Positions 1 through 64,000 of a DNA stretch of 64,000 nucleotides are shown piece by piece; positions within the stretch are counted from its first letter, which is position 1; each line of letters begins with the position of its first letter. The stretch comes from Candidatus Hydrogenedentota bacterium (GTDB lineage Bacteria > Hydrogenedentota > Hydrogenedentia > Hydrogenedentales > JAJRTN01). The position numbers and the translations under genes were made by a program. The stretch covers positions 1 through 64,000 of the forward strand of contig JAJRTN010000009.1 of the NCBI GenBank assembly GCA_024278275.1, in the 5' to 3' direction. Below the pieces are notes generated by a model. It saw only the letters and a program-made list of their open reading frames with translations, ran no database searches and was not told the origin of the DNA.

Positions 1-152
1 AGGGTCATAATGGACTTTTCCCTGACGCCGCGGCTTTCCATGCGCGCCCCGCACGAACAGCGCACCCTCTCCGCACGCCGTCCCACGCCCACATCGCGCA
101 GCAACCCCTCCAGCACCGATGCGCCCGCGGCCCGCTGGGCCGCCTGGACCAT
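1..152 (-). mobile_element. Transposase fragment (ISKra4-like), runs off the left edge
   Basis: The reverse strand is open from an ATG at 152 to the window edge, about 50 codons. The translation has a Cys-x-Cys-Gly motif (RCSCGARM) followed by SRGVREKSIMTL. This is the pattern of the N-terminal part of ISKra4-type transposases, where a short zinc-ribbon-like segment precedes the first strands. It begins 5 nt after the stop of the small gene at 158-544, so the two are probably co-transcribed parts of one insertion element. Only the N-terminus is present, so the family call is tentative and intactness cannot be judged. Confidence 0.5.
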
Positions 153-157
153 TCGTG

Positions 158-544
158 TTACTTCCCGGCTTTGTTCAACCGCGACTTGAGCCCCTTTTTT
201 ACCCGTTCGACCATTTTTGTGTCTTTGGGGGCCAACCGCATCTGGTGCGCAATGCCTTCGCCAAGTTCCTGGTACTCCCTACACAGCGCCGCAAAGCGCC
301 GGTGGTTCCCCACGGCTTGCTCGGCCCATGCCACTTCATCCTCGTTCTTGAGTCGAAGGCTGCGGGTTTTCCCGCCCTCCTTCCACGTCAGCACGGGGTA
401 CGGCCCCCGCATCGTCCCAACCGGTGCTCCCTTTCGCGTGCTCGGTACCCGTTGATGTGAGATGCTTCCTTTCTGCATAAAGTGAATATGGGTCAATTCG
501 CGGCCAATTGCCTGTTGACGCCTCAACATCGCCTGCATGTTCAT
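158..544 (-). CDS. Small transposon-associated protein, DUF6788-like
   Basis: A 128-residue basic protein. The central segment GPYPVLTWKEGGKTRS followed by a Lys/Arg-rich tail matches the small DUF6788-type proteins often found next to transposase genes; their molecular role is unknown. AAAGGAGG lies just upstream of the ATG at 544. The promoter region overlaps a perfect 12-bp inverted repeat at 558-588, suggesting repression, possibly autoregulation. It lies directly upstream of the transposase fragment at 1-152. The family assignment is from memory of the motif, not from a search. Confidence 0.6.
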   Translation of the reverse strand: MNMQAMLRRQQAIGRELTHIHFMQKGSISHQRVPSTRKGAPVGTMRGPYPVLTWKEGGKTRSLRLKNEDEVAWAEQAVGNHRRFAALCREYQELGEGIAHQMRLAPKDTKMVERVKKGLKSRLNKAGK

Positions 545-557
545 GGGGCCTCCTTTC

Positions 558-588
558 GTTGTTTGTAGTATATTACACTACAAACAAC
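558..588. promoter_or_regulatory. Operator-like perfect palindrome upstream of the transposon gene
   Basis: Arms GTTGTTTGTAGT (558-569) and ACTACAAACAAC (577-588) are exact reverse complements around a 7-nt AT-rich spacer. Read on the minus strand the element contains TGTAAT/TATACT, a plausible -10, with TTGCTT further upstream as a possible -35. It ends 13 nt before the Shine-Dalgarno/start region of the gene at 158-544. Binding by a dimeric repressor would block that promoter. It could instead be part of the terminal structure of the insertion element. Confidence 0.5.
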
Positions 589-728
589 AGGGCTAAAGCA
601 ACCGACAATGTGTCAAACCATCTTTGGTGACGCAGGCCCACCCTGGACCATGGCCTTGATCCAAGCTGTTTTCGTCTGATACACTGCGCCCACATTAGCC
701 GCTTCGAAGATTAAGACGGCCCAAACGT

Positions 729-804
729 GGGGATGTAGCTCAGTTGGGAGAGCGCATGACTGGCAGTCATGAGGTCAGGGGTTCGATCCCCCTCATCTCC
801 ACCA
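729..804 (+). tRNA. tRNA-Ala (anticodon GGC), CCA encoded
   Basis: A complete 76-nt cloverleaf. Acceptor arm GGGGATG pairs with CATCTCC, with one G-U. The D-loop contains AGCTCAGTTGG, the anticodon stem CATGA/TCATG encloses loop CTGGCAG (anticodon GGC), and the T-arm has GGTTCGATCCC. A discriminator is followed by a genome-encoded CCA. It reads GCC alanine codons. A run of T follows at about 807. Confidence 0.96.
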
Positions 805-1247
805 TCATTTTTTCTTGACACCTCTCGCCAACCCTTGTCTTTGCCGGCAAAGCCCCTAAGCTGCGTGGCCGGAACCAAGCACGCTATAGCCGTCCCTCCA
901 CGGCCAACCGTCATCCCGCGAAAGTGGGAATCCAGGGGAAAAGTCGTGATATTGCCCTGGCATGGAGCCCCGCTTTGGCAGGGATGTCAGGTGGGTGGGG
1001 CTTCTCGGAGCTATGCACCGACTCCACGAGTGTCCAACAGGCGCGCGCCTATGTCTTCCGCTTCGGCCTGGGGAACACGATGGCAGTGATTTCCAACGGC
1101 ATTTATGCGCCATGATCCCGGTCCCATGACAAGGGGGGCGCCATTACACGGAAATTCGGAGGACACAACAAGGGCTGAACGACGTACGACAATAATGGTG
1201 ACTGTTATAACGGAAGGGGGACCGCGGAAAACGGTTTTTTCGCTTTT
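805..1247. other. Intergenic stretch, no gene seen
   Basis: Short open frames here show no family features or convincing ribosome sites. The stretch holds one copy of the dispersed repeat family (909-987). Low-complexity sequence with runs of T (about 1230-1250) lies next to the end of the minus-strand gene. Confidence 0.6.
909..987. repeat. Dispersed intergenic repeat, family A, copy 1
   Basis: CGTCATCCCGCGAAAGTGGG (909-928) and a second half reading GAGCCCCGCTTTGGCAGGGA (965-984) form two small hairpins of the pattern GTCATCCCGCGAAAGCGGG. The same pattern recurs near 20024, 29012, 52000, 55195 and 61751. Confidence 0.65.
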
Positions 1248-3548
1248 TTACCGGCCCATCTCCACCGCGAGGATCCCCCGTGGCGGAACGGTCATAATCC
1301 CCTGCCCCGGAATCTCCTTGCGGACAGGCTCGTCGCCATTGTTATAGTAGTACACCTCATTCACGCTCGCCCGGGTGGCAAGAACCCCATCATAAACGCC
1401 ATCAAGGGGTTCCCCCGCCAGCGGCACGGACCAGGAAACATCCTTTCCGGACGAAACCAGCAGTGTCGCCAGGGGGTGGCGCCATTCGGGCCAGGTACCA
1501 GGAACTTGGATCACTTGCCCGTCGCCCAACGCGCCAACCTCCCAGGACTCCGTGCCGGGGGGCAATGTTTCGGGCCACCAGGACACGGGCCGATCGTCCA
1601 CATTGCGGAGCGGGGCGAGTTCCTCGGGCAGCACCAGCACCCCGCCGCGCCGTATCCAGGCACCCAGGGCATCCAGCACGGGTTCCTCCACCGTATCGCC
1701 CGCCACCACCATCAGGCAGCGAAAGTCTCTCAACAATCCATCAGCCACCATGTTCTCATCGATAAACTCGAAGTCCATGATGTCGCGAATGACCTGTGTC
1801 CGCTCCATGAGTTGGCTGATAACGCTTGGATCCATGACAAGCGAACTGTTGGGTATTAACGCGGCGACCGTCAGCCTGGGGCGATTTCGCACCAGGTACC
1901 GGGCATTCTCCGCAAAAGCGATGGCGGTTGGGCTGGGCCTGTCGGGCGGATCAACCAGCGTCTTAAAATACAGTCCCGATGCTCCCCCCGAAAGGGCATC
2001 GAAAATACGGGCCGCAATACCCTTCGTCGTATTCGCGCCGCCCGGTTCAGTCGTGTAATAGCCGCCGTAGAGCCGCGTTGCGGAAGACACCATACGTGTC
2101 ACCGAAAAGTTCCCCGGTCCATCATCGCTCTGGTTCGTGATACGGATTCCCGCGCCATACCTGGCACACATCCGCGCCTGAGCCGCGAAATCCGCCGCCA
2201 GCTCCGGCTGTCCATGGCCTCCCGTACACAGGTAAATGGGCGTGTCCGGGAAAAGTTCGCGGGCGGTGCGCACCCAGAATTCCGCATAATCCGTCATGGA
2301 ACGGGTGTACCACGCGAACAAGTCCGCGGCGGCGCGGCGGGAGGGCGCCGATGCGGGGATGAAGGGTTCCACCTGTGCCCATTTCGTGAAAGTCGTGTTC
2401 CACGCCGCATTTAACGCCGCCAAGGTCTTGTAGTGTATCCTGACCCAACGCCGCCAGTCTTTGCGGGCGTACTGATCCCCGCACCACCAGCCCAGATGGG
2501 AGTGCCGGCCCTTCATGTCGAAGCCGCCGCCGGCCACGACAATGGACTCGCCCCAATTGCCGGAGATGCCCAAGTTGAGCGCCTCAATCACTCCCGGTTC
2601 ATAGTGTGCCTGAAACAGTTCCAGAAAGCGGCGCACGCCTTCCCGAAGCGCGGGATTCCAGATGCTTTGTATCGGCGTGGCGATGCCATGCTCAAGGCAG
2701 ACCGAAGAGACTCCCCGCTTATCGCGAAACCATTTCGGCGTCGCGATCCTGGGAGCGGTGATCAGGAAAGGCAGCCACTTGAGTTCATGTTTTCTCAGTT
2801 GTTCCACCACTGGATCATACAGGCTGTAGTCCGCTTTCCCTTCCTCCGGTTCAAATTGAGCCCATCCAACGTAGCTCTGAAGGCTGGTGATACCGATATC
2901 CTTTGCCACCTCATAGGCCGAATCGGCAAGCTGGTTGTCCGGGATCGCTTCGTGGATCTGCCACTGCTGGATTATGGTCATCCCCTCTTGCACCTCGACG
3001 GACGGCCGTTCCGCAAAATAGGAAAGCGGGTCTGTCGACGGCTTGAATCCAGCCGGGCTCACCGTGGAGAGCGATACACGCGCCACGGCCAGCGGACCAT
3101 CGGCATGTATGCGAAAATCGTTCCCGCCATTCTGCCGATTCTTGAATTGCGCCGCGCGAAGCGTGAAGGTCTCCGTTCGCCAACGCCTTGTGCCCTGTTG
3201 TGGGTAGGACTCCGGTGCCTGACGGTACGCGCTTGCGCCCTCGCCGGCATCGAAATCCAGCGAAACAACCCCCCGCCGGTCAAAAAAGTCCACCGAGACA
3301 AAGAGCGTTTCCGGCGGTGTCATTTCATCCACGTCGAAATAGAAGTACGTGCTCCCGCCGTCAACATCCGTCTGCCGGCACTGTCGTCCGCCATAGGCCG
3401 TCTCGACGGAACACCCGTCCGGCTGGCTCGAAACCCGCAGTCCCCTACCCCTGTCCGTTGCGCCAAGTTCCACCCACCAGGTGTCCGCGCCCATGTTTCC
3501 CGGGGCCGCGTGGGCAACACAGAAAATCCCAACCATGCACATGAACAC
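1248..3548 (-). CDS. Secreted beta-galactosidase-like glycoside hydrolase (GH42-like, clan GH-A)
   Basis: A 766-residue predicted exported glycosidase. I start it at the GTG at 3548, because AAGGAG (3558-3563) sits 9 nt upstream and the product then opens with a short hydrophobic signal ending CVAHA; the open frame itself extends to 3743. After an N-terminal beta-rich domain comes a TIM-barrel-like region with YVGWAQFEPEEG, the candidate acid/base GISGNWGE, the GH42-type stretch RIHYKTLAALNAAWNT and a possible nucleophile in YTTEPGG. A GH42-type GATase-like trimerisation domain follows (VAALIPNSS through RRGGVLVLPEE), then a C-terminal beta domain. The Asn-Glu of classical GH42 is replaced by Gly-Glu, so the substrate is uncertain. 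It is transcribed divergently from the B12-riboswitch gene. Confidence 0.72.
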   Translation of the reverse strand: MFMCMVGIFCVAHAAPGNMGADTWWVELGATDRGRGLRVSSQPDGCSVETAYGGRQCRQTDVDGGSTYFYFDVDEMTPPETLFVSVDFFDRRGVVSLDFDAGEGASAYRQAPESYPQQGTRRWRTETFTLRAAQFKNRQNGGNDFRIHADGPLAVARVSLSTVSPAGFKPSTDPLSYFAERPSVEVQEGMTIIQQWQIHEAIPDNQLADSAYEVAKDIGITSLQSYVGWAQFEPEEGKADYSLYDPVVEQLRKHELKWLPFLITAPRIATPKWFRDKRGVSSVCLEHGIATPIQSIWNPALREGVRRFLELFQAHYEPGVIEALNLGISGNWGESIVVAGGGFDMKGRHSHLGWWCGDQYARKDWRRWVRIHYKTLAALNAAWNTTFTKWAQVEPFIPASAPSRRAAADLFAWYTRSMTDYAEFWVRTARELFPDTPIYLCTGGHGQPELAADFAAQARMCARYGAGIRITNQSDDGPGNFSVTRMVSSATRLYGGYYTTEPGGANTTKGIAARIFDALSGGASGLYFKTLVDPPDRPSPTAIAFAENARYLVRNRPRLTVAALIPNSSLVMDPSVISQLMERTQVIRDIMDFEFIDENMVADGLLRDFRCLMVVAGDTVEEPVLDALGAWIRRGGVLVLPEELAPLRNVDDRPVSWWPETLPPGTESWEVGALGDGQVIQVPGTWPEWRHPLATLLVSSGKDVSWSVPLAGEPLDGVYDGVLATRASVNEVYYYNNGDEPVRKEIPGQGIMTVPPRGILAVEMGR

Positions 3549-3742
3549 AGCGCCTAACTCCTTCCACTGATTCAGACCGCCTGTTGAACACCTGTACGCT
3601 ATCAAATACTCCGAACCTGTGCAACGGAAACCGGGCACGGGGTCCCCCTTGAACACGCCCACTTTCGCCGCTATACTTCGCGCCCCATGCAGTCCGAATC
3701 CGGCCACTGCCGGGGAAAGGAGGGAGAACACCCAATCCAACA

Positions 3743-3919
3743 ACTACCGCGTGCGCGTGTAAAGGGAAGTACGGTGCAAATCCGTCGCAGACTCGCTGCT
3801 GTAACCGGGGACGACGGTCACATGCCCTCGCTCGGCGAGGGCGGCCACTATCCGCCAGAACGGGGATGGGAAGGCGTGACCCGAGGACGAACCGGAAGCC
3901 AGAAGACCTGCCCGCGCAC
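3743..3919 (+). ncRNA. Cobalamin (B12) riboswitch
   Basis: Conserved aptamer blocks occur in order: AAAGGGAA (3761-3768), GGTGCAAATCCG (3773-3784), GCTGCTGTAACCGGGG (3797-3810), GCCACTATCCGCC near 3844, GGGAAGGCGTGACCCGAGGA near 3868, and the B12 box AGCCAGAAGACCTGCC (3897-3912). P1 is formed by GCGCG-type sequence at both ends. Binding of adenosylcobalamin or a related corrinoid normally lowers downstream expression. The gene downstream is not a known B12 biosynthesis or transport gene but a secreted propeller protein. Confidence 0.93.
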
Positions 3920-3990
3920 ATCCCTGTTTTTCTGTGTCACTTCGCGAGAGAGTTGCACGGGTGGACAACCGTCTTATCCCTCCCGGCGCT

Positions 3991-4032
3991 CCCTCACCAA
4001 AACCCTCCGCATCCTCGCGGAAAGGAAGAGGG
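3991..4032 (+). promoter_or_regulatory. Predicted expression platform: hairpin covering the ribosome site
   Basis: CCCTC (3991-3995) can pair with GAGGG (4028-4032), and CCGC (4007-4010) with GCGG (4017-4020). The resulting hairpin includes the Shine-Dalgarno AAGGAAGAGG ahead of the ATG at 4040. There is no U-tract, so control is more likely translational than by termination. The pairing was found by eye and not folded computationally. Confidence 0.4.
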
Positions 4033-4039
4033 AAAAATC

Positions 4040-6160
4040 ATGCGTTTCATGCACCCCCATATCACGACGGCGCTTCTTGCCGTCCTCGTCTCCTTCGCCC
4101 TGCCGGCCCTGGCCGGTGATTTCGTCACTTTGGACCATTTCCCCGCCCCCGCGCCCGATGCCTACGGCGTGACCGGCACGGCCCTTAACGACGGCACGCT
4201 GCTGCTCTGGAACGGTGACGCCCTGTTTCGGCAGGCCGCGCCGGGTCTCGACCGTTTCGTACAAGTGGCCGAAGGCTATGCCGGTGATCCGGGCTTCGCC
4301 GCCCTGTCGCCCGACGGCGCGCTGGTCATCCTCGGCCAGGGCTACGCGGGCAACCTTTACGCCTTTGACCCCGCCCAACCCGCCGATTTCGCGCCGAGCG
4401 CCATCCGCGCCAATCAGTCCCACTTCGCGGGTGTATTCCTGACGAATACATTGCTCCTGCTGGACGCGGGCACGCCGGATTGGAACAGCGAACTGCTGAT
4501 CATCGACGTTTCGGGCGCCAAGAAGGCCCCCCGGACCGTGGTCACCAAGTCCGCGCGCTTCGCCATCGACAAGCAAAGCGTCGTGGGCAAGCCGGGCTAT
4601 TCGAGCGCCCTCACGGTGGACGCGGTCCACGGCCTGGTTTACGCCATGGGCGGGCAGACCCGGGAACTGCGTTTCTTCGTGAAGCAGGACTTGATCGACG
4701 CCTACCAGGGCAACACCACCCTGGATTGGGAGACCGACGGTACCCTCGTGGGGCAGGCGGGCGATTTCTTCGGCGCGGGCGTCAATGGCATCACCGCCCA
4801 AGGCCAGCTCATCATCTCCGGCTCCAACGGCTGGGGCGAACCGGGCGGCATACAGATCGTGGACCCACGCCTGGATGATCCCACCCAGGCCGGCATCGTG
4901 GAAACGTTGGATCCCACGGGCGTGCAGGGCTACGTAAAGGCCATTTACAACCCGATCACGGGGGCCATACTGGCGGTGGACGCGGGAAGCACCGCCTATG
5001 TCCAGTCGGACTACCTTGTTGCCGCCGCCTCCCTGGCAGATTTCCCGGCCCATCCCGGCGGCAACGGCTTCTCCGTGGTCGCCGATTTTGCCGGAGACGG
5101 GCGCATCGTGGCCTGGGATGGCAATGCGCTCTGGTTGCAGCGCGCTCCCGGCGCGGACCAGTTCGACCAGGTCACCACCAACGTACCCGGCGATCCGGCC
5201 TTCATCCAGGTCGCTCCCAACGGCACGCGCGTGCTCCTTGGCGCGGGCGGTTTTGGCCAGGCCCTCTACCTGGGCGATATCTACGAGTTCAACCTCGCCC
5301 AAAAGGCCCTGCCCGTCGTGGTGAACACGGACAACCATTTCTGGGCCGACTTCGTCGATAACGACACCCTCCTGGTGAACCGCGTCATGCCGGGCAACGC
5401 CGGCAGCGAAGGCGAACTGGTGCTGGTGGATCTCGCGGCCCATCCCATGACCGTGACCCCCGTGCTTCAGCATATTCCCGCCTACTCGGCCGCCTTCGCC
5501 GTGGACCGCGCCAACGGCCTGCTTTACGCGGCCTACTCCGATTTCTCCGCCGGTGGCCCGGTGCGGCGCTTTGATCTGCCGGCCGTCGTGGCCGCCACGG
5601 GCAGCCCCCTGAACTGGACCTCGGGCATGGAGGTGGGCGTATTCGACAACGGCCCCGCCGCCGTGACGGACCGTGGTCTGCTGCTGGTGCCCGGATTCAA
5701 CGCCAAGTTCCAGGTCGTCGATCCCACCCTGGGCGTGATCCTCACCGAGATGAATCCCGCCAATCTCGCCTTCGGCGGCTATACCGTTGCCTACAGCACA
5801 ACCCTGAACCTCATCCTCGCCGTGTCCAACGACTTCGGCGGCAACTTCGGCCTGTGGCTTGTCACGCCCCCCGATCTCGGCGCGGGCGACGGTTGCGACG
5901 TCCTCTGCCAGAACCCGGATGCCGACGCCGATGGTGACGGCCTGCCCTACTGCATGGAGTGCAACCTCGGCACCGACTGGCGTCTCGCCGATACCGACGG
6001 CGACGGTGTGAACGACGGGGATGAGATCGCCAACGGCTCCGATCCCCTCGACCCGGGGGAGGCCTTCCGGCTTCCCACGCTGAGTACCGTGGGTCTGGCA
6101 CTCCTGGCGCTGATGCTGGCTCTGGCCGCCTTCACCGCCCTGCGCCCGCGCGCGGCATAG
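4040..6160 (+). CDS. B12-regulated secreted duplicated beta-propeller protein with IPTL-CTERM anchor
   Basis: 706 residues starting at the ATG at 4040; the open frame upstream runs through the riboswitch and is not coding. A signal peptide ends ALPALAG. The bulk is two homologous halves of about 300 residues: GTLLLWNGDALFRQAAPG with GDPGFAALSPDG in the first matches GRIVAWDGNALWLQRAPG with GDPAFIQVAPNG in the second. Each contains short repeated beta-blade units with lone DG/NG turns. Then follow Asp-rich calcium-binding type repeats (DADADGDGLPYC, DTDGDGVNDGDE) and an IPTL-CTERM tail (LPTLSTVGLALLAL, then RPRAA), recognised by an exosortase-type system. Control by a cobalamin riboswitch plus surface sorting suggests corrinoid capture outside the cell, analogous to BtuG of Bacteroides; that role is inference. 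The CFI-box gene follows after an inverted repeat. Confidence 0.8.
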   Translation: MRFMHPHITTALLAVLVSFALPALAGDFVTLDHFPAPAPDAYGVTGTALNDGTLLLWNGDALFRQAAPGLDRFVQVAEGYAGDPGFAALSPDGALVILGQGYAGNLYAFDPAQPADFAPSAIRANQSHFAGVFLTNTLLLLDAGTPDWNSELLIIDVSGAKKAPRTVVTKSARFAIDKQSVVGKPGYSSALTVDAVHGLVYAMGGQTRELRFFVKQDLIDAYQGNTTLDWETDGTLVGQAGDFFGAGVNGITAQGQLIISGSNGWGEPGGIQIVDPRLDDPTQAGIVETLDPTGVQGYVKAIYNPITGAILAVDAGSTAYVQSDYLVAAASLADFPAHPGGNGFSVVADFAGDGRIVAWDGNALWLQRAPGADQFDQVTTNVPGDPAFIQVAPNGTRVLLGAGGFGQALYLGDIYEFNLAQKALPVVVNTDNHFWADFVDNDTLLVNRVMPGNAGSEGELVLVDLAAHPMTVTPVLQHIPAYSAAFAVDRANGLLYAAYSDFSAGGPVRRFDLPAVVAATGSPLNWTSGMEVGVFDNGPAAVTDRGLLLVPGFNAKFQVVDPTLGVILTEMNPANLAFGGYTVAYSTTLNLILAVSNDFGGNFGLWLVTPPDLGAGDGCDVLCQNPDADADGDGLPYCMECNLGTDWRLADTDGDGVNDGDEIANGSDPLDPGEAFRLPTLSTVGLALLALMLALAAFTALRPRAA

Positions 6161-6177
6161 GCCGTGGCAACAAAAAA

Positions 6178-6240
6178 ACACGGACGAACAGGGACCAGCA
6201 CGGACTTGCACGAAGTTCCCGCGTCCCTGTTCGTCCGTGT
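6178..6240. terminator. Long inverted repeat after the propeller gene
   Basis: ACACGGACGAACAGGGAC (6178-6195) and its exact reverse complement (6223-6240) flank a 27-nt loop. It lies 17 nt after the stop codon, so it could terminate the riboswitch transcript, although no T-run follows. The core ACCAGCACGGAC also appears near 25120, so it may be a dispersed repeat rather than a dedicated terminator. Confidence 0.45.
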
Positions 6241-6323
6241 CAGCTTTCACCCCCCGTAAAAGCGTTGATCACTCTGTCGAGGGGCCGTATACTTCGCCCA
6301 CGAAGCAACCGGAGGTAGTGTCG

Positions 6324-7814
6324 ATGACACGAAGTGCGAGAACCTTTCTAATCCTGCTGGCCGTGGCCCTGCCGGCGTTACCCGCCGCGATGGCCCAAGA
6401 CTGCCCGCTGACGTCGGTGGCCATCGTTTCCCCGCGCGACGGCGCCACCCTGTACGTGGATGAAAGCGCTTCGCTTGAAGTGAACTTCGAGGCGGAGCCG
6501 GGGTGCGTGGCGGAAACGGAGAACATCGAGTTTTTCCTCGCCCAGCCGGGCAGTACGAACTTCACGTCCATCGGCGTGGATACGGCCTTTCCCTATCGAA
6601 CAAGCTATACTTTTCTCGCCATGACCTTCGACGAGCCCTGGACGCTCCGGGTGGCGGCCACCCCCACGGACGGCACGACGGAGCCGGTGCAGCTTGAATC
6701 CACCTTTACCTTCGTCGCCGTGGGTAACGCCACGGACTCGAACGGCAACGGCCTGCCCGATGCGCCTTTCGCCGCGCTGAATGGAACCACCGATACGTGG
6801 CGCGCCACGGGACAGTTTGCCGACGCCGCCTTCACCCTGCTGGGCGCGGCCTCGGCCATGTACGGCTATACCATCGAACAGGCGCCCTTTCCCGACGCCA
6901 CCAGCATCACCCTCGCCAGCCCGCACAACCCCGGGCAGACCCTGACGGTGAAAGCCTCGCAATCCCTCCTGGCGGAAGGGGAGCGGGGCGTGCTCATCGT
7001 GGCCATGGCGCCCGACGCCATCAGCCTCATGGGAAGCACCCACGCGGCGCGCGCCGATGGCGTCGCCCCTTCGACCGCCCTCGACCCCGATGCCGAATAC
7101 ATTCATGTGAGTCTCATCATCAGCGACGATAACGGGGTCACCTTCAACGAAGTACCCGACACCCGCCTGGCGGACCATCCCATCGAGCTCACCTTGAGTG
7201 GGCTCGACCTGGTGGGTGGTGAGGACTACACCCTGGCCCGTTATCCCGCTTATATCAAGGACTTCAACAATGTCGTCCGCATCGCCACCGAAACGGGCAC
7301 CTGGAAAAGCGTCACCAACCAGGGTATCGACTACGAAACCGGCACCCTGACCGCGGACCTCACCACCATGGGGCTGTTCGCCCCGTTCCAACAGGCCGAC
7401 GTGGGAACCGTCACCGATACCACCGGAACCACCACGTTCTGGATGATTCTTTCGCCCATCCTTTTGGCCCTCGGCATCCTCCAGGCAGCCGACGGTGGCG
7501 GTCCCTGCTTCATCGCCACCGCCGCCTATGGCACGCCCATGGCCGGCGACATCAACACCCTGCGTCTTTTCCGGGACAAGGCCCTGCTGACCTCCGCCGC
7601 GGGCAGTCTTGCCGTGGACACCTATTACCGCCTGAGTCCGCCCATCGCGGACGGCGTGGCCGCCTCACCCCTGTTGGCCGCCATCGTGCGCGTGGCCCTG
7701 GTGCCCGTGGTGTGGATCATTCGCCTAACCATGTCCGTGCCCCCCGGCATGTGGCCCCTGCTGGTCCTGGTCGCGGCCCTGCTCGCCCTTCGGCGTCGGC
7801 GCAAGACCGCATAG
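6324..7814 (+). CDS. Exported surface protein with CFI-box C-terminal sorting region
   Basis: 496 residues from the ATG at 6324, with GGAGG at 6311-6315. The signal peptide ends PAAMA before QDCPLTSVAIV. An N-terminal Ig-like region (VSPRDGATLYVDESASLEV) precedes a central segment resembling choice-of-anchor U modules (ETGTWKSVTNQGIDYETGTL). The C-terminal 110 residues start with a hydrophobic helix and CFIATAAYGTPMAGD, continue with a conserved helical segment, and end in a second transmembrane helix plus RRRRKTA. This layout is the CFI-box CTERM region seen in surface proteins of Myxococcota and other diderm lineages; the Cys may be the processing or lipidation site. No enzymatic motif is visible. 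It may form a transcription unit with the preceding propeller gene or have its own promoter. Confidence 0.72.
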   Translation: MTRSARTFLILLAVALPALPAAMAQDCPLTSVAIVSPRDGATLYVDESASLEVNFEAEPGCVAETENIEFFLAQPGSTNFTSIGVDTAFPYRTSYTFLAMTFDEPWTLRVAATPTDGTTEPVQLESTFTFVAVGNATDSNGNGLPDAPFAALNGTTDTWRATGQFADAAFTLLGAASAMYGYTIEQAPFPDATSITLASPHNPGQTLTVKASQSLLAEGERGVLIVAMAPDAISLMGSTHAARADGVAPSTALDPDAEYIHVSLIISDDNGVTFNEVPDTRLADHPIELTLSGLDLVGGEDYTLARYPAYIKDFNNVVRIATETGTWKSVTNQGIDYETGTLTADLTTMGLFAPFQQADVGTVTDTTGTTTFWMILSPILLALGILQAADGGGPCFIATAAYGTPMAGDINTLRLFRDKALLTSAAGSLAVDTYYRLSPPIADGVAASPLLAAIVRVALVPVVWIIRLTMSVPPGMWPLLVLVAALLALRRRRKTA

Positions 7815-7850
7815 GGCGGGTGGCTGTCCCCGGCCACCGCCTCGCTTCGC

Positions 7851-7870
7851 GGTGCTTGAGGACAAGCACC
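7851..7870. terminator. Bidirectional hairpin between convergent genes
   Basis: GGTGCTTG and CAAGCACC form an 8-bp perfect stem with a 4-nt loop between the ends of the CFI-box gene (7814) and the GT2 gene (7892). A second hairpin lies at 7818-7837. There is no poly-T tract. Confidence 0.4.
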
Positions 7871-7891
7871 CTCCCAGGGACGTTTACCCCG

Positions 7892-8827
7892 TCAGTCCTC
7901 GACCACCTCGCCGACGATGTAATAGGGTCTGCGCTGTACCTCGATATAAATGCGGCTGATGTACTCACACATGATACTCGTGCAGAGCATTTGCACGCCC
8001 CCCAGCACGAAAAACACGGCCAGCACCGTGTTGTATTCACTGAAGTTCCCGTCCACCAGGCGCACGTATCCCACGCGTATAGCCATGGCGAAACCGATGA
8101 AGGCAAAGAACGCGCCAAGAAGCCCGATGAGATGTACCGGCGCGGCGCTGATGGTGGTGAGCATGTCGAAGTTCACCTTGAGCAGGGCAAACAAGCCGTA
8201 CTTGCTGTCGCCGGCGGTGCGGCTGCGGTGTCCCACGGGCACCTCGCCGAGTTTCACGCCCAGCCAGGCGGTCTCGGCGGGAAGGTAGCGCGAGCGATGG
8301 GTGGACAGGCACAGCCGGTCCACCACCTCGCGCCGGTACGCCTTCATGCCCGATCCCAGGTCCTGGATATCCACCTTGCCCAAGCGCGACACCACGCGGT
8401 TTACCACGCCTGAGGCCAGGAGACGGAGAGGATTGTCCTTCCGCTGTTGGCGACAGCCCTGCACGATGTCATACGCGCCCTCGTCGAGGGCGTCAATGAG
8501 CTTGGGGATATCCGCCGGTGGATTCTGCAAGTCCGCATCCAGGGTCACCACGATTTGGCCCCGCACGCGCTCGAAGCCGGCATAAATCGCGGGATTCTGC
8601 CCGAAGTTCCGTGCCAGGCGCACCACCCGCAAGCGCGGCTCCGACGCGCGCAACGCCACCAGCCGCTCGAAGCTCCCGTCGCTGCTGCCGTCGTCCACGG
8701 CGATAATCTCGAAGGACCGGCCATGGGCATCCAGGGCCTCCACGATCTCACGAACAAGCGTCTCCAGGTTGGGCGCTTCGTTGAACACGGGGGTGACAAT
8801 GGAGATTTCGGGATCCTTCGCGGCCAT
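7892..8827 (-). CDS. Polyprenyl-phosphate glycosyltransferase, GT2 family (DPM/ArnC/GtrB-like)
   Basis: 311 residues from the ATG at 8827, preceded by AAGGA; an upstream extension to 8866 is unlikely. The catalytic domain starts ISIVTPVFNEAPNL, has DDGSSDGS, the metal-binding DADLQNPP, and the membrane-enzyme signatures GCRQQRKD and GSGMKAYRREV. Two C-terminal transmembrane helices (about residues 232-256 and 268-290) are typical of enzymes that move a sugar from a nucleotide to undecaprenyl phosphate at the cytoplasmic membrane. The lipid-linked sugar is then used by GT-C transferases such as the one at 17602-19092. It is followed on the same strand by a kinase of the DAG-kinase fold. Confidence 0.88.
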   Translation of the reverse strand: MAAKDPEISIVTPVFNEAPNLETLVREIVEALDAHGRSFEIIAVDDGSSDGSFERLVALRASEPRLRVVRLARNFGQNPAIYAGFERVRGQIVVTLDADLQNPPADIPKLIDALDEGAYDIVQGCRQQRKDNPLRLLASGVVNRVVSRLGKVDIQDLGSGMKAYRREVVDRLCLSTHRSRYLPAETAWLGVKLGEVPVGHRSRTAGDSKYGLFALLKVNFDMLTTISAAPVHLIGLLGAFFAFIGFAMAIRVGYVRLVDGNFSEYNTVLAVFFVLGGVQMLCTSIMCEYISRIYIEVQRRPYYIVGEVVED

Positions 8828-8939
8828 GAGCCATCCTTCGCGCGGTTGCTCCTGCGAGGCAAGCATACTACAGCCCCTGGAAATGCGTCAAAGATCACGA
8901 GGCGGTTGCGCTGAAAACCGCCTTTTCGCAAATAGCACA

Positions 8940-9860
8940 TTACGCGTGGGCGGTAAGCCGCAACACGCCGGGAAGCAGGTCGATGGTGGCGGGGAAAAAA
9001 CCCGTCATTTCGCCATCCACCGCCACGGGAGGCGGGGCGGTGCATTCCAGCGAAACGTGGCGGGCCGTGAACGTCCGGATGATGTCCGGTCGCGTATGGA
9101 GCTTGCCCCGGTAGAGCGTGGGCAGGCTGACCAGGGCGTCGTGAAGGGCCACGGGACCGATGAGAAAGCCCTCGAAGCGTCCGCTGTCGAGCCGTGCCGA
9201 AGGCGCGACGTGCATGCCGCCACCGTCATACCGGCCGTTGGCGAGAATGAGATCCTTCACCGGCTGTTCGATGGCTTCCCCGTCGATTTCAATCCGCATG
9301 GGGGTATCGCGGTAGGTGAGGAGGGTCGCCAGGGTGGCCCGGAAGTACGTGATAAAACCGCCCCAGACCTTGGTTTTCCGATTCACCCGCTCGCATACCG
9401 CGCCCCCCATGCCCACATGGCAGGTGTTGAGAAAGTAGGTGGTCTCCATGCCCGCGCCGGACGGACGTTGCGCGCGCCCCACGTCCGCCGCCAGGGTGGG
9501 GCCCTCCGCGAGATAGGCCAGGTTGGCTGTCCCCTTGGGAATGCCGAGCGACCGGGCCAGGTCGTTGCCCGTGCCTTGGGGCAGGACGGACAGGACGGCC
9601 TCGGGCCGCACCGGGCCATCCTCATCAAAAAAGCCGTTCACTACTTCATGGTGCGTGCCGTCACCGCCCACGCTGATGACACGATCCGCCCCGCCACGAA
9701 GGGCTTCCCGGACACATTCCGTGGCGTGACCCGGACCGCTGGTTGCCACGCAATCAATCGGCCCCAGCACGGCCTCCACATGGCGGCGAAGTTGGGGCCA
9801 GCGCTTACCCGTCCGCCCGTGGGCCGATTGGGGATTCACAATGGCCACCACCCGTTCCAT
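8940..9860 (-). CDS. Diacylglycerol/sphingosine kinase-family lipid kinase (YegS/DgkB-like)
   Basis: 306 residues, normal for the family. VVAIVNPQSAHGRTGKRW opens the fold. The nucleotide-binding motif VGGDGTHHEVVNG (near residue 64) and PQGTGNDLARSLG (near residue 93) are intact. The C-terminal beta-sandwich contains DGEMTGFFP. The enzyme uses ATP to phosphorylate a lipid such as diacylglycerol, or a related alcohol, at the membrane face. It is divergent from the purB region and upstream of the GT2 gene on the same strand, which suggests envelope-lipid or glycolipid metabolism. The substrate cannot be read from sequence. Confidence 0.87.
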   Translation of the reverse strand: MERVVAIVNPQSAHGRTGKRWPQLRRHVEAVLGPIDCVATSGPGHATECVREALRGGADRVISVGGDGTHHEVVNGFFDEDGPVRPEAVLSVLPQGTGNDLARSLGIPKGTANLAYLAEGPTLAADVGRAQRPSGAGMETTYFLNTCHVGMGGAVCERVNRKTKVWGGFITYFRATLATLLTYRDTPMRIEIDGEAIEQPVKDLILANGRYDGGGMHVAPSARLDSGRFEGFLIGPVALHDALVSLPTLYRGKLHTRPDIIRTFTARHVSLECTAPPPVAVDGEMTGFFPATIDLLPGVLRLTAHA

Positions 9861-9910
9861 GCATTTTCCCCACGCCTTCGGTTATATTCCGCGAGGTGCC
9901 CGACATTCTT

Positions 9911-9966
9911 CCTCGTTCCCACGGTCCTCCGTGAGAATGCATGTCGCGGGCGTCTCGCTCGCATCG
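9911..9966. repeat. Dispersed repeat, family B, copy 1
   Basis: TCGTTCCCACGGTCCTCCGTGAGAATGC followed by GCGGGCGTCTCG is the reverse complement (with a few changes) of 38212-38266. The core is a small palindrome, CCCACGG...CCGTGRGAA. Confidence 0.65.
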
Positions 9967-10007
9967 TCACGTAACACGGAGCTCCCCAAGCCAATGGGCG
10001 TGGCCGC

Positions 10008-11438
10008 CTACACCCGCACGTCCGAACTTACCTGCGCCCCCCCGGCGTGCCGGGCGAGAATGGGGTCCACCTCGCTTTCGATGAATTCCACCACCTGCTC
10101 CGGCGCGCGCCCGACGAATTCACGCAGGTCCAATACCTCCTCGATCTCCGCCCGCGTCATGCCGATGGCCGGGTCGCCCGCGAGACGCTCCAGGAGGTCG
10201 TTCTCCAGTCCGTGCTCTTTCACCTGCGCCGCCGCGGCATGGGAATGGGTGCGGATGACCTCGTGCAGTTCCTGCCGATCACCGCCGCGCTTCACCCCCG
10301 CCATGATGATGTTCTCTGTCGCCATGAAGGGCAGCTCGGCACGCAAATGCTTCTCGATAACCTTCGGGTAGACCTTCGGGTTTTCCATCACGTTCAGGTA
10401 GAGGTTCAGCATGCCGTCGGCGGCCAGGAAAGCCTCCGGCAGGCTCAAGCGGCGGATGGCCGAGTCGTCCAGCGTGCGCTCGAACCACTGGGTCGCGCTC
10501 GTGAAAGCACCGTGCAGCGGCGAGACCATGATGAACCGCGCCAGCGCGCAGGCCCGTTCACAGCGCATGGGGTTGCGCTTGTAGGCCATGGCCGAACTGC
10601 CCACCTGGGTGCTTTCGAAGGGCTCCTCGATCTCCTTCATGTTCTGGAGCAGCCGCATGTCGGTGGCCCACTTATGCACCGACTCGCCAAGGCCCGCCAA
10701 GGTGGCCAGCACCTGCGTGTCCACCTTGCGCGGGTAGGTCTGGCCCGTCACCCCGTAGGACCGCGCGAAACCCAGGCGCTCCGCCACCAGTTGGTCCAGC
10801 CGCGCCACCTTTTCCGCGTCGCCGTCGAAAAGTTCCATGAACGAGGCCTGCGTGCCCGTGGTGCCCTTCACGCCCCGGCACCGGAGCCGCTCCCGTTCCC
10901 GCTCCATGTTTTCCACGTCCAGCGCCAGGTCCTGTGCCCACAGACAGGCCCGCTTGCCCACGGTCACCACCTGCGCCGGCTGGAAATGGGTGTAGCCGAG
11001 CGTGGGAAGCTCCCTGTATTCCAGCGCGAAGGCCTTGAGCCTGCCCAGCACCGCCACCGCTTTCGCAAGCACCAGGTCCAGGGCGTCACGAATCAGCAGG
11101 AGATCCGTGTTGTCTCCCACGTAGCAGCTTGTCGCGCCCAGGTGAATGATGGGCTTCGCCAGCGGCGCCACATCGCCGAAAGCATGGATGTGGGCCATCA
11201 CGTCGTGGCGCGTTTCCCGCTCATAGGCCCGCGCCCGCTCAAAGTCGATGTCGTCCACGTGATCCCGCATTTCCCGGATTTGGGCATCCGAAATATCCAG
11301 CCCCAGCGCCTGCTCCGCTTCGGCCAGGGCAATCCAGCACCGTCGCCACGTGGAAAACTTCCGCTGCGCGCTCCACACCTCCGCCATCGCCTTTGTCGCG
11401 AAGCGCTCCACCAGGGGGGACACGTATTCCGTGGTCAT
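10008..11438 (-). CDS. purB: Adenylosuccinate lyase
   Basis: 476 residues from the ATG at 11438, with GGAGAA upstream. It catalyses two fumarate-releasing steps of purine synthesis, SAICAR to AICAR and adenylosuccinate to AMP, as a cytosolic tetramer. The fumarase-superfamily signature SSAMAYKRNPM lies near residue 283; TRHDVMAHIHAFG and HLGATSCYVGDNTD supply other active-site segments. The length and the GATSCYV form match the eukaryotic-type/long adenylosuccinate lyase clade rather than the short Bacillus type. It stands alone, with no other pur genes adjacent. Confidence 0.96.
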   Translation of the reverse strand: MTTEYVSPLVERFATKAMAEVWSAQRKFSTWRRCWIALAEAEQALGLDISDAQIREMRDHVDDIDFERARAYERETRHDVMAHIHAFGDVAPLAKPIIHLGATSCYVGDNTDLLLIRDALDLVLAKAVAVLGRLKAFALEYRELPTLGYTHFQPAQVVTVGKRACLWAQDLALDVENMERERERLRCRGVKGTTGTQASFMELFDGDAEKVARLDQLVAERLGFARSYGVTGQTYPRKVDTQVLATLAGLGESVHKWATDMRLLQNMKEIEEPFESTQVGSSAMAYKRNPMRCERACALARFIMVSPLHGAFTSATQWFERTLDDSAIRRLSLPEAFLAADGMLNLYLNVMENPKVYPKVIEKHLRAELPFMATENIIMAGVKRGGDRQELHEVIRTHSHAAAAQVKEHGLENDLLERLAGDPAIGMTRAEIEEVLDLREFVGRAPEQVVEFIESEVDPILARHAGGAQVSSDVRV

Positions 11439-11572
11439 ATGAAAGGGTTCTCCATGTGAGCAGACCGCCCGAAGACGAGATCTTCGTTCAAAACCGGCCC
11501 CTATCCTACCAGATTTGTGACCACTCACGAGAAAATGTCCGACAGGGCTCGGCCGGGTGTCCTATATCGCAG

Positions 11573-11590
11573 GGTGCGCTTCAGCGCACC
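11573..11590. repeat. Short perfect palindrome, family C
   Basis: GGTGCGCTTCAGCGCACC is self-complementary apart from the centre and is found identically at 49062-49079. It lies in the 276-bp gap between purB and the zinc-ribbon gene; otherwise I see nothing in that gap. Confidence 0.7.
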
Positions 11591-11714
11591 ATTTTGACTC
11601 GGGGAGGAAGGTTGTCCTCGGCCTCCGCCATCTCCGCGAGGGCACTTTAGGAAGGTCCCTGTTTCCGAAGGCCGCAACGCGCCGCAAACCCGGCGCCAAA
11701 GGAAAGTCTCCCTG

Positions 11715-12080
11715 TCAACCAAACAATGGTTTCTCAAAAAGCTGGCCACAGTACAGGCATTTGTGGTGGCGCGAGTTGGAAACCCGGCCGCAGGCAGGGC
11801 ACTTCAGGGCGACATCGGTCACGCGGCCGTCCTCGATGCCGTCGCGCAGATCGATCTCCCGGGCCTTGGCCTCAAGTTCTTCCTGGGAAAGATGAAGCTT
11901 CTCGTGAAGAAGCTCCCACAGGGCCTGGTTAAGCAGTGAAAGCCGTGCAATCTGGTGGTTCAATTCCTTCACCACGGCACGCATTTCATTCGATCCCGTG
12001 GCCGTCGCTCCCTTCGTATTGGCGATAAAATCATCCATCGGACCTGGCGCATGGCCCGCTCCACCCATCCAAAACATCAT
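11715..12080 (-). CDS. Small zinc-ribbon protein of unknown function
   Basis: 121 residues with AGGGAGGG ahead of the ATG at 12080. The first two thirds are helical with heptad-like leucines (NHQIARLSLLNQALWELLHEKL). The C-terminus is a zinc ribbon with CPACG and, 16 residues on, CLYCG. No catalytic motif is visible. The combination suggests a small regulatory or adaptor protein that dimerises through the helix. It points toward purB and shares a control region with the divergent UDG-family gene. Confidence 0.6.
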   Translation of the reverse strand: MMFWMGGAGHAPGPMDDFIANTKGATATGSNEMRAVVKELNHQIARLSLLNQALWELLHEKLHLSQEELEAKAREIDLRDGIEDGRVTDVALKCPACGRVSNSRHHKCLYCGQLFEKPLFG

Positions 12081-12218
12081 GGTTTTACCCTCCCTGAAAG
12101 TGTCCTGATTTTCAATACACCCGGCACGAACCCTTATTCACTAGTGTAACGATTGCGGGGTACCTGGACAAGCGGCGGCGGCTTGCAAATGGCGCGGTTA
12201 CCGTATACCTTGAGGAAC

Positions 12219-12812
12219 ATGGCGAAATCACTCAAGACATCGCTGGACCATCTGCTCGGGGAAGTCCGCGCCTGCCGTATCTGCGCGGCGGCCCTGCCCC
12301 TGGGACCCCGGCCGGTGGTGCGCCTGGAACACACGGCGCGGCTGCTCATCGTGGGGCAGGCCCCCGGCACGAAGGTCCACGAAACCGGGCTGCCCTGGAA
12401 CGACCCCAGCTGCGACCAGCTGCGGCAATGGCTCGACTTGGACCGTGACACCTTCTATGATGCCGCGCGCATCGCCATTATTCCCATGGGGCTTTGTTAT
12501 CCGGGGCGGGATCCGCGCGGGGGAGACCTGCCGCCGCGCCCCGAATGCGCGGAGCACTGGTTGAAGAAGCTGCTGGCCCACCTGCCGGAGCGGCGGCTCA
12601 CCCTACTGGTGGGCGGCTATGCCCAGCGTCATTACCTGGGGGGACGGCGCAGCCTGACCGAGACGGTGCGGGCCTGGCGCGATTTCCTGCCGGAATACGG
12701 GGTGATGCCCCATCCATCGTTCCGCAACCACGCCTGGCTCCGGCGGAATCCGTGGTTTGAGAAAGAGACCGTACCGTACCTGCGGGACGCCGTACACCGG
12801 CTCCTCCGCTAG
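12219..12812 (+). CDS. Uracil-DNA glycosylase-family protein
   Basis: 197 residues. I use the ATG at 12219 because it follows TTGAGGAAC; an in-frame ATG at 12189 has no ribosome site. An N-terminal CRIC pair is followed by LLIVGQAPGTKVHETGLPW, matching the family motif GxAPGxxE, then PMGLCYPG, LLVGGYAQ and the C-terminal MPHPSFRNHAW corresponding to the HPS motif. Members excise uracil from DNA or are uncharacterised relatives. The full four-cysteine Fe-S set of family 4 is not evident, so activity is uncertain. It lies upstream of yicC with 106 bp between. Confidence 0.78.
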   Translation: MAKSLKTSLDHLLGEVRACRICAAALPLGPRPVVRLEHTARLLIVGQAPGTKVHETGLPWNDPSCDQLRQWLDLDRDTFYDAARIAIIPMGLCYPGRDPRGGDLPPRPECAEHWLKKLLAHLPERRLTLLVGGYAQRHYLGGRRSLTETVRAWRDFLPEYGVMPHPSFRNHAWLRRNPWFEKETVPYLRDAVHRLLR

Positions 12813-12918
12813 ACAGGCCATCCGTTGCAACCCGTGACAGGCCAAAACGTTGCGCATGATGAAGGCCATGCGTTATACTCCCCCCTTTGTTGTCCCTACC
12901 GCACGAGGAAGCACCCCC

Positions 12919-13797
12919 ATGACCCGCAGCATGACCGGATTCGGTCGGGCGACCGGCGCGCTGGACGAAGAGTCTTTCACCGTGGAATTGAGCGCGGTGA
13001 ACCACCGCTTTTTCGAGTGCGGCGTGCGTCTCCCCAACGGCTGGTCGCCGCTGGAGGCGCCCCTGCGGGACCTGGTGCGGAAGGCGGTATCGCGCGGCAA
13101 AATAAATGTTTACATCCGCCGCGACCCGCAGGCCGCGACGCGGCCCTGTGTTCGTCTTGACGAAAACATGGCAAAGCAGTACGTGGACGCATCGCGCCAG
13201 TTGGCCCACATCATGAAAAGCACGGAAGCCCTGTCGCTCAATGTGCTGGCCCAATTGGAAGGGGTTTTCCGACAGGAAGAGCCCGAGCAGGACATGGAGG
13301 CGTTGAAGACCGCCCTGGGCGGGGCGCTCCAGGAAGCCCTGGCGCAGTTCAACGCGACCCGCGAGACCGAGGGCGCGGCCCTTGCCAAGGATATGCTGGA
13401 TTCCATCCAGGCCATGGCGGAGGCCCTGGCGGCGGTCGAGGAACGTATCCCCGAGTTAAACGCCGCCTATGAAACACGCCTGCGTGAACGGGTGGCCGAG
13501 TTGAACGCCGAAGCGGGCATCAAGGAGGACCGGCTGGCGCTGGAGGTGGCTTTGCTCGCCGATAAGACGGCGGTAAGCGAGGAAGTGGTGCGGCTCAAGG
13601 CCCATTTCGACCGGGGCCGGGAACTATTGACGTCGGACGCTCCGGTGGGCCGGGACCTGAACTTCCTGACCCAGGAAATCCAGCGGGAGATCAACACGCT
13701 GGGCTCGAAACTGCGTGACGTGGGCGTTACCCGCGAGGTGTTGCGTATGAAGTCGGATCTCGAAAAAATGCGGGAACAGGTTCAAAACGTGGAGTAG
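12919..13797 (+). CDS. yicC: YicC-family endoribonuclease
   Basis: 292 residues beginning MTRSMTGFGRATG, the hallmark N-terminus of the family. GAGGAA lies upstream of the ATG at 12919. The C-terminal domain contains DVGVTREVLRMKSDLEKMREQ and FLTQEIQREINTLGSK, both highly conserved. YicC of E. coli is an endoribonuclease implicated in small-RNA turnover. It starts the conserved run yicC-gmk-rpoZ-coaBC, in which each gene follows closely. Confidence 0.95.
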   Translation: MTRSMTGFGRATGALDEESFTVELSAVNHRFFECGVRLPNGWSPLEAPLRDLVRKAVSRGKINVYIRRDPQAATRPCVRLDENMAKQYVDASRQLAHIMKSTEALSLNVLAQLEGVFRQEEPEQDMEALKTALGGALQEALAQFNATRETEGAALAKDMLDSIQAMAEALAAVEERIPELNAAYETRLRERVAELNAEAGIKEDRLALEVALLADKTAVSEEVVRLKAHFDRGRELLTSDAPVGRDLNFLTQEIQREINTLGSKLRDVGVTREVLRMKSDLEKMREQVQNVE

Positions 13798-13805
13798 TGG
13801 TTCCC

Positions 13806-14381
13806 GTGGCTAAGCGCGGTATTCTGGTGGTCATGTCGGCTCCCTCGGGCGCGGGAAAACGCACCCTCCTGGAAAAGCTTTGGGAGACCCGTCCTTCGCT
13901 GGAAACCACCGTGTCCGCCACGACGCGCGCCCCCCGGCCCGCGGAAGTAGACGGCGAGGACTATCATTTCCTGGACCGGGAAACCTTCGAACGCCGCGTG
14001 GCCGCCGGTGATTTCGTCGAATGGGCCGAGGTACATGGCAACCTCTATGGTACACTGCGTGAAGAGCTGGATCGGCGTCTTGCGTCGGGCCATGACATCA
14101 TCCTGGAACTGGACGTGCAGGGAATGCGGAACCTCAAGGCCCAACGGGACGACGTGGTTACCGTGTTCCTCACGCCGCCCTCGCTGGAGGAACTGGAGCG
14201 CCGGTTGCGGAATCGGGGCACCGAGGACGAGGCGGTCATTGCCCTGCGTCTGCGAAACGCACGGGATGAAATGGCCGCCCAAGACGAATTTGATTACGTG
14301 ATAGTGAACGACGACCTGGATCGGGCGGCGGCGGAGATGGAGAACATTCTCCGTACCGAACGGTCCCGGCAAACGGTATAA
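13806..14381 (+). CDS. gmk: Guanylate kinase
   Basis: 191 residues converting GMP plus ATP to GDP plus ADP. I choose the GTG at 13806, with GGAG 11 nt upstream; a GTG at 13797 overlaps the yicC stop and is the alternative. The P-loop reads SAPSGAGKRTLLEKL, with Arg where most homologues have Ser or Gly after the lysine. The GMP-binding segments EVDGEDYHFLD and EVHGNLYGT are intact, as is the lid RLRNRGTEDE. Length and context (yicC upstream, rpoZ downstream) are standard. Confidence 0.95.
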   Translation: MAKRGILVVMSAPSGAGKRTLLEKLWETRPSLETTVSATTRAPRPAEVDGEDYHFLDRETFERRVAAGDFVEWAEVHGNLYGTLREELDRRLASGHDIILELDVQGMRNLKAQRDDVVTVFLTPPSLEELERRLRNRGTEDEAVIALRLRNARDEMAAQDEFDYVIVNDDLDRAAAEMENILRTERSRQTV

Positions 14382-14416
14382 ATGGAACACGACGAACCTG
14401 GATTGGAGCAAATTCA

Positions 14417-14644
14417 ATGCCGACACCTTTTAGTGTAGATGATTTCAAGGGCAAAGTGGACAGCCTGTACCGGCTGGTGCTGTTGGCCGCCCGCCGGGCG
14501 AACCAGATCTCGAAGAACGAGTCACACGGCTTCGGCACCGTGACACGGTCGAAAAAGTCCACCGTCACGGCCCTCGAAGAGGTGCTGGAAGACAAGGTGG
14601 GCTACACCACGGCCAGCGATGAGGACGAGGCCCTCCTCGACTGA
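14417..14644 (+). CDS. rpoZ: RNA polymerase omega subunit
   Basis: 75 residues. DSLYRLVLLAARRANQIS corresponds to the conserved omega core (RYxLVxxAARRARQL). The tail KSTVTALEEVLEDKVGYT matches the conserved KPVxxALEEI segment. Omega helps beta-prime folding and polymerase assembly. The position between gmk and coaBC is the usual one, and the stop is 4 nt from the next start. Confidence 0.93.
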   Translation: MPTPFSVDDFKGKVDSLYRLVLLAARRANQISKNESHGFGTVTRSKKSTVTALEEVLEDKVGYTTASDEDEALLD

Positions 14645-14648
14645 TCCC

Positions 14649-15857
14649 ATGTTCGAGGCCTTCGCCGATAAAGAGGTTGTCCTCTGCGTGACCGGCTCCA
14701 TCGCCGCCTACAAGGCCTGCGATATTGCCTCGAAGCTCGTGCAGGCCAACGCGCGCGTCACGACCGCCATGACCACGGCGGCGACGGCCCTGGTGGGACC
14801 GGCCACCTTCGAGGCCCTCACGGGGCAACGGGCAATCACCGCCCTCTTCGAACCCCTGGCCAACCCGGAAATCGAGCATATCGCGGTGGCCCGGCGGGCC
14901 GACCTCTTTCTGGTGGCGCCCGCCACGGCGAACATCCTGGCGAAGGCCGCCCATGGCATCGCCGACGACTGGATCAGCACCACCCTCCTGGCCACGGGCG
15001 CGCCCATTCTCTTTGCGCCGGCCATGAACACCAACATGTACACCCACCCCGCGACGGGGGAAAACATCCGGGTGCTCGCCAAACGGGGTTGCCATTTCGT
15101 CGGGCCGGGGGAGGGCACGCTGGCCTGTGGCGACACGGGGCCGGGACGGCTCATCGACACGCGGAGCATTCTCGAAGCGGCTGCGGTGTGTCTTCGCCGG
15201 GACAAGCCCCTGGCCGGAAAGCACGTGCTCATCACCAGCGGCGGCAACCACGAGCCCATCGACCCCGCGCGCTATATCGGGAACCGTTCCTCGGGCAGGA
15301 TGGGCCACGCCCTAGCCCTGGAAGCGCTCTGCCTGGGCGCGCAGGTGACCGTGGTAACCGGACCGGCGGAGGTGAACCCGCCCCACGGGGCCGAGGTGCT
15401 TCGCGTGAACACGGCACGGGAAATGCTCGACGCCGTGACGGCACGGATGGACAACACCGATATATTCGTCGCCGCGGCCGCCGTGGCGGACTATCGCGTG
15501 GCGGAAAGCGCTTCGGCCAAGCTCAAGCGTACCGGGGAAGAACGCACGCTCCGACTGGAGGAAAACCCCGATATCGCCGCGACGGTGGGCAGAAACAAGC
15601 GACCCGGCGCGATCCATGTGGGCTTCGCCGCGGAGACGAATGACCTGCTGGAGAATGCCCAAGGCAAGCTGAAGCGTAAGCACTTCGACATCATCGTCGT
15701 AAACCGGGTGGGCGGGGAAAACTGTGCTTTCGGCGCGGACACCATAACGGGGCACCTCCTCTCCGTGAAGGGCGAAGCCGAGGCGCTCACCTCCGTGGGA
15801 AAAACGGAGGTCGCCGCGCGCGTGTTGGGCCGGGTCGTGGAAATGCTGGGGAAGTAG
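14649..15857 (+). CDS. coaBC: Bifunctional phosphopantothenoylcysteine decarboxylase/synthetase
   Basis: 402 residues from the ATG at 14649. The N-terminal flavoprotein half (CoaC) shows CVTGSIAAYKA, the VAPATANILAKAAHGIADD segment and APAMNTNMY. The CoaB half begins with LITSGGNHEPIDPARYI and has GNRSSGRMGHALA and AAAVADYR. Together they convert 4'-phosphopantothenate and cysteine, with CTP, to 4'-phosphopantetheine in coenzyme A synthesis. It ends the yicC operon. In the family motif TSGGTxEPIDxVR the Thr is Asn here. Confidence 0.95.
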   Translation: MFEAFADKEVVLCVTGSIAAYKACDIASKLVQANARVTTAMTTAATALVGPATFEALTGQRAITALFEPLANPEIEHIAVARRADLFLVAPATANILAKAAHGIADDWISTTLLATGAPILFAPAMNTNMYTHPATGENIRVLAKRGCHFVGPGEGTLACGDTGPGRLIDTRSILEAAAVCLRRDKPLAGKHVLITSGGNHEPIDPARYIGNRSSGRMGHALALEALCLGAQVTVVTGPAEVNPPHGAEVLRVNTAREMLDAVTARMDNTDIFVAAAAVADYRVAESASAKLKRTGEERTLRLEENPDIAATVGRNKRPGAIHVGFAAETNDLLENAQGKLKRKHFDIIVVNRVGGENCAFGADTITGHLLSVKGEAEALTSVGKTEVAARVLGRVVEMLGK

Positions 15858-15953
15858 ACCCCGTGGACGCTGGGGACACGATCCCCCGGTCCACTTCGTC
15901 CACCATGTCCCCTTCGTCCCCTTTTCCCGCCCCCGCGTGCTACACTTCCGGGC

Positions 15954-17570
15954 ATGACCCAAGACACCACACGCGCCATCGAGGCATGGCGTACTATCCT
16001 GGGGGCCTCCCGCCTGGACACGACCGAGGCAACACGGGCGCGGTACGCCCGGACCACCTCGCCCCGGGGCACGCGGCCCTGCGCGGTCCTTTACCCCGTC
16101 TCGGCGGACGAGGTGCGGACCATCATCCAGGTGGCAGCGTGCCACGGCGTGGTGCTTTACCCCATTTCGGGGGGACATAACTGGGGCTATGGCGATGCCT
16201 GCGCGCCCACGGAAGGTGCGGCGATTCTCGACTTAGGACGCATGAACCGCATCATCGAAATCAATCCCACCCTGGGGTACGCGGTGGTGGAGCCGGGGGT
16301 GACGCAAGGGCAGCTTCACGATGCGGTGCGCCGGGAAGCGCCGGGTTTCTGGCTGGATTGCTCTGCCGCGGGGCCGGAGGCCAGCGTGGTGGGCAATGCG
16401 CTGGACCGGGGCTTCGGCCACACGCCCTATGGCGACCACGTGCGCACCACGTGCGGCATGGAGGTGGTGCTGGCGGACGGGCGGTTGGTGCGGACGGGCT
16501 TCGGGCACTTCACGGACGCCCGCGCCACACACGTCTACCCCTATGGCGTCGGGCCGATCCTGGACGGCCTCTTCATGCAATCCAACCTGGGCATCGTGAC
16601 GCGCATGGGAATCTGGCTCTATCCGGAGCCGGAGGCCTTCCGCTTCTTTCACATCGGTGTCAACCGGGACTCGGACGTGGCGCCCCTGGTGGACGCCCTC
16701 CGTCCCCTGCGCATGAAAGGCCTGTTGAACAGCGCCGTTCACATCGGCAACGACCTGCGGGTCCTGAGCAGCATGGTGGCCTATCCCTGGGAAGCCTGCG
16801 GCGGGACGCCGCCCTTGTCCCCGGAGCTGCGCCGGGTACTGCGCCGCGAATCGGGATTGGGCGCGTGGAACGTCACCGGCTCCCTCACGGGCCCCGCCGC
16901 CCAGGTACGGGGCGCCGGACGCGCCCTGCGAAAAGCGGCGAAGGGCCTGGGCAAGGTCACCTTCGTGACCGACCTCAGGCTGCGTTGGGGACAACGCTTG
17001 CTAAAAGGGTTGAAACCTCTGGGCCTGGGCACGGTGTTGGCCCGGCAACTGGAGGCCCTGGAACCCAACTATGGCCTGCTGAAAGGCGAACCATGCACGG
17101 CGCCCCTGGCGGGCGCCCATTGGCGGGTCCGGGACATGGGCAAGCCCCGGCCCGAGGATCCCCGCGACACCCACGCCGGGCTGCTCTGGATATCGCCGGT
17201 GGTGCCCTTGTGCGGGGAAGATGTGCTTCGTCTGCTTCAAGCCGTGGAGCCCCTGTTCCATGCCGAAGGCTTTGACTTGCTCGCCACCTTTACCATGCTG
17301 AACGAACGCGCCATGGTGGGCATTCTGAACCTGGCCTTCGACCGGCGCATCAAGGAAGAAGTGACGGCGGCCGACCGATGCTACCGGGCGGTGCTGAAAC
17401 GGCTGCTGGCGCTGGGCTATCCTCCCTACCGCACCGCGCCCTGCGGCATGCCACTCCTGCGGGAGGAAGGCGACACTTTCTGGGAACTCACGCGGGATAT
17501 CAAACGAGCATTGGACCCGAAGGATATCCTGGCGCGGGGACGGTACATCCCGCCCCTTGACCAGGATTGA
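15954..17570 (+). CDS. FAD-dependent oxidase/dehydrogenase of the VAO/4-cresol dehydrogenase type
   Basis: 538 residues. The N-terminal FAD-binding PCMH domain includes CAVLYPVSADEVRTIIQVA, YPISGGHNWGYGDACAP, and GNALDRGFGHTPYGDHV. The C-terminal substrate domain of the vanillyl-alcohol oxidase class ends DIKRALDPKDILARGRYIP, which resembles the conserved tail of p-cresol methylhydroxylase flavoproteins. Such enzymes oxidise para-substituted phenols, alcohols or sugars. No cytochrome partner is adjacent, so an oxidase or an unlinked acceptor is likely. There is no signal peptide; the gene stands between coaBC and the glycosyltransferases. Confidence 0.82.
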   Translation: MTQDTTRAIEAWRTILGASRLDTTEATRARYARTTSPRGTRPCAVLYPVSADEVRTIIQVAACHGVVLYPISGGHNWGYGDACAPTEGAAILDLGRMNRIIEINPTLGYAVVEPGVTQGQLHDAVRREAPGFWLDCSAAGPEASVVGNALDRGFGHTPYGDHVRTTCGMEVVLADGRLVRTGFGHFTDARATHVYPYGVGPILDGLFMQSNLGIVTRMGIWLYPEPEAFRFFHIGVNRDSDVAPLVDALRPLRMKGLLNSAVHIGNDLRVLSSMVAYPWEACGGTPPLSPELRRVLRRESGLGAWNVTGSLTGPAAQVRGAGRALRKAAKGLGKVTFVTDLRLRWGQRLLKGLKPLGLGTVLARQLEALEPNYGLLKGEPCTAPLAGAHWRVRDMGKPRPEDPRDTHAGLLWISPVVPLCGEDVLRLLQAVEPLFHAEGFDLLATFTMLNERAMVGILNLAFDRRIKEEVTAADRCYRAVLKRLLALGYPPYRTAPCGMPLLREEGDTFWELTRDIKRALDPKDILARGRYIPPLDQD

Positions 17571-17601
17571 TCCGCGTCGCGGGGGAACGTAGGATCAGCC
17601 C

Positions 17602-19092
17602 GTGCGAAAAACATCTCTTGAAACAGGCGGCCGGGGCCGCGACCTGTTGTGCCTGCTCCTGCTGGCGCTGGCCTTTCGCGTGCTCTTTCTCGTCGCCATG
17701 CCGCGCGTACTCGACAACGCGGACGCCATTCACTATACCGAGACGGCCAGGGCTTTCCACGAAACCTGGGGCCACGCCGTGGTACCTCCGGGTCAACGGC
17801 CCTACGTCATCGATCCGAAGATTCCCGTGCTCTACCCCCTCTTCGGGGCGTTGGCATCATACCTGGTTCCCGACGTGGAATGGGCGTGCCGACTGGTCTC
17901 CTTCATCTCCTCGGTGCTGCTCATTTTCCCGGTCTACTGCCTGGCAGGGGACCTGCACGGCAGGCGGACGGCCCGGATTGCCGGGCTTATCGTGGCCCTG
18001 TGGCCGTGGCTGGCGGATTATGCCTGCCGGGTTTCCACGGAAGCCACGGCGGTCCTGTGGTGGGTCCTGGGGGCATGGTTGCTGATACGGGCGGCCCGTG
18101 ACGGCGGCAAAGCGGTACGCTGGGCGGCTCCCCCGGCCTTCGCGGCCCTTCACTTCACCCGACCCGAGGGCACGGTGCTGCTGATCGCCGCGCCGGTCGC
18201 GGCGGCACTCTTCCTGCGCGGGGCCTGCCCAATCCGTCGCTGGTTGACACCGTACTTGGTTGTGACCGCCGCGGCCCTGGCGGGCTCCATGCTCTATAAC
18301 CACGCCTTCGCGGGCGCGGCAAGCGCCAACGTGCGCGTCGCCTATATCGTACACGAATTCGACATGCTCCGTTTCGGACAGACCGCCCTTACCACGGTCA
18401 GCGACGTTTTCCCCATCATGCTGGGGCCCGTGCTGTTCCTCTTTCTTGGCGTGGGGCTCCTTCAGCCACGGGTGCGCAAGCGTGATTTCGGGGCCGAGTT
18501 TTTCCTGCTCTCGCTCTGTGCCGTGCAATGGGGGGCGAGCCTCTTCGTCCTCTCCCCCGCGCCCCGCTACCTCATGGCCCCGCTGGTCGTGCTGGCCCTC
18601 TGGTCCGCCCGCGGCATGGACCTGACCATGACTGAAACCGTAAAGGCCGGGCGCGGTCGAATCGTGACCGCCCTCCCGGTCCTGGTCCTCGTGCTGAGCA
18701 TGCTGCTGGCCGCCTTCACCACCCTCGGCGCGGAGCACTTCGGACGCCGGCCCCGTCAGCCGCGGGAATACAAGGCCGCGGGCCTGTGGATGCGGGACAA
18801 CCTGCCACCGGGCCTCATCTTCACGCGAAAACCGCAGGTCGGCTTTTACGCGGCCATGCCTTCGACCGGCCCCGCACTCGACGACAGCCTGGAAGAGGCC
18901 CTGGCCCGCGCCCGGAACGCGAAGGCCCGCTACGTGGTGGTGGACGAGCGCTACACGGCGCAGACCGTGCCCGCCCTGCGGCCCCTGCTGGACCCCGCGC
19001 AAGCGCCGCCCGAATTGGAATACCTGAAAACCTTCGATCTTTATCCGAAAACCAGGGTGGTGGTGTATTCCCTGCGCCATGGGGAAGGTTGA
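17602..19092 (+). CDS. Membrane glycosyltransferase of the GT-C (GT39/ArnT-like) superfamily
   Basis: 496 residues starting at the GTG at 17602, with AGGAT upstream. The first hydrophobic helix is followed by a periplasmic loop, DNADAIHYTETARAF, carrying the Asp and Tyr typical of GT-C enzymes, and DPKIPVLYPLF. About ten transmembrane helices follow, then a soluble C-terminal domain from about residue 395. These enzymes transfer sugars from polyprenyl phosphates to lipid or protein acceptors outside the membrane. The GT9 gene begins 6 nt after the stop, so the two are an operon. Donor and acceptor are not known. Confidence 0.8.
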   Translation: MRKTSLETGGRGRDLLCLLLLALAFRVLFLVAMPRVLDNADAIHYTETARAFHETWGHAVVPPGQRPYVIDPKIPVLYPLFGALASYLVPDVEWACRLVSFISSVLLIFPVYCLAGDLHGRRTARIAGLIVALWPWLADYACRVSTEATAVLWWVLGAWLLIRAARDGGKAVRWAAPPAFAALHFTRPEGTVLLIAAPVAAALFLRGACPIRRWLTPYLVVTAAALAGSMLYNHAFAGAASANVRVAYIVHEFDMLRFGQTALTTVSDVFPIMLGPVLFLFLGVGLLQPRVRKRDFGAEFFLLSLCAVQWGASLFVLSPAPRYLMAPLVVLALWSARGMDLTMTETVKAGRGRIVTALPVLVLVLSMLLAAFTTLGAEHFGRRPRQPREYKAAGLWMRDNLPPGLIFTRKPQVGFYAAMPSTGPALDDSLEEALARARNAKARYVVVDERYTAQTVPALRPLLDPAQAPPELEYLKTFDLYPKTRVVVYSLRHGEG

Positions 19093-19098
19093 CGCACC

Positions 19099-19920
19099 GT
19101 GCGTACGCTTTTCGTTCATTCCGGCGGCATGGGCGATTTCCTCCTCGCATGCCCTGCGCTGGCGCACTTATCCCACAACCGGACGGTGACCCTGGCGGGA
19201 CACCGGGAGCGGCTTGAAATTGCCGTTGAGGCGGGCCTGGCGGAGAGCGCGGTGCGCCTGGACGCCATCGACTTTGGAAGCCTTTTCTCGACCCCAAGCC
19301 CACGGCTTCAGGCATTTGCTTCCAACTTCGACGAAGCCATCGTGTGGATGGGGGATGATGATGGCCTTATTACCCAGGGACTGCATGCGTGCGGCGTGGA
19401 GGAAGTGCGCTGTTTTCCCGGCCTGCCCCGGGCCAATTGGACTAAGCATGCCACGGCCTATTACCTCGACTGCCTTGGACTCCCCGAGACGGACGGTTTT
19501 CAAATAACCATTGCGCCGAACAAGACCTTCAACGGCTGGATTATCCACCCCGGCAGCGGCAGCGCCCGGAAAAACTGGCCCGTGGAGCGTTTCGCCGAGG
19601 TGGCGGACTATCTTCAGCATCGGGGCCGGACGGTCCGCTGGTGCCTGGGCCCCGCCGAGGAAGCATTCCAGTTGCCGGACGGGGCCGTTCCTTTGCGTCT
19701 TGCGTCACCGGTGGCACTGGCCCACTGCCTGGCGGCCGCCGAGGGCTACGTGGGGAATGACAGCGGCGTGTCGCACCTGGCGGCGATGCTGGGCTGTCCC
19801 ACCGTGGCCATCTTCGGGCCGACGGACCCCGGGATATGGGCGCCCCGCGGACCACGGGTCCGGGTGGTGCATGAGACGCCCTGGCCCACGGTCGAGAAAG
19901 TGCTGACGGCCCTACCCTGA
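19099..19920 (+). CDS. Glycosyltransferase family 9 (heptosyltransferase-like)
   Basis: 273 residues from the GTG at 19099. The first Rossmann domain is short and starts RTLFVHSGGMGDFLLACPAL. The nucleotide-sugar domain contains IIHPGSGSARKNWPVERFAEVA and the family signature YVGNDSGVSHLAAMLGCP followed by VAIFGPTDP. GT9 enzymes add heptose or related sugars to the LPS inner core from ADP-activated donors. Coupling to the GT-C gene upstream and to lptD 460 bp downstream fits outer-membrane glycolipid assembly. Confidence 0.88.
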   Translation: MRTLFVHSGGMGDFLLACPALAHLSHNRTVTLAGHRERLEIAVEAGLAESAVRLDAIDFGSLFSTPSPRLQAFASNFDEAIVWMGDDDGLITQGLHACGVEEVRCFPGLPRANWTKHATAYYLDCLGLPETDGFQITIAPNKTFNGWIIHPGSGSARKNWPVERFAEVADYLQHRGRTVRWCLGPAEEAFQLPDGAVPLRLASPVALAHCLAAAEGYVGNDSGVSHLAAMLGCPTVAIFGPTDPGIWAPRGPRVRVVHETPWPTVEKVLTALP

Positions 19921-20165
19921 CCCGGCGCAGCCGGAATCATTTCCGCGGAGAACCGTGGTTCCGAGGCAAAGTAGAAGAGGCTTCCAGCCTCTTCAAAGCG
20001 GCTGGAAGCCGCTTCTACATTACCGTCATCCCCGCGAAAGCGGGGCTCCATGATTGGGACAAGCCCTTGACCTTCCCCGTGGATTCCCGCATTCGCGGGA
20101 ATGACGAAAGGGGGGGAGAAACACCTTTTTGTACCCTTTTGCACAGAACTTCACGGGTAAGGGAC
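19921..20165 (+). repeat. Dispersed intergenic repeat, family A, long copy 2
   Basis: From CCCGGC...GCCGGA through CGGAGAACCGTGGTTCCGAG, AAGAGGCTTCCA, GTCATCCCCGCGAAAGCGGG, GTGGATTCCCGC and GGGAATGACG to ACTTCACGGGTAAGG, this matches 28941-29160 block by block. It contains an extra hairpin, GAGGCTTCCAGCCTC...GGCTGGAAGCC (19976-20015). The rest of the 463-bp gap up to 20383 holds no gene, only an ATTTCGTGTATTTTGTG tract (about 20177) and a small hairpin near 20215. Confidence 0.8.
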
Positions 20166-20383
20166 TATGGAGGCTTTAATTTCGTGTATTTTGTGTATTT
20201 CGTGGTTGAACCTGAAAAGGGCCGTTGCGCCCTTATTGCGGAGGCTTCTACCCACCTGAATGTTGGACAAGGGACCGGGCGTGCCGGTAAGATGGGAAGG
20301 TGACGGGTGGTGAAACACGGGTGCTTTGACAGGTTTGCCGAAGGCCTTGGGTCGCATAGGGCACGTGCCGGGGATAGGGCTGG

Positions 20384-23300
20384 ATGACGGGTCGTTTTTT
20401 ACTGTTGGTGATGGCTTTCGTGATGACGTGGAGCGGTGTGTCCGACGCCCGGGCGCAGGCGGAATTCACGGCGCGGGAGACGGATGCCTCGTTGCGGGAT
20501 GTGGTGGCGGATCCGGCCCGGGGAGTGGTGTATGCCGCCGCGCAGGACCGTGACAAAGTCTGGGTCATGGACTTTGGACTGGACAACCCGATTGCCACGA
20601 TTGGGGTGGGGCAAAGCCCGGTTGCCCTTGCTTTGGCCCATGATGGAAAGACCCTGGCTTGCGTGAACTTCTTGGGCAATTCTCTTTCTCTAATTGATAC
20701 GGCAACCCGCTCCGTACGGGCCACCGTGGCGGTGGAAGATGGTCCGGTCGCGGTGGCCGCGCTGCCGGGGGGGCAGTTCGCGGTGCTCAACGCCTTTTCC
20801 GACAGTCTCTCCGTGGTCGATGCCGCGGGCGTCAATCCCGTGGTCGAGACCATATCCACGGTAGGTGTGCCCGGCTCCCTCGCGGTGGGTGCGGGCATGG
20901 TGGCCGTGGGGGGCCGTGTTCCCCCGTCCGTGCAAATCCATGCGTTGCCCTCCTGGAAGGTGACGCGAACCATTGTCCTGCCCGAGCCTCCGGTGAGCCT
21001 GGCCTGGTGGGAGGCGCGCCTGGCCGTGGCCACGGGCAGGCAAGTGCGCCTATATGGCCGGGATGGTGCCCTGCTTCACACGCGGGATCTTGCCGTGGGG
21101 GATCTGCGAGTAATGGACGGTCAGCTATACGCGCTCACGGATTCGGCCATACTGAGCCTGGACAACCGCTTGGTTACTCTTGATGAATGGCCCCTGCATG
21201 GGGCGGCGAAGCAACTTCGCGGGGGCGGCGGTCTTGTCGCCGCTTTGGCCCCGGGAAAGCGGCGGGTCTATGTAAGGGCCGATAAGAAAACTGTCGCGCC
21301 CGGGCTCTTGTCCCCCGAACGAGCGGGGCTGACCGTGACCGAAGCCGTGGACGCCGCCGTGGTCCCCCCCATGCCATCATCACCGCCCGTCGAGCCGTCC
21401 CCTCCGGAAAAGTCGCCGCCAAAGGTGCCGGCGCCCGCCGAAGCGGTGGCGTCTCCCCCTGAAACACCACGGGCACCGCACACCGCGGCCACGTCCGGCG
21501 GAATGCCAGAGGGGAAATCGCGAGCGGGCTATCGGAAACACCCCCTGATGAAGCAAGGGATCCGGGCGCCTTCGCCGCAGCGTCCCTCCGCGTCGCCGCT
21601 GCGCGGCCTGAGCAAACGGTCCATCGCGGACGCCATCATCCGGCCCTCGGCCTTTCTATCATCGGAATCCGGTTTCCAGCCGCCCGATCTTAATGAACGC
21701 GGTAACCTGCAAGCGGACAATGTACGTGTTCATGAAGGTGAGTACCGGGCCGAAGGCCATGTCCGGCTTCGGCTGGGGGATATGTATGCCACCATGGACC
21801 GTTTGGATCAGTGGGAGGATTCGGGCGTCATCCACGGTGAAGGTCACGTTTTGCTCGAACAAGGCGCGTCAACGCTCCGGGCGAAGGCGTTCACCTACTA
21901 TCCCGCCGAAGAGACAACGGAGATTGCCCGCGTGTTTGAATCCGCCCTGCTCGATGACACGGGGAAGGGGAAACTCCAAACAGGCGGAAAGCTGGAAGCG
22001 CTGGGCGTTGAGCTTCGTGAACCCACGCGGGAACTGTCCGCGAACCGTATCGACTACGATTTTTCCACCGGTTGCGGGTCCATCATCCATGCCCGGGGCC
22101 GGGCTGGAATCTATTTCTTTTCCGCGGAGGAGCTTCGCCTGCTCGGGCCGAAGTCGATGGAAGGCAAAGACGTGTGGGTGTCCACGTGCGATCACGACCC
22201 GCCGCACTACAAGCTGCGATTAAGCCAGGCTTCCGTGATCGATGGTGATATCCAGGGGGGCACCAACGCGCGGCTTCAACTGTGGAACCTGAACACTCCG
22301 TTCTGGTTGCCCAAGTGGCGGCGCGGAACGATGGGAATCACCCCCTGGAACATCACCTTCGATAATGGCCGGCGGGCGCGAATCGGATACTACGTGAACG
22401 TGGGACAGCAATTCGCCATTTCCCCGTCCGTGGAGCTGGGTCCCCGGTTGTTTTTCACGGAAAACGAGGGGGTCGGCCTGGGCGCCGACCTGAACTACGA
22501 TTTCATGAACCGGCCCGCCGCCTGGCTGTTTCGAAGCAAGGGCGAGGCCCATGGCTTTCAAACAACGGAAGGCCGGGGTTACCTGCACATCTACCATCGC
22601 TACGAGTACAACAATGATTTGGTGGTCCGTGCGCAGCTTGAACAGTGGTCGGACGAAGATTTCTACAAGGATTTCTTCTTTGACAAGTATACCCGCCGTA
22701 CCGCGCCCCGCACCTTCGTCAACGCCACGTACCGCCGTGACGCCTACGTGGCCACCGCGACGGTCCGACCCAACACCCATCACTGGGTCAGCGAGACGGA
22801 ACGGCTGCCGGAAACCACTTTCCACTTGCTGGAACGTCCCTTGGTGGATCACCTGTTGGTCTCCTTTGACACGGTGAACGGCTATAACAGCCGTGAGCCG
22901 CACGGTTCCAACGGCACGCGCACATCTAACGTGCTGCGCCTGACCTATGACTGGGATCCCCTGCCCGCCCTGGCGATTACACCTTTCTGGGAAATCGAAG
23001 GCACGTGGTATTCAAGAGACCGCCAATCGGGCAACCCCACCGGCCGCCTTACGACCACCCTCGGCACCACCGCCCAAACGCGCTTCCATAAAACTTATGG
23101 CGGTTTTTGGGGGTTCTCGACCTTCAAGCACCTGGTGGTGCCGTCCGTGACCTATTCTTACCGGCCCAACACCAGCATCGACCCCTACGAAACACCCCGT
23201 TACGATGCGCTCGACAATGTCTACGGCCACAGCCGGATCGAGTTGAAGCTCGACAATGTTTTTTACGGACGCGATGCCGATACCAAGGAGGTGTGGCAGG

Positions 23301-23896
23301 TGGCCCGCATCACCCTTTACCAGGGGAACGACTTTTCGAGTGAATACATCAACTCGGAAGATTACGAGGCCGAGTTCGACCTGCGGCCCCGTTCCTGGTG
23401 GGGCATGCAGGTGACGGGAGAACGGCACACGGCCACGAATGAGTCCGAATCCATTCGGGAACGGCCGTATCAACGCCGTCTCTTTGACTGGTATGAGCGG
23501 GTCTTTGACCGCGCGCCGCCACGGGCACAGGACTTCGAACTGAACAATGTGTTTGGTGACTACAACCGCATACTCGCTAATCTGTACTATGACAATACAA
23601 CTATCGGCGGTAATATCAACGGACGCATCGGCTACGCCTACACGGAAACCCGGGATCGGGTTTACAACCGCGAGATTCTTTACGGTCTTGGGCGGAAGCT
23701 GGGCGAGCATTGGGGGGTCGGCTTCGAACACATCTACGACTTCGAGCGGAACGAGCTGCGTCAACAGACCTATGAATTGCGCCGAAGCCTGCATTGCTGG
23801 GAGATGTCGTTGCGCTTTCGAGACCGCAAGTCCGGCTTTGATGTCAACGTGGCATTCAACATAAAAGCCTTCCCCGGCAGCAAGCTGAAGTTCTGA
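20384..23896 (+). CDS. lptD: Fusion of a YncE-like beta-propeller to the LPS assembly protein LptD
   Basis: 1170 residues against roughly 750-850 for ordinary LptD. A signal peptide ends DARAQA. Residues about 26-310 are a YncE/YVTN-type propeller with blades such as ASLRDVVADPARGVVYAA and ALAHDGKTLACVNFLGNSLSLID. A Pro-rich linker spans about 328-365. The OstA/LptA-like jelly-roll starts near residue 441 (LQADNVRVHEGEYRAEG), and the 26-strand-type barrel follows from about 600 (STCDHDPPHYKLR) to LHCWEMSLRFRDRKSG and a terminal Phe. LptD with LptE inserts LPS into the outer leaflet. Cysteines that could make the inter-domain disulfides are sparse (TGCGS, STCDH, LHCWE). Upstream GT9 and GT-C genes fit LPS synthesis. 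Confidence 0.85.
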   Translation: MTGRFLLLVMAFVMTWSGVSDARAQAEFTARETDASLRDVVADPARGVVYAAAQDRDKVWVMDFGLDNPIATIGVGQSPVALALAHDGKTLACVNFLGNSLSLIDTATRSVRATVAVEDGPVAVAALPGGQFAVLNAFSDSLSVVDAAGVNPVVETISTVGVPGSLAVGAGMVAVGGRVPPSVQIHALPSWKVTRTIVLPEPPVSLAWWEARLAVATGRQVRLYGRDGALLHTRDLAVGDLRVMDGQLYALTDSAILSLDNRLVTLDEWPLHGAAKQLRGGGGLVAALAPGKRRVYVRADKKTVAPGLLSPERAGLTVTEAVDAAVVPPMPSSPPVEPSPPEKSPPKVPAPAEAVASPPETPRAPHTAATSGGMPEGKSRAGYRKHPLMKQGIRAPSPQRPSASPLRGLSKRSIADAIIRPSAFLSSESGFQPPDLNERGNLQADNVRVHEGEYRAEGHVRLRLGDMYATMDRLDQWEDSGVIHGEGHVLLEQGASTLRAKAFTYYPAEETTEIARVFESALLDDTGKGKLQTGGKLEALGVELREPTRELSANRIDYDFSTGCGSIIHARGRAGIYFFSAEELRLLGPKSMEGKDVWVSTCDHDPPHYKLRLSQASVIDGDIQGGTNARLQLWNLNTPFWLPKWRRGTMGITPWNITFDNGRRARIGYYVNVGQQFAISPSVELGPRLFFTENEGVGLGADLNYDFMNRPAAWLFRSKGEAHGFQTTEGRGYLHIYHRYEYNNDLVVRAQLEQWSDEDFYKDFFFDKYTRRTAPRTFVNATYRRDAYVATATVRPNTHHWVSETERLPETTFHLLERPLVDHLLVSFDTVNGYNSREPHGSNGTRTSNVLRLTYDWDPLPALAITPFWEIEGTWYSRDRQSGNPTGRLTTTLGTTAQTRFHKTYGGFWGFSTFKHLVVPSVTYSYRPNTSIDPYETPRYDALDNVYGHSRIELKLDNVFYGRDADTKEVWQVARITLYQGNDFSSEYINSEDYEAEFDLRPRSWWGMQVTGERHTATNESESIRERPYQRRLFDWYERVFDRAPPRAQDFELNNVFGDYNRILANLYYDNTTIGGNINGRIGYAYTETRDRVYNREILYGLGRKLGEHWGVGFEHIYDFERNELRQQTYELRRSLHCWEMSLRFRDRKSGFDVNVAFNIKAFPGSKLKF

Positions 23897-23897
23897 C

Positions 23898-25091
23898 ATG
23901 GATCGTTCCACCACACTCCGCGAAAGGGTTCGCCGCCTTCTCCCCGCCTTGACCTCGCTGCGGCACGAATTGCACGCCCATCCGGAAATCCGTTTCAGGG
24001 AACATTGGACATCGGACCGCATTGCGGCATGGCTTGACACCCATGGCGTGCCCTTCACCCGCGGTCACGCTCGGGGAACGGGCATCGTAGGGCTCATCCA
24101 GGGCCGGGAAGACGGTCCCACGGTCGCCCTGCGCGCCGACATGGACGCCCTCGAAATGCAGGAACGCACCGGTCTTCCCTATGCGTCGTCCCTGGAGAAC
24201 CGGATGCACGCCTGCGGGCACGACGGACACATGACCATTCTCTGCGGCGTGGCGGCCGTGCTCTCCGCGCACCGGGATGGGTTGGCGGGTTCCGTGAAGC
24301 TCATCTTCCAGCCCGCCGAGGAAGGGGCCGGGGGCGGGCGCCATATGGTGGAGGAGGGGCATCTAAAGGGGGTATCGGCCGCTTTCGCGCTGCACAACTG
24401 GCCCGTTCATCCCGTGGGTCGCATGGCGGTGGCCTCGGGCGTGGTGATGGCGAGCGCGGATTTCTTCCGTATCACCATCTCGGGAGAAGGCGGCAACGCG
24501 GCCGATCCGGCAAGGGGCGTGGATCCCATCCTGGCCGCCGCCCACGTGGTTACAACGCTGCAATCGGTGGTGAGCCGGAATGTCGATCCCTGGGATGCGG
24601 GCGTGGTGAGTGTTACCCGCTTCAACGGCGGCACCGCGTCGAACATCATTCCCGATGAGGTGGTGCTGGAGGGCACGTTCCGGGCCTTGCGCGACGATAC
24701 GCGAAGCCGGTTGCACAAGCGAATCGCCGAAATTGCCCAGGGCACGGCAGCCACGTTCGGAGCCAGGGCCGACGTGCAATTCGGCGGGGACGGTTATCCC
24801 CCACTCCGCAATGACGCGAAGATGAGCGCCTTTGCGCGGAACGTGGCGGAAGAGTGCTTCGGCCCGGAAGCGCTAATCCCCGCCACCCACCCGCACATGA
24901 CCTCGGAAGACTTCGCCTTTTACCTCGCGGCGGTACCCGGTGCGTTTCTTTTCCTCGGAAACGGCGCGGCCGATGGTTCGACATCGGCGGGACTGCACAC
25001 GGCGGGCTACGATTTTAACGATGCGGCCATACCTGTCGGTGTGGAGTGGATGGCCATGATCGCGCTGCGCTTCCTGGCCGAACGCGGCTGA
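23898..25091 (+). CDS. M20-family amidohydrolase (hippurate/N-acyl-amino-acid hydrolase type)
   Basis: 397 residues starting 1 nt after the lptD stop. The metal-site motifs are HACGHDGHM near residue 105 and EEGAGGGRHMVEEG near residue 139; the dimerisation domain contains ISGEGGNAADPARGVDPI, and HPHMTSEDFAFY near 330 supplies the last ligand. The family uses two zinc or similar ions to hydrolyse N-acyl or N-aminoacyl bonds in the cytosol. In the usual GxGGHAAxP loop the His is Asn here (GGNAADP), which may affect activity, since that His helps transition-state binding across the dimer. The substrate is unknown; linkage to LPS is probably only transcriptional. Confidence 0.88.
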   Translation: MDRSTTLRERVRRLLPALTSLRHELHAHPEIRFREHWTSDRIAAWLDTHGVPFTRGHARGTGIVGLIQGREDGPTVALRADMDALEMQERTGLPYASSLENRMHACGHDGHMTILCGVAAVLSAHRDGLAGSVKLIFQPAEEGAGGGRHMVEEGHLKGVSAAFALHNWPVHPVGRMAVASGVVMASADFFRITISGEGGNAADPARGVDPILAAAHVVTTLQSVVSRNVDPWDAGVVSVTRFNGGTASNIIPDEVVLEGTFRALRDDTRSRLHKRIAEIAQGTAATFGARADVQFGGDGYPPLRNDAKMSAFARNVAEECFGPEALIPATHPHMTSEDFAFYLAAVPGAFLFLGNGAADGSTSAGLHTAGYDFNDAAIPVGVEWMAMIALRFLAERG

Positions 25092-25148
25092 GCGGGCGGA
25101 AAGAGGACGAATCACGGACCAGCACGGACAACGCGCGGAAGGTCGACG

Positions 25149-25302
25149 TCAATCATGCGAAGACCAGGCGCCGCCTTTCGGTTCCGGGATCGGGTCACCA
25201 AGGTTCCGGGCCGTATCAAGCCAGAGTTGGACGGCTTCCCTGGCATTGGCCAAGGCTTCTTCCGCGAAGAATCTGATCAAGCAGCTTCTCCCGCTTACCC
25301 AT
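25149..25302 (-). pseudogene. Deletion remnant of a hicA-hicB toxin-antitoxin pair
   Basis: From the ATG at 25302 the minus strand reads MGKREKLLDQILRG, the typical N-terminus of HicA toxins (MxKREKLLxxILxG). After about 14 codons that frame soon stops, but the overlapping frame reads EEALANAREAVQLWLDTARN then GDPIPEPKG and ends at 25149. This is the conserved C-terminus of HicB antitoxins. Middle HicA and the rest of HicB are missing, so the locus looks like one deletion joining the two genes out of frame. Neither half can be functional. The rest of the 335-bp gap (25092-25426) contains nothing else recognised. Confidence 0.72.
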
Positions 25303-25426
25303 GCGTAATGCTGCCTTTGTTACGCGTATTCGATCAACCCTGCCCTGAGAAGCCATTCGCGAAAAGATGGTTATCAGCGTAACCGCCACATGATCCTGGT
25401 CCTTCTCACAGGCTGCAGGTTCCTCC

Positions 25427-26716
25427 CTACGGCAGCCCCGAACCGAAGAGGAGACGGCAGGTCCATTCGTGCCCGGTTCCCCAGGGCATCCGGTAGCACG
25501 CGTAGGCGGAGTAGCAGGAGACCGCCATGAGGAGAAGCAACACCCCCCACTGCCAGCGTTTCCGGCATCGATCCACCACGGGAGCACCCATCAACAGCAG
25601 CACGGGCATGACGCCGATATACCAGCGGAAGCCGTAGGCCGCGCCGCCGTAGTTGTTGGTGCGCAGGGCGTAGTAGGCCGTGAGCAGGGCGAATGCCGCC
25701 GCGGCGGCCCACGTCGCGCCTCGATAGGGGTAAGCGGGGAAAAAGGAACGAACCAGCCCGGCCAATCCTGTCAGCAGCACGGGAAAGAGCAGGAAGCTGC
25801 CGTAACGGCCGAAGGTCATGTGGAAAAGATAGGTGGCGCGGGGCTCGTGGAGGGCGTCCACGCCCAGGGGATTGCGCCAATAGGAACTTTCAAAGAGGTA
25901 GAGTTCCTTCCGCATCTGGACGGGCAGGGGGCTGCCGGTCACCACCCACATGATGGCAAAATGCGTGACCAGGACGGGGGCCGCGCCCAGGGCGATCCAC
26001 GTCAAACCGCGCAGTGGAAAGCGGAGCGCGGCATAAATAAAGAGGGCCGCGACAAAGATGGTGAGGGGCATGTCGAGGGCAAACACCCAGGCACCGCAGA
26101 AGCCGAAGGCAACGAGCCGCCATGGCCCAACCTTCACGCGACCCGTACCCATGGCTATCCCCAGGTAGGCGGTGATCAGCAGCAACGCGGCGGCCGGGGT
26201 ATGGTTGTTGATCTGCGTGGCGAAGCCGGGGATCTGCGTGCCGAAGGCAAAGGCGAAGAAAACGGCGGTCCGGCACCAGGGGCGCGTCATGAAAAGCCCG
26301 AGCAAGAGGTAAAACGCCACCAACCCCAGCCCATAGGTTCCACCAATAAGGGTGGCGGTCATTACCTGGACCACGCGCTTGAGATCGCCTTCGGGCTTCA
26401 GATCCCAGGACAGGAAATGGCGCATCAAGGCGTATTCGCCCGCCATCGCCAGCGGCAGGAGGGGCGGTTTGGTGGACAGGAGACGCCCGCCAACCTCCAC
26501 TTTGTCCACCATCTTGGCGGCGAATGGATTTCCGGGCAGGTCGATGCGCCAGGTACCGGCCTGATCCAGGCTCCAGACCGAGGCCAGGCGGCTGTTTGCG
26601 CTGTCGCCAAGGATAACCCGGTGCATCCCGCCAAAGACCAGCGACAGCGACAGCAGCGCCAGGAGAAGCGCCACGCCCTGTGCCGCCCGCGGGGAACCAT
26701 GGTGGGACTCCTTCAC
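25427..26716 (-). CDS. Multi-pass membrane protein, GT-C glycosyltransferase-like
   Basis: 429 residues from the GTG at 26716, with GGAGG 7 nt upstream (26724-26728). About ten hydrophobic helices cover the protein. The first extracytoplasmic loop ends VGGRLLSTKPPLLPLAMAGEYA; the KPPL element is characteristic of GT39-type GT-C transferases just before helix 2. No other catalytic motif stands out. It follows the lipoprotein gene by 16 bp on the minus strand, so the pair is an operon. A polyprenyl-phosphate-sugar transferase for an envelope glycan is plausible but unproven. Confidence 0.65.
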   Translation of the reverse strand: MKESHHGSPRAAQGVALLLALLSLSLVFGGMHRVILGDSANSRLASVWSLDQAGTWRIDLPGNPFAAKMVDKVEVGGRLLSTKPPLLPLAMAGEYALMRHFLSWDLKPEGDLKRVVQVMTATLIGGTYGLGLVAFYLLLGLFMTRPWCRTAVFFAFAFGTQIPGFATQINNHTPAAALLLITAYLGIAMGTGRVKVGPWRLVAFGFCGAWVFALDMPLTIFVAALFIYAALRFPLRGLTWIALGAAPVLVTHFAIMWVVTGSPLPVQMRKELYLFESSYWRNPLGVDALHEPRATYLFHMTFGRYGSFLLFPVLLTGLAGLVRSFFPAYPYRGATWAAAAAFALLTAYYALRTNNYGGAAYGFRWYIGVMPVLLLMGAPVVDRCRKRWQWGVLLLLMAVSCYSAYACYRMPWGTGHEWTCRLLFGSGLP

Positions 26717-26732
26717 GGCAACGCCTCCGATC

Positions 26733-27353
26733 TCAGCGTCCTCCGAAGAAGCCAAAAGTGCGCTTGAACCAGCCCTTGCGCGCTTCGGGCGCGGCCACAT
26801 CCTCGGTTTTCCCGCGCACGGGCACCCATTGGCCGTCCACGCGTTCCTCGGTGCGTTTGGCCACGAAGGTGCTCCCCAGGCGGCGCCACCGACTCATACG
26901 ATACTCATAGGTTATCACTTCCACGCCGGTGCTGCGAACAAAGTTGTCGTCGGCCGCGACGAGTTTGCGGTTCCGTTGGAGCTTCGTGGCGTAACGGACC
27001 TTCGCCAGACGCACATCGGCCTTCAGGGGCGCCGTGCGGGAATCGGTATCCTGCATGGCGATCTCGAAGCGCTCCGGGCCCTCGGGAAATTCCACGTATT
27101 GCTTGACATAGTACGGCCGCAAGCGAATCACTTCGGCATCAGCCGCGCTTCCATGACGCGATTCGGCGCGCACTTCACGGGCAACCAGTCGGCGCAACCG
27201 TGTTTCGGCATCATCGGACAGGTTGAGCTGTTCGTCCTCCGTGCTTTGCGCGGAGGCGCCCCCCCCGGACGAAGCGCCCCATTTGAAGCGCCACCCCTGG
27301 CCGGCGCAACCCGCCAGGGCAAGCAAACAGAGTAACACGGTAATCTTTCGCAT
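26733..27353 (-). CDS. Predicted lipoprotein of unknown function
   Basis: 206 residues from the ATG at 27353, with GGAAG 6 nt ahead; another ATG at 27368 is in frame. The N-terminus MRKITVLLCLLALAGC is a good lipoprotein signal with lipobox LAGC. The mature part is charged, with many Arg and Lys, an acidic patch (DEQLNLSDDAETRLRRL) and a C-terminus RKGWFKRTFGFFGGR. No known domain recognised. Operon with the membrane protein downstream and probably with the zinc-ribbon gene upstream (170 bp apart). Confidence 0.7.
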   Translation of the reverse strand: MRKITVLLCLLALAGCAGQGWRFKWGASSGGGASAQSTEDEQLNLSDDAETRLRRLVAREVRAESRHGSAADAEVIRLRPYYVKQYVEFPEGPERFEIAMQDTDSRTAPLKADVRLAKVRYATKLQRNRKLVAADDNFVRSTGVEVITYEYRMSRWRRLGSTFVAKRTEERVDGQWVPVRGKTEDVAAPEARKGWFKRTFGFFGGR

Positions 27354-27523
27354 GGATATCTTCCGCATGACCTATCCCGGTAAAAGCCGTTTTCACAATC
27401 CTTTGTGTCCGGAGCAAAACCAAAGACCACTCCCCCGTTCTCCCGCCACCGGGAAGCATAGCATATCCACCCGCACCCGGGGCACCCATCGGCCATGGTG
27501 AAGCCTGGTGATCACACCGCGGG

Positions 27524-28630
27524 CTAAAAGCCGCCAAAGTGTTGGGCGTCGGCACCTTTGCTCCGGAAAACGAGCTTGCGCTGGTTGCGCTGCCGATCCA
27601 TGACCACGACCCCGCCCTGCCGCCGGATGGACTGAATCACGAAACGATTCTGGATAAGTCCGTTTATACCTGCCCGTTCCTCGGGGATTGGCCGGCCGTT
27701 CTGGTCCCGGTAAGTGTCGTTGTGGAGCGTGAATTCCGCCCACTGGGCCCCTTCGTCATAATCCTTCAACACCATGTTGTAGGCCTTGAGTTCAGCGTCC
27801 ACCACCCCCTTCAGGTTTCGGAAGGTTGACGAGGGATCGATCAGCATGGCACGCTCAACCAGTGAATTGGCTTTCCGGTAATTGGCCTCGCTGTAAGGCT
27901 CCTTATCCAGCAGGCCGTTTATCTCCTCGACCAACTGGTTGCGTAGGTTTTCCATGACCTCCCGATCCTGGCTGGTCTTGTTGTAATTGGCAACCCGCAC
28001 GCTCTCCTCGAAGGCCTCAATAAGCGGCTCGCCCCGGCTCAACATGAGCAACGCCTCGTTCTGCATGAGGACGGGGGCCACGGTGTCATCGGTTTTCATG
28101 TAGGCCATGAGTTTGCCCGTCCCCATCACCAGGAGCGTGATGAGCACTACGGCCCCGATAGCAATGCCGGTAATCTTCAGTGCTTTCTCAATGGGCTCGG
28201 GAATACCACCGGACCGCCGGGCCGCCGGGGGCCGGGGGGTGTAGGCATCCGCCAAAACAGACTGGGCCAAGTCCTTGTGGCGGGCGTCCAGCTTGGAAAA
28301 GCTGTCCTGGCCGGCGGCCGGCCGGCTTGGCGCGGGCTCCTCTTTCCTGTGAAACCATGAGCCCTTGCTCTCGCTCTGCCGACGTTGCGCCTCCATGGCC
28401 ATTTCCTGTTCGGCGCGGAAAGCCTCCAGGGCGTCTTTCACGTTACCCGACAGGGTGTAGGTGGTGGTCTGTTCACCGCCCAGATCCTTGATGGTTACTT
28501 TTTGTTCTTCCCGCTTCGGCCGCCCCACTTCCTCCCCGCAGTAGCGACACTTCGTGGCCCACGCACTGATCACCATCCGGCAAATAGGACACTGCCGCTG
28601 TTCCTCGTCCCTGCGAATTTTATTGGCCAA
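27524..28630 (-). CDS. Zinc-ribbon single-pass membrane protein
   Basis: 368 residues with a TTG start at 28630, supported by GGGAGG 6 nt upstream. An N-terminal zinc ribbon, CPICRMVISAWATKCRYCG, is followed by a charged helical linker, one transmembrane helix (GIAIGAVVLITLLVMGTGKLM, near residue 160) and a helical extracytoplasmic domain with TPR-like spacing (EPYSEANYRKANSLVERAML). The C-terminus is beta-rich with RRQGGVVVMDRQRNQRKLVF, resembling the general-secretion-associated pilus-assembly-type beta hook. The function is unknown; it could be an envelope sensor or a scaffold for the two downstream genes. Confidence 0.65.
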   Translation of the reverse strand: MANKIRRDEEQRQCPICRMVISAWATKCRYCGEEVGRPKREEQKVTIKDLGGEQTTTYTLSGNVKDALEAFRAEQEMAMEAQRRQSESKGSWFHRKEEPAPSRPAAGQDSFSKLDARHKDLAQSVLADAYTPRPPAARRSGGIPEPIEKALKITGIAIGAVVLITLLVMGTGKLMAYMKTDDTVAPVLMQNEALLMLSRGEPLIEAFEESVRVANYNKTSQDREVMENLRNQLVEEINGLLDKEPYSEANYRKANSLVERAMLIDPSSTFRNLKGVVDAELKAYNMVLKDYDEGAQWAEFTLHNDTYRDQNGRPIPEERAGINGLIQNRFVIQSIRRQGGVVVMDRQRNQRKLVFRSKGADAQHFGGF

Positions 28631-29220
28631 GATTTACCTCCCCCCTACCACCCCTGTGTTTTTCCGCTTGTTCTCATCGGCACGCCAAGCAATCCGTTCC
28701 GAGTGTATTCCGCAAGACCGGGCACTGTCCAGCCACCGCCGCCATTGCGCTGTCCAACGTACCCTGACAATGTAACCTATTCTCCATCATGGCGCAAGTG
28801 GCCGAACAGTCAAAAGGGCGAAGCAGCCCCCGTGGACAGCATGGAGGAGAATGGCCGTAGGGGCGAAAATCGATCTCTCGCAAGGCCGCGGCATGACGGA
28901 ATCAGAATGGACGGTCTCGTTAAAACCCGTCTCTTCTTGACCCGGCAAGGCCGGAGCCAAGCATCGTCTCCACGGAGAACCGTGTTTCGAAGAAAAATTG
29001 AAGAGGCTTCCACGTTATCGTTATCCCTGCGAAAGCGGGGCTCCATGATCGGGGGCAACACCTCGACCTTTCCCGTGGATTCCCGCGTGCGCGGGAATGA
29101 CGGCAGGAAGGGGCAAAGACACCGTTTCGTGACCATGGATACAGAACCTCGTGAGTAAGGAATGAGGTGACGCCAATTGCCCTGGAGGCACGCGGCCTGC
29201 TATAACTGCGTCACCTTCGG
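28631..29220. other. Divergent intergenic region without a gene
   Basis: 590 bp between divergent genes. The right half is a long family A repeat. The left half contains AT-richer sequence that could hold promoters for both directions, but I see no confident -10/-35 pair. Short open frames have no family signatures. Confidence 0.55.
28941..29160 (+). repeat. Dispersed intergenic repeat, family A, long copy 3
   Basis: It shares with 19921-20165 the blocks CCCGGC...GCCGGA, CGGAGAACCGTG, TGAAGAGGCTTCCA, GCGAAAGCGGGGCTCCATGA, GTGGATTCCCGC, GCGGGAATGACG and a tail ending GAACCTCGTGAGTAAGG. Compared with copy 2 the internal GCCTCTTC/GAAGCC hairpin is missing, as if precisely lost. Confidence 0.8.
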
Positions 29221-30189
29221 ATGGGCGGTATGCACGGCAAGAACTCCTCGAATTACCAAATCCCCTGGCAAGAACGCTGTTTGGCAGTCATCGCCTATTC
29301 GGGCGGGCTACCGTTGCTCGCACTGATGCCACGGTGGCGAAAGCGCCCTTTCGTTGCCCATCACTACAACCATGCGGGCGCGGTTATTCTCCTTCTCTTT
29401 ATTTCCGTGGGCATCGCCGCCGCCGTTCTGCTGACGCTGAGTTACCTCCTGGTCTTCCACCGTGTTCCCTACGAACGCTTCCATATCGAAATTCATATGC
29501 TCTCGACCCTGCGGAAGATGTTTCTGTGCTGGGCCGTGCTTTGGGTTTTCGCGGTGGTGCTGGCCACACTCGGTTCCACCCGCCATGTCTTGCTGGTAAC
29601 ACGTCTTGCGGGAAAAAGCGGCCTGCTTCGTGCCGCCGTGCTTCTCTCCGTGGCAGCCTATGGGGTGCTCCTCGCGGTCATCCCCGCAGCCGTCCATGCC
29701 ACCACGCTGGTACGAAGCGACACGGCGCCCGGGTCCGTCTATTTCGTGTATGAGGATCTCGACACATTCCCCCGGTGGCTTTTCGCCCTGGGATTTTATC
29801 CCCTTTCCCTCGAAGCACGGCGGCTATACGGGCCGGGCAGCACCGTCCTGCTGCCTTTGAGTCCACAAGCCGTCGCCCGCGCGAAACGGGAGGGACGATT
29901 CGTTGTTTTCGGGGTTCATGGACGTCCCCGGGGCATGGCGGATCGCTCGGGTTGGATCACGCCCCAAGACGTTCAGGCCATGCCGGGAAGCGATAGGCTT
30001 CAGTTTGTCTACCTGTCCAACTGCGACAGTGGCGCGCAACGCGCGGAATGGGAAAAGGCCTTCGCGCCCGCCCGCGTGGTTACCTTCGACCGGCTCAGCG
30101 CGGTGGTGGAACATATCTGGTGGTTGTGGTTCCGGGCCCCCGCCGTGCTGCGTAAGATTACCGCGGAAACAAAAAAACATGAGGAATGA
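29221..30189 (+). CDS. Membrane protein with a caspase/CHAT-like His-Cys pattern
   Basis: 322 residues with about four transmembrane helices in the first 160 (HYNHAGAVILLLFISVGIAAA, CWAVLWVFAVVLATLG, LLSVAAYGVLLAVIPA). The rest is soluble. It contains RFVVFGVHGRPRGM and, 32 residues after that His, LQFVYLSNCDSGAQR. A hydrophobic strand ending in His-Gly and another ending in x-Cys-x-x-Gly is the catalytic dyad layout of clan CD peptidases (caspases, CHAT). This is inference from pattern only. The ribosome site before the ATG is weak, so the start is uncertain; a second ATG lies at 29230. It precedes the sugar operon by 87 bp. Confidence 0.6.
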   Translation: MGGMHGKNSSNYQIPWQERCLAVIAYSGGLPLLALMPRWRKRPFVAHHYNHAGAVILLLFISVGIAAAVLLTLSYLLVFHRVPYERFHIEIHMLSTLRKMFLCWAVLWVFAVVLATLGSTRHVLLVTRLAGKSGLLRAAVLLSVAAYGVLLAVIPAAVHATTLVRSDTAPGSVYFVYEDLDTFPRWLFALGFYPLSLEARRLYGPGSTVLLPLSPQAVARAKREGRFVVFGVHGRPRGMADRSGWITPQDVQAMPGSDRLQFVYLSNCDSGAQRAEWEKAFAPARVVTFDRLSAVVEHIWWLWFRAPAVLRKITAETKKHEE

Positions 30190-30276
30190 GGGTTTGCACG
30201 GTCCCGTGCGCGGCGTGGTAGCATAACCGAAGGGGGAAAAGTAGGCGCCGGAAAAAGCGGAAGCAGGAGATGAGAG

Positions 30277-31188
30277 TTGAGCAGTCACAGGAACACGCGG
30301 GAATTGATGTTGAGGGCGCTGGAGGCCGGTACGGTCATTCCCGCGTTTAATATACCTTATCTGCCCATGATGGAACCGGTGGTCCGTGCCTTGCGCGACA
30401 CGGGCAACTTCGGCCTGGTCATGGTGGCACGACTGGAATGGATCAAATTTGAGGCAAAGGGCTTGCGCGAAATCCGCGACCAGTACGAGGAGGTCAAGGA
30501 CGAACAGTACACCCGGCTCCACCTGGACCACGTGCCCGTCATCGACGAGGATCAGCTTCGGGTGCCCTACCTGGAGGAGCTTACCCAGGCCGTCGAATTG
30601 GGCTACGAATCCATCATGGTGGACGGGTCGCGTCTGCCCTTCGGGGAAAACGTGGCCGCCACGAAGCGCGTGGTGGATATGGCCCACAGCGCGGGAATCC
30701 CGGTGGAAGCCGAGCTGGGCGCGGTGATGGGCCACGAAGACGGCCCCATGCCGCCCTACGAGGAATTGTTCGCGTCCGGCAAGGGATTCACCGACCCGGA
30801 GGAAGCGAAGCGCTTTGTCGAGGAAACAGGGGTGGACTGGCTTTCCGTGGCCATCGGCAGCGTGCATGGGGCCATCTCCGCCGCGAAAAAAAACGAAAAA
30901 AAGGTGGAGGCACGGCTCAGTATTGAGCAGCTTCAGGCCATTCGACGGGCGGTGGACGTCCCCATTGTTCTCCATGGGGGCACGGGAATCCGGAAGACCT
31001 ACATCATGGAGGCCATTAAGAACGGCATTGCCAAAATCAACGTGGCCACCGCGATCCGCCAGCCCTATGAAGCCCACCGGGAGACATCGGTCGAGCGGGC
31101 GCAGGAAGCGGTTTATGATGCCATGGTCAAGGTATTACACGAAGAATTGGAGCTAAGAAACTCCGCTGATATTATCAATCCGTTGTAA
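30277..31188 (+). CDS. Class II fructose/ketose-bisphosphate aldolase
   Basis: 303 residues with a TTG start at 30277 and AGGAG 8 nt upstream. Class II aldolases use zinc to split ketose phosphates into DHAP and an aldehyde. AFNIPYLPMMEPV opens the barrel; HLDHVP holds the first zinc His and the catalytic Asp, EAELGAVMGHED the acidic residue, VAIGSVHG the second His, and IVLHGGTGI the third. The family includes fructose-, tagatose- and other ketose-specific members. Immediately downstream are an L-fucose-isomerase-like enzyme and an FGGY kinase, so its substrate is probably the ketose phosphate made by those two. Confidence 0.9.
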   Translation: MSSHRNTRELMLRALEAGTVIPAFNIPYLPMMEPVVRALRDTGNFGLVMVARLEWIKFEAKGLREIRDQYEEVKDEQYTRLHLDHVPVIDEDQLRVPYLEELTQAVELGYESIMVDGSRLPFGENVAATKRVVDMAHSAGIPVEAELGAVMGHEDGPMPPYEELFASGKGFTDPEEAKRFVEETGVDWLSVAIGSVHGAISAAKKNEKKVEARLSIEQLQAIRRAVDVPIVLHGGTGIRKTYIMEAIKNGIAKINVATAIRQPYEAHRETSVERAQEAVYDAMVKVLHEELELRNSADIINPL

Positions 31189-31258
31189 GGTGGGCCCTGG
31201 CCCACCAAGCGGAACCGAACGAAGGCGATGAATGGATCATGGTGGGCCTTGGCCCACC
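31189..31258. repeat. Two copies of an 18-bp palindrome, family C-like
   Basis: GGTGGGCCCTGGCCCACC (31189-31206) and GGTGGGCCTTGGCCCACC (31241-31258) are 34 bp apart and differ by one base. They begin directly after the aldolase stop and precede the isomerase gene. They could trim or stabilise the operon mRNA. The architecture resembles the palindrome at 11573 and 49062. Confidence 0.7.
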
Positions 31259-31305
31259 ACGAATGATACGAAACGCCGCCTTGCGCGGCCACGAGGAGAA
31301 TAACC

Positions 31306-32712
31306 ATGGAAAACGCCAAGTGTACCTTCGCCCTTTTCTTTGGCAACCGGGGCTTCTTTCCCGCCTCGCTCATGTCGAGCGCGCGGAAGGAGCTGTCGGG
31401 GGCGTTGAAGAAACTGGGGTATGGCACCCTTATGCTGGATGCCCGCGCCACGCGCCACGGCGCGGTGGAGACCCCGGCGGAGGGCGCGATCTACGCCGAG
31501 TTCCTGCGTAAGAACGCGGGCAGGTTCGACGGGGTGATCCTCTGCCTGCCCAACTTCGGGGACGAAACGGGCGCGGTGTCGGCGCTGAAGGATGCGGGCG
31601 TGCCCATCCTGGTACAGGCCTATCCCGATGAGTTGGACAAGTTCGATATGGCCACGCGTCGCGATGCCTTCTGCGGCAAGTTCTCCGTGATGGATGTGTT
31701 CTGTCAGTACGGGGTAAAGTTCACGGCACTCAAGCCGCATACCGCCCATCCGGGCAGCGCCCAGTTCGCCGCCAACGTGGATTATTTCGACCGCATGTGC
31801 CGCGTGGTGAAGCGCCTGAAGAACATGACCATCGGCGCGATTGGCGCGCGCACCACGGCGTTCAAGACGGTGCGTATCGACGAGCTGGCGTTACAACGCC
31901 ACGGCGTCACCATGGAGACGGTGGATCTCTCGGAGGTCTTCGCACGGATGAACGCCCTCAAGGCCACGGAAAAGAAGGTCGTGAGCAAGGCCAAGCGCCT
32001 GAAGGGCTATACCGCCTGGAAGGGTGTGCCCAAGAAAGCCTTCGACAGCCTGGTGCGCCTGGGGGTCGTTCTTGATGACCTGGCCGAGGAGATGGATCTG
32101 GATGCCATGGCGGTGCGCTGCTGGATCGAGATGCAGAAGCAACTGGGCATCAGTCCGTGTGTGCTCCTCAGCGAGTTGAACGACCGCTACCAGGTGGCGG
32201 CGTGCGAGGTAGACGTTGGCAGCGCGGTGACCATGCACGCCCTTGGCGCGGCATCGATGGACGTGGCGACCTGCCTGGACTGGAACATCAACTATGGCGA
32301 TGAAGAGGACAAGTGCATCCTCTTCCATTGCGGTCCCGTGCCCCAGTCCATGATGACCGCCAAGGGCAAGGTGGTGGACCACGCCATCCTGGAGAACGCG
32401 GTGGGAAAGGGCTGCGGGTTCGGTTGCAATGTGGGCCGTATCGCGCCCATGGACATGACCTTCGGCAACCTCGTGACCGAAGACGGCAAGATGAAGTTCT
32501 ATCTCGGCCAGGGCCGGTTCACCGACGATCCCATTGCGGCCAACTTCTTCGGTTGCGCGGGCGTCGCCCAAATCGACAACCTGCAAGACGCCCTGGTTAC
32601 CATTGGCGCCGCCGGCCACCGTCACCACACCGCCGTGACGCCCGGTCATGTGGCGGCCCCGGTGCTTGAAGCCTTCGAGAAGTACCTGGGCTACGAGGTA
32701 ACTTCGGTATGA
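31306..32712 (+). CDS. L-fucose isomerase-like protein
   Basis: 468 residues with GAGGAG ahead of the ATG at 31306. The N-terminal Rossmann-like part (VILCLPNFGDETGAV) and the C-terminal half (CDWNINYG-type segment TCLDWNINYGDEED, FHCGPVPQSM, GHRHHTAVTPGHV) fit the fucose/arabinose isomerase fold, in which two domains bind Mn and the ring-opened sugar. It is shorter than E. coli FucI (about 590 residues) and resembles the wider family of FucI-like aldose-ketose isomerases. The stop overlaps the kinase start as ATGA, so the genes are translationally coupled. Confidence 0.78.
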   Translation: MENAKCTFALFFGNRGFFPASLMSSARKELSGALKKLGYGTLMLDARATRHGAVETPAEGAIYAEFLRKNAGRFDGVILCLPNFGDETGAVSALKDAGVPILVQAYPDELDKFDMATRRDAFCGKFSVMDVFCQYGVKFTALKPHTAHPGSAQFAANVDYFDRMCRVVKRLKNMTIGAIGARTTAFKTVRIDELALQRHGVTMETVDLSEVFARMNALKATEKKVVSKAKRLKGYTAWKGVPKKAFDSLVRLGVVLDDLAEEMDLDAMAVRCWIEMQKQLGISPCVLLSELNDRYQVAACEVDVGSAVTMHALGAASMDVATCLDWNINYGDEEDKCILFHCGPVPQSMMTAKGKVVDHAILENAVGKGCGFGCNVGRIAPMDMTFGNLVTEDGKMKFYLGQGRFTDDPIAANFFGCAGVAQIDNLQDALVTIGAAGHRHHTAVTPGHVAAPVLEAFEKYLGYEVTSV

Positions 32713-34184
32713 GCCTGCTTGGGTTGGATGTGGGCACCTCCGGCTGCAAGGCAGCCGCCTATTCGCTGGATGGCGCGTGCCTGGCAACGGCCTACCGGGA
32801 GTATGACGAGTTACATCCCCGGCCCAATTGGGCCGAGTTGGACAGTCGCGCGGTCATGGCCTTCGTCTTCGAAACCATCGCGGAGGTGGCGGCGGAGACG
32901 AAGGCCGACCCCGTGACGGCCCTGTGCGTGAGCACCATGGGCGAGGCCATGACACCCGTTTCGGCCTCGGGCGAAATCCTTGGGAACAGCATGCTCGGTG
33001 TGGACCTGCGGGGCGCGGCGCACGTGGATCGGCTGAAAGAGGAGATGGGACAGGAGGCGTTCTACGCCATCAACCCCAATATCCTGGCGCCGAACTATTC
33101 GCTGCCCAAGTTGCTGTGGATGCGGGAGCACGACCCGGAGACCTACGGCCAGACCTGGAAGTTTCTGCTCTGGGGTGACCTGGTTTACTTCCGCCTCGGC
33201 GGCCGGCCGGTGACCAGCCACTCCCACGCGAACCGCACGCTGCTCTATGATATCCGCGGGGAAGACTGGTCGCCCACGCTGCTCGAATGGGCGGGTATCG
33301 AGCGGGAAAAGCTGCCCGATTGTGTTCCCAGCGGCACGATTGCGGGCACCGTGTCCGACGCGGTGGCCGAGAAACTGGGCCTGTCAAAAGGGGTGCAAAT
33401 CGTGGTGGGCGGCCACGACCAGTGCTGCAATTCCCTGGGCGCGGGAATCTGCGAAGCGGGACAGGCCGTCTGTGGCATGGGGACCGTGGAGTGCATCACC
33501 CCCACCTTCGGGCATATTCCCGAGGCGGCGGCCATGCTGGGCAACGGCCTGAACGTGGAGCACCATCTGCTGAAAGGACTCTACGTCTCCTTCATCTACA
33601 ATCAGAGCGGCGTGCTGGTGAAATGGTTCCGCGACACCTTCGCCAACGGGGAAATCTCCTATGAGGCGCTGACTGCGGAAATGCCCGAAACGCCGACCCG
33701 GTTGCTGGTACTCCCCCACTTCGAGATTACCGGGGCTCCCGATTTCATCACGAACAGCGCGGGGCTCATCGCCGGTCTGCGCACCAACACGCAACGGGGC
33801 GAGATCCTCAAGGCCATCATGGAAAGTGCCACCTTCTACTTCGCCGAGAGCATCGATGCCTTACGCGCCATGGGTATCGACACGTCGGAGTTCATCGCCA
33901 CCGGCGGGGGGGCGAAATCGGATGCCTGGCTTCAGATCAAGGCCGACATCCTGGGCATCCCTTTTGTACGTCCGAAAATCACGGAATGCGGCACCCTGGG
34001 CGCGGCGATCCTGGCCGGCCTTGCGACGGGAGCCTTTTCCGATGCAAAGGAGGGGATCGAGGTCTTCGTCGAGCGAGACCGGGTCTTTGAACCCGACCCT
34101 GGACGGCACGAGGCATACCGGGACCTCTATGGCCAATACCGGAAGGTGTATCCTGCCATGAAGGACGTGCTGGCGGCGCTGTAG
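32709..34184 (+). CDS. FGGY-family carbohydrate kinase
   Basis: 491 residues. The first domain begins SLLGLDVGTSGCKAAAY, the phosphate-1 motif, and has NWAELDSRAVM. GGHDQCCNSLGAG is the conserved segment where GHD supplies the catalytic Asp. The second domain contains IATGGGAKSDAWLQIKADILGIP, the adenosine-binding signature of the family. Related enzymes phosphorylate xylulose, fuculose, ribulose or glycerol. With the isomerase and aldolase it completes a route aldose to ketose to ketose phosphate to two C2-C4 fragments. No transporter or regulator is adjacent. Confidence 0.9.
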   Translation: MSLLGLDVGTSGCKAAAYSLDGACLATAYREYDELHPRPNWAELDSRAVMAFVFETIAEVAAETKADPVTALCVSTMGEAMTPVSASGEILGNSMLGVDLRGAAHVDRLKEEMGQEAFYAINPNILAPNYSLPKLLWMREHDPETYGQTWKFLLWGDLVYFRLGGRPVTSHSHANRTLLYDIRGEDWSPTLLEWAGIEREKLPDCVPSGTIAGTVSDAVAEKLGLSKGVQIVVGGHDQCCNSLGAGICEAGQAVCGMGTVECITPTFGHIPEAAAMLGNGLNVEHHLLKGLYVSFIYNQSGVLVKWFRDTFANGEISYEALTAEMPETPTRLLVLPHFEITGAPDFITNSAGLIAGLRTNTQRGEILKAIMESATFYFAESIDALRAMGIDTSEFIATGGGAKSDAWLQIKADILGIPFVRPKITECGTLGAAILAGLATGAFSDAKEGIEVFVERDRVFEPDPGRHEAYRDLYGQYRKVYPAMKDVLAAL

Positions 34185-34259
34185 GCAGGCAGGAGAGACA
34201 AGAACAAACCGGGTAATCCGACCCCGGAAACACAGTTCTTTCTGATGTGGCAAAACTAC

Positions 34260-34424
34260 CTACGGGGTGACGAGCCGCACCGGACCCACGCCGTTCAATT
34301 CCATCCGCACGTTCTTGATGACGCGGTTTCCTGAAATACCGCCGTAGGTACCGTCGGCGATGCGTATGGTGCCGCCCGCGGCCACCGCGTCGATGCCTTC
34401 CTGGAGCGTGTTGTAGGGATTGGA
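34260..34424 (-). pseudogene. In-frame continuation beyond the TAA of the BNR-propeller gene
   Basis: Past the stop at 34425-34427 the same frame stays open for 54 codons to a TAG at 34260-34262. It reads NPYNTLQEGIDAVAAGGTIR then IADGTYGGISGN. This directly continues the VDAANTGVEDGS motif that starts right-handed parallel beta-helix domains in surface proteins of this kind. The domain is then cut again after LNGVGPVRLVTP. So the beta-helix part was lost and the fragment kept in frame. Confidence 0.65.
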
Positions 34425-37400
34425 TTAGCTGCCGTCTTCAACGCCCGTGTTGGCGGCGTCCACGAAAACAATGTCGATGCCCGTCCCGTCAAGGGTCACG
34501 TCCACCGTGCTTTCGTCCGCGTCGTCACTCACGATTCGCAGTGTGGCGGATTTCGCGCCCAGGCCGCCGGGGTCGAATGCCACCTGTACGATGCGGCTTG
34601 CCGCGGGGGCCAGGGTGCCCTCGCCCGTGTCGCTGGCAATGGCGAATTCACCGGGATCGGTGCCGGTGAGGCCCACGCTGGAGATGGTGAGGGTACTCGT
34701 GCCGTCGTTGGTGATGGTGACCGCCTGGGACGCCGTGGCGCCCGCGGCGGTGCCCTGGCTGCCAAAGGCGAGCGCAAGCGGTGCGACGGTAATCTCCGGC
34801 ATAACGCCCGTGCCCCCCAGGTTCACCACGACCGAGGGTTCATCGGGATCATCGCTGGTGATGGTTATGGTAGCGGATTTCGCGCCCAGGCTGGTGGGAT
34901 CGAAAGTCACTTGCAGCGTGCGCGAGGCCGACGGGGCGAGGACCGCCTCGCCTGTATCGCTGGCAATGGTAAATTCACCGGGATCGGTGCCGCCCAGGGC
35001 AACGCCGCTGATGTTCAAATTGATGTTGCCATCATTGGTGATGGTAATCGTCTGGGCACCGGTCGGCCCGGCGTCCACCCGTTGCTCACCAAAACTCAGC
35101 GACAGAGGTGAAACCACGATATTAGACTCGGGGGGCTGGGTATCCACCGTGGCCCGCCAGGCCCCACGGCCATGGGTGAAGAGATACAAGGAACTTGCGT
35201 CCTGAAACTCCATGCTCTCCACCACCACATTGGCAAAATCGGGGGTATTCATGCTGGCCCAGGTGGCGCCGGTATCGGTGGAGACAAAGATACCAAGGTC
35301 GGTCCCCACGAAAAGGTTACTGGAGAAGCCCGGCTGTACCACGATGCAATGGGTGGCAATGTCGGGCAGGTTGTTGGTGATGTCGGTCCAGGTCGTGCCG
35401 CCATCGGTGGAGCGCATGACGTGGCTTACGCCACCGCCGAAACGCGAATTGGTGGCATAGACCGTGTTGTTGACCAGGTCGTTTCCATCCACTTCGAGCC
35501 AGCTTACATAGGCCGATCCCCCCCAAGTGGGCGACAGGTCGGCCCAGACGGTGGCCGACGTGGCGGTGGTGGCCGTAGTCGTACCTTGCACAGTGCCTCC
35601 GGAAAGACCGTAATAGACCCGATCACTGTCATTAGGGTCGATGGCCCAGGCCGAAATACTCCCACTACCACTGCTCAGTGTCCCCGCCTGCACCCAGGTC
35701 ACGGTACTGCCGGTAACGGCGTTCGTTGAGCGATAAGGATACCAACCGCCATACCATATGCGCTCGGCGTTTCCGGGGTCGTGCCGGAAGGGGGCGATGA
35801 AAAGAAAATGGGAGGAGGTTTCATCGCCATTATCAAAGATAGCCGTGAATGAGCCACCCCCATTGGTGGAACGGTTCAGGTCGTTGTAGGTCGTCTCCGC
35901 AAACAGCGTACTGGTGTTGGCAGGATCAAAACTTACATAGCCCCCGTCGCCACCGTGAATCTCCGTCCAATTATTAAGGCCCCCACCGTCGGTTCCCCGA
36001 ATGGTGCCGTTGTCCTGCGTGCCTCCAAAGTAGGTCGTCGTGGGCGAAGGGTAGGGCCGGCCATGGTAGAACTGGGTGACGCCATAGCCGTTATTGAGCG
36101 GCGTAAAGGTTACGGAAGGCAGTGTTGAACCGTTGTAGCAGATGCCGTCTCCCCCGGTACCGCCGGTGGCCACGGTGCCCATGGCATTGTTGCTGGCGTA
36201 GACGCCGCCGTCGTTACCCACGAAGAGGGTCTGGTTGGTCGAGCCGTCCCAGCCGGGATCAAAGGCGATGGCGTGTTGGTCGGCATGAACATAGCCCGTG
36301 GAACCGGCCACCCACCAATAACTGATGATGCCCCAAGTCGCGCCGCCGTCATCGGACCGGAACAGGTCGATGCCGCCAGAGTAAAGCACGTTCCGGTCGT
36401 GTGGCGCCACGGCGATGATATTGTCATACCATCCCTGATTGAGCAGGGAATTGGACCCAAAGCCGCAGGGGGACATGTTCGCAATAATCGGGTTGGTCAG
36501 GAGCAGCCAGTCGGCGTTGGTCTGGTCGAAAGTTCCGGCAATGCGGGCGACCCAGGTGGCCCCGCCATCGGTGCTTCGGTATACGTTCAGCAGACGATTG
36601 CTGTTGGAACGATCCGCGCTCAGGGCATACATGTACTGCTGATCACTGGGCGCGATGGCGAGATCGGAGCGGCCGAGACCGGTCGCCGTGTGAACACGCG
36701 CCCACGTGGCCCCGGCGTCGAGACTGCGATAAACGCCGTCGGTGGTGAAGCTGCCGTTAGAGGCGATGAGCGTATCCGTGGCCAAATCCGTTCGGATCTC
36801 CACATCGGTGAAACCGACGCCGGTGTTAACGACAGTCTCCGTCGCGGTATTGCCACCGTTATCGTTCAGGACCCGCGTCCAGGAAGCACCGCCGTCGGCG
36901 GTTTTCCAGATGCCCGTGCGCGTGGCGGCATAGAGCACCTGGCTGTTATTGGGGCTGGCCACGATCTTATTCACATAGTAAAAGTTGCTGTTGTTGGTCG
37001 CGGTGAGTTGGGTCCAGGTAACACCACTGTCGGTGGACTTGAAAATGCCGGCACCCCGCACGGCATCCAGGTTAAAAACACCTTCCCCGGTTCCTGCGTA
37101 GATGACCGCGGTGTTGACCGATCCGCTTCCCTGCTGTTGGAAGACCATGGAAGTGACGGCCAGGTTGTCCATGAGGTCATCCAACGGCGTCCAGTTCAGG
37201 CCGCCATCGGTGGTTTTCCACACGCCCCCGGCGACACCGCCCGCATACATGGTATTACTGTTGCCGGGATCGACCAACAGCGCCCGCGTGCGCCCCCCCA
37301 CATTTCCCGGCCCCAATTCCGTCCAGTTGGAAAGATCACCGGCCACCTTCTCAATGAAGGCTCCCATGGGGTTATTGGGATCATAGATCTGAATGCCCCC

Positions 37401-37736
37401 GGGACCAAACATGGCCCTGGGCATCTTGGCGATTTTCCGTTCGGCCTCGGCCATGGCCGCATAGTCGATGGGGCTCCCCCCCGTGCGCTGGTCAAGATAA
37501 AACCGCATGGCTTCATCGGGTTGATCATAGGGACTTTTGGCGCCTTTCTTCATCTTCCGAAGAAGGGCTTCCGGGAGCTTTTTCTCCGGGGATAACGGAC
37601 CATTCCCCGTTTTCACGTCCGTAGCCATCCCGCTCTTATCCGCCAAGGCGGGGAGCGCATACACCCCACCCAGGAGGGAGACGACTACCAACAAACCTGT
37701 TGCAAACCGCATGAACCGAGTAACCCGAACGTACAT
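34425..37736 (-). CDS. Large exported BNR/VPS10-type propeller protein with two choice-of-anchor D modules, truncated
   Basis: 1103 residues from the ATG at 37736 (GGAG about 11 nt upstream). A signal peptide ends YALPALA. Residues about 100-870 are a sialidase/VPS10-like propeller with many Asp-box-like units such as STDGGATWV and KTADGGASWT. Two tandem ASPM/HYDIN-like modules (choice-of-anchor D) follow, each with LSFG, TDPGEF, ASDTGE, LGAKSAT and SDDPDEPS-type landmarks. The frame then enters VDAANTGVEDGS and stops. No sorting tail remains, so the product would be released rather than anchored unless the stop is read through. Substrate unknown; BNR propellers often bind glycans. Confidence 0.78.
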   Translation of the reverse strand: MYVRVTRFMRFATGLLVVVSLLGGVYALPALADKSGMATDVKTGNGPLSPEKKLPEALLRKMKKGAKSPYDQPDEAMRFYLDQRTGGSPIDYAAMAEAERKIAKMPRAMFGPGGIQIYDPNNPMGAFIEKVAGDLSNWTELGPGNVGGRTRALLVDPGNSNTMYAGGVAGGVWKTTDGGLNWTPLDDLMDNLAVTSMVFQQQGSGSVNTAVIYAGTGEGVFNLDAVRGAGIFKSTDSGVTWTQLTATNNSNFYYVNKIVASPNNSQVLYAATRTGIWKTADGGASWTRVLNDNGGNTATETVVNTGVGFTDVEIRTDLATDTLIASNGSFTTDGVYRSLDAGATWARVHTATGLGRSDLAIAPSDQQYMYALSADRSNSNRLLNVYRSTDGGATWVARIAGTFDQTNADWLLLTNPIIANMSPCGFGSNSLLNQGWYDNIIAVAPHDRNVLYSGGIDLFRSDDGGATWGIISYWWVAGSTGYVHADQHAIAFDPGWDGSTNQTLFVGNDGGVYASNNAMGTVATGGTGGDGICYNGSTLPSVTFTPLNNGYGVTQFYHGRPYPSPTTTYFGGTQDNGTIRGTDGGGLNNWTEIHGGDGGYVSFDPANTSTLFAETTYNDLNRSTNGGGSFTAIFDNGDETSSHFLFIAPFRHDPGNAERIWYGGWYPYRSTNAVTGSTVTWVQAGTLSSGSGSISAWAIDPNDSDRVYYGLSGGTVQGTTTATTATSATVWADLSPTWGGSAYVSWLEVDGNDLVNNTVYATNSRFGGGVSHVMRSTDGGTTWTDITNNLPDIATHCIVVQPGFSSNLFVGTDLGIFVSTDTGATWASMNTPDFANVVVESMEFQDASSLYLFTHGRGAWRATVDTQPPESNIVVSPLSLSFGEQRVDAGPTGAQTITITNDGNINLNISGVALGGTDPGEFTIASDTGEAVLAPSASRTLQVTFDPTSLGAKSATITITSDDPDEPSVVVNLGGTGVMPEITVAPLALAFGSQGTAAGATASQAVTITNDGTSTLTISSVGLTGTDPGEFAIASDTGEGTLAPAASRIVQVAFDPGGLGAKSATLRIVSDDADESTVDVTLDGTGIDIVFVDAANTGVEDGS

Positions 37737-37970
37737 ACGCCGCCAATCTCCCAGATCTTGGCCGCCAGAGTCCACGCCACATGGGCCGGTGGACCCGGGT
37801 CAAACCGTCAGTTTTCGGTCTTTTATAAAAGGGAGAACCGACGCCACAGAGCACGGCATTCCCTGCTGCCATGATAATTGTACCTTGTTAGCGGAAATTG
37901 CGCCAATACGAAGCCAGGCATCCGTCTCTCCGCTCACGCTCCTGCCCATGCTCCTCCGTCGGAACAAGAG

Positions 37971-38032
37971 AATCTGCGTTTATCTGCGCAATCGGCGGAT
38001 GAATCAGGAAGCATCCGCGGATGACGCAGATT
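37971..38032. repeat. Palindromic ATCTGCG-type intergenic repeat
   Basis: AATCTGCG (37971-37978) pairs with CGCAGATT (38025-38032), and CGGATG (37996-38001) with CATCCG (38012-38017), giving one long imperfect hairpin. It lies in the 541-bp gap between the BNR gene and ilvE, where I see no gene. Confidence 0.6.
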
Positions 38033-38211
38033 GGCGCGGATAGCGATGTACCGGCGCCAGAGACATACGCCATTATGGGAGCGGTATCAACTTCGGGTGT
38101 ACCCAGATTGCCACGGTCGCTCAGGCCCCCTCGCAATAACGGTTATGAAAGGCGGGAACGGTTGCGGCAAAAGGTGCGGGCGTTCCGCCGCAAGGCATGT
38201 TTGAACACGCG

Positions 38212-38266
38212 TCGATACAGGCGAGACGCCCGCAACAAGCATTCCCACGGCAACCGTGGGAACGAG
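38212..38266. repeat. Dispersed repeat, family B, copy 2
   Basis: GCGAGACGCCCGC then GCATTCCCACGGCAACCGTGGGAACGAG matches the reverse complement of 9911-9966. It is preceded by CAGATTGCCACGGTCGCTCAGG (about 38104), another short element of repeat character. Confidence 0.65.
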
Positions 38267-38317
38267 TGCCTTCGACGGGCAGGCGTGTTCGTCTTGACCC
38301 TGTCCCTTTCCGACCCG

Positions 38318-39247
38318 TCAATAAACCGGCGTACACCAATGGCGATATTGAGGAACCTTCCCCTGGACCACGTCGAAATACAGCTTTTGCAACTGTCGCG
38401 TTATGGGCCCGGGTTTGCCATCGCCGAGCACCCGGCGGTCGATGGAACGTACCGGGGCCACTTGGGCGCCCGTGCCACAGAAAAAGACCTCGTCGCACAC
38501 ATACAGCTCGGTTCGGGCGATGCTGCGCTCGATCACGTCCATACCGAGTTGCTCCCGCGCGAGTTGCATCACCGTGTTGCGCGTGATGCCGACCAGGATA
38601 TCCGCGGTGGGTGGCGGAGTGATAAGTTTGCCATTCATGATCATGAAGATATTCATGGCGCTGCCTTCGGCCACCATGCCGTTCTCGCGGAGGAAGATGG
38701 CCTCATGGAAACCGGCCTGTTTCGCCTCGGTGGCCGCGAGGGACGAATTAATGTAGCTGCCCGTGGTCTTTGCGCGGCTGGGAATGGCGTTGTCGGACAG
38801 GCGCCGCCAGGAGGAAACCGCCACGTCCAGGCCGGCTTCTATGTCGCAGTAATCGCCCAGCTTGATAACGTAACAGCAAAGACTGCTTTCCACGCCTTTG
38901 ACGGTTGGCCCCAGGGAAAGTTCGCTCTTATAGCATACGGGGCGAATGTAAACCCCCTGCCGAAACCCGCTCCGCCGCACAATTTCGACACAGATCCGCT
39001 CGATGTCCTCGGGGGATTCAGGAATATCCATACAGAGAATACGGAAATTCCGGACAAGACGGTCCACGTGCTCCTTGAGCCGAAAAACCAGGATATTGTC
39101 CTCTTCTTCCGCGTAATAACCGCGAATCCCTTCAAAAAGTCCCGTACCGTAATTGAAGGCATGGGTCATCACACTGACCTTTGCCTCGGCAATGGGAACA
39201 TAACCACCCTCGAAATAGGCAAACTCGCCGGCATCCATCTTGGCCAT
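38318..39247 (-). CDS. ilvE: Branched-chain amino acid aminotransferase
   Basis: 309 residues from the ATG at 39247, with GGAG 9 nt upstream. This PLP fold-type IV enzyme transfers the amino group between glutamate and the branched-chain keto acids, the last step of Val, Leu and Ile synthesis. Landmarks are FNYGTGLFEGIRGYY, RPVCYKSEL, the PLP lysine in RAKTTGSYINSSLAATEA near residue 160, and EGSAMNIFMI plus GITRNTVMQLA in the PLP-phosphate region. Length and motifs are standard. It stands alone, divergent from pyrF. A GC-rich hairpin (CGCCCC...GGGGCG at 39288-39303) lies in its leader. Confidence 0.95.
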   Translation of the reverse strand: MAKMDAGEFAYFEGGYVPIAEAKVSVMTHAFNYGTGLFEGIRGYYAEEEDNILVFRLKEHVDRLVRNFRILCMDIPESPEDIERICVEIVRRSGFRQGVYIRPVCYKSELSLGPTVKGVESSLCCYVIKLGDYCDIEAGLDVAVSSWRRLSDNAIPSRAKTTGSYINSSLAATEAKQAGFHEAIFLRENGMVAEGSAMNIFMIMNGKLITPPPTADILVGITRNTVMQLAREQLGMDVIERSIARTELYVCDEVFFCGTGAQVAPVRSIDRRVLGDGKPGPITRQLQKLYFDVVQGKVPQYRHWCTPVY

Positions 39248-39680
39248 GCACTGCTTCTCCAACCGGTTGGCACAGGGCTCCGCTTCGGCGCCCCCTCCGG
39301 GGGCGACGGAGAGGAGAGCGCCCTTTTCCGCATACCCGCGCCATGCGCACGAGCAAGGCTAAGTATTGCCATTCGCGCGCTGGGGATGCAAGTACCTGGA
39401 TTCAAATACTAAGTGCAACGGTTTGTTATGGGTGTGGGCTAAGCCCTTTTCCGCCGGAGCCGTCCGTCGCGCGTATTACGTGCCACAGAAACTTTGCCGG
39501 TCTGTGTCGTGGACACTATAACCTGCCGCCCACCGTGGACCATGTGGACCAGGCGGATACCATTGTGCCGCGTCCGTTTTTTGACGATAAGCCTGTCAGC
39601 GGGGGGAATATGGGCCCAGCTTGCTGTCCCATGGGACCGCGGGTTATGATCTTTCCATCACCAACCGTGAGAGGAATCCC
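39248..39680. other. Divergent control region between ilvE and pyrF
   Basis: 433 bp with no coding frame that I trust. It includes the leader hairpin near 39288-39303 and an AT-richer stretch near 39400-39430. I found no clear binding site or attenuator peptide rich in Leu/Ile/Val. Confidence 0.5.
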
Positions 39681-40367
39681 ATGCCCACCGAACTGATTAC
39701 CGTGCTCGACGTGGATACGCGTGAGGAAGCACTGGATATCGTTTCGACGTGCAAGGGGTGTGCGTGGTTTAAGATCGGCTTCCAGCTTTTCACGCGGGAA
39801 GGCCCACCCATCGTCCACGCGATCCAGGATATGGGACGCCAGGTCTTTCTCGATCTGAAGTTTCATGATATCCCCAACACTATCGCCAAGGGGGCCAGGT
39901 CGGCGGCGGACATGGGGGTGTCGCTCACCACCCTGCATGCGGTGGGGGGACGGAAGATGATCGCCAGAGCGCGGGAGGCCGTGGAAGGCACGAACACCAG
40001 GCTCCTGGCCGTCACCATTCTGACGAGTCTGTCTGATGAAATGCTTCGCGAGGAGGTCGGTCTGCCTGAGACGGCGGCCCAGGCCGTGCCCCGTCTTGCA
40101 CGGATGGCCGTGGAGGCCGGGGCGCACGGTATCGTGTGCTCGCCCCTCGAGATCCAGGGGGTCCGCCAGGCCGTGGGGCCGGAACCGTTGGTGGTGACGC
40201 CCGGTGTGCGGCCCCGCTGGTCGAGTAAAGACGATCAGGCCCGCGTGATGACCCCTGCCGAGGCCGCCCGTGCCGGTGCAAACATGGTCGTGGTGGGCCG
40301 TCCTATTCTGAAGCATGAGAATCGGGCCGAGGCGGTCCGTCTCATTCAGGAAGAACTCGCCGGGTGA
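39681..40367 (+). CDS. pyrF: Orotidine 5'-phosphate decarboxylase
   Basis: 228 residues from the ATG at 39681, with GAGAGGAA just upstream. It makes UMP from OMP, the last step of de novo pyrimidine synthesis. VLDVDTREEAL opens the barrel; FKIGFQLFTREGP and the catalytic FLDLKFHDIPNTIAKG (Asp-Lys-Asp tetrad) are intact. VVTPGVRPRW and VVGRPILK form the phosphate site near the C-terminus. The length fits the bacterial form. It is monocistronic or followed by the GH4 gene after 205 bp. Confidence 0.95.
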   Translation: MPTELITVLDVDTREEALDIVSTCKGCAWFKIGFQLFTREGPPIVHAIQDMGRQVFLDLKFHDIPNTIAKGARSAADMGVSLTTLHAVGGRKMIARAREAVEGTNTRLLAVTILTSLSDEMLREEVGLPETAAQAVPRLARMAVEAGAHGIVCSPLEIQGVRQAVGPEPLVVTPGVRPRWSSKDDQARVMTPAEAARAGANMVVVGRPILKHENRAEAVRLIQEELAG

Positions 40368-40572
40368 GGGGGCAGGGGCCGGGGGAATATTCAGAGCGTG
40401 GCACACCGCCGTCCGTGCTTGTCCATGCCCGTCCACGTTCTTTGCGCCGGGTATCCCCTTGGAGCGTTTGACTTTCGAGGGCGATTAACGTTAGCCTCTC
40501 GGAGACTCGTTCGACGGGCGTCTCAAGGTCGAAACGCGAGTCGAGGCAGTAGCAGAATGGAGGTCTCCCTGG

Positions 40573-41820
40573 ATGATCGAACGGATTGCGATCCTGGGTG
40601 GCAGCAGCGTTTATACCCCCGAGCTCATCCTCTCCGTCATCTCCAAGAATCTGAACGTCAAGGAGATTGTCCTGCTGGGACATCCCGGGCGAAAACTGGA
40701 GTTGGTGGCGGCGTTTTGTCAGCGCCTGATCGACAAGAGCGGTTTTCCCGCGAAAGTGCTTCCCGCCACGGATGTAAAAGAGGCGGTCGCGGGGGCCAAG
40801 TACGTGGTGAACCACATTCGTGTAGGGGGCATGACCGCGCGGATGCGGGACGAGATGATCCCCCCACGCTTTGGTATGGTCGGCGACGAGACGCTTGGGC
40901 CGGGGGGCATCGCCAATGCCATGCGTACCCTGCCGGTGGTGCTGGACCTGGCACGTCAGATAGAGGAAGTCAATCCCGACACGACCTTTATCAATCTCAC
41001 CAACCCGCTGGGTATCATTGTGGAGGGTCTCATTCGCTACAGCAGTCTGAATGTTGTCGGCGTCTGCGACCTGCCCGGCACCTACGCCCGCAAGGTGGCC
41101 CGCGTATTGCAGCATGATCAGGACGACGTTTGCGTGGACTACGTGGGCCTGAACCACTTGGGGTGGATCCAGGACGTCAAAGTGGGCGGGCGGAGTCGCA
41201 TGAGCTATCTCCTGGAGCAGCTTGAGGGACATGAAGAAGACGGCTTCGATTATGATCTCATTGAGCTGTTCCGCATGATTCCCACGCGGAATACGGGGAT
41301 GTATTTCCATCGAGCCGAAGTGCTGAAACGGCAGAAATCGGGCTCCCGGTTCCGGTCGGAGGTGTTGCACGAAGCCGAAACCCGTATCCTTGAACTGTAC
41401 GAAGACCCCAATCTTAACGAAGTGCCCGACCTGATGCGGAAGCGGAACGCCATGTGGTACGAAGAGACCATCGTGCCGCTCATCGTCGCTCTCGAGGGTT
41501 CCAAGGAGCGATGTGTCATCCTCTGTATGCGCAATAATGATTCCATTCGAGACCTGCCCGAGGACGTAAGCGTCGAGATACCCGCCACCGTCAGCAACAA
41601 GGGAATACAGCCACGGAAAATCGGAAGTTTGCCGCGGTTTCTCCGCGGCCTCTTTCTCGCGGCCAAGGAGAGCAACCGCCTCACCGTTGAAGCAGTCGTG
41701 CACCAGTCCTACGAAAACGCCCTGCAGGCCCTCACCATCAATCCCTTCGTGCCGTCACTTGAGACCGCGAAGCGTTTTCTGGACAATATGATCAAGGATG
41801 AAAAGCTGAAGCTGCATTGA
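40573..41820 (+). CDS. Glycoside hydrolase family 4 (6-phospho-glycosidase-like)
   Basis: 415 residues with GGAGG near 40560. GH4 enzymes use NAD+ and Mn2+ in a redox-elimination mechanism on alpha- or beta-linked sugars, often 6-phosphates. The Rossmann start IERIAILGGSSVYTPELI has the glycine motif; IRVGGMTARMRDEMI, FINLTNPLGI, GVCDLP (metal Cys) and the GLNHLGW metal His are present. Substrates range over maltose-6-P, cellobiose-6-P, melibiose and galacturonate, and the specificity loop cannot be read. No PTS genes are next to it, so an unphosphorylated substrate is possible. Confidence 0.9.
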   Translation: MIERIAILGGSSVYTPELILSVISKNLNVKEIVLLGHPGRKLELVAAFCQRLIDKSGFPAKVLPATDVKEAVAGAKYVVNHIRVGGMTARMRDEMIPPRFGMVGDETLGPGGIANAMRTLPVVLDLARQIEEVNPDTTFINLTNPLGIIVEGLIRYSSLNVVGVCDLPGTYARKVARVLQHDQDDVCVDYVGLNHLGWIQDVKVGGRSRMSYLLEQLEGHEEDGFDYDLIELFRMIPTRNTGMYFHRAEVLKRQKSGSRFRSEVLHEAETRILELYEDPNLNEVPDLMRKRNAMWYEETIVPLIVALEGSKERCVILCMRNNDSIRDLPEDVSVEIPATVSNKGIQPRKIGSLPRFLRGLFLAAKESNRLTVEAVVHQSYENALQALTINPFVPSLETAKRFLDNMIKDEKLKLH

Positions 41821-41906
41821 CGCCCGGTGTCGGGCGGACGTGCCGAACATGGACCGTCACGGGTTCAAAACAGAGATCGTGTCACGAAAAAACAGGGGTT
41901 AATCCA

Positions 41907-43247
41907 ATGAGACATCGACTCAGCATTCTCCTTTGCGCCGCCATGCTGATAAGCGTGGCCGCCACCGCACAACGCAACGTACCCGTGGAGGGTGCCCCGG
42001 GGGCCACGCTGGGAAAAATCGCCGGCACGGAAACCCTGGTTACCATCGTACTCAAGGGGTCCGGCGCGAAAGATGCCAACCTCCGCGTGGTGGAATTGTT
42101 ACCCGAGACATTCGCCGTACTCACAAACAAGAACATTCGTTACGCCTACCGCTATGACGCCATCGAAAAAATTATCGTTCAGGGCGGTAAGGTGGCGGAC
42201 AAAAAGTTCTCTCTTTCCGACTCCAGGGCACTCAGTGGCGAGCAAAAAGCGGTTCTCGACCGTGCCGTGGAGCGAACCCGGGAATTTTTCAGTAACTCGA
42301 ACAAGAACCAGTCATTGAAAATCGGGGCCGCGGCGGTTTTGGCGGGGAACGGCGAAACAGACGCCCTTGAATACCTCAGATCCCTGGCGGCAAGCAACGA
42401 TCTGCGCACCCGTTTCACGGCGGCCTCCGCGCTTTTCCTGGTGGGCGAGAACCCCAGTGCGGACCTGCTCCACCAGGGTTTGGCCAGCGCCAGCCGTTCC
42501 ATCCGGGCACAGGCCGCCACACTGGCCGGACTCACCGGCTATGACGAGGCCACCATTAATCTGTCCAACATGCTGCAAGACCGCCGCGCCGATGCCAGCG
42601 CTCCCGCCGCGAAAGCCTTGGCACGTCTCGGGGACCGAAGCATCATCCCCACCCTGATCAACATGCTCGGAGAACTGGACTTGGCAAAAGGCGCGGCCGC
42701 CGTTTTCGCGCTCTCCAAGCTTGGCGGCGATGATGTGGTGGAGCAAATGAAACTGCGCCAGCAAAACACGGACGGCATGGAATGGTTCCGCATGGTGCTT
42801 GTGCTGCATAAGCTCGGAGATCCTTTGGGACGCGAGCTTCTCGTCAAGACCTTCAATGACGTGCCCACCCTGAAGCTGGAAGCCGCGCAGCTTCTTGCCG
42901 CGGACGGAGACTGGGATGCCACCGGTTTCCTGCGCGCGCGCCTCGCGCGCCGTGAAGATCCCACCTTCGTCAACCTGAGCTCCAGAATGAAAAACGCCGC
43001 CACCCTCTACGCCAGCGGCGATTTCTCTTCGAAGGTGGTCCTGCAACAGTTGGCCCAAGCCGAGTTGCCCGCCATTCGCTCCCTGCTGGCCATGACCATT
43101 GTGCGCCTGGGCGACCGGAGCCTCTACACGGTGCTCCAGCCGATCATCGAGGACGAGGATACCAACGTGGCCCTCATGGCCGCCTACGCGGCAACGGCCT
43201 TGGCCAACCCCGAATACCGTCGCCGTCTCCTGGAAACCTGGGAATAG
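41907..43247 (+). CDS. Exported HEAT-repeat protein
   Basis: 446 residues from the ATG at 41907 with AGGGG ahead. A signal peptide ends SVAATAQR. After a small N-terminal domain (ETLVTIVLKGSGAKDANLRVVELLPE) comes a run of alpha-helical repeats of the HEAT/PBS type (TRFTAASALFLVGENPSADLL, DASAPAAKALARLGDRSIIP, RSLLAMTIVRLGDRSLYTVL). Such scaffolds bind proteins or lipids in the periplasm. No catalytic motif is visible. The acylphosphatase gene follows 6 bp after the stop, so they are probably cotranscribed. Confidence 0.7.
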   Translation: MRHRLSILLCAAMLISVAATAQRNVPVEGAPGATLGKIAGTETLVTIVLKGSGAKDANLRVVELLPETFAVLTNKNIRYAYRYDAIEKIIVQGGKVADKKFSLSDSRALSGEQKAVLDRAVERTREFFSNSNKNQSLKIGAAAVLAGNGETDALEYLRSLAASNDLRTRFTAASALFLVGENPSADLLHQGLASASRSIRAQAATLAGLTGYDEATINLSNMLQDRRADASAPAAKALARLGDRSIIPTLINMLGELDLAKGAAAVFALSKLGGDDVVEQMKLRQQNTDGMEWFRMVLVLHKLGDPLGRELLVKTFNDVPTLKLEAAQLLAADGDWDATGFLRARLARREDPTFVNLSSRMKNAATLYASGDFSSKVVLQQLAQAELPAIRSLLAMTIVRLGDRSLYTVLQPIIEDEDTNVALMAAYAATALANPEYRRRLLETWE

Positions 43248-43253
43248 GAGCCC

Positions 43254-43532
43254 ATGGCCGAAAGGCTCCATCTCCTGGTTAGCGGACGTGTGCAGGGCGT
43301 GGGCTTCCGGTACGGGGTCCACGCCCGCGCCATGGAATGGGGACTCCACGGTTGGGTCCGCAATCTGCCCGATGGCCGGGTCGAGGGGCTGTTTGAGGGA
43401 GACCACCACGCGCTGACCAACATGTTGGACTGGTGCGGACACGGACCCCGCTTTGCCCGCGTGGACAAAGTCTTCGCCGAATGGAGTCAAGCCACCGAGC
43501 CATTATTCGACCACTTCACCGTGAGAACCTAG
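43254..43532 (+). CDS. acyP: Acylphosphatase
   Basis: 92 residues, standard length. The motif RLHLLVSGRVQGVGFRYGV carries the catalytic Arg, and HGWVRNLPDGRVEGLFEG the catalytic Asn. It hydrolyses carboxyl-phosphate bonds such as acetyl or carbamoyl phosphate. It starts 6 nt after the HEAT-repeat gene. Convergent with the methyltransferase gene, 51 bp apart. Confidence 0.95.
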   Translation: MAERLHLLVSGRVQGVGFRYGVHARAMEWGLHGWVRNLPDGRVEGLFEGDHHALTNMLDWCGHGPRFARVDKVFAEWSQATEPLFDHFTVRT

Positions 43533-43583
43533 CCCCTGGATTTCCCCCGTTTGTTATTTGAAACCTTGAACGTGACTGTTCTT

Positions 43584-44393
43584 TCAACGCCGCCGCAAAA
43601 ACCAGATCATCTCCGTGCTCTCCGCGCCGAAAGGACTCCCGTCGAAATCACCGAAAACACGTTCTACCTCAAAACCGCATCCCCGGGCGAGGGCTTCCAT
43701 CTCGCGGGGCGTTGCCCAAGCCCGCGTAAGGGTGAGCCGCGCCTCGTGGTTTACCCTTCCCGAACGGTCACGCTCGCGCAATAAGTGGTCTTCCCTGATG
43801 AGCTGCCGGTGTTCGTCGTAGTGCGCGGCATGAAAGTGATCGACCAGGGTATCTTCATCCACCGTGTACTGCTCCACCGGCATCAGCCCTCCCTGCGGCA
43901 TGGACTGCATGGCGCGCACTATCGCCGTCGGTCGCGCGGCCCACTGGTTCATGATGAACCGGCCGCCGGGAACCAGGTGTTCATGGACACGGTGGAGGCA
44001 ATCAGCCTGCGCCCCGTGGTCCAGCAGGTGCATGAACGAACGGTAGGGCGCGATGATCAGCGTGAAACGCCGTGGTAAATCGAAAGATCGCATATCGCCC
44101 TCGGCAAGCAGGATGCGCCCCTTCAACGTTCCCACGGCCTCGATCTTTTCCCGGCAGAGAGCAAGCATTTCGGGAGAGATGTCAAGGCCCGTCACCGAAG
44201 CACCCGTCATGGCCATGGGAATGGCGATACGTCCCGTGCCCACGCCCAATTCGAGCACCTCACCGCCACAACGCACCCCCTCCATGACGTAGAACTCCGC
44301 CTCCCCGGGCAAACCGGGGTGAACCAGGTCATAATAGGGCGCCCAGCAATCATACTCCCGCCGCGCCCGCGAAGACTCATCCGCTTTGGTCAT
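43584..44393 (-). CDS. Class I SAM-dependent methyltransferase
   Basis: 269 residues from the ATG at 44393. YDCWAPYYDLVHPGL begins the fold; motif I is VLELGVGTGRIAIPMA, motif II-like VTGLDISPEMLALCRE, then GDMRSFDLPRRFTLIIAPY. The acceptor domain toward the C-terminus is beta-rich. The start overlaps the 3' end of the upstream esterase gene by 17 bp, so the two are translationally linked. The substrate is unknown. Confidence 0.85.
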   Translation of the reverse strand: MTKADESSRARREYDCWAPYYDLVHPGLPGEAEFYVMEGVRCGGEVLELGVGTGRIAIPMAMTGASVTGLDISPEMLALCREKIEAVGTLKGRILLAEGDMRSFDLPRRFTLIIAPYRSFMHLLDHGAQADCLHRVHEHLVPGGRFIMNQWAARPTAIVRAMQSMPQGGLMPVEQYTVDEDTLVDHFHAAHYDEHRQLIREDHLLRERDRSGRVNHEARLTLTRAWATPREMEALARGCGFEVERVFGDFDGSPFGAESTEMIWFLRRR

Positions 44394-45312
44394 CGCCCAC
44401 CGCCAGGTGTTCCCCCAGAAAACGAAGCATCTCTTCCAGCACCATGGGGCGCTGTCTGGGCGCGGCATAATCGAAACCGTGGCCTGCTCCCTTCACCAGA
44501 ACGCGTCGCACCGGAACCCCCGCAGCTTTCAGTTTTTCCGCCGCCGTCGCGGAAACGGACGGCGGCACCAGTCCATCCTCATCGCCCTGGATGAAAAGGG
44601 TAGGCGCACTGTGGGCGTCGATGTAGGTCACGGGAGACGCCGCGGCAAAGGGATCCACGCCTTTCTCCTGAACGTCCCGAAGGAAGCGGTTCAAAAGCCT
44701 GTGGGAAATACCCCCAAGGGGCGCCGCTTTTGAAGACCGCTTGTAGACTGTCAGGTCCACCGCACCGTATACACTGATCACCGCTTCCACCCGGCTCGAT
44801 AGCGCCGGATCGCCGGGGCCTTCAAATCGCTTGTCATACCCCGTGACGCCCAGCATCATGGCCAGGTGCCCCCCTGCCGAATGGCCCGACGCGGCGATAC
44901 GGTCCGGGTCGATGCCGTATTCCACGGCATGCGACCGAAGCCATCGGATCGCCGCCTTCGCATCGTGTACGCACGCGGGAAAACCGTATTTCGGAAGCAT
45001 ACGGTACGAGACCGTGGCAGCCACGTACCCGTGCTCGGCCAGGCGCTTCGCGTACCAGCTCACCCGATGCCGGGTACCGACAAGCCACGCACCGCCATGA
45101 AACAAGGCCACCGCCGGCCTTGATTCTTCGCTGCTCTCCCGTGGCAGGTACAGCGTCATGAGAAGTTTCTCGCTCCCCGGCCGCGAATACACCACGCGTT
45201 CCGTCCGATAGTCGCGCTTAAAGAAGAAAGCGGACACCGACGACACGCCCACGGCCGCACAAAGCAACACCAAGAGGGACGCTGTAATCAACCGGTGAAC
45301 AGGCCTGGACAT
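44377..45312 (-). CDS. Exported alpha/beta-hydrolase (esterase, BD-FAE/hormone-sensitive-lipase type)
   Basis: 311 residues from the ATG at 45312 (GGGAAG upstream). A hydrophobic N-terminus, LITASLLVLLCAAVGVSSVSA, is a signal peptide or anchor. The oxyanion motif is ALFHGGAWLVGT, the nucleophile elbow GHSAGGHLAMML, the acid in QGDEDGLVPP and the His in VKGAGHGFDY. Such enzymes deacetylate or de-esterify plant-type polysaccharides or small esters. This fits the secreted glycosidases of the window. The methyltransferase gene overlaps its end. Confidence 0.87.
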   Translation of the reverse strand: MSRPVHRLITASLLVLLCAAVGVSSVSAFFFKRDYRTERVVYSRPGSEKLLMTLYLPRESSEESRPAVALFHGGAWLVGTRHRVSWYAKRLAEHGYVAATVSYRMLPKYGFPACVHDAKAAIRWLRSHAVEYGIDPDRIAASGHSAGGHLAMMLGVTGYDKRFEGPGDPALSSRVEAVISVYGAVDLTVYKRSSKAAPLGGISHRLLNRFLRDVQEKGVDPFAAASPVTYIDAHSAPTLFIQGDEDGLVPPSVSATAAEKLKAAGVPVRRVLVKGAGHGFDYAAPRQRPMVLEEMLRFLGEHLAVGDDQSG

Positions 45313-45460
45313 ACTTCCCAATCCCTTTGTTTCGGAGAAAGCCTCACCGTAGCAAGTACGCCAATTCGAGCGCAAGCCAAAGGAGAGCACGTGCCGGCCC
45401 GCCACCGGTACTCACCGATACCGATTGGTGGCCGCGGAATTGGAAACCTCGCGATGCGGC

Positions 45461-46930
45461 CTACTCGGGTTCCCAGTAGTACCGTTCGAGGGCGGCATCA
45501 ATGGCGCTGCGGGTGGCCACCACCACTTCGGCCTTACGGTTGGTGGCGCGCTCCACATCCTCTATGGCAACCAAATCCAGGGGATTGGCCATGGCCAGGA
45601 CAATGGTGTCCACCGATGCCTGAATGGGAATGCAATGATGTTTTTGCGCCAACCGCTCGTTTACCAGGGCGGGCGCCTGGGGATCGACGGTCTCATCGTC
45701 AAGGGACACGAAGTCCACCTGGCTCTGACATGCCAGCGCCAGGCCCACCGCCTCTTCGGAAGCATAACCCCGATCCACCAGGATGGCGCCCATATGGGTT
45801 TGGGGATTGCTTCGTTGCTCCTCAAGGGCCGACTCGACCTGTTCTTCCGTGACGATCCCCGCATCGACGAGAATGGCGCCAATGGCGCGACGATGACTGC
45901 CTTCCAAACGCCGGGCCGCATCGCGGATCCGCGCCATGGGATCCTCGGGCCATTGGAAACCCGGGCGTGCTTCCCGGGCCCGGGAAGCACGGAGAACACG
46001 CAATTCCTCGCGGGCCTGGTCAAGATCCCGGAGCGCCTCGGCGAGCTGTTCGGCCAAGGCGGACTTCGTCCCCTTGGCCATTTCGTCACGCACCTGCTGT
46101 TCCAGCATATGCTCGCGCACCCGCTGTTCCTGGAGTTCCCGGCGCACCTGCTCCAGTTCCTCCTCCAGCGCCGAGGTATCGGCCGCTTCGGCAAGAGACT
46201 TCTCAAGCGAGGCCACCGTTTCGGCCAGCGCGGTCTTTTCCTGCGTCAGGGCCCCGATTTGTTCATCCTTCTCTGCCTTTTCCCCTTTCAACGCTTCAAG
46301 ATCCTTGACCAACCGATCAAGTTGCCCCCGCAGGCCGGCCATCTCCTCCTGGGTTTCCGCACCGGCCTCCTCGATGGCCTTCGCCCGCGCCTGGGCCTCT
46401 TCCAGGAGCGCACGGGCTTCCGCCACCTCCTCCAGGGCTTTCTCCTTTTCCGCCGTGCGTTCCGCCAGGCTGCGTTCCAACGCCGCCACGCGGGCCTCGG
46501 CCTCGGATTCTTTCCCGGCCAGTTCGCCCTCCAGTTTGGCGACCCGGTCACGCGCCGCTTCCGCGGCGGCTGCTTCGTCGGCGTATTGCTGCTGCCGGGC
46601 GGCCAACTTCTCCTCGCTTTCGGCAAGCTTCCGCTCAAGTTCGGCCACGCGATCACTCAGTTCATGGGCCAGGCTCTGCCCGTCTCCCTCCTGCTCATCC
46701 CGGTTTTGAAGATAAGTAACGAAGGCCGTCAGCCTTTCCTCGGCGGCTCGGGTCAACGCCTCGGCACTCTGCCGTTCGGCGGATGCCTCGGAGACCATGC
46801 TCTCGATGGCTTTGTGTAATCCATCCACCTGGTTGGCAAATTCCATCTGGTTTGCCAACAGCTTGGTCCGCAGTTCTTCAAGCGCGGTGCGCAGGTTTTC
46901 AAAGGTCTTGTGCTGATGGGGTGCGTCCAT
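45461..46930 (-). CDS. Long coiled coil fused to a MshEN/T2SSE-N domain, without ATPase
   Basis: 489 residues from the ATG at 46930, with AGGAAA 6 nt upstream. Residues about 5-320 are an almost continuous coiled coil rich in Glu, Ala, Leu and Arg (DRVAELERKLAESEEKLAAR and similar). The C-terminal 150 residues, from ARRLEGSHRRAIGAILVDAG, are an MshEN domain: two copies of the GxILVxxGxxxxxxVxxAL unit, then QVDFVSLDDETVDPQAPALV and IVLAMANPLDLVAIEDVERA. In PilB/MshE/GspE this domain precedes an ATPase and, in MshE, binds c-di-GMP. The ATPase is absent here, so it may act as a separate c-di-GMP or assembly adaptor. PilT lies 4 kb further on. Confidence 0.8.
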   Translation of the reverse strand: MDAPHQHKTFENLRTALEELRTKLLANQMEFANQVDGLHKAIESMVSEASAERQSAEALTRAAEERLTAFVTYLQNRDEQEGDGQSLAHELSDRVAELERKLAESEEKLAARQQQYADEAAAAEAARDRVAKLEGELAGKESEAEARVAALERSLAERTAEKEKALEEVAEARALLEEAQARAKAIEEAGAETQEEMAGLRGQLDRLVKDLEALKGEKAEKDEQIGALTQEKTALAETVASLEKSLAEAADTSALEEELEQVRRELQEQRVREHMLEQQVRDEMAKGTKSALAEQLAEALRDLDQAREELRVLRASRAREARPGFQWPEDPMARIRDAARRLEGSHRRAIGAILVDAGIVTEEQVESALEEQRSNPQTHMGAILVDRGYASEEAVGLALACQSQVDFVSLDDETVDPQAPALVNERLAQKHHCIPIQASVDTIVLAMANPLDLVAIEDVERATNRKAEVVVATRSAIDAALERYYWEPE

Positions 46931-47312
46931 AAGGCTTTCCTGTATTGGCGAGAAAGCTTCCGCGCCTTGGTCGAGTGCGTTAGGTCGAGGCCATGATTGA
47001 CGGTCCAATATAAAGCCGTATTCTCGAAAATCCCGCGTAAAGCACTGAAAGTTCGGGTTATTCAGAAGGCCCTGTGGAAACACGGAGCCTTCATTCGTTT
47101 CCGACAGGGGAACCCGCTGGCCGAATTGGGGGCATCAAGCAGGTGTGTTACCATTACTCCTTGTTCAATATACCTATGTTGACCTAAGTTTAAACTGTTT
47201 ACCCAATTCTGTCAAGATACTAATTGTGTTTTTCTTGGATTGGATGTCGCCTTTTTCCCACGCTCGTGATAGCATGGACACCTTGGGCTGCCGGACGGTG
47301 AGGGGACAGAGG
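46931..47312. other. Divergent control region, AT-rich
   Basis: 382 bp between divergent genes. The segment 47150-47240 is markedly AT-rich for this genome (TTCAATATACCTATGTTGACC and TGTCAAGATACTAATTGTG), so promoters for both sides are likely. I could not fix a -35/-10 pair with a normal spacer. Confidence 0.5.
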
Positions 47313-48167
47313 ATGAAAATGAAACGTTTTTCTCGTGCAATCACGATGTGGAATCACTTCACCGCCATAGCCCGGCTATTCGCGGCCATTATGATCGCCC
47401 TGCCGGCGGGCGTTTCCGCGTCGGCCGAGGACACCGCCGTGGCACCCCAAATGGACGCCGGCGGGGAGGTGACGTTGACCGCGTCGGAACCCGAGGAGGC
47501 CATGCGGCGTTTCTGGTTCGTGGGGACGTCGAACTATCGCGTGCGTCTTCAAGCCTCGGAGAACAAGATTGACCGTATGCTCAACCGGCCCGGACGCCTG
47601 CTCTTTCGGCACTGGGAGGATCCGGACACCTTCAAGGATTGGAGCGATGAAGGACGGATCTGGGATATCTGGGGGGGCGCCGGTTTTGAAATCAACCAAT
47701 ATGTATCGTGGGCGGTGTATTGGGGCGGGGGCATGGGGACCGTGAAAAACCGAGATCGTTACCGGTTGTTGGGGCTTCCCGTAGGCGTGCGCGCCGATTT
47801 CACCCGTCGCAGCTTTTTCCTGGGCAATTCCTTCTCCTTCTATCCCTGGGAACGACCGAAGCGCAAGGAAGCCGGTTTTTGGGGTGCCATTCGTGGCGCC
47901 CGGCCAGCTTTTGAACTGAATTTCGGCGGCAACTACCAGTATTCCCTGGGCGATGTTTCCTTTTCGCTGCCCCTGCTCGGACGGGTGCTGCATATCAAAG
48001 ATCAAGAAACGTTTTACCTCCTCTTTTTCAGTCCCCGTGCCGGGTTGGAATTCCCCATAAACAACCGGACCACCCTCAACCTCATCGGCGGCGCCGTGTT
48101 CTTCAACAACGCGGGCGACGATTTCAACAATATCCTCATGGAATGTTTCGTGCGACGGAAGTTCTGA
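47313..48167 (+). CDS. Predicted outer-membrane beta-barrel-like protein
   Basis: 284 residues from the ATG at 47313 (AGGGGA 6 nt upstream; the next ATG at 47319 is equally possible). A long signal peptide with LFAAIMIALPAGVSASA is followed by an acidic stretch and alternating aromatic/hydrophobic beta segments (FELNFGGNYQYSLGDVSFSL). The C-terminus is Phe, as in outer-membrane porin-like proteins. No family is recognised. The small membrane protein gene lies 90 bp downstream. Confidence 0.6.
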   Translation: MKMKRFSRAITMWNHFTAIARLFAAIMIALPAGVSASAEDTAVAPQMDAGGEVTLTASEPEEAMRRFWFVGTSNYRVRLQASENKIDRMLNRPGRLLFRHWEDPDTFKDWSDEGRIWDIWGGAGFEINQYVSWAVYWGGGMGTVKNRDRYRLLGLPVGVRADFTRRSFFLGNSFSFYPWERPKRKEAGFWGAIRGARPAFELNFGGNYQYSLGDVSFSLPLLGRVLHIKDQETFYLLFFSPRAGLEFPINNRTTLNLIGGAVFFNNAGDDFNNILMECFVRRKF

Positions 48168-48257
48168 AACCCGGCAGAACCCGTTCCGCCGGCGGATTGA
48201 TTTGTGGTGTCCCACGGCCTACTATGACATATTCCGACCAATGGAGGACGCACCGCC

Positions 48258-48485
48258 ATGCTGAAGGTATTTCATGTGGATTTCATGGGTAATTGGATCG
48301 TGTTGGGCATTTTGCTCTTCCTGACGGCCATCATACCAACCCTCTTCCTGCTGCCCGTACTGTACTTCGTGTTGAATGTATTCGTGGTGCGGAACGAACT
48401 GGAGGAGAAAGACTACAAGGGACTGCGGGCCGCGTGTAAGGAAAAATGGAACCTCCCTTCGTGGCTTGAGCCCCCCCGGTTCTAG
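48258..48485 (+). CDS. Small membrane protein of unknown function
   Basis: 75 residues with GGAGG 10 nt before the ATG. A single broad hydrophobic region, NWIVLGILLFLTAIIPTLFL plus LPVLYFVLNVFVV, could form two helices. It ends with a short charged amphipathic tail (LEEKDYKGLRAACKEKWNLP). Nothing identifies a function. It lies 15 bp before the zinc-ribbon gene and is probably in the same transcript. Confidence 0.65.
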   Translation: MLKVFHVDFMGNWIVLGILLFLTAIIPTLFLLPVLYFVLNVFVVRNELEEKDYKGLRAACKEKWNLPSWLEPPRF

Positions 48486-48500
48486 GCGGGACACGGCGTC

Positions 48501-49061
48501 ATGGGGGAGATCATGCTCCAGTTTGTCTGTCCCGCCTGCGAGGCGGTGCTGCGGGTGCCCGCGCGCCATCTGGGCGCGAAGGGTACCTGCAACAAATGCG
48601 CCGCCCGTATCGCCCTCATCGGCAACGGGGCGATAACCTCGCCCCAGCGGGCCAGCCTGGTCGTGGACGTGGCCACCGACGACACCCCGCCCAAAGCCGC
48701 CACGGAGAAACAGTTGGACTACCTCCGCTCATTGGGGGTACGTCAAGAAGTTCTTCAGGGACTCAGCCGCAGCCGGGCTTCGGCCATGATTGACGCCGCC
48801 CGGCAGCGCCGACAGGCGGCGGAGCCGGCCACGGAAAAACAATTGGCCTATCTCGAGCACCTGGGCGCGGACCCGGAACTCATCCGACGGGCCACCACCA
48901 AGGCCCTGGCCTCGGCGCTGATTGAAGACATGCACCTCCACCCCACCCGCGAACAGGTGGACTCGCTTCGGGAAATGGGCGCCACGGGAGCGCAGCTCGC
49001 GGGACTCAAGTCCAGGGGCGAGGCACGGGCGCTCATGTTGAAACTACGGGGTGATCCGTAA
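48501..49061 (+). CDS. Zinc-ribbon protein with three tandem helical repeats
   Basis: 186 residues. The N-terminal zinc ribbon has CPAC and, 18 residues on, CNKC. Three repeats follow: ATEKQLDYLRSLGV near residue 70, ATEKQLAYLEHLGA near 112 and TREQVDSLREMGA near 150, each with a following ASAMID/ASALIED/ARALML helix. The pattern (T-x-x-Q-hydrophobic-x-x-L-x-x-x-G) is like short helical motifs that bind nucleic acid or protein termini, but I cannot name the family. It overlaps the left arm of a palindrome at its stop. Confidence 0.65.
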   Translation: MGEIMLQFVCPACEAVLRVPARHLGAKGTCNKCAARIALIGNGAITSPQRASLVVDVATDDTPPKAATEKQLDYLRSLGVRQEVLQGLSRSRASAMIDAARQRRQAAEPATEKQLAYLEHLGADPELIRRATTKALASALIEDMHLHPTREQVDSLREMGATGAQLAGLKSRGEARALMLKLRGDP

Positions 49062-49087
49062 GGTGCGCTTCAGCGCACCCTACGGAT
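49054..49087. terminator. Palindrome between convergent genes (family C), likely bidirectional terminator
   Basis: ATCCGTA (49054-49060) and TACGGAT (49081-49087) extend the inner palindrome GGTGCGCTTCAGCGCACC (49062-49079), which also occurs at 11573. It sits on the stop codon of the + gene and ends 26 bp before the end of the convergent - gene. Confidence 0.6.
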
Positions 49088-49113
49088 GGTCCGCCCACGT
49101 TCCGGCGGTGCTT

Positions 49114-50628
49114 TCAGCCCCCTTCCGCCTCGTGGATGCGGGCCATCAGCTTGAGCGCTTCCAACGCATCCGGTGGCTTGGCCAGCAGGGCCTCACACAA
49201 GGGGCGCACCGTTGTTTCGTCCACTTGATCCGTGCCCACCGCCCACCGCCGCCGGTCCTCGCCACGAAAGGCCCAAAAGAGTTCACCGGCATATTGGGGC
49301 TGGCAGATTTCCTTCTTCACTTTCCCTTTGGCCACTTGCCCAAGGGCTTTTTTCAAGCGATCCCTGTTGCTCCCGGGGAGTCCGCCATCGGTCGCTTCCA
49401 TCTCCGAAGCCACATGCCGTGCGGCGGGGGTCGCCAGGCGCGGCAGGAGCCAGGCCTCCAGCTCTTCCTCAAGCACGCCGCCCAGAATGAAGTCTTCCGG
49501 CGGTCCTCCCCCGCTCTTAAGCAACCGGAGCATCCGCCGCGAACACTCCGAGAAGGCGGGCCAACCCGGCAGCCAATCATCCAGCGCCGCGCCGACCGTG
49601 TCCGGCAAACCGATGGTGAAGACCGCTTCCCCCTCGCCCAAGTCGGCCTCGAAGCGGCCGCCCTGGGTGACGATGGCACGCTCCATGCCCGCCAGGTGGC
49701 AGGTCCGGGTGAAAGCATGTTTTCGCGCGGTCAGGGTGATGACCATCCCGGCCTCCCGCGAGGCAACGTCATATTCCGCCATGAAAACAAGGGCGCCGTG
49801 GCGCATCCCGGCCCAAAGGGCGTAGTCCAGCACGAAGTCAAAAAAACGCCGCATCCTGCCCCGTACCATGGGGATGGGAGGGAGGCCGGGGTCGATGAGG
49901 GTCTCCACCTCCACGCCGAGTACGGCGAGGGGGTCCTTCATTTCGGCCAATGCCTCGCGCAACACGGCCTTCAGATCACCCGGAGAGACGGAGGCCGGAC
50001 CTTCGAGCCGTGTCAACAGTTTCTCAAGGTCCTTCCTCACCGGGGCGCGCCCCAGCAGGGCGATCCAGTCTCCTGCTTCCGGCAATGGCTCGGGCGGCAT
50101 ACGCATGCCTTTCACGCGAAACACGGCCCCGTTTTCGGTGCAGTCAAGACGGCCCCCACTGCTGGCAAGGGTCCAGCGCTCGCCCAGTTCCTCGAAGGAA
50201 AGGCGAAAGCAACCGTCCATATCGACCTGGTCGGGGACCCGGCCGGGACCGTCAAGCCCAAGCGCGATACAAGGGCAGGCTCCCGTGTTGCCCGGTTCCT
50301 CGAAGGTCTCCATCACCAGGACCGCGTCGCCCTCCAACGCTATCGCCCTCACCAGGCTGGCCAGGCAGATCATCATGGTTTCGGGATCGCCCACATGCTC
50401 TTCCCGTATGGGGCCCGGGCACCATTGATGGCGGTCGTCGGCCAACGCGGCCCCCCGTTGTTTCAGAAGGGCGCCCACATTGAAAAGCGAATAATTCGGG
50501 TCCGCGTACAGTGACAGGAAACGCCGGCACGCCCCAATGGCCGAAGCATCGTCCCGGAGCAGCGCGTGGGCCAACACCGGTTCAACACGCCGCCGCAACC
50601 GCCGTGCTTCCTCTTTGATGTCGACCAT
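49114..50628 (-). CDS. Large cytosolic protein, possible degenerate histidine-kinase-like fold
   Basis: 504 residues with no signal peptide. I do not recognise the family. The N-terminal ~130 residues have a helical segment (RRFLSLYADPNYSLFNVGALL). The middle (VRGRMRRFFDFVLDYALWAG through GEGEAVFTIGLPD) has the order of an HATPase_c domain: helix, two strands, helix, and a final strand with FTIGLP. The N-box Asn and the DxGxG box are missing, so it would not bind ATP in the usual way. It lies 100 bp after pilT on the same strand, so a signalling or pilus-linked role is possible. Confidence 0.55.
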   Translation of the reverse strand: MVDIKEEARRLRRRVEPVLAHALLRDDASAIGACRRFLSLYADPNYSLFNVGALLKQRGAALADDRHQWCPGPIREEHVGDPETMMICLASLVRAIALEGDAVLVMETFEEPGNTGACPCIALGLDGPGRVPDQVDMDGCFRLSFEELGERWTLASSGGRLDCTENGAVFRVKGMRMPPEPLPEAGDWIALLGRAPVRKDLEKLLTRLEGPASVSPGDLKAVLREALAEMKDPLAVLGVEVETLIDPGLPPIPMVRGRMRRFFDFVLDYALWAGMRHGALVFMAEYDVASREAGMVITLTARKHAFTRTCHLAGMERAIVTQGGRFEADLGEGEAVFTIGLPDTVGAALDDWLPGWPAFSECSRRMLRLLKSGGGPPEDFILGGVLEEELEAWLLPRLATPAARHVASEMEATDGGLPGSNRDRLKKALGQVAKGKVKKEICQPQYAGELFWAFRGEDRRRWAVGTDQVDETTVRPLCEALLAKPPDALEALKLMARIHEAEGG

Positions 50629-50728
50629 GACGCCGTCCTCCTCCCGGCGGCATCAGGGTACCTAAACACCTCCCGCCGGGGCAACGAACCGCATGGACGC
50701 CGTGGATCCGGGCTCCGTTCCCATGGCC

Positions 50729-51829
50729 TTAGCGCTTGAGGATCCCCCCCCGGCCCTGGGTGAGGTAAATGCCCTGGAGGTTCATGGTCAGTTCATCGGG
50801 ATTGTCCGACGCGATCATGGCGTCCTCCTTCGAGATGAGATCCCGTTTGATGAGATCCGCCAGGCTCATATTAAAGGTCTGCATCCCGTCCTCCTTGCCA
50901 CCGGCCAAAGCGTTCGGGATCTGCTTGACGTTGTTTTCCTTGATCAACGCGGCAATACCCGGATTGTTGAACATCACCTCGATGGCCGGCACGCGGCCCT
51001 TGCCGTCCTTCGACGGAATGAGCCGTTGCGCACAAGAAGCACGCAATTGCATGGAAAGCTGGGAGCGCACCTGGTCGTGCTGATTCGAGGGAAACATGTC
51101 CATGATACGGTCGATGGTGAGCATTACATTGGTCGTGTGCAGGGTCGAGAACACGAGGTGGCCCGTTTCCGCCGCGGAGATGGCGGCCTGGAAGGTTTCG
51201 GCATCGCGCATCTCTCCGATGAGAATCACATCGGGATCCTCGCGCATCACCGCGCGCAAGGCCACGTAGAAATCCTTCGTGTCAATGGTCACCTCGCGCT
51301 GGGTGATGATGCTCTTCTTGTTTACGTGCAGGAATTCAATGGGATCTTCGAGGGTGACAATGTGCTGACGCTTGCGCCGGTTGATCCAGTCGATGATGGC
51401 CGCGAGAGACGTAGACTTACCACTGCCCGTGGTGCCCGTGATCAGGATGAGACCACGCGGTAAATCAGCGATCTTTTTCATCGATGGAGGAAGATTCAAT
51501 TCTTCAAAACTGAGGATCTTTCCGCGTACATGACGCATCACCACCCCCACCGAACCACGTTGCATCAATAAATTAACACGGAAACGGCCCAACCCCGGGA
51601 CACTGAAGGCTTTGTCCGCATCGCCGGTTTTCAAAAATTCATGCCGCTCTTCCTCATCGGGAATCAGTTCCTCGGTGAACTCAAGCATCTCGTCGGGCGT
51701 CAGGGCCTCCGTGTTGATGAAGCGTATGACACCGTCAATACGCACACCGGGCGGACTCCCCACGGTAAGGTGAATATCCGACGCGCCGTTTTTAACTGCA
51801 TAGCTCAAGATCTTCTGCAAAGCCGACAT
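50729..51829 (-). CDS. pilT: Type IV pilus retraction ATPase
   Basis: 366 residues from the ATG at 51829, with GGGAG 6 nt upstream. The PAS-like N-terminal domain begins NGASDIHLTVGSPP. The ATPase has Walker A GTTGSGKST, the Asp box TLEDPIEF, Walker B VILIGEMRD, the His box FSTLHTTN and, close to the C-terminus, a helical region ending LTQGRGGILKR. PilT hexamers depolymerise pilin and so power twitching. The long C-terminal AIRNLIRE motif of PilT is not obvious. The other pilus genes (pilB, pilC, pilin) are not in the window. Confidence 0.94.
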   Translation of the reverse strand: MSALQKILSYAVKNGASDIHLTVGSPPGVRIDGVIRFINTEALTPDEMLEFTEELIPDEEERHEFLKTGDADKAFSVPGLGRFRVNLLMQRGSVGVVMRHVRGKILSFEELNLPPSMKKIADLPRGLILITGTTGSGKSTSLAAIIDWINRRKRQHIVTLEDPIEFLHVNKKSIITQREVTIDTKDFYVALRAVMREDPDVILIGEMRDAETFQAAISAAETGHLVFSTLHTTNVMLTIDRIMDMFPSNQHDQVRSQLSMQLRASCAQRLIPSKDGKGRVPAIEVMFNNPGIAALIKENNVKQIPNALAGGKEDGMQTFNMSLADLIKRDLISKEDAMIASDNPDELTMNLQGIYLTQGRGGILKR

Positions 51830-51871
51830 GATAGACTCCCATGGGTAAACTGAATCGAGTGGAACGGCTCC

Positions 51872-51898
51872 AGTATAACAGACGGCACCACGAGACAA
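51872..51898 (-). promoter_or_regulatory. Candidate pilT promoter
   Basis: On the minus strand TTGTCT (51893-51898) and, after 15 nt, TATACT (51872-51877) with an extended-10 TG one base ahead (TGTTATACT). It lies 43 bp upstream of the pilT start. The spacer is short, which the extended -10 may offset. Confidence 0.4.
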
Positions 51899-51967
51899 AA
51901 GCACGGATATACGCGCTTATTATGAAAAGATAATAGCCCCTTTCCGCTGAAGTGCGGTGCAAATGGA

Positions 51968-52085
51968 GGTCACGAAACAGGTGTTTTGCCCCGCCCTTCC
52001 GCCATGCCCGTGAAAACGGGAATCCGCGGACCAGGGAAGGGACTGCCCCTGTCATGCCCCCATTCGCGGAGATAACGGCAGTGGC
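51968..52085 (-). repeat. Dispersed intergenic repeat, family A, inverted copy 4
   Basis: On the minus strand it reads CCGTTATCTCCGCGAATGGG, then GCGGATTCCCG, then GGGGCAAAACACCTGTTTCGTGACC, matching the tail of the copy at 28941-29160 (GGGGCAAAGACACCGTTTCGTGACC). The opposite orientation shows that the element can insert either way round. The rest of the 475-bp gap 51830-52304 carries the pilT promoter side and an AT-rich stretch before the CBS gene. Confidence 0.65.
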
Positions 52086-52304
52086 CGGCACCTTGCGCAA
52101 CATGGGGCTGTACAAACCCTTCTCGCTTGGCTCAACTCCTGTGTCCACGGACTCTTTTTCAAATGGTAAGACCTTGTCACACAATAGCTTACGAAGCTCC
52201 GAGAAATTCTTCCCCCAAACCTGGAATCAGGCAAGATAAACAGGTGTTTACTTACTAAACGAGAATAAGAGGGGTGATTTCACTTCACGAAAGGAGGAGC
52301 AACC

Positions 52305-52814
52305 GTGAACAAAATCAGTGATGTAATCAAGCCACGCGATGTGTATTGGGTGGATGCCGAGGACACCGTCCTCGAAGTGGTGAAGTACCTGTGTGAACGC
52401 GAATCCGGGGCCGTGGCCGTCAAGTACCAGGACGAATTGGTGGGCGTCTTTTCGGAGCGTGACCTCATGCACCGCGTGGTTGCCGTGGGCCTGGATCCGG
52501 CCAAGGTCAAAGTGCGTGATGTCATGACGCCCGACCCCGTGTGCATTCCCACGGACGATACGGTGCAAATGGCAAAGGCCCTTATGTTCAAGAAAGGGCT
52601 GCGCCATCTGATAGCGGTGGGGAAAGGCAACACCCTTCAAGGCATGGTCTCCATGCGCGATCTTATTGAAGCGGACATGGACAATGCCAAGGAGCTGGTG
52701 CAAAAGCTCAACGACAACTACTACGAACAGGCCTACCATGCCAAATGGCGCATTTCCTCAAACCGGGTTATCATCGAACCCTTTGTGCAAAAGGAGGAAC
52801 CCGTTTTGCGGTAG
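52305..52814 (+). CDS. CBS-domain protein
   Basis: 169 residues with a GTG start and AAGGAGG 9 nt upstream. Two CBS motifs: EDTVLEVVKYLCERESGAVAV with VGVFSERDLMHRV, and DDTVQMAKALMFKKGLRHLIAVG with GMVSMRDLIEADM. Tandem CBS pairs form a Bateman domain that senses adenosine nucleotides. The C-terminal tail (YYEQAYHAKWRISSNRVIIE) is unclassified. It is a stand-alone regulator; its target is not evident. Confidence 0.85.
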   Translation: MNKISDVIKPRDVYWVDAEDTVLEVVKYLCERESGAVAVKYQDELVGVFSERDLMHRVVAVGLDPAKVKVRDVMTPDPVCIPTDDTVQMAKALMFKKGLRHLIAVGKGNTLQGMVSMRDLIEADMDNAKELVQKLNDNYYEQAYHAKWRISSNRVIIEPFVQKEEPVLR

Positions 52815-52840
52815 CGGGCCACATTGCATTTCCGAGGATT

Positions 52841-52881
52841 CACCGGCGGCCAAGCCCATATCAAAGGCTTGGCCGCCGGTG
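52841..52881 (+). terminator. Strong hairpin after the CBS gene
   Basis: CACCGGCGGCCAAGCC (52841-52856) and GGCTTGGCCGCCGGTG (52866-52881) form a perfect 16-bp stem with a 9-nt loop, 26 nt after the stop codon. No T-run follows, so it may act with Rho or be an mRNA-stability element. Confidence 0.65.
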
Positions 52882-52953
52882 ATCAGGCCCCCGGCAATTC
52901 GAAAAGTTGCATCACACAGCATCATTTGGCATACTATGCCTTCTTCACGATAA

Positions 52954-53029
52954 TCCGCGATAGCTCAGTTGGTAGAGCGGGTGGCTGTTAACCACTAGGT
53001 CACAGGTTCGAGTCCTGTTCGCGGAGCCA
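52954..53029 (+). tRNA. tRNA-Asn (anticodon GTT), CCA encoded
   Basis: 76 nt: acceptor TCCGCGA with TCGCGGA, D-loop AGCTCAGTTGGTAGAGC, anticodon loop with CTGTTAA (GTT), T-arm GGTTCGAGTCC, discriminator G and CCA. Confidence 0.97.
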
Positions 53030-53040
53030 TCTAAAACACG

Positions 53041-53082
53041 ACGCGCCAAGGACTTACGAAACATGGTCCTTGGCGCGTTTTA
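53041..53082 (+). terminator. Rho-independent terminator after tRNA-Asn
   Basis: ACGCGCCAAGGAC (53041-53053) and GTCCTTGGCGCGT (53066-53078) make a 13-bp stem with a 12-nt loop, followed by TTTTA. It starts 12 nt after the tRNA end. Confidence 0.8.
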
Positions 53083-53482
53083 CGTGAGAATGTATCGGCA
53101 CCACACCGGCACCACAAAATGAGCCCCCAATCATCGCCGTCGGGCGGCGGCAGCCTATGGACATGCGAGAAGTCTGAAGGCAAGGCAGGAACGCCCATTT
53201 TAGTCCGGGGAGGGCGCTCCCTTTTGGCGTGGGGCCTTCGCCGCAAACGGTCGCGCAGGAGCGCGACCCTGCCGAATTCCCGGGCATGGTGGCCGTTTTT
53301 TCCTGGAACCATGGGGTTCCATGGAGACGAAAACTGACTTCGCCTTGGCCGGGTAAGGCACTATGGCCTCGGTTCGAAGGGGGCAGGAGACACCGGGCAC
53401 GGTTTGAAGGCGTAGCCACCCAATTGTAATGTCCGCCGGTTGTCATCCATGGAGAAACCGCCTGGCGAACTTTCGCTTTTCC
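53083..53482. other. Gene-free stretch
   Basis: 400 bp without a credible gene. It holds small palindromes (GTCGCGCAGGAGCGCGAC near 53250; GGAACCATGGGGTTCC near 53305). Short frames on both strands are Cys-, Pro- and Arg-rich, as expected of noncoding DNA. Confidence 0.55.
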
Positions 53483-55060
53483 CTACCGCGCCAGCCGCTT
53501 GGCGCGCTGGTCCTCGTACAGCGACTGGGGCACCAGCATCGCGCCGCGTCCCTGGCCTTCCACATAATCTTCGGGCGCGGTGCCAATAGCGGAGAAATGG
53601 GTCATGTTGGTCTTGATCTTAATCGCGGTCGTGCCGATGATGTAACCGTTTCCATATTGCCACGACCGGATTTGGCCTTTGCCGCTGGTGTTCCAGTAGA
53701 CGCTCTGGGTGACGGTGTTTCCCGCTCCGGAGCTGTAGTCGCCCCGGTTGCCACCGTACCAGCCATCGTCGAGTTCGCACGAGTCCACGAGACAGGCCAT
53801 TGCGAGGGAATGGTGGTAGTCACAGTAGGCCGGCAGGCCGATGGGGTCCATTTCCCCGAGGATGTTCCGGCTTCCCCTGCTGCGGCAACGGAGGAACACC
53901 AGGCCGGTGGTGCCGAAATCCCAATTCTGCACGAAATTGTGGCGCCCGTAAAACCCTGTGCAATCCATCACAAGGACCTCATCGCTCTTGCCGATTTCGA
54001 AAAGATAGCCGTTACCCCCACCACCACGATGCTGGGCCTTTTCCATGCGGCAATCCATCACCGTGATGCGTTTGGAGGATTGAATCTCGATGCCGCAGCT
54101 TTGGAGATGAAAACCGCCGGCATCGGGGTGGGGCGAGGCAAAGGAGTGGACGTTGCGCACCCAACAATCCTTCGCGTCGTTGAACTCGATAAGGTGAACC
54201 TGGTTCTGCGCCCAGGCATCGCGGTAGGCCACCGCGTTTGCCACGCCCAAATCCTCCATGCCGCACTCGGACAGGTAGCCCGTCTCGCGGCGGATGCTTG
54301 CCCTGTCCCGAAGCTTCGCCGGGTAGCGATTCGGCACGTCCATGGTGATGTTGAACCGGCCTGATTTCGTGGCGCTGATATGGGTAATCTCCCGACGGAA
54401 GAAGGATTTCCATTTCCCGTTGAAGGTGACCCACGTGCCCGTCATGTTGTGTTCATCGACAAAATCGTCCGTGATGACCCATCCAACAGAGATCTCGTCT
54501 CCCGGTTGGAGGCCATTGCCCTCGCCCACCTCAACGGTGAAGGCCCGGTTCATCCCGTCGGACACCAGCGGAATATCCGCCTCGCGTGTAACATCGCCCT
54601 TGAAAGTGATATGTGCGCGGTAACCCATGCCTTCGTATTTCGTGAAAAAGATGCGTGAACTTAACGGGCCATCACCCCGCAGAACCACCTTCGGCGCCGT
54701 GATTGTCAAGACGCCGTCACATCTGTACAGCCCCGGGGGAAAATAGACCACGCCGCCCCCGACGGATGCCGCGTCGATGGCATTCCGAATGGCCGTTGTC
54801 GCGTCGGACGCGCCCGTGTTGTCCGCGCCGAATTCGGAGACCACGTTGAAGACCGCGCCACCCACGACTTCAGGAGGCTCCTCGCCGTTGTGATATCCCG
54901 CGTAAGAAAAATCGTGGAGGAAACGGCCTTGCCCGTCCGTGAACGACGGGGTCCAATCCTCCGGGTAGAGGGCGCTTCTCCACGGCATGTTTGACGCCGG
55001 ACAGGACAGCCCCAGGGTAGCTGTAAACACCAGCGCAAACAGCGGTTTCAGTCGATTCAT
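53483..55060 (-). CDS. Exported right-handed beta-helix protein (pectate-lyase-superfamily type)
   Basis: 525 residues. An N-terminal signal (MNRLKPLFALVFTATLGLSC) ends in a Cys in a near-lipobox (GLSC), so it may be a lipoprotein or simply secreted. The Pectate_lyase_3-type start is VVSEFGADNTGASDATTAIRNAIDAA then GGGVVYFPPGLYRCDGVLTI, the usual first turn. Later repeats (SCGIEIQSSKRITVMDCRME, KSDEVLVMDCTGFYGRHN, GLVFLRCRSRGS) carry regular Cys/Asn ladders. These proteins cleave or bind acidic polysaccharides. Catalytic residues cannot be assigned. It fits the polysaccharide-using theme of the window. Confidence 0.75.
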   Translation of the reverse strand: MNRLKPLFALVFTATLGLSCPASNMPWRSALYPEDWTPSFTDGQGRFLHDFSYAGYHNGEEPPEVVGGAVFNVVSEFGADNTGASDATTAIRNAIDAASVGGGVVYFPPGLYRCDGVLTITAPKVVLRGDGPLSSRIFFTKYEGMGYRAHITFKGDVTREADIPLVSDGMNRAFTVEVGEGNGLQPGDEISVGWVITDDFVDEHNMTGTWVTFNGKWKSFFRREITHISATKSGRFNITMDVPNRYPAKLRDRASIRRETGYLSECGMEDLGVANAVAYRDAWAQNQVHLIEFNDAKDCWVRNVHSFASPHPDAGGFHLQSCGIEIQSSKRITVMDCRMEKAQHRGGGGNGYLFEIGKSDEVLVMDCTGFYGRHNFVQNWDFGTTGLVFLRCRSRGSRNILGEMDPIGLPAYCDYHHSLAMACLVDSCELDDGWYGGNRGDYSSGAGNTVTQSVYWNTSGKGQIRSWQYGNGYIIGTTAIKIKTNMTHFSAIGTAPEDYVEGQGRGAMLVPQSLYEDQRAKRLAR

Positions 55061-55194
55061 GATTTCTCCAAAACGTTGAGACGTTTGCAGTATCTGGAAC
55101 CGGGGGCAGGCTACGGGTGTACTTGATTCCCTCTCTTTATCCCGGGGTAGAGTCGGCGGTTTCCCCTGGCTTCATATCATGGCAGGGCGTCATT

Positions 55195-55220
55195 GTCATC
55201 CTCGCGCAAGCGGGGATGAC
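55195..55220. repeat. Short family A repeat, copy 5
   Basis: GTCATCCTCGCGCAAGCGGG followed by GATGAC forms one hairpin of the family A core. It lies in the 210-bp gap between the beta-helix gene and rpe. Confidence 0.55.
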
Positions 55221-55270
55221 AGTCACACCGAAGCGGCGGGCACGCTGCCGCGGCCCTGTAAAAAGATGTT

Positions 55271-55915
55271 CTATTCAAGAACGCGCAGCTTCTCGATGGC
55301 CGTCAGGTAGGAATCACTGCCGAAGATGTAGGTACCCGCCACGAGCACGTTGGCCCCCGCCTCGATGACCAGCGACGCGGTGGTGTCGTCGATACCGCCG
55401 TCCACTTCCACGTCGCGGTCGCCCACCATGTCGCGCACGTTCTTGACCTTGCGCACCATGTCGGGGATGAACTTCTGTCCGCCGAAACCGGGGTTGACGG
55501 TCATGATGAGGACCATGTCCACCATCTCGGCCAGGTACTCGATGACGTCCTCGGAGGTGCCGGGGTTGAGGACAATACCCGCCTTGCAGCCCAGGGACTG
55601 TATACGCGTAATCAGGCGGTGGGGATGGTCGCAGGCCTCGGCGTGAAAGGTAATGATATCGGCACCGGCGTTGATGAAGTCCTCGGCATAGCGGTCGGGA
55701 TCGGCAATCATGAGATGCACGTCGAGGGGCACGGTCGAATAGCGGCGCAAACTGGCGACCACGGGAGGGCCGATGGTGATGTTGGGCGTGAAATGGCCGT
55801 CCATAACGTCCACGTGGATCAGGTCGGCGCCGGCGTCGATGACATCTTTGATCTCCTCGCCGAGACGTCCGAAGTCACTCGCCAGGAGAGAAGGGGCAAT
55901 CTGTAGTTTTGGCAC
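55271..55915 (-). CDS. rpe: Ribulose-phosphate 3-epimerase
   Basis: 214 residues interconverting ribulose-5-P and xylulose-5-P in the pentose phosphate pathway. QIAPSLLASDFGRLGEEI, LIHVDVMDGHFTPNITIGP, VPLDVHLMI, IVLNPGTS, MTVNPGFGGQKF and VEVDGGID are all intact, covering the metal His and Asp ligands and phosphate site. It is the last gene of the minus-strand series ybaB-fmt-rsmB-PASTA-rpe, 18 bp after the PASTA gene. This order resembles the def-fmt-rsmB...prkC...rpe cluster of Bacillus. Confidence 0.96.
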   Translation of the reverse strand: MPKLQIAPSLLASDFGRLGEEIKDVIDAGADLIHVDVMDGHFTPNITIGPPVVASLRRYSTVPLDVHLMIADPDRYAEDFINAGADIITFHAEACDHPHRLITRIQSLGCKAGIVLNPGTSEDVIEYLAEMVDMVLIMTVNPGFGGQKFIPDMVRKVKNVRDMVGDRDVEVDGGIDDTTASLVIEAGANVLVAGTYIFGSDSYLTAIEKLRVLE

Positions 55916-55933
55916 GGCTGAATATACTCCTGC

Positions 55934-57106
55934 TCAGGGTTGATCGATGGTGGGGTCGCCCGGAGGGCCGGAGTTGGCTTCCTCGCTGCTTTTTACCGGC
56001 GGCAGACCGCCTCTCATATGGTAGGACTCGGCCAACTCACCGTCGATGTAGATCTCCACGGTGGCTTGCCCCACATAACTGACGTTGCGGATGGTAATGC
56101 GGCTTCCCTTGACGCGGCTGCGCCGTGAGGCGGGGTCGTAGGCCCGCGGATAGGTCTGCAAGGTTTCGCGCCCGCCAAAACGGTCGACCAGATCGACGCG
56201 TACATCGTGATCATACCAGTCGAAGGGCATCTGATGCCGCACGTCGGCCTGGTGTCGCGCATTGGGCGCATCCACGCCGCCTGAAAGCTTCACGTCGTAG
56301 GTGACTATCTGCCCCTGGTACACCAGGGCATTGGGGGGCGGGTCCTGGTCCAGCACCACATCGACCCGGGCACCGGGATAGTCCACTTCGTTGGGCACCA
56401 GCCGAAGCCCCAGCGGTGCCACGAGGCTGATGGCCTCGTTAATGTCCAGGCCGCGAATGTTGGGCATGAAGGCCTTCTCCGTCTGTTGCCCCGCGCTGAC
56501 CAACAGATGGATATCACCGCGCACATGGATGGCGTGTCCGGCGGGCGGGTCCTGGGCAATAACGGTGTCGCGAGGGGTCTTGTGGGCGACACGCACGACG
56601 GAACCCACGCGGAACCGGCCCTGCCTGATCTGCTGCTCGGCGTCCTTAAGGGAGCGCCGGACCAGGTCGGGCGTCCGAAGTGATTCCGTGCCCATGCTGA
56701 TGGTGGGAACCACCTTCCGCCCCGTGCGTACCACCGTGCCCGCGGCGGGACGTTGGGTGATGATGTGATCCTTGGGAATGGTTGGATGCTCGGCGGGAAT
56801 GGGTTTGCCCAATTCAAGGCCCTGCTCGGCCAGGAGCATGGAAGCGTCCCCCAGGGGCAACTCGACGATATCGGGCACGGTGACCAGTTGGCCGCCTTCG
56901 AGGGTTTTGTTGAAGACATAATAGCCGGAAGCGGCCATCACCACGAGGAAGATGACCAGGGCCACGGACCATTGCAGACACCACGCCACGAAACGGAGAA
57001 TGAAGAAGACGAAGTTTATGATGCTTTCCGTAACCGCATCAAGAAGAACCCGTCCAATGCTTCGCCGGAAGGCAGTGTCTGGTATTGTCCCCTGTCCGTC
57101 TTCCAC
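55934..57106 (-). CDS. Membrane-anchored PASTA-repeat protein without a kinase domain
   Basis: 390 residues if started at the GTG at 57106, which overlaps rsmB by 91 nt; the true start is uncertain. A short N-terminal tail precedes one helix (WSVALVIFLVVMAASGYYVF), then three PASTA units: TVPDIVELPLGDASMLLAEQ, TPDLVRRSLKDAEQQIRQG and MPNIRGLDINEAISLVAPLG, each followed by the ITQRPAAGT/IAQDPPAG/LDQDPPPN element. A unique C-terminal beta domain follows. PASTA domains bind muropeptides or beta-lactams. Lack of a kinase or transpeptidase makes it a possible cell-wall sensor or scaffold. It sits where PrkC lies in Firmicutes. Confidence 0.82.
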   Translation of the reverse strand: MEDGQGTIPDTAFRRSIGRVLLDAVTESIINFVFFILRFVAWCLQWSVALVIFLVVMAASGYYVFNKTLEGGQLVTVPDIVELPLGDASMLLAEQGLELGKPIPAEHPTIPKDHIITQRPAAGTVVRTGRKVVPTISMGTESLRTPDLVRRSLKDAEQQIRQGRFRVGSVVRVAHKTPRDTVIAQDPPAGHAIHVRGDIHLLVSAGQQTEKAFMPNIRGLDINEAISLVAPLGLRLVPNEVDYPGARVDVVLDQDPPPNALVYQGQIVTYDVKLSGGVDAPNARHQADVRHQMPFDWYDHDVRVDLVDRFGGRETLQTYPRAYDPASRRSRVKGSRITIRNVSYVGQATVEIYIDGELAESYHMRGGLPPVKSSEEANSGPPGDPTIDQP

Positions 57107-58347
57107 CTGTCGAGGAACTCCGGTCCGTCTTCCGCTTCGAGTCCGCCTTCACGCAACACATCCGCCACCACATCGCAGGTTTCCTGGCGGGTGAAGGTAC
57201 AGACCGAGTACACGATGAGACCGCCATTTTCGCAGAGATCCCGCGCCGAACGCAATAAGGCCCCCTGCAGGGCGGCCAGTTCGCCGAGGTCTCTCTCCGT
57301 GATACGCCACTTCAAATCGGGGTGGCGGCGCAAGGTGCCCAGCCCCGAGCAGGGGGCGTCCACCAGCACCCGGTTGAAGCCGCCCCGAAGCGGGGGGCGC
57401 GTTCCATCGCCACACAACAGGCTCACGCCGCTCAATTCAAGGCGTGCCACGTTCTCGGCCACGCGATCCAGGCGAAACCGTCCCCGGTCCATCGCCACGA
57501 TATGGGCCCGGCCCCTGGACAATTGCGCCAGGTGCGTCGTCTTACCGCCCGGCGCGGCACAGAGGTCTAATACCCTTTCCCCCGCATGGGGTTCCAGCAG
57601 GTGGGCGGGCAGCATGGACGCGGCGTCCTGCACCATGAAATGGCCTTCCAGAAAGCGCTTGGTTCGGGTGGGCGGCCGGCCTGAGGCAAGGGTCACTTCC
57701 TCGGGTATTACCGTGGCCTTGGTGGCGGCGATGCCGCTGGCGGCAAGCGAGGTGATGAGTTCCCCGGCGTTTGTTTTGAGGGTGTTAACGCGCAGGCACG
57801 AGGGAGCCTCCAGGCCCGAGGCCGCGGCGATAGCCTCGGCCGTCACATCGCCGTACTCGGCCCGCCACAGGGCCACCAGCCAATCCGGCAGGGAATAACG
57901 GACGCCGAGAAAGGCCGCGAAATCCGTCTCCCGAACCGGCAGCTTCACGTCCTCAAGCGATTGGGGCGCGCGCCGCAGCACGGCGTTCACCAGGCGAGCC
58001 GTGCCCGCGTGGCCCCGCCGCTTCGCCAGGTCCACGGAAGTATGCACCATGGCCGGGCGGGTAACCTGATCGACGAAAAGGGATTGATAGACGGCCATGC
58101 GCAAAACGGTCAGGATAGGAAAGGGCAGCTTTTCCAGGGGCTGGTGGCAAATCGCTTTCAGGGCGTGATCGATCAGGATCCGATGCCGAACGGTGCCGTA
58201 GACAAGGTTGGTGAGAAAACGCCGCCCACGGTCGCCGAGTCGCTTCCGCCGCAATGTCTTGTCCAGGGAACGATCCAGATAGACGCCGCGCTCAAATACA
58301 CGAAGCAGGACATCAATGGCGGCGTCACGAACGGGGTCTACAGGCAT
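57016..58347 (-). CDS. rsmB: 16S rRNA (cytosine-967-C5)-methyltransferase
   Basis: 443 residues from the ATG at 58347, 2 nt after the fmt stop, with GAGGAAATG ahead. The N-terminal NusB-like domain (DPVRDAAIDVLLRVFERGVYLD to ARLVNAVLRRA) is followed by the SAM domain: VLDLCAAPGGKTTHLAQLS, VAMDRGRFRLDRV, VLVDAPCSGLGTLRRHPDLKW (catalytic PCS Cys) and IVYSVCTFTRQET (second catalytic Cys). It methylates C967 of 16S rRNA using the usual RsmB two-Cys mechanism. The end overlaps the PASTA gene start. Confidence 0.95.
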   Translation of the reverse strand: MPVDPVRDAAIDVLLRVFERGVYLDRSLDKTLRRKRLGDRGRRFLTNLVYGTVRHRILIDHALKAICHQPLEKLPFPILTVLRMAVYQSLFVDQVTRPAMVHTSVDLAKRRGHAGTARLVNAVLRRAPQSLEDVKLPVRETDFAAFLGVRYSLPDWLVALWRAEYGDVTAEAIAAASGLEAPSCLRVNTLKTNAGELITSLAASGIAATKATVIPEEVTLASGRPPTRTKRFLEGHFMVQDAASMLPAHLLEPHAGERVLDLCAAPGGKTTHLAQLSRGRAHIVAMDRGRFRLDRVAENVARLELSGVSLLCGDGTRPPLRGGFNRVLVDAPCSGLGTLRRHPDLKWRITERDLGELAALQGALLRSARDLCENGGLIVYSVCTFTRQETCDVVADVLREGGLEAEDGPEFLDRWKTDRGQYQTLPSGEALDGFFLMRLRKAS

Positions 58348-58349
58348 GC

Positions 58350-59282
58350 TTACATTTCCTCGAAACGGTCGCCCACGTTCATGCGGTGACCCTTGAGGAA
58401 CTCCGACACGGCCATGGCTTTTCTTCCCGGCGCCTGAAAAACATACACGGCAAGCTGCCCCCGGCCCGTGGCCACACGGAAATGATCCTTTTCGATGGCG
58501 GTAATGACGCCCGGCGCTTCCGGCGAAGGATCGTTCACCACCTCCGCCCGGTGAATGCGGTAGACCGCGCCTTCGCGGCGGCATTGCGCCACGGGCCACG
58601 GCAGGGCGGCGCGCACGAGGTTGCGAATGGCTTCAGCGGGCTGGTCCCACCGGATACGGCCATGCGCTTTCTCGAAGAGGCGGCACGTGGTGACCAACGC
58701 CGGATCCTGCGGACGGAACACCGCCGTGCCGCCGGCCACCCGGTTCATGCCCTCCACCAGGAGCGGCGCGGCCATCTCCGACAACCGTTGGGCCAGGGTT
58801 TCGGCCGTGTCCTCATCCTCGATGGGCGTGGCTTCCTGCAAGAGGATGTCCCCCGCGTCCATCTCCAATACCACATCCATGATGGTGACGCCCGTTTCGG
58901 CATCACCGTTGAGAATGGCGGACTGAATGGGTGAGGGTCCCCGGTATTTGGGCAGCAGGCTCGGGTGTACATTGAGCCAGCCCTTCGCGGGAATATCCAG
59001 GATGGGTTGCTTCAACATTCGGCCATAGGCGAAAACAACGCAGGACTCGGGCGCCATGTCGCGCAGCCAGGCCTCGAAAGTACCGTCGTTCAGTTTCTCG
59101 GGCTGGCATACGGGGATTCCCAGTTCCTCCGCGCAGACCTTCGCCGGGGGCGGAACAAGCTTCTTGCCCCGTCCTTTCGGCTTGTCGGGGCGGCACACCA
59201 CCGCCGCGACCTCGTGGGCCGCAACCACCGCCCGGAGAGAGGGAAGCATAATCTCGGGGGTGCCAAAGAAAATGGTGCGCAT
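58350..59282 (-). CDS. fmt: Methionyl-tRNA formyltransferase
   Basis: 310 residues. It formylates initiator Met-tRNA with 10-formyl-THF. MRTIFFGTPEIMLPSLRAV is the N-terminus; PDKPKGRGKKLVPPPAKVCA and NVHPSLLPKYRGPSPIQSAILNGD carry the catalytic Asn-His, with the Asp in MDVVLEMDAGDILL. The C-terminal OB-like domain contains GVITAIEKDHFRVATGRGQL. The start overlaps the ybaB stop as TGATG. No def gene is visible beside it. Confidence 0.96.
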   Translation of the reverse strand: MRTIFFGTPEIMLPSLRAVVAAHEVAAVVCRPDKPKGRGKKLVPPPAKVCAEELGIPVCQPEKLNDGTFEAWLRDMAPESCVVFAYGRMLKQPILDIPAKGWLNVHPSLLPKYRGPSPIQSAILNGDAETGVTIMDVVLEMDAGDILLQEATPIEDEDTAETLAQRLSEMAAPLLVEGMNRVAGGTAVFRPQDPALVTTCRLFEKAHGRIRWDQPAEAIRNLVRAALPWPVAQCRREGAVYRIHRAEVVNDPSPEAPGVITAIEKDHFRVATGRGQLAVYVFQAPGRKAMAVSEFLKGHRMNVGDRFEEM

Positions 59283-59614
59283 CAGGTAAGGCCCGGAATG
59301 TCGATACCCCCGGCGACTTCCCTCATCTTCTCCTTTACCAGGGCCTTCATCTTTTGGGCGGCCTCGTTGAACGCGGCGCGAACCAATGTTTCCAGCATTT
59401 CCACTTCGTCCCTGTCCACCACCTCGGGATCAATAGTGACCGACAGGACTTCCATGGTACCGGAGATCACGACTTTCACCATGCCGCCCCCGGCCGACGC
59501 TTCGACGCGCTCATCACCCAGCGATGCCTTGAGCGCCTCGATATTCTGTTTTACTTCCATGGCTTGCTTGAGCATGCCACTCATTTTCCCCAGATCACCA
59601 AGTCCTTTGAGCAC
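59282..59614 (-). CDS. YbaB/EbfC-family nucleoid-associated protein
   Basis: 110 residues with a GTG start, AAGGAA 9 nt upstream. The core MLKQAMEVKQNIEALKASLG then EASAGGGMVKVVISGTMEVLSV followed by IDPEVV matches the family, which binds DNA as a dimer. Usually it follows dnaX, but here it heads the fmt operon. The next gene starts inside its stop codon. Confidence 0.9.
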   Translation of the reverse strand: MLKGLGDLGKMSGMLKQAMEVKQNIEALKASLGDERVEASAGGGMVKVVISGTMEVLSVTIDPEVVDRDEVEMLETLVRAAFNEAAQKMKALVKEKMREVAGGIDIPGLT

Positions 59615-59942
59615 GCCAAGGGGTTCCTTTCATGGTGCCATGATTGAAATACGTTTGTCAGCACGACCGCCACCTGATCCGGTCTGCCGCGATTCTCCGG
59701 GCCGCGGCGGACAGGAGGAGACGTAACGGAAACGTCAACCATACAATGCCTCTTCCAAGGATTATATTCAACACGCCCATAGTATACCCGGCCCCATGGG
59801 GAGCCGGCAATGAACCGAATGACGGGGTGAGCAAAACCTGATGCGTGAAACGAAATGAATCACGACCACCTCGTGTTAACTCCCCGGGTGCGGCGGCCGG
59901 GCTGCCGTCCTTTCACAGGTAAAACCACCAAGGATATAGATC
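59615..59942. other. Divergent control region between the ybaB operon and sodA
   Basis: 328 bp. It contains an AT-rich ATTATATTC at about 59760 and GTATACCC at about 59783 that could be -10 elements for the + strand gene. No gene is seen. Confidence 0.45.
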
Positions 59943-60680
<738 letters not shown>

Positions 60681-61183
60681 GGAACCCATCAGGAAAGATA
60701 TTAAAGACTCTTTCCGGGTTCATCCGGATTAAGCGCAGATCCCGTTTGGCTGTCCCCCTGGTATACCCCCATGGGGGCAGCCTTCCCTGTCATCCCGAAG
60801 GCTGGCGTCATGCGCATCGGTTTTCACCCATGCGAGGAACGGGTACGAACAGACCTGCTTCGGCATCGCTGTGTGAGGGATCTCAATGGAGATTTCCCAC
60901 AAACGATTCGCCCCCCCCTCCGTCGTATCACACCGGCCTGATGCGGAAACGCCCCCGGTCAGTCAACGTTCGAAATAACAAAGGGCGCGCCCACGGGCCG
61001 GCCAATCCCTTGAAACGGGTGCAATCCCGACATTTAACACCATGGGGAAAAGAGCGCAGGTACGCTTTACCCGGATGAACCATTTTTCTCAATGGTGCGA
61101 ATCAATATTGGACAGATCGCACCGCTGCTCCCCGGGAGGAAGGCTTTTCCTTCCCTCCTCCCGCACCTGCTTCCCACCGGTGC
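60681..61183. other. Gene-free stretch between convergent genes
   Basis: 503 bp without a supported gene. It carries small hairpins (GGAAAG...CTTTCC near 60692-60715; CCCCCATGGGGG near 60767) and the hairpin listed at 61133. Short frames lack any family motif. Confidence 0.5.
61133..61163 (-). terminator. Hairpin downstream of the GlcG-like gene
   Basis: CGGGAGGAAGG (61133-61143) pairs imperfectly with CCTTCCCTCCTCCCG (61149-61163), starting 21 nt beyond the end of the minus-strand gene. No T-run. Confidence 0.4.
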
Positions 61184-61585
61184 TTACACGGCTGCGGCGC
61201 CCGCTTCGGCGACGAGGTGATCATCCTCGACGGAAGAACCGGAAACCCCGACGGCGCCGATGATCTCACCCACGGCGTTCTTCAGGGGAATGCCGCCGGG
61301 AAAGGTGATGAGGCCGCCGTTGGAGTGTTCAATGCCGTAAAGCGGACCACCCGGCTGGCTCAACGCGCCAATATCGCCCGTGTTCATGTCGAACATGCGG
61401 GCGGTCCGGGCCTTCTTGATGGCAATGTCGATACTGCCCCGCCACGCGCCATCCATGCGGACGAAAGCCTTGAGGTTGGCCCCTGCGTCCACGACGGCAA
61501 TGTCCATTTTCGCGCCCAGGTCGGCGGCCTTCGCTTTCGCCGCCTCAATAACTCTCTCCGCGCTTCCAAGATCGATATCCGGCAT
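61184..61585 (-). CDS. GlcG/HbpS (DUF336) family protein
   Basis: 133 residues, the usual size. [55 protein letters not shown] and [18 protein letters not shown] are the conserved segments. Related proteins bind haem or cobalamin-related ligands and form octamers, or act in glycolate use. There is no signal peptide. No linked glc or pdu genes are in the window, so the role is open. Confidence 0.87.
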
Positions 61586-61749
61586 ATTCCGTATCCCTTT
61601 CCACGCACGTTCGCCACGGTGTCACTCCGACGCGACACGGCATCTTTCACGCTGTACGTGAATCCTAGCGTGTATTCCTTTTCACGTCAACCCCCACCCC
61701 CGGCCAGGCTGGAACCAGGAATCGCCACCGCCGTCCGTGCCAGGCCCCA

Positions 61750-61850
61750 CCGTCATCCCCGCTTTCGCGGAAATGACGGAAGGACCGGGGCAAACACACT
61801 TCCGTGACTACTTGTTGCGAACCGCACCGGCAACCGGTAAGGGAGTGATT
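61750..61850 (+). repeat. Dispersed intergenic repeat, family A, copy 6
   Basis: CGTCATCCCCGCTTTCGCGG and GGAAATGACGG, then GGGGCAAACACACTTCCGTGACTAC and GGTAAGGGAGTG match the 3' half of the copy at 28941-29160. Confidence 0.65.
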
Positions 61851-61872
61851 TCGGAAACGCACCACCCGGGGC

Positions 61873-63162
61873 TTAATCGAACCAGAAGAAGATCAGGGTG
61901 ACGAGAATGAAGATGGGCAGCAGGAAACCACAGGACCACAGCATGTAGCCAAAGAAGGAGGGCATCTTCGTGCGCTGATGCTCGCAAATGACTTTCACCA
62001 TGAAATTGGGGCCGTTGCCGATGTAGGTCATGGCGCCCATGAACACCGCACCGACGGAAATGGCCTCCAGTATTTGCGTCGGCACGTTGGCGACTTCCTG
62101 CGGAAGGTTCTCCGCGAGGGTCAGGCCCTGCGCCAATGCGAGATAGGCCAAGTACGTGGGCGTGTTATCCAGGAATGACGACAGGCCACCCGTCACCCAG
62201 AAGAATTGCCAGGGCTGATTCACCCCCAACTCGCTACCACGTGCTTCGAGGATTTGCAGCGCGGGAACCATGGTAATGAAAATTCCGATAAACAGAACCG
62301 CAACCTCGACAATGGGCGCCCAGTTGAATTCGTTCCGGGCCCGTATGCCTTTGGGTGTCAGGGCCAGGGAAAGCCCGGAAAGCACAATCATGCCCAGCTC
62401 ACGCAGCGGCATGGGCAGGTAAATAACACACAGGAGAATGCCCATGATGAAGATAAGGTTGATCTTGCCATGCAACCCCAGGGGCTCCACCATTTCCTGA
62501 TCAAGCCTTCGGGCGCGAGTCGACTCCTTGCTCCAGGAGTAGCGCTCGATAATGTAGAAAATGGTCAGCACCACCGCAAGGGCAAACAGCCACATGGGAA
62601 ACAGCCGAAGTGTCCAAAAAAAGGGCACACCACGCAGGTATCCCATAAACAGGGGCGGATCGCCGATGGGAAGCAGGCAGCCCCCGATATTGGACACGAC
62701 AAAGATGAAGAATATGGGAATGTGGTAAATGCGCTCCCGCTCGCTGCAAGTCCGCAGCAGGGGACGTATGAGCAACATGGAGGCACCAGTCGTACCAATA
62801 ACATTGGCGATGACGGCACCGATGGCGAGAAAAGAAGTGGTGATGCGTGGGGTGGCACGGATGTCACCGCTCAGAAAGATGCCACCGCTTACCACGAAAA
62901 GGGACCCAAGAAGTACGATGAACGAGAAATACTCGTCCAACTCGTGCATGATTGGCTTATAATTATGGGACATGCCAAAAATAATCAACACCGGTATGGC
63001 GAGAACCGTCGACACAATGGCCTTGTTCCGATTCCGTTCCCACCACTGCTCGGCCAGTAGCGGCATGACGGCAATGGACAATAACATCAGCGCAAAAAAC
63101 GACACGGTCCACAGGGGGAGTTGGCGCCCTAACTCGGTGGACTCATGCACAGCTTCAACCAT
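61873..63162 (-). CDS. Na+/H+ antiporter, NhaD-like
   Basis: 429 residues with about twelve transmembrane helices. GGAAG lies upstream of the ATG at 63162. Landmarks of the NhaD/ion-transporter superfamily are GGIFLSGDIRATPR, IGAVIANVIGTTGASMLLIRPL, FIFVVSNIGGCLLPIGDPPLFMGYLRGVPFFW, GGLSSFLDNTPTYL and GAMTYIGNGPNFMVK. It exchanges sodium for protons across the inner membrane for pH and salt homeostasis. Monocistronic. Confidence 0.88.
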   Translation of the reverse strand: MVEAVHESTELGRQLPLWTVSFFALMLLSIAVMPLLAEQWWERNRNKAIVSTVLAIPVLIIFGMSHNYKPIMHELDEYFSFIVLLGSLFVVSGGIFLSGDIRATPRITTSFLAIGAVIANVIGTTGASMLLIRPLLRTCSERERIYHIPIFFIFVVSNIGGCLLPIGDPPLFMGYLRGVPFFWTLRLFPMWLFALAVVLTIFYIIERYSWSKESTRARRLDQEMVEPLGLHGKINLIFIMGILLCVIYLPMPLRELGMIVLSGLSLALTPKGIRARNEFNWAPIVEVAVLFIGIFITMVPALQILEARGSELGVNQPWQFFWVTGGLSSFLDNTPTYLAYLALAQGLTLAENLPQEVANVPTQILEAISVGAVFMGAMTYIGNGPNFMVKVICEHQRTKMPSFFGYMLWSCGFLLPIFILVTLIFFWFD

Positions 63163-63937
63163 GACGTATTCTTCCCTCTTTGTTTACCCATGCCAGATCA
63201 TGGGCCCCTCGTTTGAACGATAATGTACGGATCAGCCCTTATTCGGTGACGTTGAAAGGGCAAACGGGACGCGAAACAGACACCAAGCTCATGGACATTT
63301 TCCCGCCGAACGGCCACCATCTTAGTTAAGTAATACCTCCTTTTCAAGTTTTCCGGATCACCCTTCCGTTGACATGAAAAAAATACGCAATTCACGTATT
63401 AAAGATACTTTTTTCGCCTATTTTCAGGTATTACCCCTTGAAAACCCGGGATATACGGACTCATGGGCGGGTCACTTGTTGCCAGGGCTATTGGCAGAAT
63501 AGGCAGCGCTTCCCGCGCTCAGGCTATCGCCTGGGGATAGGCGCCAAACACGGTGAATCCTGTCGCGGTCCCGCCCCAAAGACCGTTTTCAGCGAAACCG
63601 CCACAGCATCCGCTATGCCTCGGCTCCCTGAACCGCAACATAACGGATGGCCCATTAAAAAAGCCGCCGATTTTTCCAATGCTCTTGTCAAGAGATGACT
63701 TGCTTTCACCGCACTTTACTGGTACGATGGAAAGGGAAGGACAGAACATGGGAAGGGTGCAATGGAGGGCGTTTTCTCGATTTTCCGCGTCCGAAAGGAC
63801 ATGAAGGTTTGGGGGTGTGGGAGAGGCGGGCGTCCGTCACGGTTTCTTAACCTTGCTGCACAATGGCTTTGAATTGGAAGGGAATGCGCGACCCGCGTGG
63901 AGCGCAGCAAATGGACAACCAGGAAAGAGGAGTAGAC
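63163..63937. other. Long gene-free stretch at the right end
   Basis: 775 bp with no frame I can support. The left third is AT-rich and includes the inverted repeat at 63382-63400 and an isolated AAAAGGAGGT on the minus strand (about 63337-63346) that is too far from any start codon. Confidence 0.5.
63382..63400. promoter_or_regulatory. Inverted repeat in the AT-rich control region
   Basis: AATACG (63382-63387) and CGTATT (63395-63400) flank CAATTCA. TTGACA lies just before it (63369-63374), but no -10 stands at the normal distance. It might be an operator for either flanking gene. Confidence 0.35.
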
Positions 63938-64000
63938 ATGAAAGCGAAGGGATTGGCGGTGTTTTGCATCGCAATGCTGGTCGCATGCACGAGTGCCTTC
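63938..64000 (+). CDS. Start of a predicted lipoprotein gene, cut by the window edge
   Basis: GGAAAGAGGAGTAGAC precedes the ATG at 63938. The 21 visible residues, MKAKGLAVFCIAMLVACTSA plus F, form a lipoprotein signal with lipobox LVAC. Nothing of the mature protein beyond four residues is visible. Confidence 0.7.
   Translation, partial: MKAKGLAVFCIAMLVACTSAF

Follow-up and report, generated by a model that had tools for sequence, protein, structure and literature searches.

What does a cobalamin riboswitch control when the gene behind it carries no annotation of a usual B12 target? The question is raised by a locus in the window (the whole 64,000-nt stretch of Candidatus Hydrogenedentota DNA analyzed here), where such a riboswitch precedes the gene of a secreted protein built from two homologous units. 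An earlier note, made from the sequence alone, had read this protein as a candidate BtuG-like corrinoid-capture protein, without claiming homology to BtuG. The features of the locus are listed below (window coordinates, strand, description, and basis).

3649–3677 (+): sigma-70-like promoter, TTGAAC-17-TATACT (pattern scan, 9/12 matches)
3740–3929 (+): cobalamin riboswitch aptamer, complete (RF00174)
4040–6160 (+): gene of the secreted two-propeller protein, 706 aa (ORF and translation)
4040–4114 (+): signal peptide MRFMHPHITTALLAVLVSFALPALA, without a lipobox cysteine (read from the sequence)
4115–5014 (+): propeller unit 1 (AlphaFold2, Foldseek, phylum-wide family membership)
5015–5887 (+): propeller unit 2, homologous to unit 1 (BLASTP, AlphaFold2, Foldseek)
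5990–6055 (+): bacterial TSP3 calcium-type repeat (PF18884)
6074–6145 (+): IPTL-CTERM-like C-terminal sorting or anchor segment (sub-threshold TIGR04174)
6178–6240 (+): long intergenic hairpin 3′ of the propeller gene, possible transcript end (fold z-score −6.7)
6324–7814 (+): secreted CFI-box-CTERM protein, possible partner (NF041770, E 4e-25)

Riboswitch and Gene Architecture

The riboswitch matches RF00174 on the plus strand at 3740–3929 over the complete model (positions 1–189) with 81.2 bits (E 2e-18), well above the gathering score of 31.5 bits, and 110 nt separate it from the start of the propeller gene. The promoter-like site at 3649–3677 lies 62 nt 5′ of the riboswitch and is weak evidence taken singly. 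No terminator was found on the plus strand before position 4040, where the fold z-score is only −1.1, ruling out a terminator-type expression platform, and no clear sequestering hairpin was found. Given the absence of a terminator, the switching mechanism is not settled. A GH42 beta-galactosidase-like protein is encoded divergently from the riboswitch (1248–3743, minus strand).

The propeller gene begins with an ATG at 4040, just downstream of a purine-rich GGAAAGGAAGAGGG, and runs through 706 codons to a stop at 6160. The signal peptide of its product ends in ALPALA, with the mature protein starting at GDF (ALPALA|GDF), and is followed by two units which are homologous to each other (32% identity over 302 columns, E 4e-24 by BLASTP). 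No family in Pfam, NCBIfam, or the PDB covers these units, and the gene has no annotation as a usual B12 target, so this identity was rejected. The earlier note had claimed a clear riboswitch, a gene outside the usual B12 targets, a signal peptide, and two homologous propeller-like halves, all of which held. Of the Asp-rich calcium-type repeats also claimed, a single TSP3 match was found (PF18884, aa 651–672, E 3e-6). The claimed IPTL-CTERM sorting tail is plausible and remains unproven, as it scored below the cut-offs of both TIGR04174 (15.9 against 20.5 bits) and the midcut-by-XrtH model (19.2 against 45 bits); similar tails are present in most homologues.

The next gene (6324–7814) may encode a partner. 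In G034, G035, and G002, the propeller gene is followed by the gene of a homologue of this CFI-box-CTERM protein, and in G024 and G026, the propeller itself carries the same C-terminal domain as a fusion. A shared transcript was rejected as a safe assumption on account of the strong hairpin and a promoter-like site (6265–6293, promoter scan) between the two genes, and the downstream protein may therefore be a partner without a common transcript.

Predicted Fold of the Two Units

AlphaFold2, for which the input was limited to the window sequences and one related locus, modeled both units as all-beta propellers (pLDDT 80.2 and 80.6 for units 1 and 2, respectively; pTM 0.84 for each), and the strand order of both models predicts six blades. 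Foldseek returned propellers with a probability of 1.00 for unit 1 (WD40 and Pizza6) and unit 2 (G-beta and Drp35). The best TM-scores of unit 2 were to Drp35, a six-bladed lactonase-type propeller (0.69–0.71). The structure prediction suggested by the earlier note thus yielded the propeller fold; the comparison with BtuG2 that it also suggested gave no BtuG2 among the 50 Foldseek hits shown, and the models therefore support a propeller fold and not a corrinoid site. The units of the family are acidic, with net charges from −11 to −42 (mean −20 per unit), and conservation over the 32 units is complete only at two glycines and one tryptophan.

A Propeller Family Linked to Cobalamin Riboswitches

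A scan of genome contigs with the single protein gave only one relative, and a phylum-wide search was used instead, restricted to 68 genomes of the same phylum, all of them draft assemblies. Relatives of the window propeller were identified in 30 of these genomes, with propellers 30–50% identical across families (alignment A1 includes G030 and L034 as a single entry, these being one and the same contig). Most relatives contain a single propeller, in some cases followed by an Ig domain; the tandem duplication seen in the window protein is exceptional, with G038 as another case.

Of the 32 relative loci, 31 have a cobalamin riboswitch a short distance upstream of the propeller gene. In 30 of the loci tested, the riboswitch is found 172–343 nt upstream on the same strand, and in one more it is cut by the contig end with its 3′ half still recognized. 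The one locus without a riboswitch (G064) is the most distant relative (E 4e-11). Cobalamin riboswitches occur in 61 of the 68 genomes, mostly one or two each and ranging from zero to three; with so few in genomes of several megabases, a chance pairing over 31 of 32 loci is ruled out. This pairing is what the earlier note had proposed to look for in other genomes, and no homologue with an unrelated role, which it had named as a refutation, turned up in the phylum scan. We consider the window propeller likely to represent a new propeller family, the function of which would be corrinoid capture at the cell surface, with both corrinoid binding and surface location being inferred.

A BtuH-like Partner

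The genome that contains the window (G000) contains a single further cobalamin riboswitch (C149:4063-4260), which precedes a gene for a secreted BtuH-like protein (L003:4381-6552). This protein matches BtuH2 (7biz_A, E 9e-8) and the BtuH domain of BtuG1 (8blw_B, E 9e-7), and a profile built with 15 relatives matched these two entries alone in the PDB (8blw_B, E 1.6e-17; 7biz_A, E 3e-14). The partner gene is, hence, homologous to the B12-binding domain of BtuH2 and BtuG1. Asn399 of BtuH2 is among the published B12 contacts (PMC8941943), and its column is invariant in the BtuH-like alignment, in which not all contacts could be aligned; Trp577 is not conserved, with other residues aligning at this position. 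The BtuH2 numbering used here relies on an offset of 100, deduced from the positions of Tyr510, Trp511, and Trp577 in the chain as printed.

Genes encoding BtuH-like proteins are present in 44 of the 68 genomes. In 11 genomes, the gene directly follows the propeller gene behind the same riboswitch, and in 29, including that of the window, it lies behind a riboswitch of its own. In BtuG1 of B. theta, the propeller and the BtuH domain belong to a single polypeptide (PMC10404256), and the propeller-BtuH gene pair therefore corresponds to the same combination split over two genes. This operon partner was not foreseen by the earlier note, whose BtuG-like corrinoid-capture reading is supported, with corrinoid binding itself remaining an inference.

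B12 Physiology and Import

CbiC is required in both de novo corrin pathways. It was found in none of the 68 phylum genomes, while the activation domain of the B12-dependent methionine synthase (MetH) was found in 61, including the genome of the window; these organisms therefore appear to use B12 without making it. No corrin-synthesis gene was seen behind the phylum riboswitches inspected, and in five genomes, the genes behind riboswitches form btuF-btuD-btuC operons.

The import route is less clear. The TonB plug domain is absent from G000 and from 51 of the 68 genomes, and most genomes therefore have no recognizable BtuB. The FecCD domain (BtuC) was found in 65 of the 68 genomes, some with weak matches only, and was not found in G000, the assembly of which is 96% complete. 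With neither FecCD/BtuC nor a TonB plug in this genome, its downstream import path cannot be named; an alternative carrier and a gap in the assembly are both possible.

Comparison with Known Corrinoid-Binding Systems

The window protein resembles BtuG (BtuG2, 3DSM; BtuG1, 8BLW) in being a secreted beta-propeller under cobalamin riboswitch control with a genetic association to the BtuH domain, and differs from it in other respects. There is no detectable sequence homology, with no BtuG entry recovered by phmmer with the window protein or by searching all PDB sequences with the 32-sequence profile, and DUF5074, which we take to be the Pfam family of BtuG, had no match in G000 or in any of the 32 units. 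The restraint of the earlier note on this point was right. Further, BtuG2 has seven blades (PMC10404256), whereas the window units have six by model; the propeller in the window protein is duplicated in tandem, unlike in BtuG; BtuG is anchored via a lipobox, in contrast to the IPTL-like C-terminal tail seen here; and BtuG is linked to BtuB, whereas no BtuB partner was found in G000. The window protein should thus not be classed as a BtuG and, at most, works like one, with corrinoid binding being inferred.

BtuH2 (PDB 7BIZ) binds cobamides at the surface, and a homologue of it shares the operon with the propeller gene in 11 genomes and is controlled by the other riboswitch in G000; BtuH is not a propeller, and the window protein is not itself a BtuH. 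The B12-binding DUF4465/BtuJ proteins have a beta-jellyroll rather than a propeller, and DUF4465 had no match in the window protein. As DUF4465/BtuJ shows that B12 scavenging has drawn on an additional fold in different phyla (PMC13398666), recruitment of yet another unrelated family is plausible. Among the Foldseek hits shown, Drp35/SMP-30-type six-bladed propellers have the solved fold nearest to unit 2 in TM-score; they are intracellular lactonase-type enzymes with about 14% identity to this unit.

Surface capture of B12 by propellers and BtuH has so far been known from gut Bacteroidetes, nearly always beside BtuB, and the 2018 study that discovered BtuG noted no homologues of it outside Bacteroidetes (PMC6143338). 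Here, in a phylum without corrin synthesis and mostly without a TonB receptor, an unrelated propeller family is likewise under cobalamin riboswitch control and paired with a BtuH domain. If the proposed function is true, the propeller solution to corrinoid capture evolved more than once, raising the testable question of how B12 passes the outer membrane without BtuB. The riboswitch linkage also provides function leads for two unannotated families: these propellers and the conserved pseudopilin described below.

Proposed Function and Alternative Explanations

We propose that the window protein is, in all likelihood, a cell-surface corrinoid-scavenging protein. The riboswitch, the secretion signal, the duplicated propeller fold (by model), and the phylum-wide riboswitch linkage are directly established, as are the operon shared with a BtuH homologue in other genomes of the phylum, the absence of the corrin-synthesis marker, and the presence of MetH; corrinoid binding, surface location, and hand-over are inferred. 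In this view, low intracellular adenosylcobalamin would permit expression via the riboswitch (a direction inferred from the riboswitch class), and the protein would be exported and then anchored to the cell surface through its C-terminal tail. One or both acidic six-bladed propellers would bind B12-type corrinoids, which may be handed on toward uptake together with the separately switched BtuH-like protein, the imported corrinoid being destined for cobalamin-dependent enzymes such as MetH. Support comes from the riboswitch linkage, the BtuH neighbor, the five riboswitch-linked btuF-btuD-btuC operons, and the acidic units, noting that BtuG2 binds corrinoid on its negative face (PMC10404256). 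Against it stands that neither BtuG nor another corrinoid binder of solved structure was matched by sequence, that BtuG2 was missing from the 50 Foldseek hits shown, that the distant relative in G064 has no riboswitch, and that G000 lacks both FecCD/BtuC and the TonB plug.

An alternative, which we consider unlikely, is a secreted corrinoid-processing enzyme, where a six-bladed lactonase-like propeller would trim or remodel cobamides ahead of their uptake. In favor of this, unit 2 reaches its highest TM-scores with lactonase-type Drp35 (0.69–0.71), and riboswitch linkage is compatible with any corrinoid function. However, invariant columns are limited to two glycines and one tryptophan, a catalytic metal site is not evident, and the riboswitch-linked partners are binders and transporters rather than enzymes.

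Similarly improbable is a B12-sparing or structural surface protein (e.g., an adhesin or coat component) made at B12 scarcity without any corrinoid contact. Cobalamin riboswitches can also control B12-independent substitutes, and adhesins often contain propellers, Ig domains, TSP3 repeats, and C-terminal sorting tails. This explanation is opposed by the operon that joins the propeller gene to a BtuH homologue in 11 genomes. In addition, all target families identified behind riboswitches in the phylum are consistent with acquisition, although the pseudopilin is an unclear case. Finally, a true but highly diverged BtuG orthologue acting with a hidden BtuB would share the fold class, the regulation, and the BtuH association of BtuG1, and is very unlikely given the lack of a PDB profile match to BtuG and of DUF5074, six blades (by model) instead of seven, no lipobox, and no TonB plug in G000.

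Other Members of the Cobalamin Regulon

A second secreted family, containing a beta-propeller repeat (PF06739), lies behind riboswitches at 13 or more loci, all in one genome family (f3) that is without the window propeller family. The riboswitch-linked propeller-plus-Ig family in f3 (L103, L105, L108, L109, L112, L116, L117, L120, L121, L123, L126, L128, and L130) appears as if substituting for the window family.

The best conserved member of the regulon is a pseudopilin with a DUF1559 match, mostly 56–72% identical over about 270 aa across families and located directly 3′ of a riboswitch in about ten genomes; the reason for its control by B12 is unexplained. In G000, it follows the BtuH-like gene on contig C149 (L003:6549-7373), with an ATGA overlap junction at 6549, and the same order was noted in several other BtuH loci read. 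In eight of the 11 genomes with the propeller-BtuH pair, riboswitch, propeller, BtuH-like gene, and pseudopilin form one gene string. No description of this regulon or of a B12-controlled pseudopilin was found in the open-licence literature searched. Based on the eight-genome gene string, together with the secretins encoded by G000 and its lack of a TonB plug, a bolder and less likely reading is possible: a TonB-independent outer-membrane corrinoid route, where surface capture by the propeller and BtuH-like proteins would be followed by inward transfer through a pilus- or secretin-type machine that includes the cobalamin-controlled pseudopilin.

Relatives of the pseudopilin were seen at L136, L143-L149, and L151-L156, and G000 contains 41 pseudopilin paralogues that match the regulon pseudopilin over its N-terminal part only. 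At two loci, L111 (G053:C373) and L115 (G052:C11), a tandem pair of cobalamin riboswitches precedes a pseudopilin-type gene.

Follow-up and report, generated by a model that had tools for sequence, protein, structure and literature searches.

The window, which is the whole stretch of 64,000 nucleotides analysed here, encodes a protein of the phylum Hydrogenedentota in which a seven-bladed β-propeller is almost certainly fused to the N-terminus of LptD. The protein is in all likelihood the LptD of the organism, in which the bridge exporting lipopolysaccharide (LPS) ends at the outer membrane. Both components are known; what is new is their combination and its conservation across a phylum.

Organization of the protein and its neighbourhood

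The gene is a single intact open reading frame, 20384..23896 on the forward strand, which starts with ATG, has no internal stop and encodes 1170 amino acids. Its parts and the adjacent genes are given in Table 1. The LptD of E. coli has 784 amino acids (chain of 9a39), and the window protein is thus about 386 amino acids longer, in agreement with the initial annotation, which put the excess over a typical LptD at 350-400 residues. The Pro-rich linker proposed in the same annotation is also present: from residue 304 the linker contains 20% Pro and 14% Ala, and it is unstructured in the AlphaFold2 model. Across the fused relatives it varies in length from 74 to 224 residues and in Pro content from 7 to 28%. 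The relatives also have a hydrophobic N-terminus. A conserved segment precedes the jellyroll (RAPsPxRPSxSPL..SxRTIxDAL; 21539-21658, residues about 386-425) and is common to the fused and the unfused LptDs of the Hydrogenedentota.

Table 1. Parts of the propeller-LptD protein and the flanking genes, in positions of the window.
Feature	Position	Strand	Basis
Sec signal peptide, residues 1-24, MTGRFLLLVMAFVMTWSGVSDARA	20384..20455	+	sequence reading; without lipobox Cys; ends ARA
Seven-bladed YVTN/YncE-type β-propeller, residues about 25-303	20456..21292	+	profiles, PDB, AlphaFold2, Foldseek
Pro/Ala-rich disordered linker (about 304-385) and conserved segment (about 386-425)	21293..21658	+	alignment, model, composition
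LptA-like jellyroll of LptD, residues about 430-630, holds Cys602	21671..22273	+	Pfam in relatives, 7omm/LptA alignment, AlphaFold2 strands
LptD outer-membrane β-barrel, residues about 631-1170, holds Cys1138	22274..23893	+	Pfam LptD_2/LptD in relatives, Foldseek (low-confidence model region)
Glycosyltransferase family 9 (heptosyltransferase), upstream neighbour	19099..19920	+	PF01075 E=5e-21
M20 peptidase family, downstream neighbour	23898..25091	+	PF01546 E=8e-41

The region upstream, 15954-19920, contains genes for a PMT_2-type membrane glycosyltransferase and for the heptosyltransferase-family protein, and fits an LPS or glycan neighbourhood. The M20 peptidase gene adjoins lptD in several of the fused relatives as well. 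Further downstream, 25430-28630 on the minus strand encodes three proteins that belong to no Pfam family.

The C-terminal part is LptD

Searched alone, the window protein matches LptD_2 with E=0.013, which is under the Pfam cut-off, and LptD_N weakly with E=0.15. A search of the whole window genome with the LptD family found nothing. The relatives are more informative. Among 34 aligned sequences, LptD_N is matched by 29, LptD_2 by 25 and LptD by 13, the best value being 1e-11, and a profile made from the LptD part only matches the gonococcal LptD 7omm (1.6e-5) and LptA chains. Structure prediction of the full chain, which had been suggested in the initial annotation, succeeded in part. LptD structures take the first nine places among the Foldseek matches of the model, but the barrel region is of low confidence; in the full-length AlphaFold2 run, which used five sequences, the mean pLDDT was 51 and the barrel was not formed.

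Cys602 (kept in 54/56) and Cys1138 (49/53) are the sole widely conserved cysteines of the LptD part. Cys602 is found at the end of the jellyroll, where it aligns with the 'NTC' cysteine of 7omm, while Cys1138 is located in the last strands. Both are absent from G053 and G024, which belong to two distinct branches, and only Cys1138 has been lost in G003 and G017 (family f4). The pair matches the pattern of the disulfide tying the jellyroll of LptD to its barrel, and such a bond may form here as well. The window genome further encodes LptE (7.5e-12), adjacent LptF and LptG, and LpxC (1.8e-101), showing that an ordinary Lpt system is present. The identification as LptD, which had been made earlier from the letters only, is thus borne out by the Pfam matches of the relatives, by the Foldseek matches to solved LptD structures and by the cysteine pair.

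The N-terminal part is a YVTN-type propeller

Propellers of the YVTN/YncE type are built from repeats of about 42 residues that make up seven four-stranded blades. The N-terminal part matches the YVTN repeat of NCBIfam (TIGR02276, E=1e-13) in three stretches and the YncE model with 2.5e-6. The best PDB chain is 1l0q, a YVTN propeller from a surface-layer protein of an archaeon, both when the single sequence is used (E=6e-26) and when a profile of 34 sequences is used (7e-34); hydrazine synthase beta and YncE come next. An AlphaFold2 model of residues 25-306, computed with two relatives, has a mean pLDDT of 85, a pTM of 0.85 and 27 strands, and its top Foldseek match is again 1l0q (TM 0.82, rmsd 2.4 Å). 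The strands make up six blades of four strands each, and the remaining three belong to a seventh blade, which would be closed by the N-terminal strand. The repeat matches, the 1l0q match and the strands agree with the 7-blade-type propeller that the initial annotation had assigned to the first domain, and the domain search of the two halves that it proposed places the propeller N-terminally and LptD, through the Pfam matches of the relatives, C-terminally.

Two other propeller models were compared. The BamB (YfgL) model gave no match to the window protein or to its propeller in NCBIfam searches up to E=1. NF048007, the model for a stabilizer of MmpL3/TtfA, scored 16 bits (E=0.005) with the propeller against a family cut-off of 600 bits, and this weak match may reflect nothing but the shared fold.

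Blades 1-4 are more conserved than blades 5-7. In blades 1-4 the conserved positions favour the loops of the top face (d-a and b-c) over those of the bottom face (p=0.004, these blades having been picked post hoc; p=0.07 when all blades are included). This weakly suggests that the top face is a binding face.

Distribution of fused and unfused LptD

The Hydrogenedentota sample consisted of 68 species genomes, all from one order and distributed over eleven families. Propeller and LptD are encoded in one frame without internal stops in 35 of these, and two more (G056 and G067) have the halves at contig ends. Eighteen genomes encode an LptD without a propeller, four contain a fragment or a gene starting at a contig end, and nine gave no LptD match. 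The fusion is found in nine of the eleven families, and unfused LptDs are found in families f4, f5, f6, f7 and f10. In the unfused family f7, the genes downstream of lptD are those that also follow it in the window and in the fused families f9, f10 and f11; the order of the three minus-strand genes mentioned above is kept in f7, f9, f10 (G009) and f11.

The window comes from an assembly of 200 contigs, and an assembly join of a propeller gene to lptD, or a stop overlooked between the two, could in principle have produced the long reading frame. An identical fusion with the same order of parts is, however, present in 35 separate assemblies without internal stops, and an artefact of this kind is therefore rejected with near certainty. 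A sequencing join and a first domain other than a propeller were the two outcomes that the initial annotation regarded as fatal to the fusion; the fusion recurs and the domain is a propeller.

The relatives were also searched for the two parts as separate genes, another check proposed at the outset. No orthologous stand-alone propeller was found in the unfused genomes, and a split into two genes there was rejected. The strongest remaining propeller matches in these genomes (E about 1e-11 to 1e-15) are proteins of about 620 amino acids, a paralogue that occurs in fused genomes as well. In the LptDs of L106 and of its unfused f10 relatives (G038, G043, G044, G045, G027 and G035) the propeller is replaced, after the signal peptide, by a short conserved segment resembling VRDxEANRxNFxxxLAxLxxLRD, which is probably helical.

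Four f4 genomes (G011, G023, G028 and G032, the last being 94% complete) encode LpxC, and no LptD was found in them by the profile (E 1e-10) or by LptD_2. Either their LptD is very diverged or their assemblies have gaps.

Outside the phylum no fusion was found among 174 genomes of other groups, in a search sensitive to LptDs close to the profile; the LptDs found in these groups have about 680-800 amino acids. The contig JAACEL010000173.1 (L001), titled Nitrospiraceae bacterium OTbin.67, was considered as evidence for a second phylum and rejected. Its protein has the same length as that of G053, in the order of the window, and the organism name on this contig looks wrong.

Evolution of the propeller

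When the fused or unfused state is placed on the LptD tree, seven changes are needed. A tree of the propeller, based on its own separate residues, has 14 of 31 splits in common with the LptD tree, compared to 0.23 for relabelled trees, indicating that propeller and LptD have been inherited together. The simplest history, and a probable one, is a single gain at the base of the phylum followed by about seven losses. It assumes that an orthologous propeller, once lost, is unlikely to be regained in the same place. Since the outgroup LptDs are distant and sit on very long branches, the root of the LptD tree is not firm.

In seven of nine close pairs the propeller has a dN/dS of about 0.1-0.3, and the LptD part has about 0.02-0.17. 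The value of the propeller exceeds that of LptD in all but one of the seven pairs, mostly two- to fivefold, the exception being G042/G041, where the two are equal. In G021/G015 dS was saturated. In G009/G016 the propeller has a dN/dS of 0.82, but with 31% identity this pair is too diverged for the method to be reliable. In most pairs purifying selection acts on the propeller. Its faster evolution compared to LptD would be compatible with a weak constraint as well.

With 18 genomes having LptD without the propeller and seven changes on the tree, the propeller appears to be dispensable for the core task of LptD, and it is probably an accessory that helps the transport machine without belonging to its core. 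The initial annotation had envisaged a new architecture in which an essential LPS translocon has a built-in propeller. The novelty stands so far, as no description of a propeller-LptD fusion was found among the titles and abstracts that searches of 5.39 million open papers brought up. A propeller that belongs to an essential translocon is not supported, since LptD was kept through what were probably about seven losses of the propeller.

Possible roles of the propeller

The N-terminal jellyroll of LptD is periplasmic and constitutes the docking site for LptA, as established for E. coli. The propeller would consequently be periplasmic and lie close to where LptA joins LptD, hung on the N-terminus of LptD by a disordered tether of 74-224 residues. 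Of the roles considered, the likeliest is that it acts in cis as a docking or stabilizing module whose loop face grips a protein partner. Under certain conditions it could hold together the Lpt assembly that spans the envelope, or LptD while it folds. LPS transport proper would be left to the normal jellyroll and barrel. Given that the tethered propeller is absent from scattered lineages, a docking or stabilizing module is the simplest reading, and we propose this role tentatively. Taken as a whole, an LptD whose tethered periplasmic propeller docks or stabilizes is the best explanation, even if we give it slightly less than an even chance. A bolder reading is a phylum-specific LPS translocon, where the outer-membrane component uses a tethered periplasmic scaffold of its own to grip the BAM complex or the bridge of Lpt proteins, a job that elsewhere is done by separate proteins or is missing; this we consider conceivable, but somewhat doubtful.

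The propeller might instead be an assembly aid that works in cis in the manner of BamB, handing LptD over to chaperones or the BAM complex while it is still unfolded and helping the slow folding of the barrel. LptD is a slow and difficult BAM substrate that undergoes disulfide rearrangement, which speaks for such an aid. So does the window genome, where no BamB scores over the family cut-off. BamB is described as a periplasmic propeller of the BAM complex of E. coli (PMC12578637). However, many PQQ-like proteins of the window genome match BamB below the cut-off and may include a BamB, and the unfused relatives fold their LptD without a propeller. Furthermore, BamB is PQQ-type and eight-bladed, unlike the seven-bladed YVTN-type propeller found here, and we regard an assembly aid as unlikely. 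An envelope anchor or sensor, with a propeller that positions or regulates LptD by binding to peptidoglycan, some other glycan or a small ligand, is in our opinion no more probable. Propellers frequently bind glycans, and a linker of the observed length is long enough for the peptidoglycan layer, but Pfam and NCBIfam searches of the window protein and its relatives gave no match to a family of the peptidoglycan-binding type, and the most conserved propeller positions contain no conserved His or catalytic cluster. The ligands put forward in the initial annotation (glycan, LptE or peptidoglycan) did not gain support, and LptE is a separate gene in the genome.

It could also be argued that the propeller has no specific task in LptD, and either persists by descent or acts independently at the envelope. 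The approximately seven losses and the faster evolution of the propeller are in line with this, and so is genome size, as the median is 6.0 Mb for the fused and 3.4 Mb for the unfused genomes; the loss might then be part of a general reduction, but when tested on the tree the difference is not significant (p=0.25). Against it stands that the fusion has been kept in frame in 35 genomes, and at contig ends in two more, in nine families and mostly with low dN/dS. Retention and low dN/dS in most pairs imply that some function of the propeller is under selection, and a mere passenger seems quite improbable.

The list of partners of LptD, which is a drug target, is still growing (LptE, LptM). A selected, tethered propeller on the LptD of a whole phylum would point to an overlooked interaction, either where LptA meets LptD in the bridge or during the assembly of LptD. 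The propeller-less relatives that have lptD at the same conserved gene position (f7) provide a natural comparison set.

Comparison with known systems

The window protein has the same succession of an LptA-like jellyroll and a large barrel as the LptDs of Proteobacteria (5iv9, 4q35, 7omm and 8h1r). The cysteines at the end of the jellyroll and in the last strands are conserved alike, and LptE, LptF/G and LpxC are also encoded. It differs from these proteins by the 386 extra N-terminal residues, which make up propeller and linker, and by being too diverged to pass the Pfam LptD cut-offs alone. The propeller has the same seven-bladed YVTN fold as 1l0q and E. coli YncE, 1l0q being the best PDB match by both sequence and structure. 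These are a separate protein or a module of an S-layer, whereas the propeller described here forms the N-terminal domain of an LPS transporter in the outer membrane.

Propellers have been found next to other envelope machines. MSMEG_5308, the closest functional precedent for the proposed docking or stabilizing role, is a non-essential seven-bladed propeller that stabilizes the mycobacterial lipid exporter MmpL3/TtfA (PMC6593404). MSMEG_5308/Rv1057 thus resembles the Hydrogenedentota propeller in being seven-bladed, attached to an envelope lipid exporter and non-essential for it. It is, however, a separate protein, it belongs to a mycolate exporter of the inner membrane, and its model matches the window propeller weakly; it serves here as an analogy. 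BamB of E. coli and BamI of the Bacteroidota BAM complex are likewise propellers beside an outer-membrane barrel machine (PMC12578637), but both are separate proteins; BamI is six-bladed and extracellular, and BamB is PQQ-type. BtuG, the lid of BtuB (8blw), is among the Foldseek matches of the full model and is also a propeller paired with an outer-membrane barrel. BtuG is an extracellular lipoprotein lid, whereas the N-terminus of LptD is periplasmic.

Follow-up and report, generated by a model that had tools for sequence, protein, structure and literature searches.

The window analyzed here, the whole 64,000-nucleotide stretch, comprises bases 1–64000 of a contig of 65.7 kb; the assembly, from Candidatus Hydrogenedentota, measures 5.35 Mb and is 96.2% complete. 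A sequence-only reading of this DNA had noted a membrane protein gene, and the open reading frame (ORF) lies where that reading put it, at 29221–30189 on the forward strand (Table 1). Its first codon may alternatively be the ATG at 29230. The gene is genuine, present in one copy in its own genome and with a homologue in 36 of the 68 genomes of this little-studied phylum.

Table 1. Features of the gene for the membrane-bound, clan CD-like protein (positions in the window)
Feature	Position	Strand	Basis
Whole gene, 322 aa plus stop	29221–30189	+	ORF list, homologues, alignment A1
DUF4870/HOTT (Tic20 superfamily)-like start of membrane part	29278–29457	+	hhalign 85.1% (27 columns); PF09685 in 3/30 members
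Third and fourth hydrophobic helices, about residues 100–118 and 137–160	29518–29700	+	Family-averaged hydropathy
Soluble clan CD-like cysteine peptidase domain, residues 166–322 (predicted extracytoplasmic)	29716–30186	+	hhalign, shuffles, charge bias
His233, presumed catalytic histidine (HG motif)	29917–29919	+	Invariant in 30/30; aligns with CHAT, C25, and C14 His
Cys268, presumed catalytic cysteine (C-D-S-G)	30022–30024	+	Invariant in 30/30; aligns with CHAT, C25, and C14 Cys
His298, second invariant histidine, in the segment E-H-x-W-W-L-W	30112–30114	+	Invariant in 30/30

Upstream and divergent from the gene lie genes for a zinc-ribbon-like protein (27524–28630), a likely lipoprotein, and a membrane protein, as described by eye; none of the three matches a Pfam model at E ≤ 0.01. 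Their arrangement is kept in 11, 10, and 10, respectively, of the 36 loci compared for context, and these loci come from bacterial families f1, f3, f8, f9, and f11. About 90 bases downstream, on the same strand, genes for a class II fructose-bisphosphate aldolase, an L-fucose isomerase-type protein, and an FGGY kinase (30277–34184) form a sugar-use cluster. For the isomerase and the kinase, no homologous ORF occurs in the other context loci; relatives carry different downstream genes, which are convergent with the family gene. Convergent genes include one for a class IV aminotransferase in 15 of the 36 loci (8 kb distant in the window) and one for DapB in seven. In f7, genes for a class II aldolase/adducin and for a CBS-domain protein join the block, and ribosomal protein S20 is encoded upstream. 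The f10 loci have an alpha-amylase-type gene after DapB, and five of them have SurE upstream. Because ORF clustering mixes real genes with antisense shadow ORFs, we used neighbors with consistent orientation. Across the 36 context loci there was no constant partner gene: neighbors varied by lineage, and those scanned were metabolic or ribosomal genes or were unnamed.

The gap upstream of the gene holds a palindromic element, ATTCCCGC...GCGGGAATGAC, at 29079–29101. The pattern taken from this site recurs once in the window, at 20083–20105 with two mismatches, where none is expected by chance, and it looks like a REP-type repeat. On the reverse strand, 34425–37775 encodes a 1116-aa protein with sortilin/BNR-type repeats and C-terminal HYDIN/ASH-like Ig domains.

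All 68 genomes of the phylum belong to one and the same order. A profile search found the gene in nine of its eleven families, at one copy per matching genome: f1 (1/1), f2 (1/1), f3 (2/2), f4 (2/6), f7 (4/4), f8 (1/1), f9 (3/3), f10 (16/17), and f11 (6/7). The same search found no homologue in f5 (0/25) or f6 (0/1); outside these two families, 36 of 42 genomes carry the gene. The divergent zinc-ribbon neighbor is present in 23 of the 25 f5 genomes, which themselves have no homologue, and 12 f5 and f6 loci (two of them ending upstream at a contig end) showed no remnant of the family gene beside it (best E 1.1). The absence from f5 may reflect loss or a late gain. Thirty of the 36 homologues, one row each, make up alignment A1, in which G021 is represented by L002; the other 29 sequences are 29–47% identical to the window protein. 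When genome contigs were scanned with the single protein, one relative was found, in a Candidatus Hydrogenedentota MAG, with 43% identity over the best segment. A tree of the 30 members has 7 changes of family label, the minimum, compared to a mean of 16.9 after shuffling; nine of its 27 inner branches lack resolution, and neither f10 nor f11 forms a single clade. The gene is inherited vertically in single copy, like an ordinary cell gene.

In G043, the contig that carries the homologue stops before the soluble domain. In G007, the homologue is split at a proline-rich stretch over two overlapping frames (L092, 9151–10095 and 9209–9871), which may reflect a frameshift, an assembly error, or decay.

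We also searched 386 genomes. With the full-family profile (at most five candidates scored per genome), there were two matches outside the order, both to the membrane part only. With the soluble-part profile (at most ten candidates scored per genome), the only matches outside the order were three weak ones in two genomes (E 0.003–0.009), all covering the region of the His–Cys dyad. One lies in a C25 peptidase by Pfam (8.5e-25), and the other two are proteins of about 310 aa with no Pfam match at E ≤ 0.01. Within the genomes searched, the family is therefore restricted to one order. The two 310-aa proteins (L253, 324–1250, and L254, 1371–2327) have a clan CD-like HG...C motif and, by eye, a likely signal peptide; they possibly represent a second, secreted mini-family.

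The soluble part of the window protein contains FVVFGVHG (residues 227–234) and FVYLSNCDSG (residues 262–271). Both strings had been picked out in the sequence-only reading, whose spacing of 32 residues was slightly off: 27 residues separate the strings, and His233 and Cys268 are 35 residues apart. Invariant columns of A1 include H233, G234, G238, P248, Y264, C268, W277, A284, and H298. Since H233, G234, and C268 are unchanged in 30 of 30 members, 29 of them at 29–47% identity to the window protein, the His–Cys motif is beyond chance. Outside A1, the H-G and the Cys are kept in five more sequences (G025, G035, G022, G031, and the second ORF of G007), so that the dyad is present in 35 of 36 homologues and in all 35 genomes that hold the soluble domain; G043 lacks it because its contig ends before that domain. 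The residues after the Cys are less strict. S-G is absent in G040 (L010), G022, and G031 and altered in rows L025, L027, and L028, with the Cys still in place in all of them.

Family profiles, our main line of evidence, connect the soluble part to clan CD peptidases. In hhalign comparisons that span only about 60–75 columns around the dyad and leave the first strand and most residues past the Cys unaligned, the soluble part matched CHAT (18 domains from the same order) at 93.9% (P 1.6e-7), C25 (20 domains) at 62.7%, and C14 (19 domains) at 38.0%, the weakest of the three. In all three alignments, His233 and Cys268 coincide with the H-G and the Cys of the target family. When the columns of the soluble part were shuffled 150 times for each target, values stayed at or below 2.6%, 4.8%, and 4.6% against CHAT, C25, and C14, respectively, and the membrane part alone scored 0.5% or less against all three. 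Profile to profile, the full family matched CHAT at 91.9%.

Single proteins gave much fainter signals. The best Pfam match of the window protein is to C25, at E 0.23 and 11.1 of the 23 bits required by Peptidase_C25 (PF01364); it has no CHAT (PF12770) match at E ≤ 10, and its only NCBIfam match is a weak one in the membrane part (E 0.12). Among A1 members searched singly, CHAT matched six of 30 (best 8.7e-4) and C25 also six of 30 (best 2.8e-3). Families other than CHAT, C25, and DUF4870 matched one or two members each, and the C14 family PF00656 was absent from the 24 families matched by any member at E ≤ 1. The G001 homologue, the sole family member among the PF01364 matches listed in 68 genomes, reached 21 of 23 bits. 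A PF12770 scan of 40 genomes listed other loci and none of this family. With no PF12770 match for the window protein, no family member listed in the 40-genome scan, and weak matches in six of 30 members, the family is not filed as CHAT. Profile searches of solved structures returned no clan CD chain: the full family matched three claudin-3 chains and no others (E from 0.43 upward), and the soluble part one dynamin-2 chain (E 0.68), and we regard these matches as noise.

The sequence-only reading had likened the motif spacing and strand context to clan CD. Because the profiles match CHAT, C25, and C14 with dyad aligned on dyad, sequence comparison supports assignment of the soluble domain to clan CD.

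Structure prediction used the window protein and L002 as its only input and gave models too uncertain to use, with a mean pLDDT of 47.3 for the full length and 48.4 for the soluble domain. The full-length model has a strand at 172–176, two helices, a strand at 227–232 before the His, and a strand at 262–266 before the Cys, followed by a helix, a strand at 285–289, and a helix; this order of elements is as expected for clan CD, and at a mean pLDDT of 47.3 we offer it as mere description. A Foldseek search with the soluble-domain model (mean pLDDT 48.4) had no match at E ≤ 0.001, and the 50 matches listed include no clan CD protein; we base no conclusion on it.

Hydropathy averaged over 30 homologues shows one weak hydrophobic segment at about residues 20–36 and strong ones at about 53–79, 100–118, and 137–160. 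The four transmembrane helices counted in the sequence-only reading are thus a fair description, although the first of them is possibly re-entrant. At its start, which holds the weak segment, a basic loop with R/K...F..HH, and the second helix, the membrane part resembles DUF4870/HOTT proteins of the Tic20 superfamily. In hhalign, the membrane part matched DUF4870 (21 domains) at 85.1% over just 27 columns, with its P..basic..F..HH..A segment aligned, and column shuffles reached at most 4.6%; profile to profile, the full family matched at 69.8%. Three of 30 A1 members match PF09685 singly (best 6.8e-4); the G041 homologue reaches 22.7 of the 25 bits required, and the window protein has no match. 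The window's own genome also has a separate DUF4870 gene (G000:C52, 12260–12590), which is matched as two fragments, one of them containing an internal TGA.

Charge suggests which way the protein faces. With segment borders that we set ourselves, we compared loops 1 and 3 with loop 2 plus the residues that follow the fourth helix; loops 1 and 3 were the more basic set in 29 of 30 members when scored by net charge and in 27 of 30 by K+R count. This bias would put loops 1 and 3 inside and therefore the soluble domain outside, so we consider that domain probably extracytoplasmic. PMC11628618 describes HOTT as a domain that begins with a re-entrant helix, followed by a charged loop and then two more helices. 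With one helix added, this arrangement agrees with an outside domain if the charged HOTT loop is cytoplasmic. That point is made uncertain by the acidic "luminal loop" that the paper mentions in MamF-like proteins; if this corresponds to loop 1, the HOTT orientation could be opposite to that deduced from charge.

The protein differs from each known group that it resembles. It shares the H-G and C-x-S-G dyad with CHAT proteins (HetF, TPR-CHAT/Csx29), its best profile match. Its domain of 157 aa is about half of the 289-position CHAT model, has no TPR repeats, and is probably extracytoplasmic. HetF, which gave CHAT its name, is described in PMC8406250 as a putative protease and divisome component that is essential for heterocyst development; it has one predicted transmembrane segment, while the window protein has four N-terminal hydrophobic segments. 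The His and Cys of gingipain-like C25 enzymes align with the dyad, and the weak C25 matches recur among the members. Here, a membrane bundle replaces the C25 secretion-type architecture, and the domain is much shorter than the 374-position model. The dyad also aligns with that of metacaspases and orthocaspases (C14), some of which have transmembrane helices. DUF4870/HOTT and Tic20 proteins (MamF, MmsF, Tic20) are alike in the membrane part, to which the window protein adds a helix and the peptidase-like domain. Caspase-like C14 matches number 20 in one genome of the phylum (G002), where contig C154 has five of them and C79 four; 59 of the 68 genomes have none.

A membrane tether had been considered unusual for such an enzyme. 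That view is weakened by published cases: in PMC3501461, 104 of 671 prokaryotic metacaspases have predicted transmembrane helices, 46 of them a single N-terminal helix that may be a signal peptide, and HetF has its own predicted transmembrane segment (PMC8406250). Membrane-bound caspase homologues are thus already known and not rare. What is new is that the domain is paired with a DUF4870/HOTT-like bundle, is short, and probably faces outward, and that the family is confined to one order among the genomes searched. In the literature searched, no paper joined DUF4870 with caspase or peptidase C25, and none named both Hydrogenedentota and caspase.

On balance, we lean toward a membrane-tethered clan CD cysteine peptidase with a HOTT-like anchor, an extracytoplasmic domain, and an envelope or membrane-protein substrate. 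The N-terminal bundle related to the DUF4870/HOTT (Tic20) superfamily would anchor the protein in the inner membrane, and the further helix would place the compact domain of about 155 residues outside it, facing the periplasm. As the catalytic dyad, His233 and Cys268 would cut a peptide bond in the substrate, which the HOTT-like part may help recruit. It is possible, though we think it doubtful, that the same domain and anchor face the cytoplasm, where a membrane signal would activate the enzyme toward cytoplasmic substrates, as is reportedly proposed for HetF-type CHAT proteins. Most known CHAT proteins are cytoplasmic, and the conserved Arg98-Lys99 at the start of helix 3 makes loop 2 partly basic. 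According to PMC8406250, HetF is found at the cell periphery and becomes cytoplasmic once its transmembrane segment is removed. Against this orientation, the charge bias favors the outside in nearly all members. The C25 relatives, moreover, are secreted, extracytoplasmic enzymes. We regard it as unlikely that the clan CD fold serves as a membrane-associated thiol enzyme or binding domain that is not a peptidase, such as a transpeptidase or an inactive sensor. In its favor are the shortness of the domain, the lack of an identified specificity pocket, the invariance of W277, A284, and H298, which equals that of the dyad, and three genomes without the S-G after the Cys; the strict conservation of both His and Cys speaks against an inactive domain.

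The sequence-only reading had further proposed that the protein may belong to a defense or stress system. Some defense systems do use CHAT and caspase-like proteases as effectors, for example TPR-CHAT/Csx29, and a membrane-bound caspase-like protease could in principle be an anti-phage or cell-death effector. The data speak against this role. None of the 30 members matched PADLOC at E ≤ 1, and viral contigs, plasmids, and phages gave no match. The gene is carried in one copy by most genomes outside f5 and f6, its tree follows the bacterial family labels, and its lineage-dependent neighbors, as far as scanned, are metabolic, ribosomal, or unnamed genes that mark no defense role. Given this distribution, tree, and neighborhood, we consider a defense function very improbable; a stress or envelope role may apply. 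A more ambitious form of the envelope peptidase, which we rate as a long shot, is a one-piece membrane sorting peptidase, in which the Tic20/HOTT bundle would capture membrane-protein clients and pass them to the extracytoplasmic clan CD enzyme, which would cut, or cut and transfer, their ends. GPI8 is a membrane-bound clan CD transamidase, and the protein would be its bacterial counterpart in kind, a near-core envelope enzyme in most Hydrogenedentota families.

The family adds a minimal clan CD domain fused to a Tic20/HOTT-type bundle, an architecture that we did not find in the literature searched. If the domain is extracytoplasmic and active, this would suggest everyday envelope tasks for caspase-type proteases as well and would tie DUF4870/HOTT, a family that is almost uncharacterized, to proteolysis.
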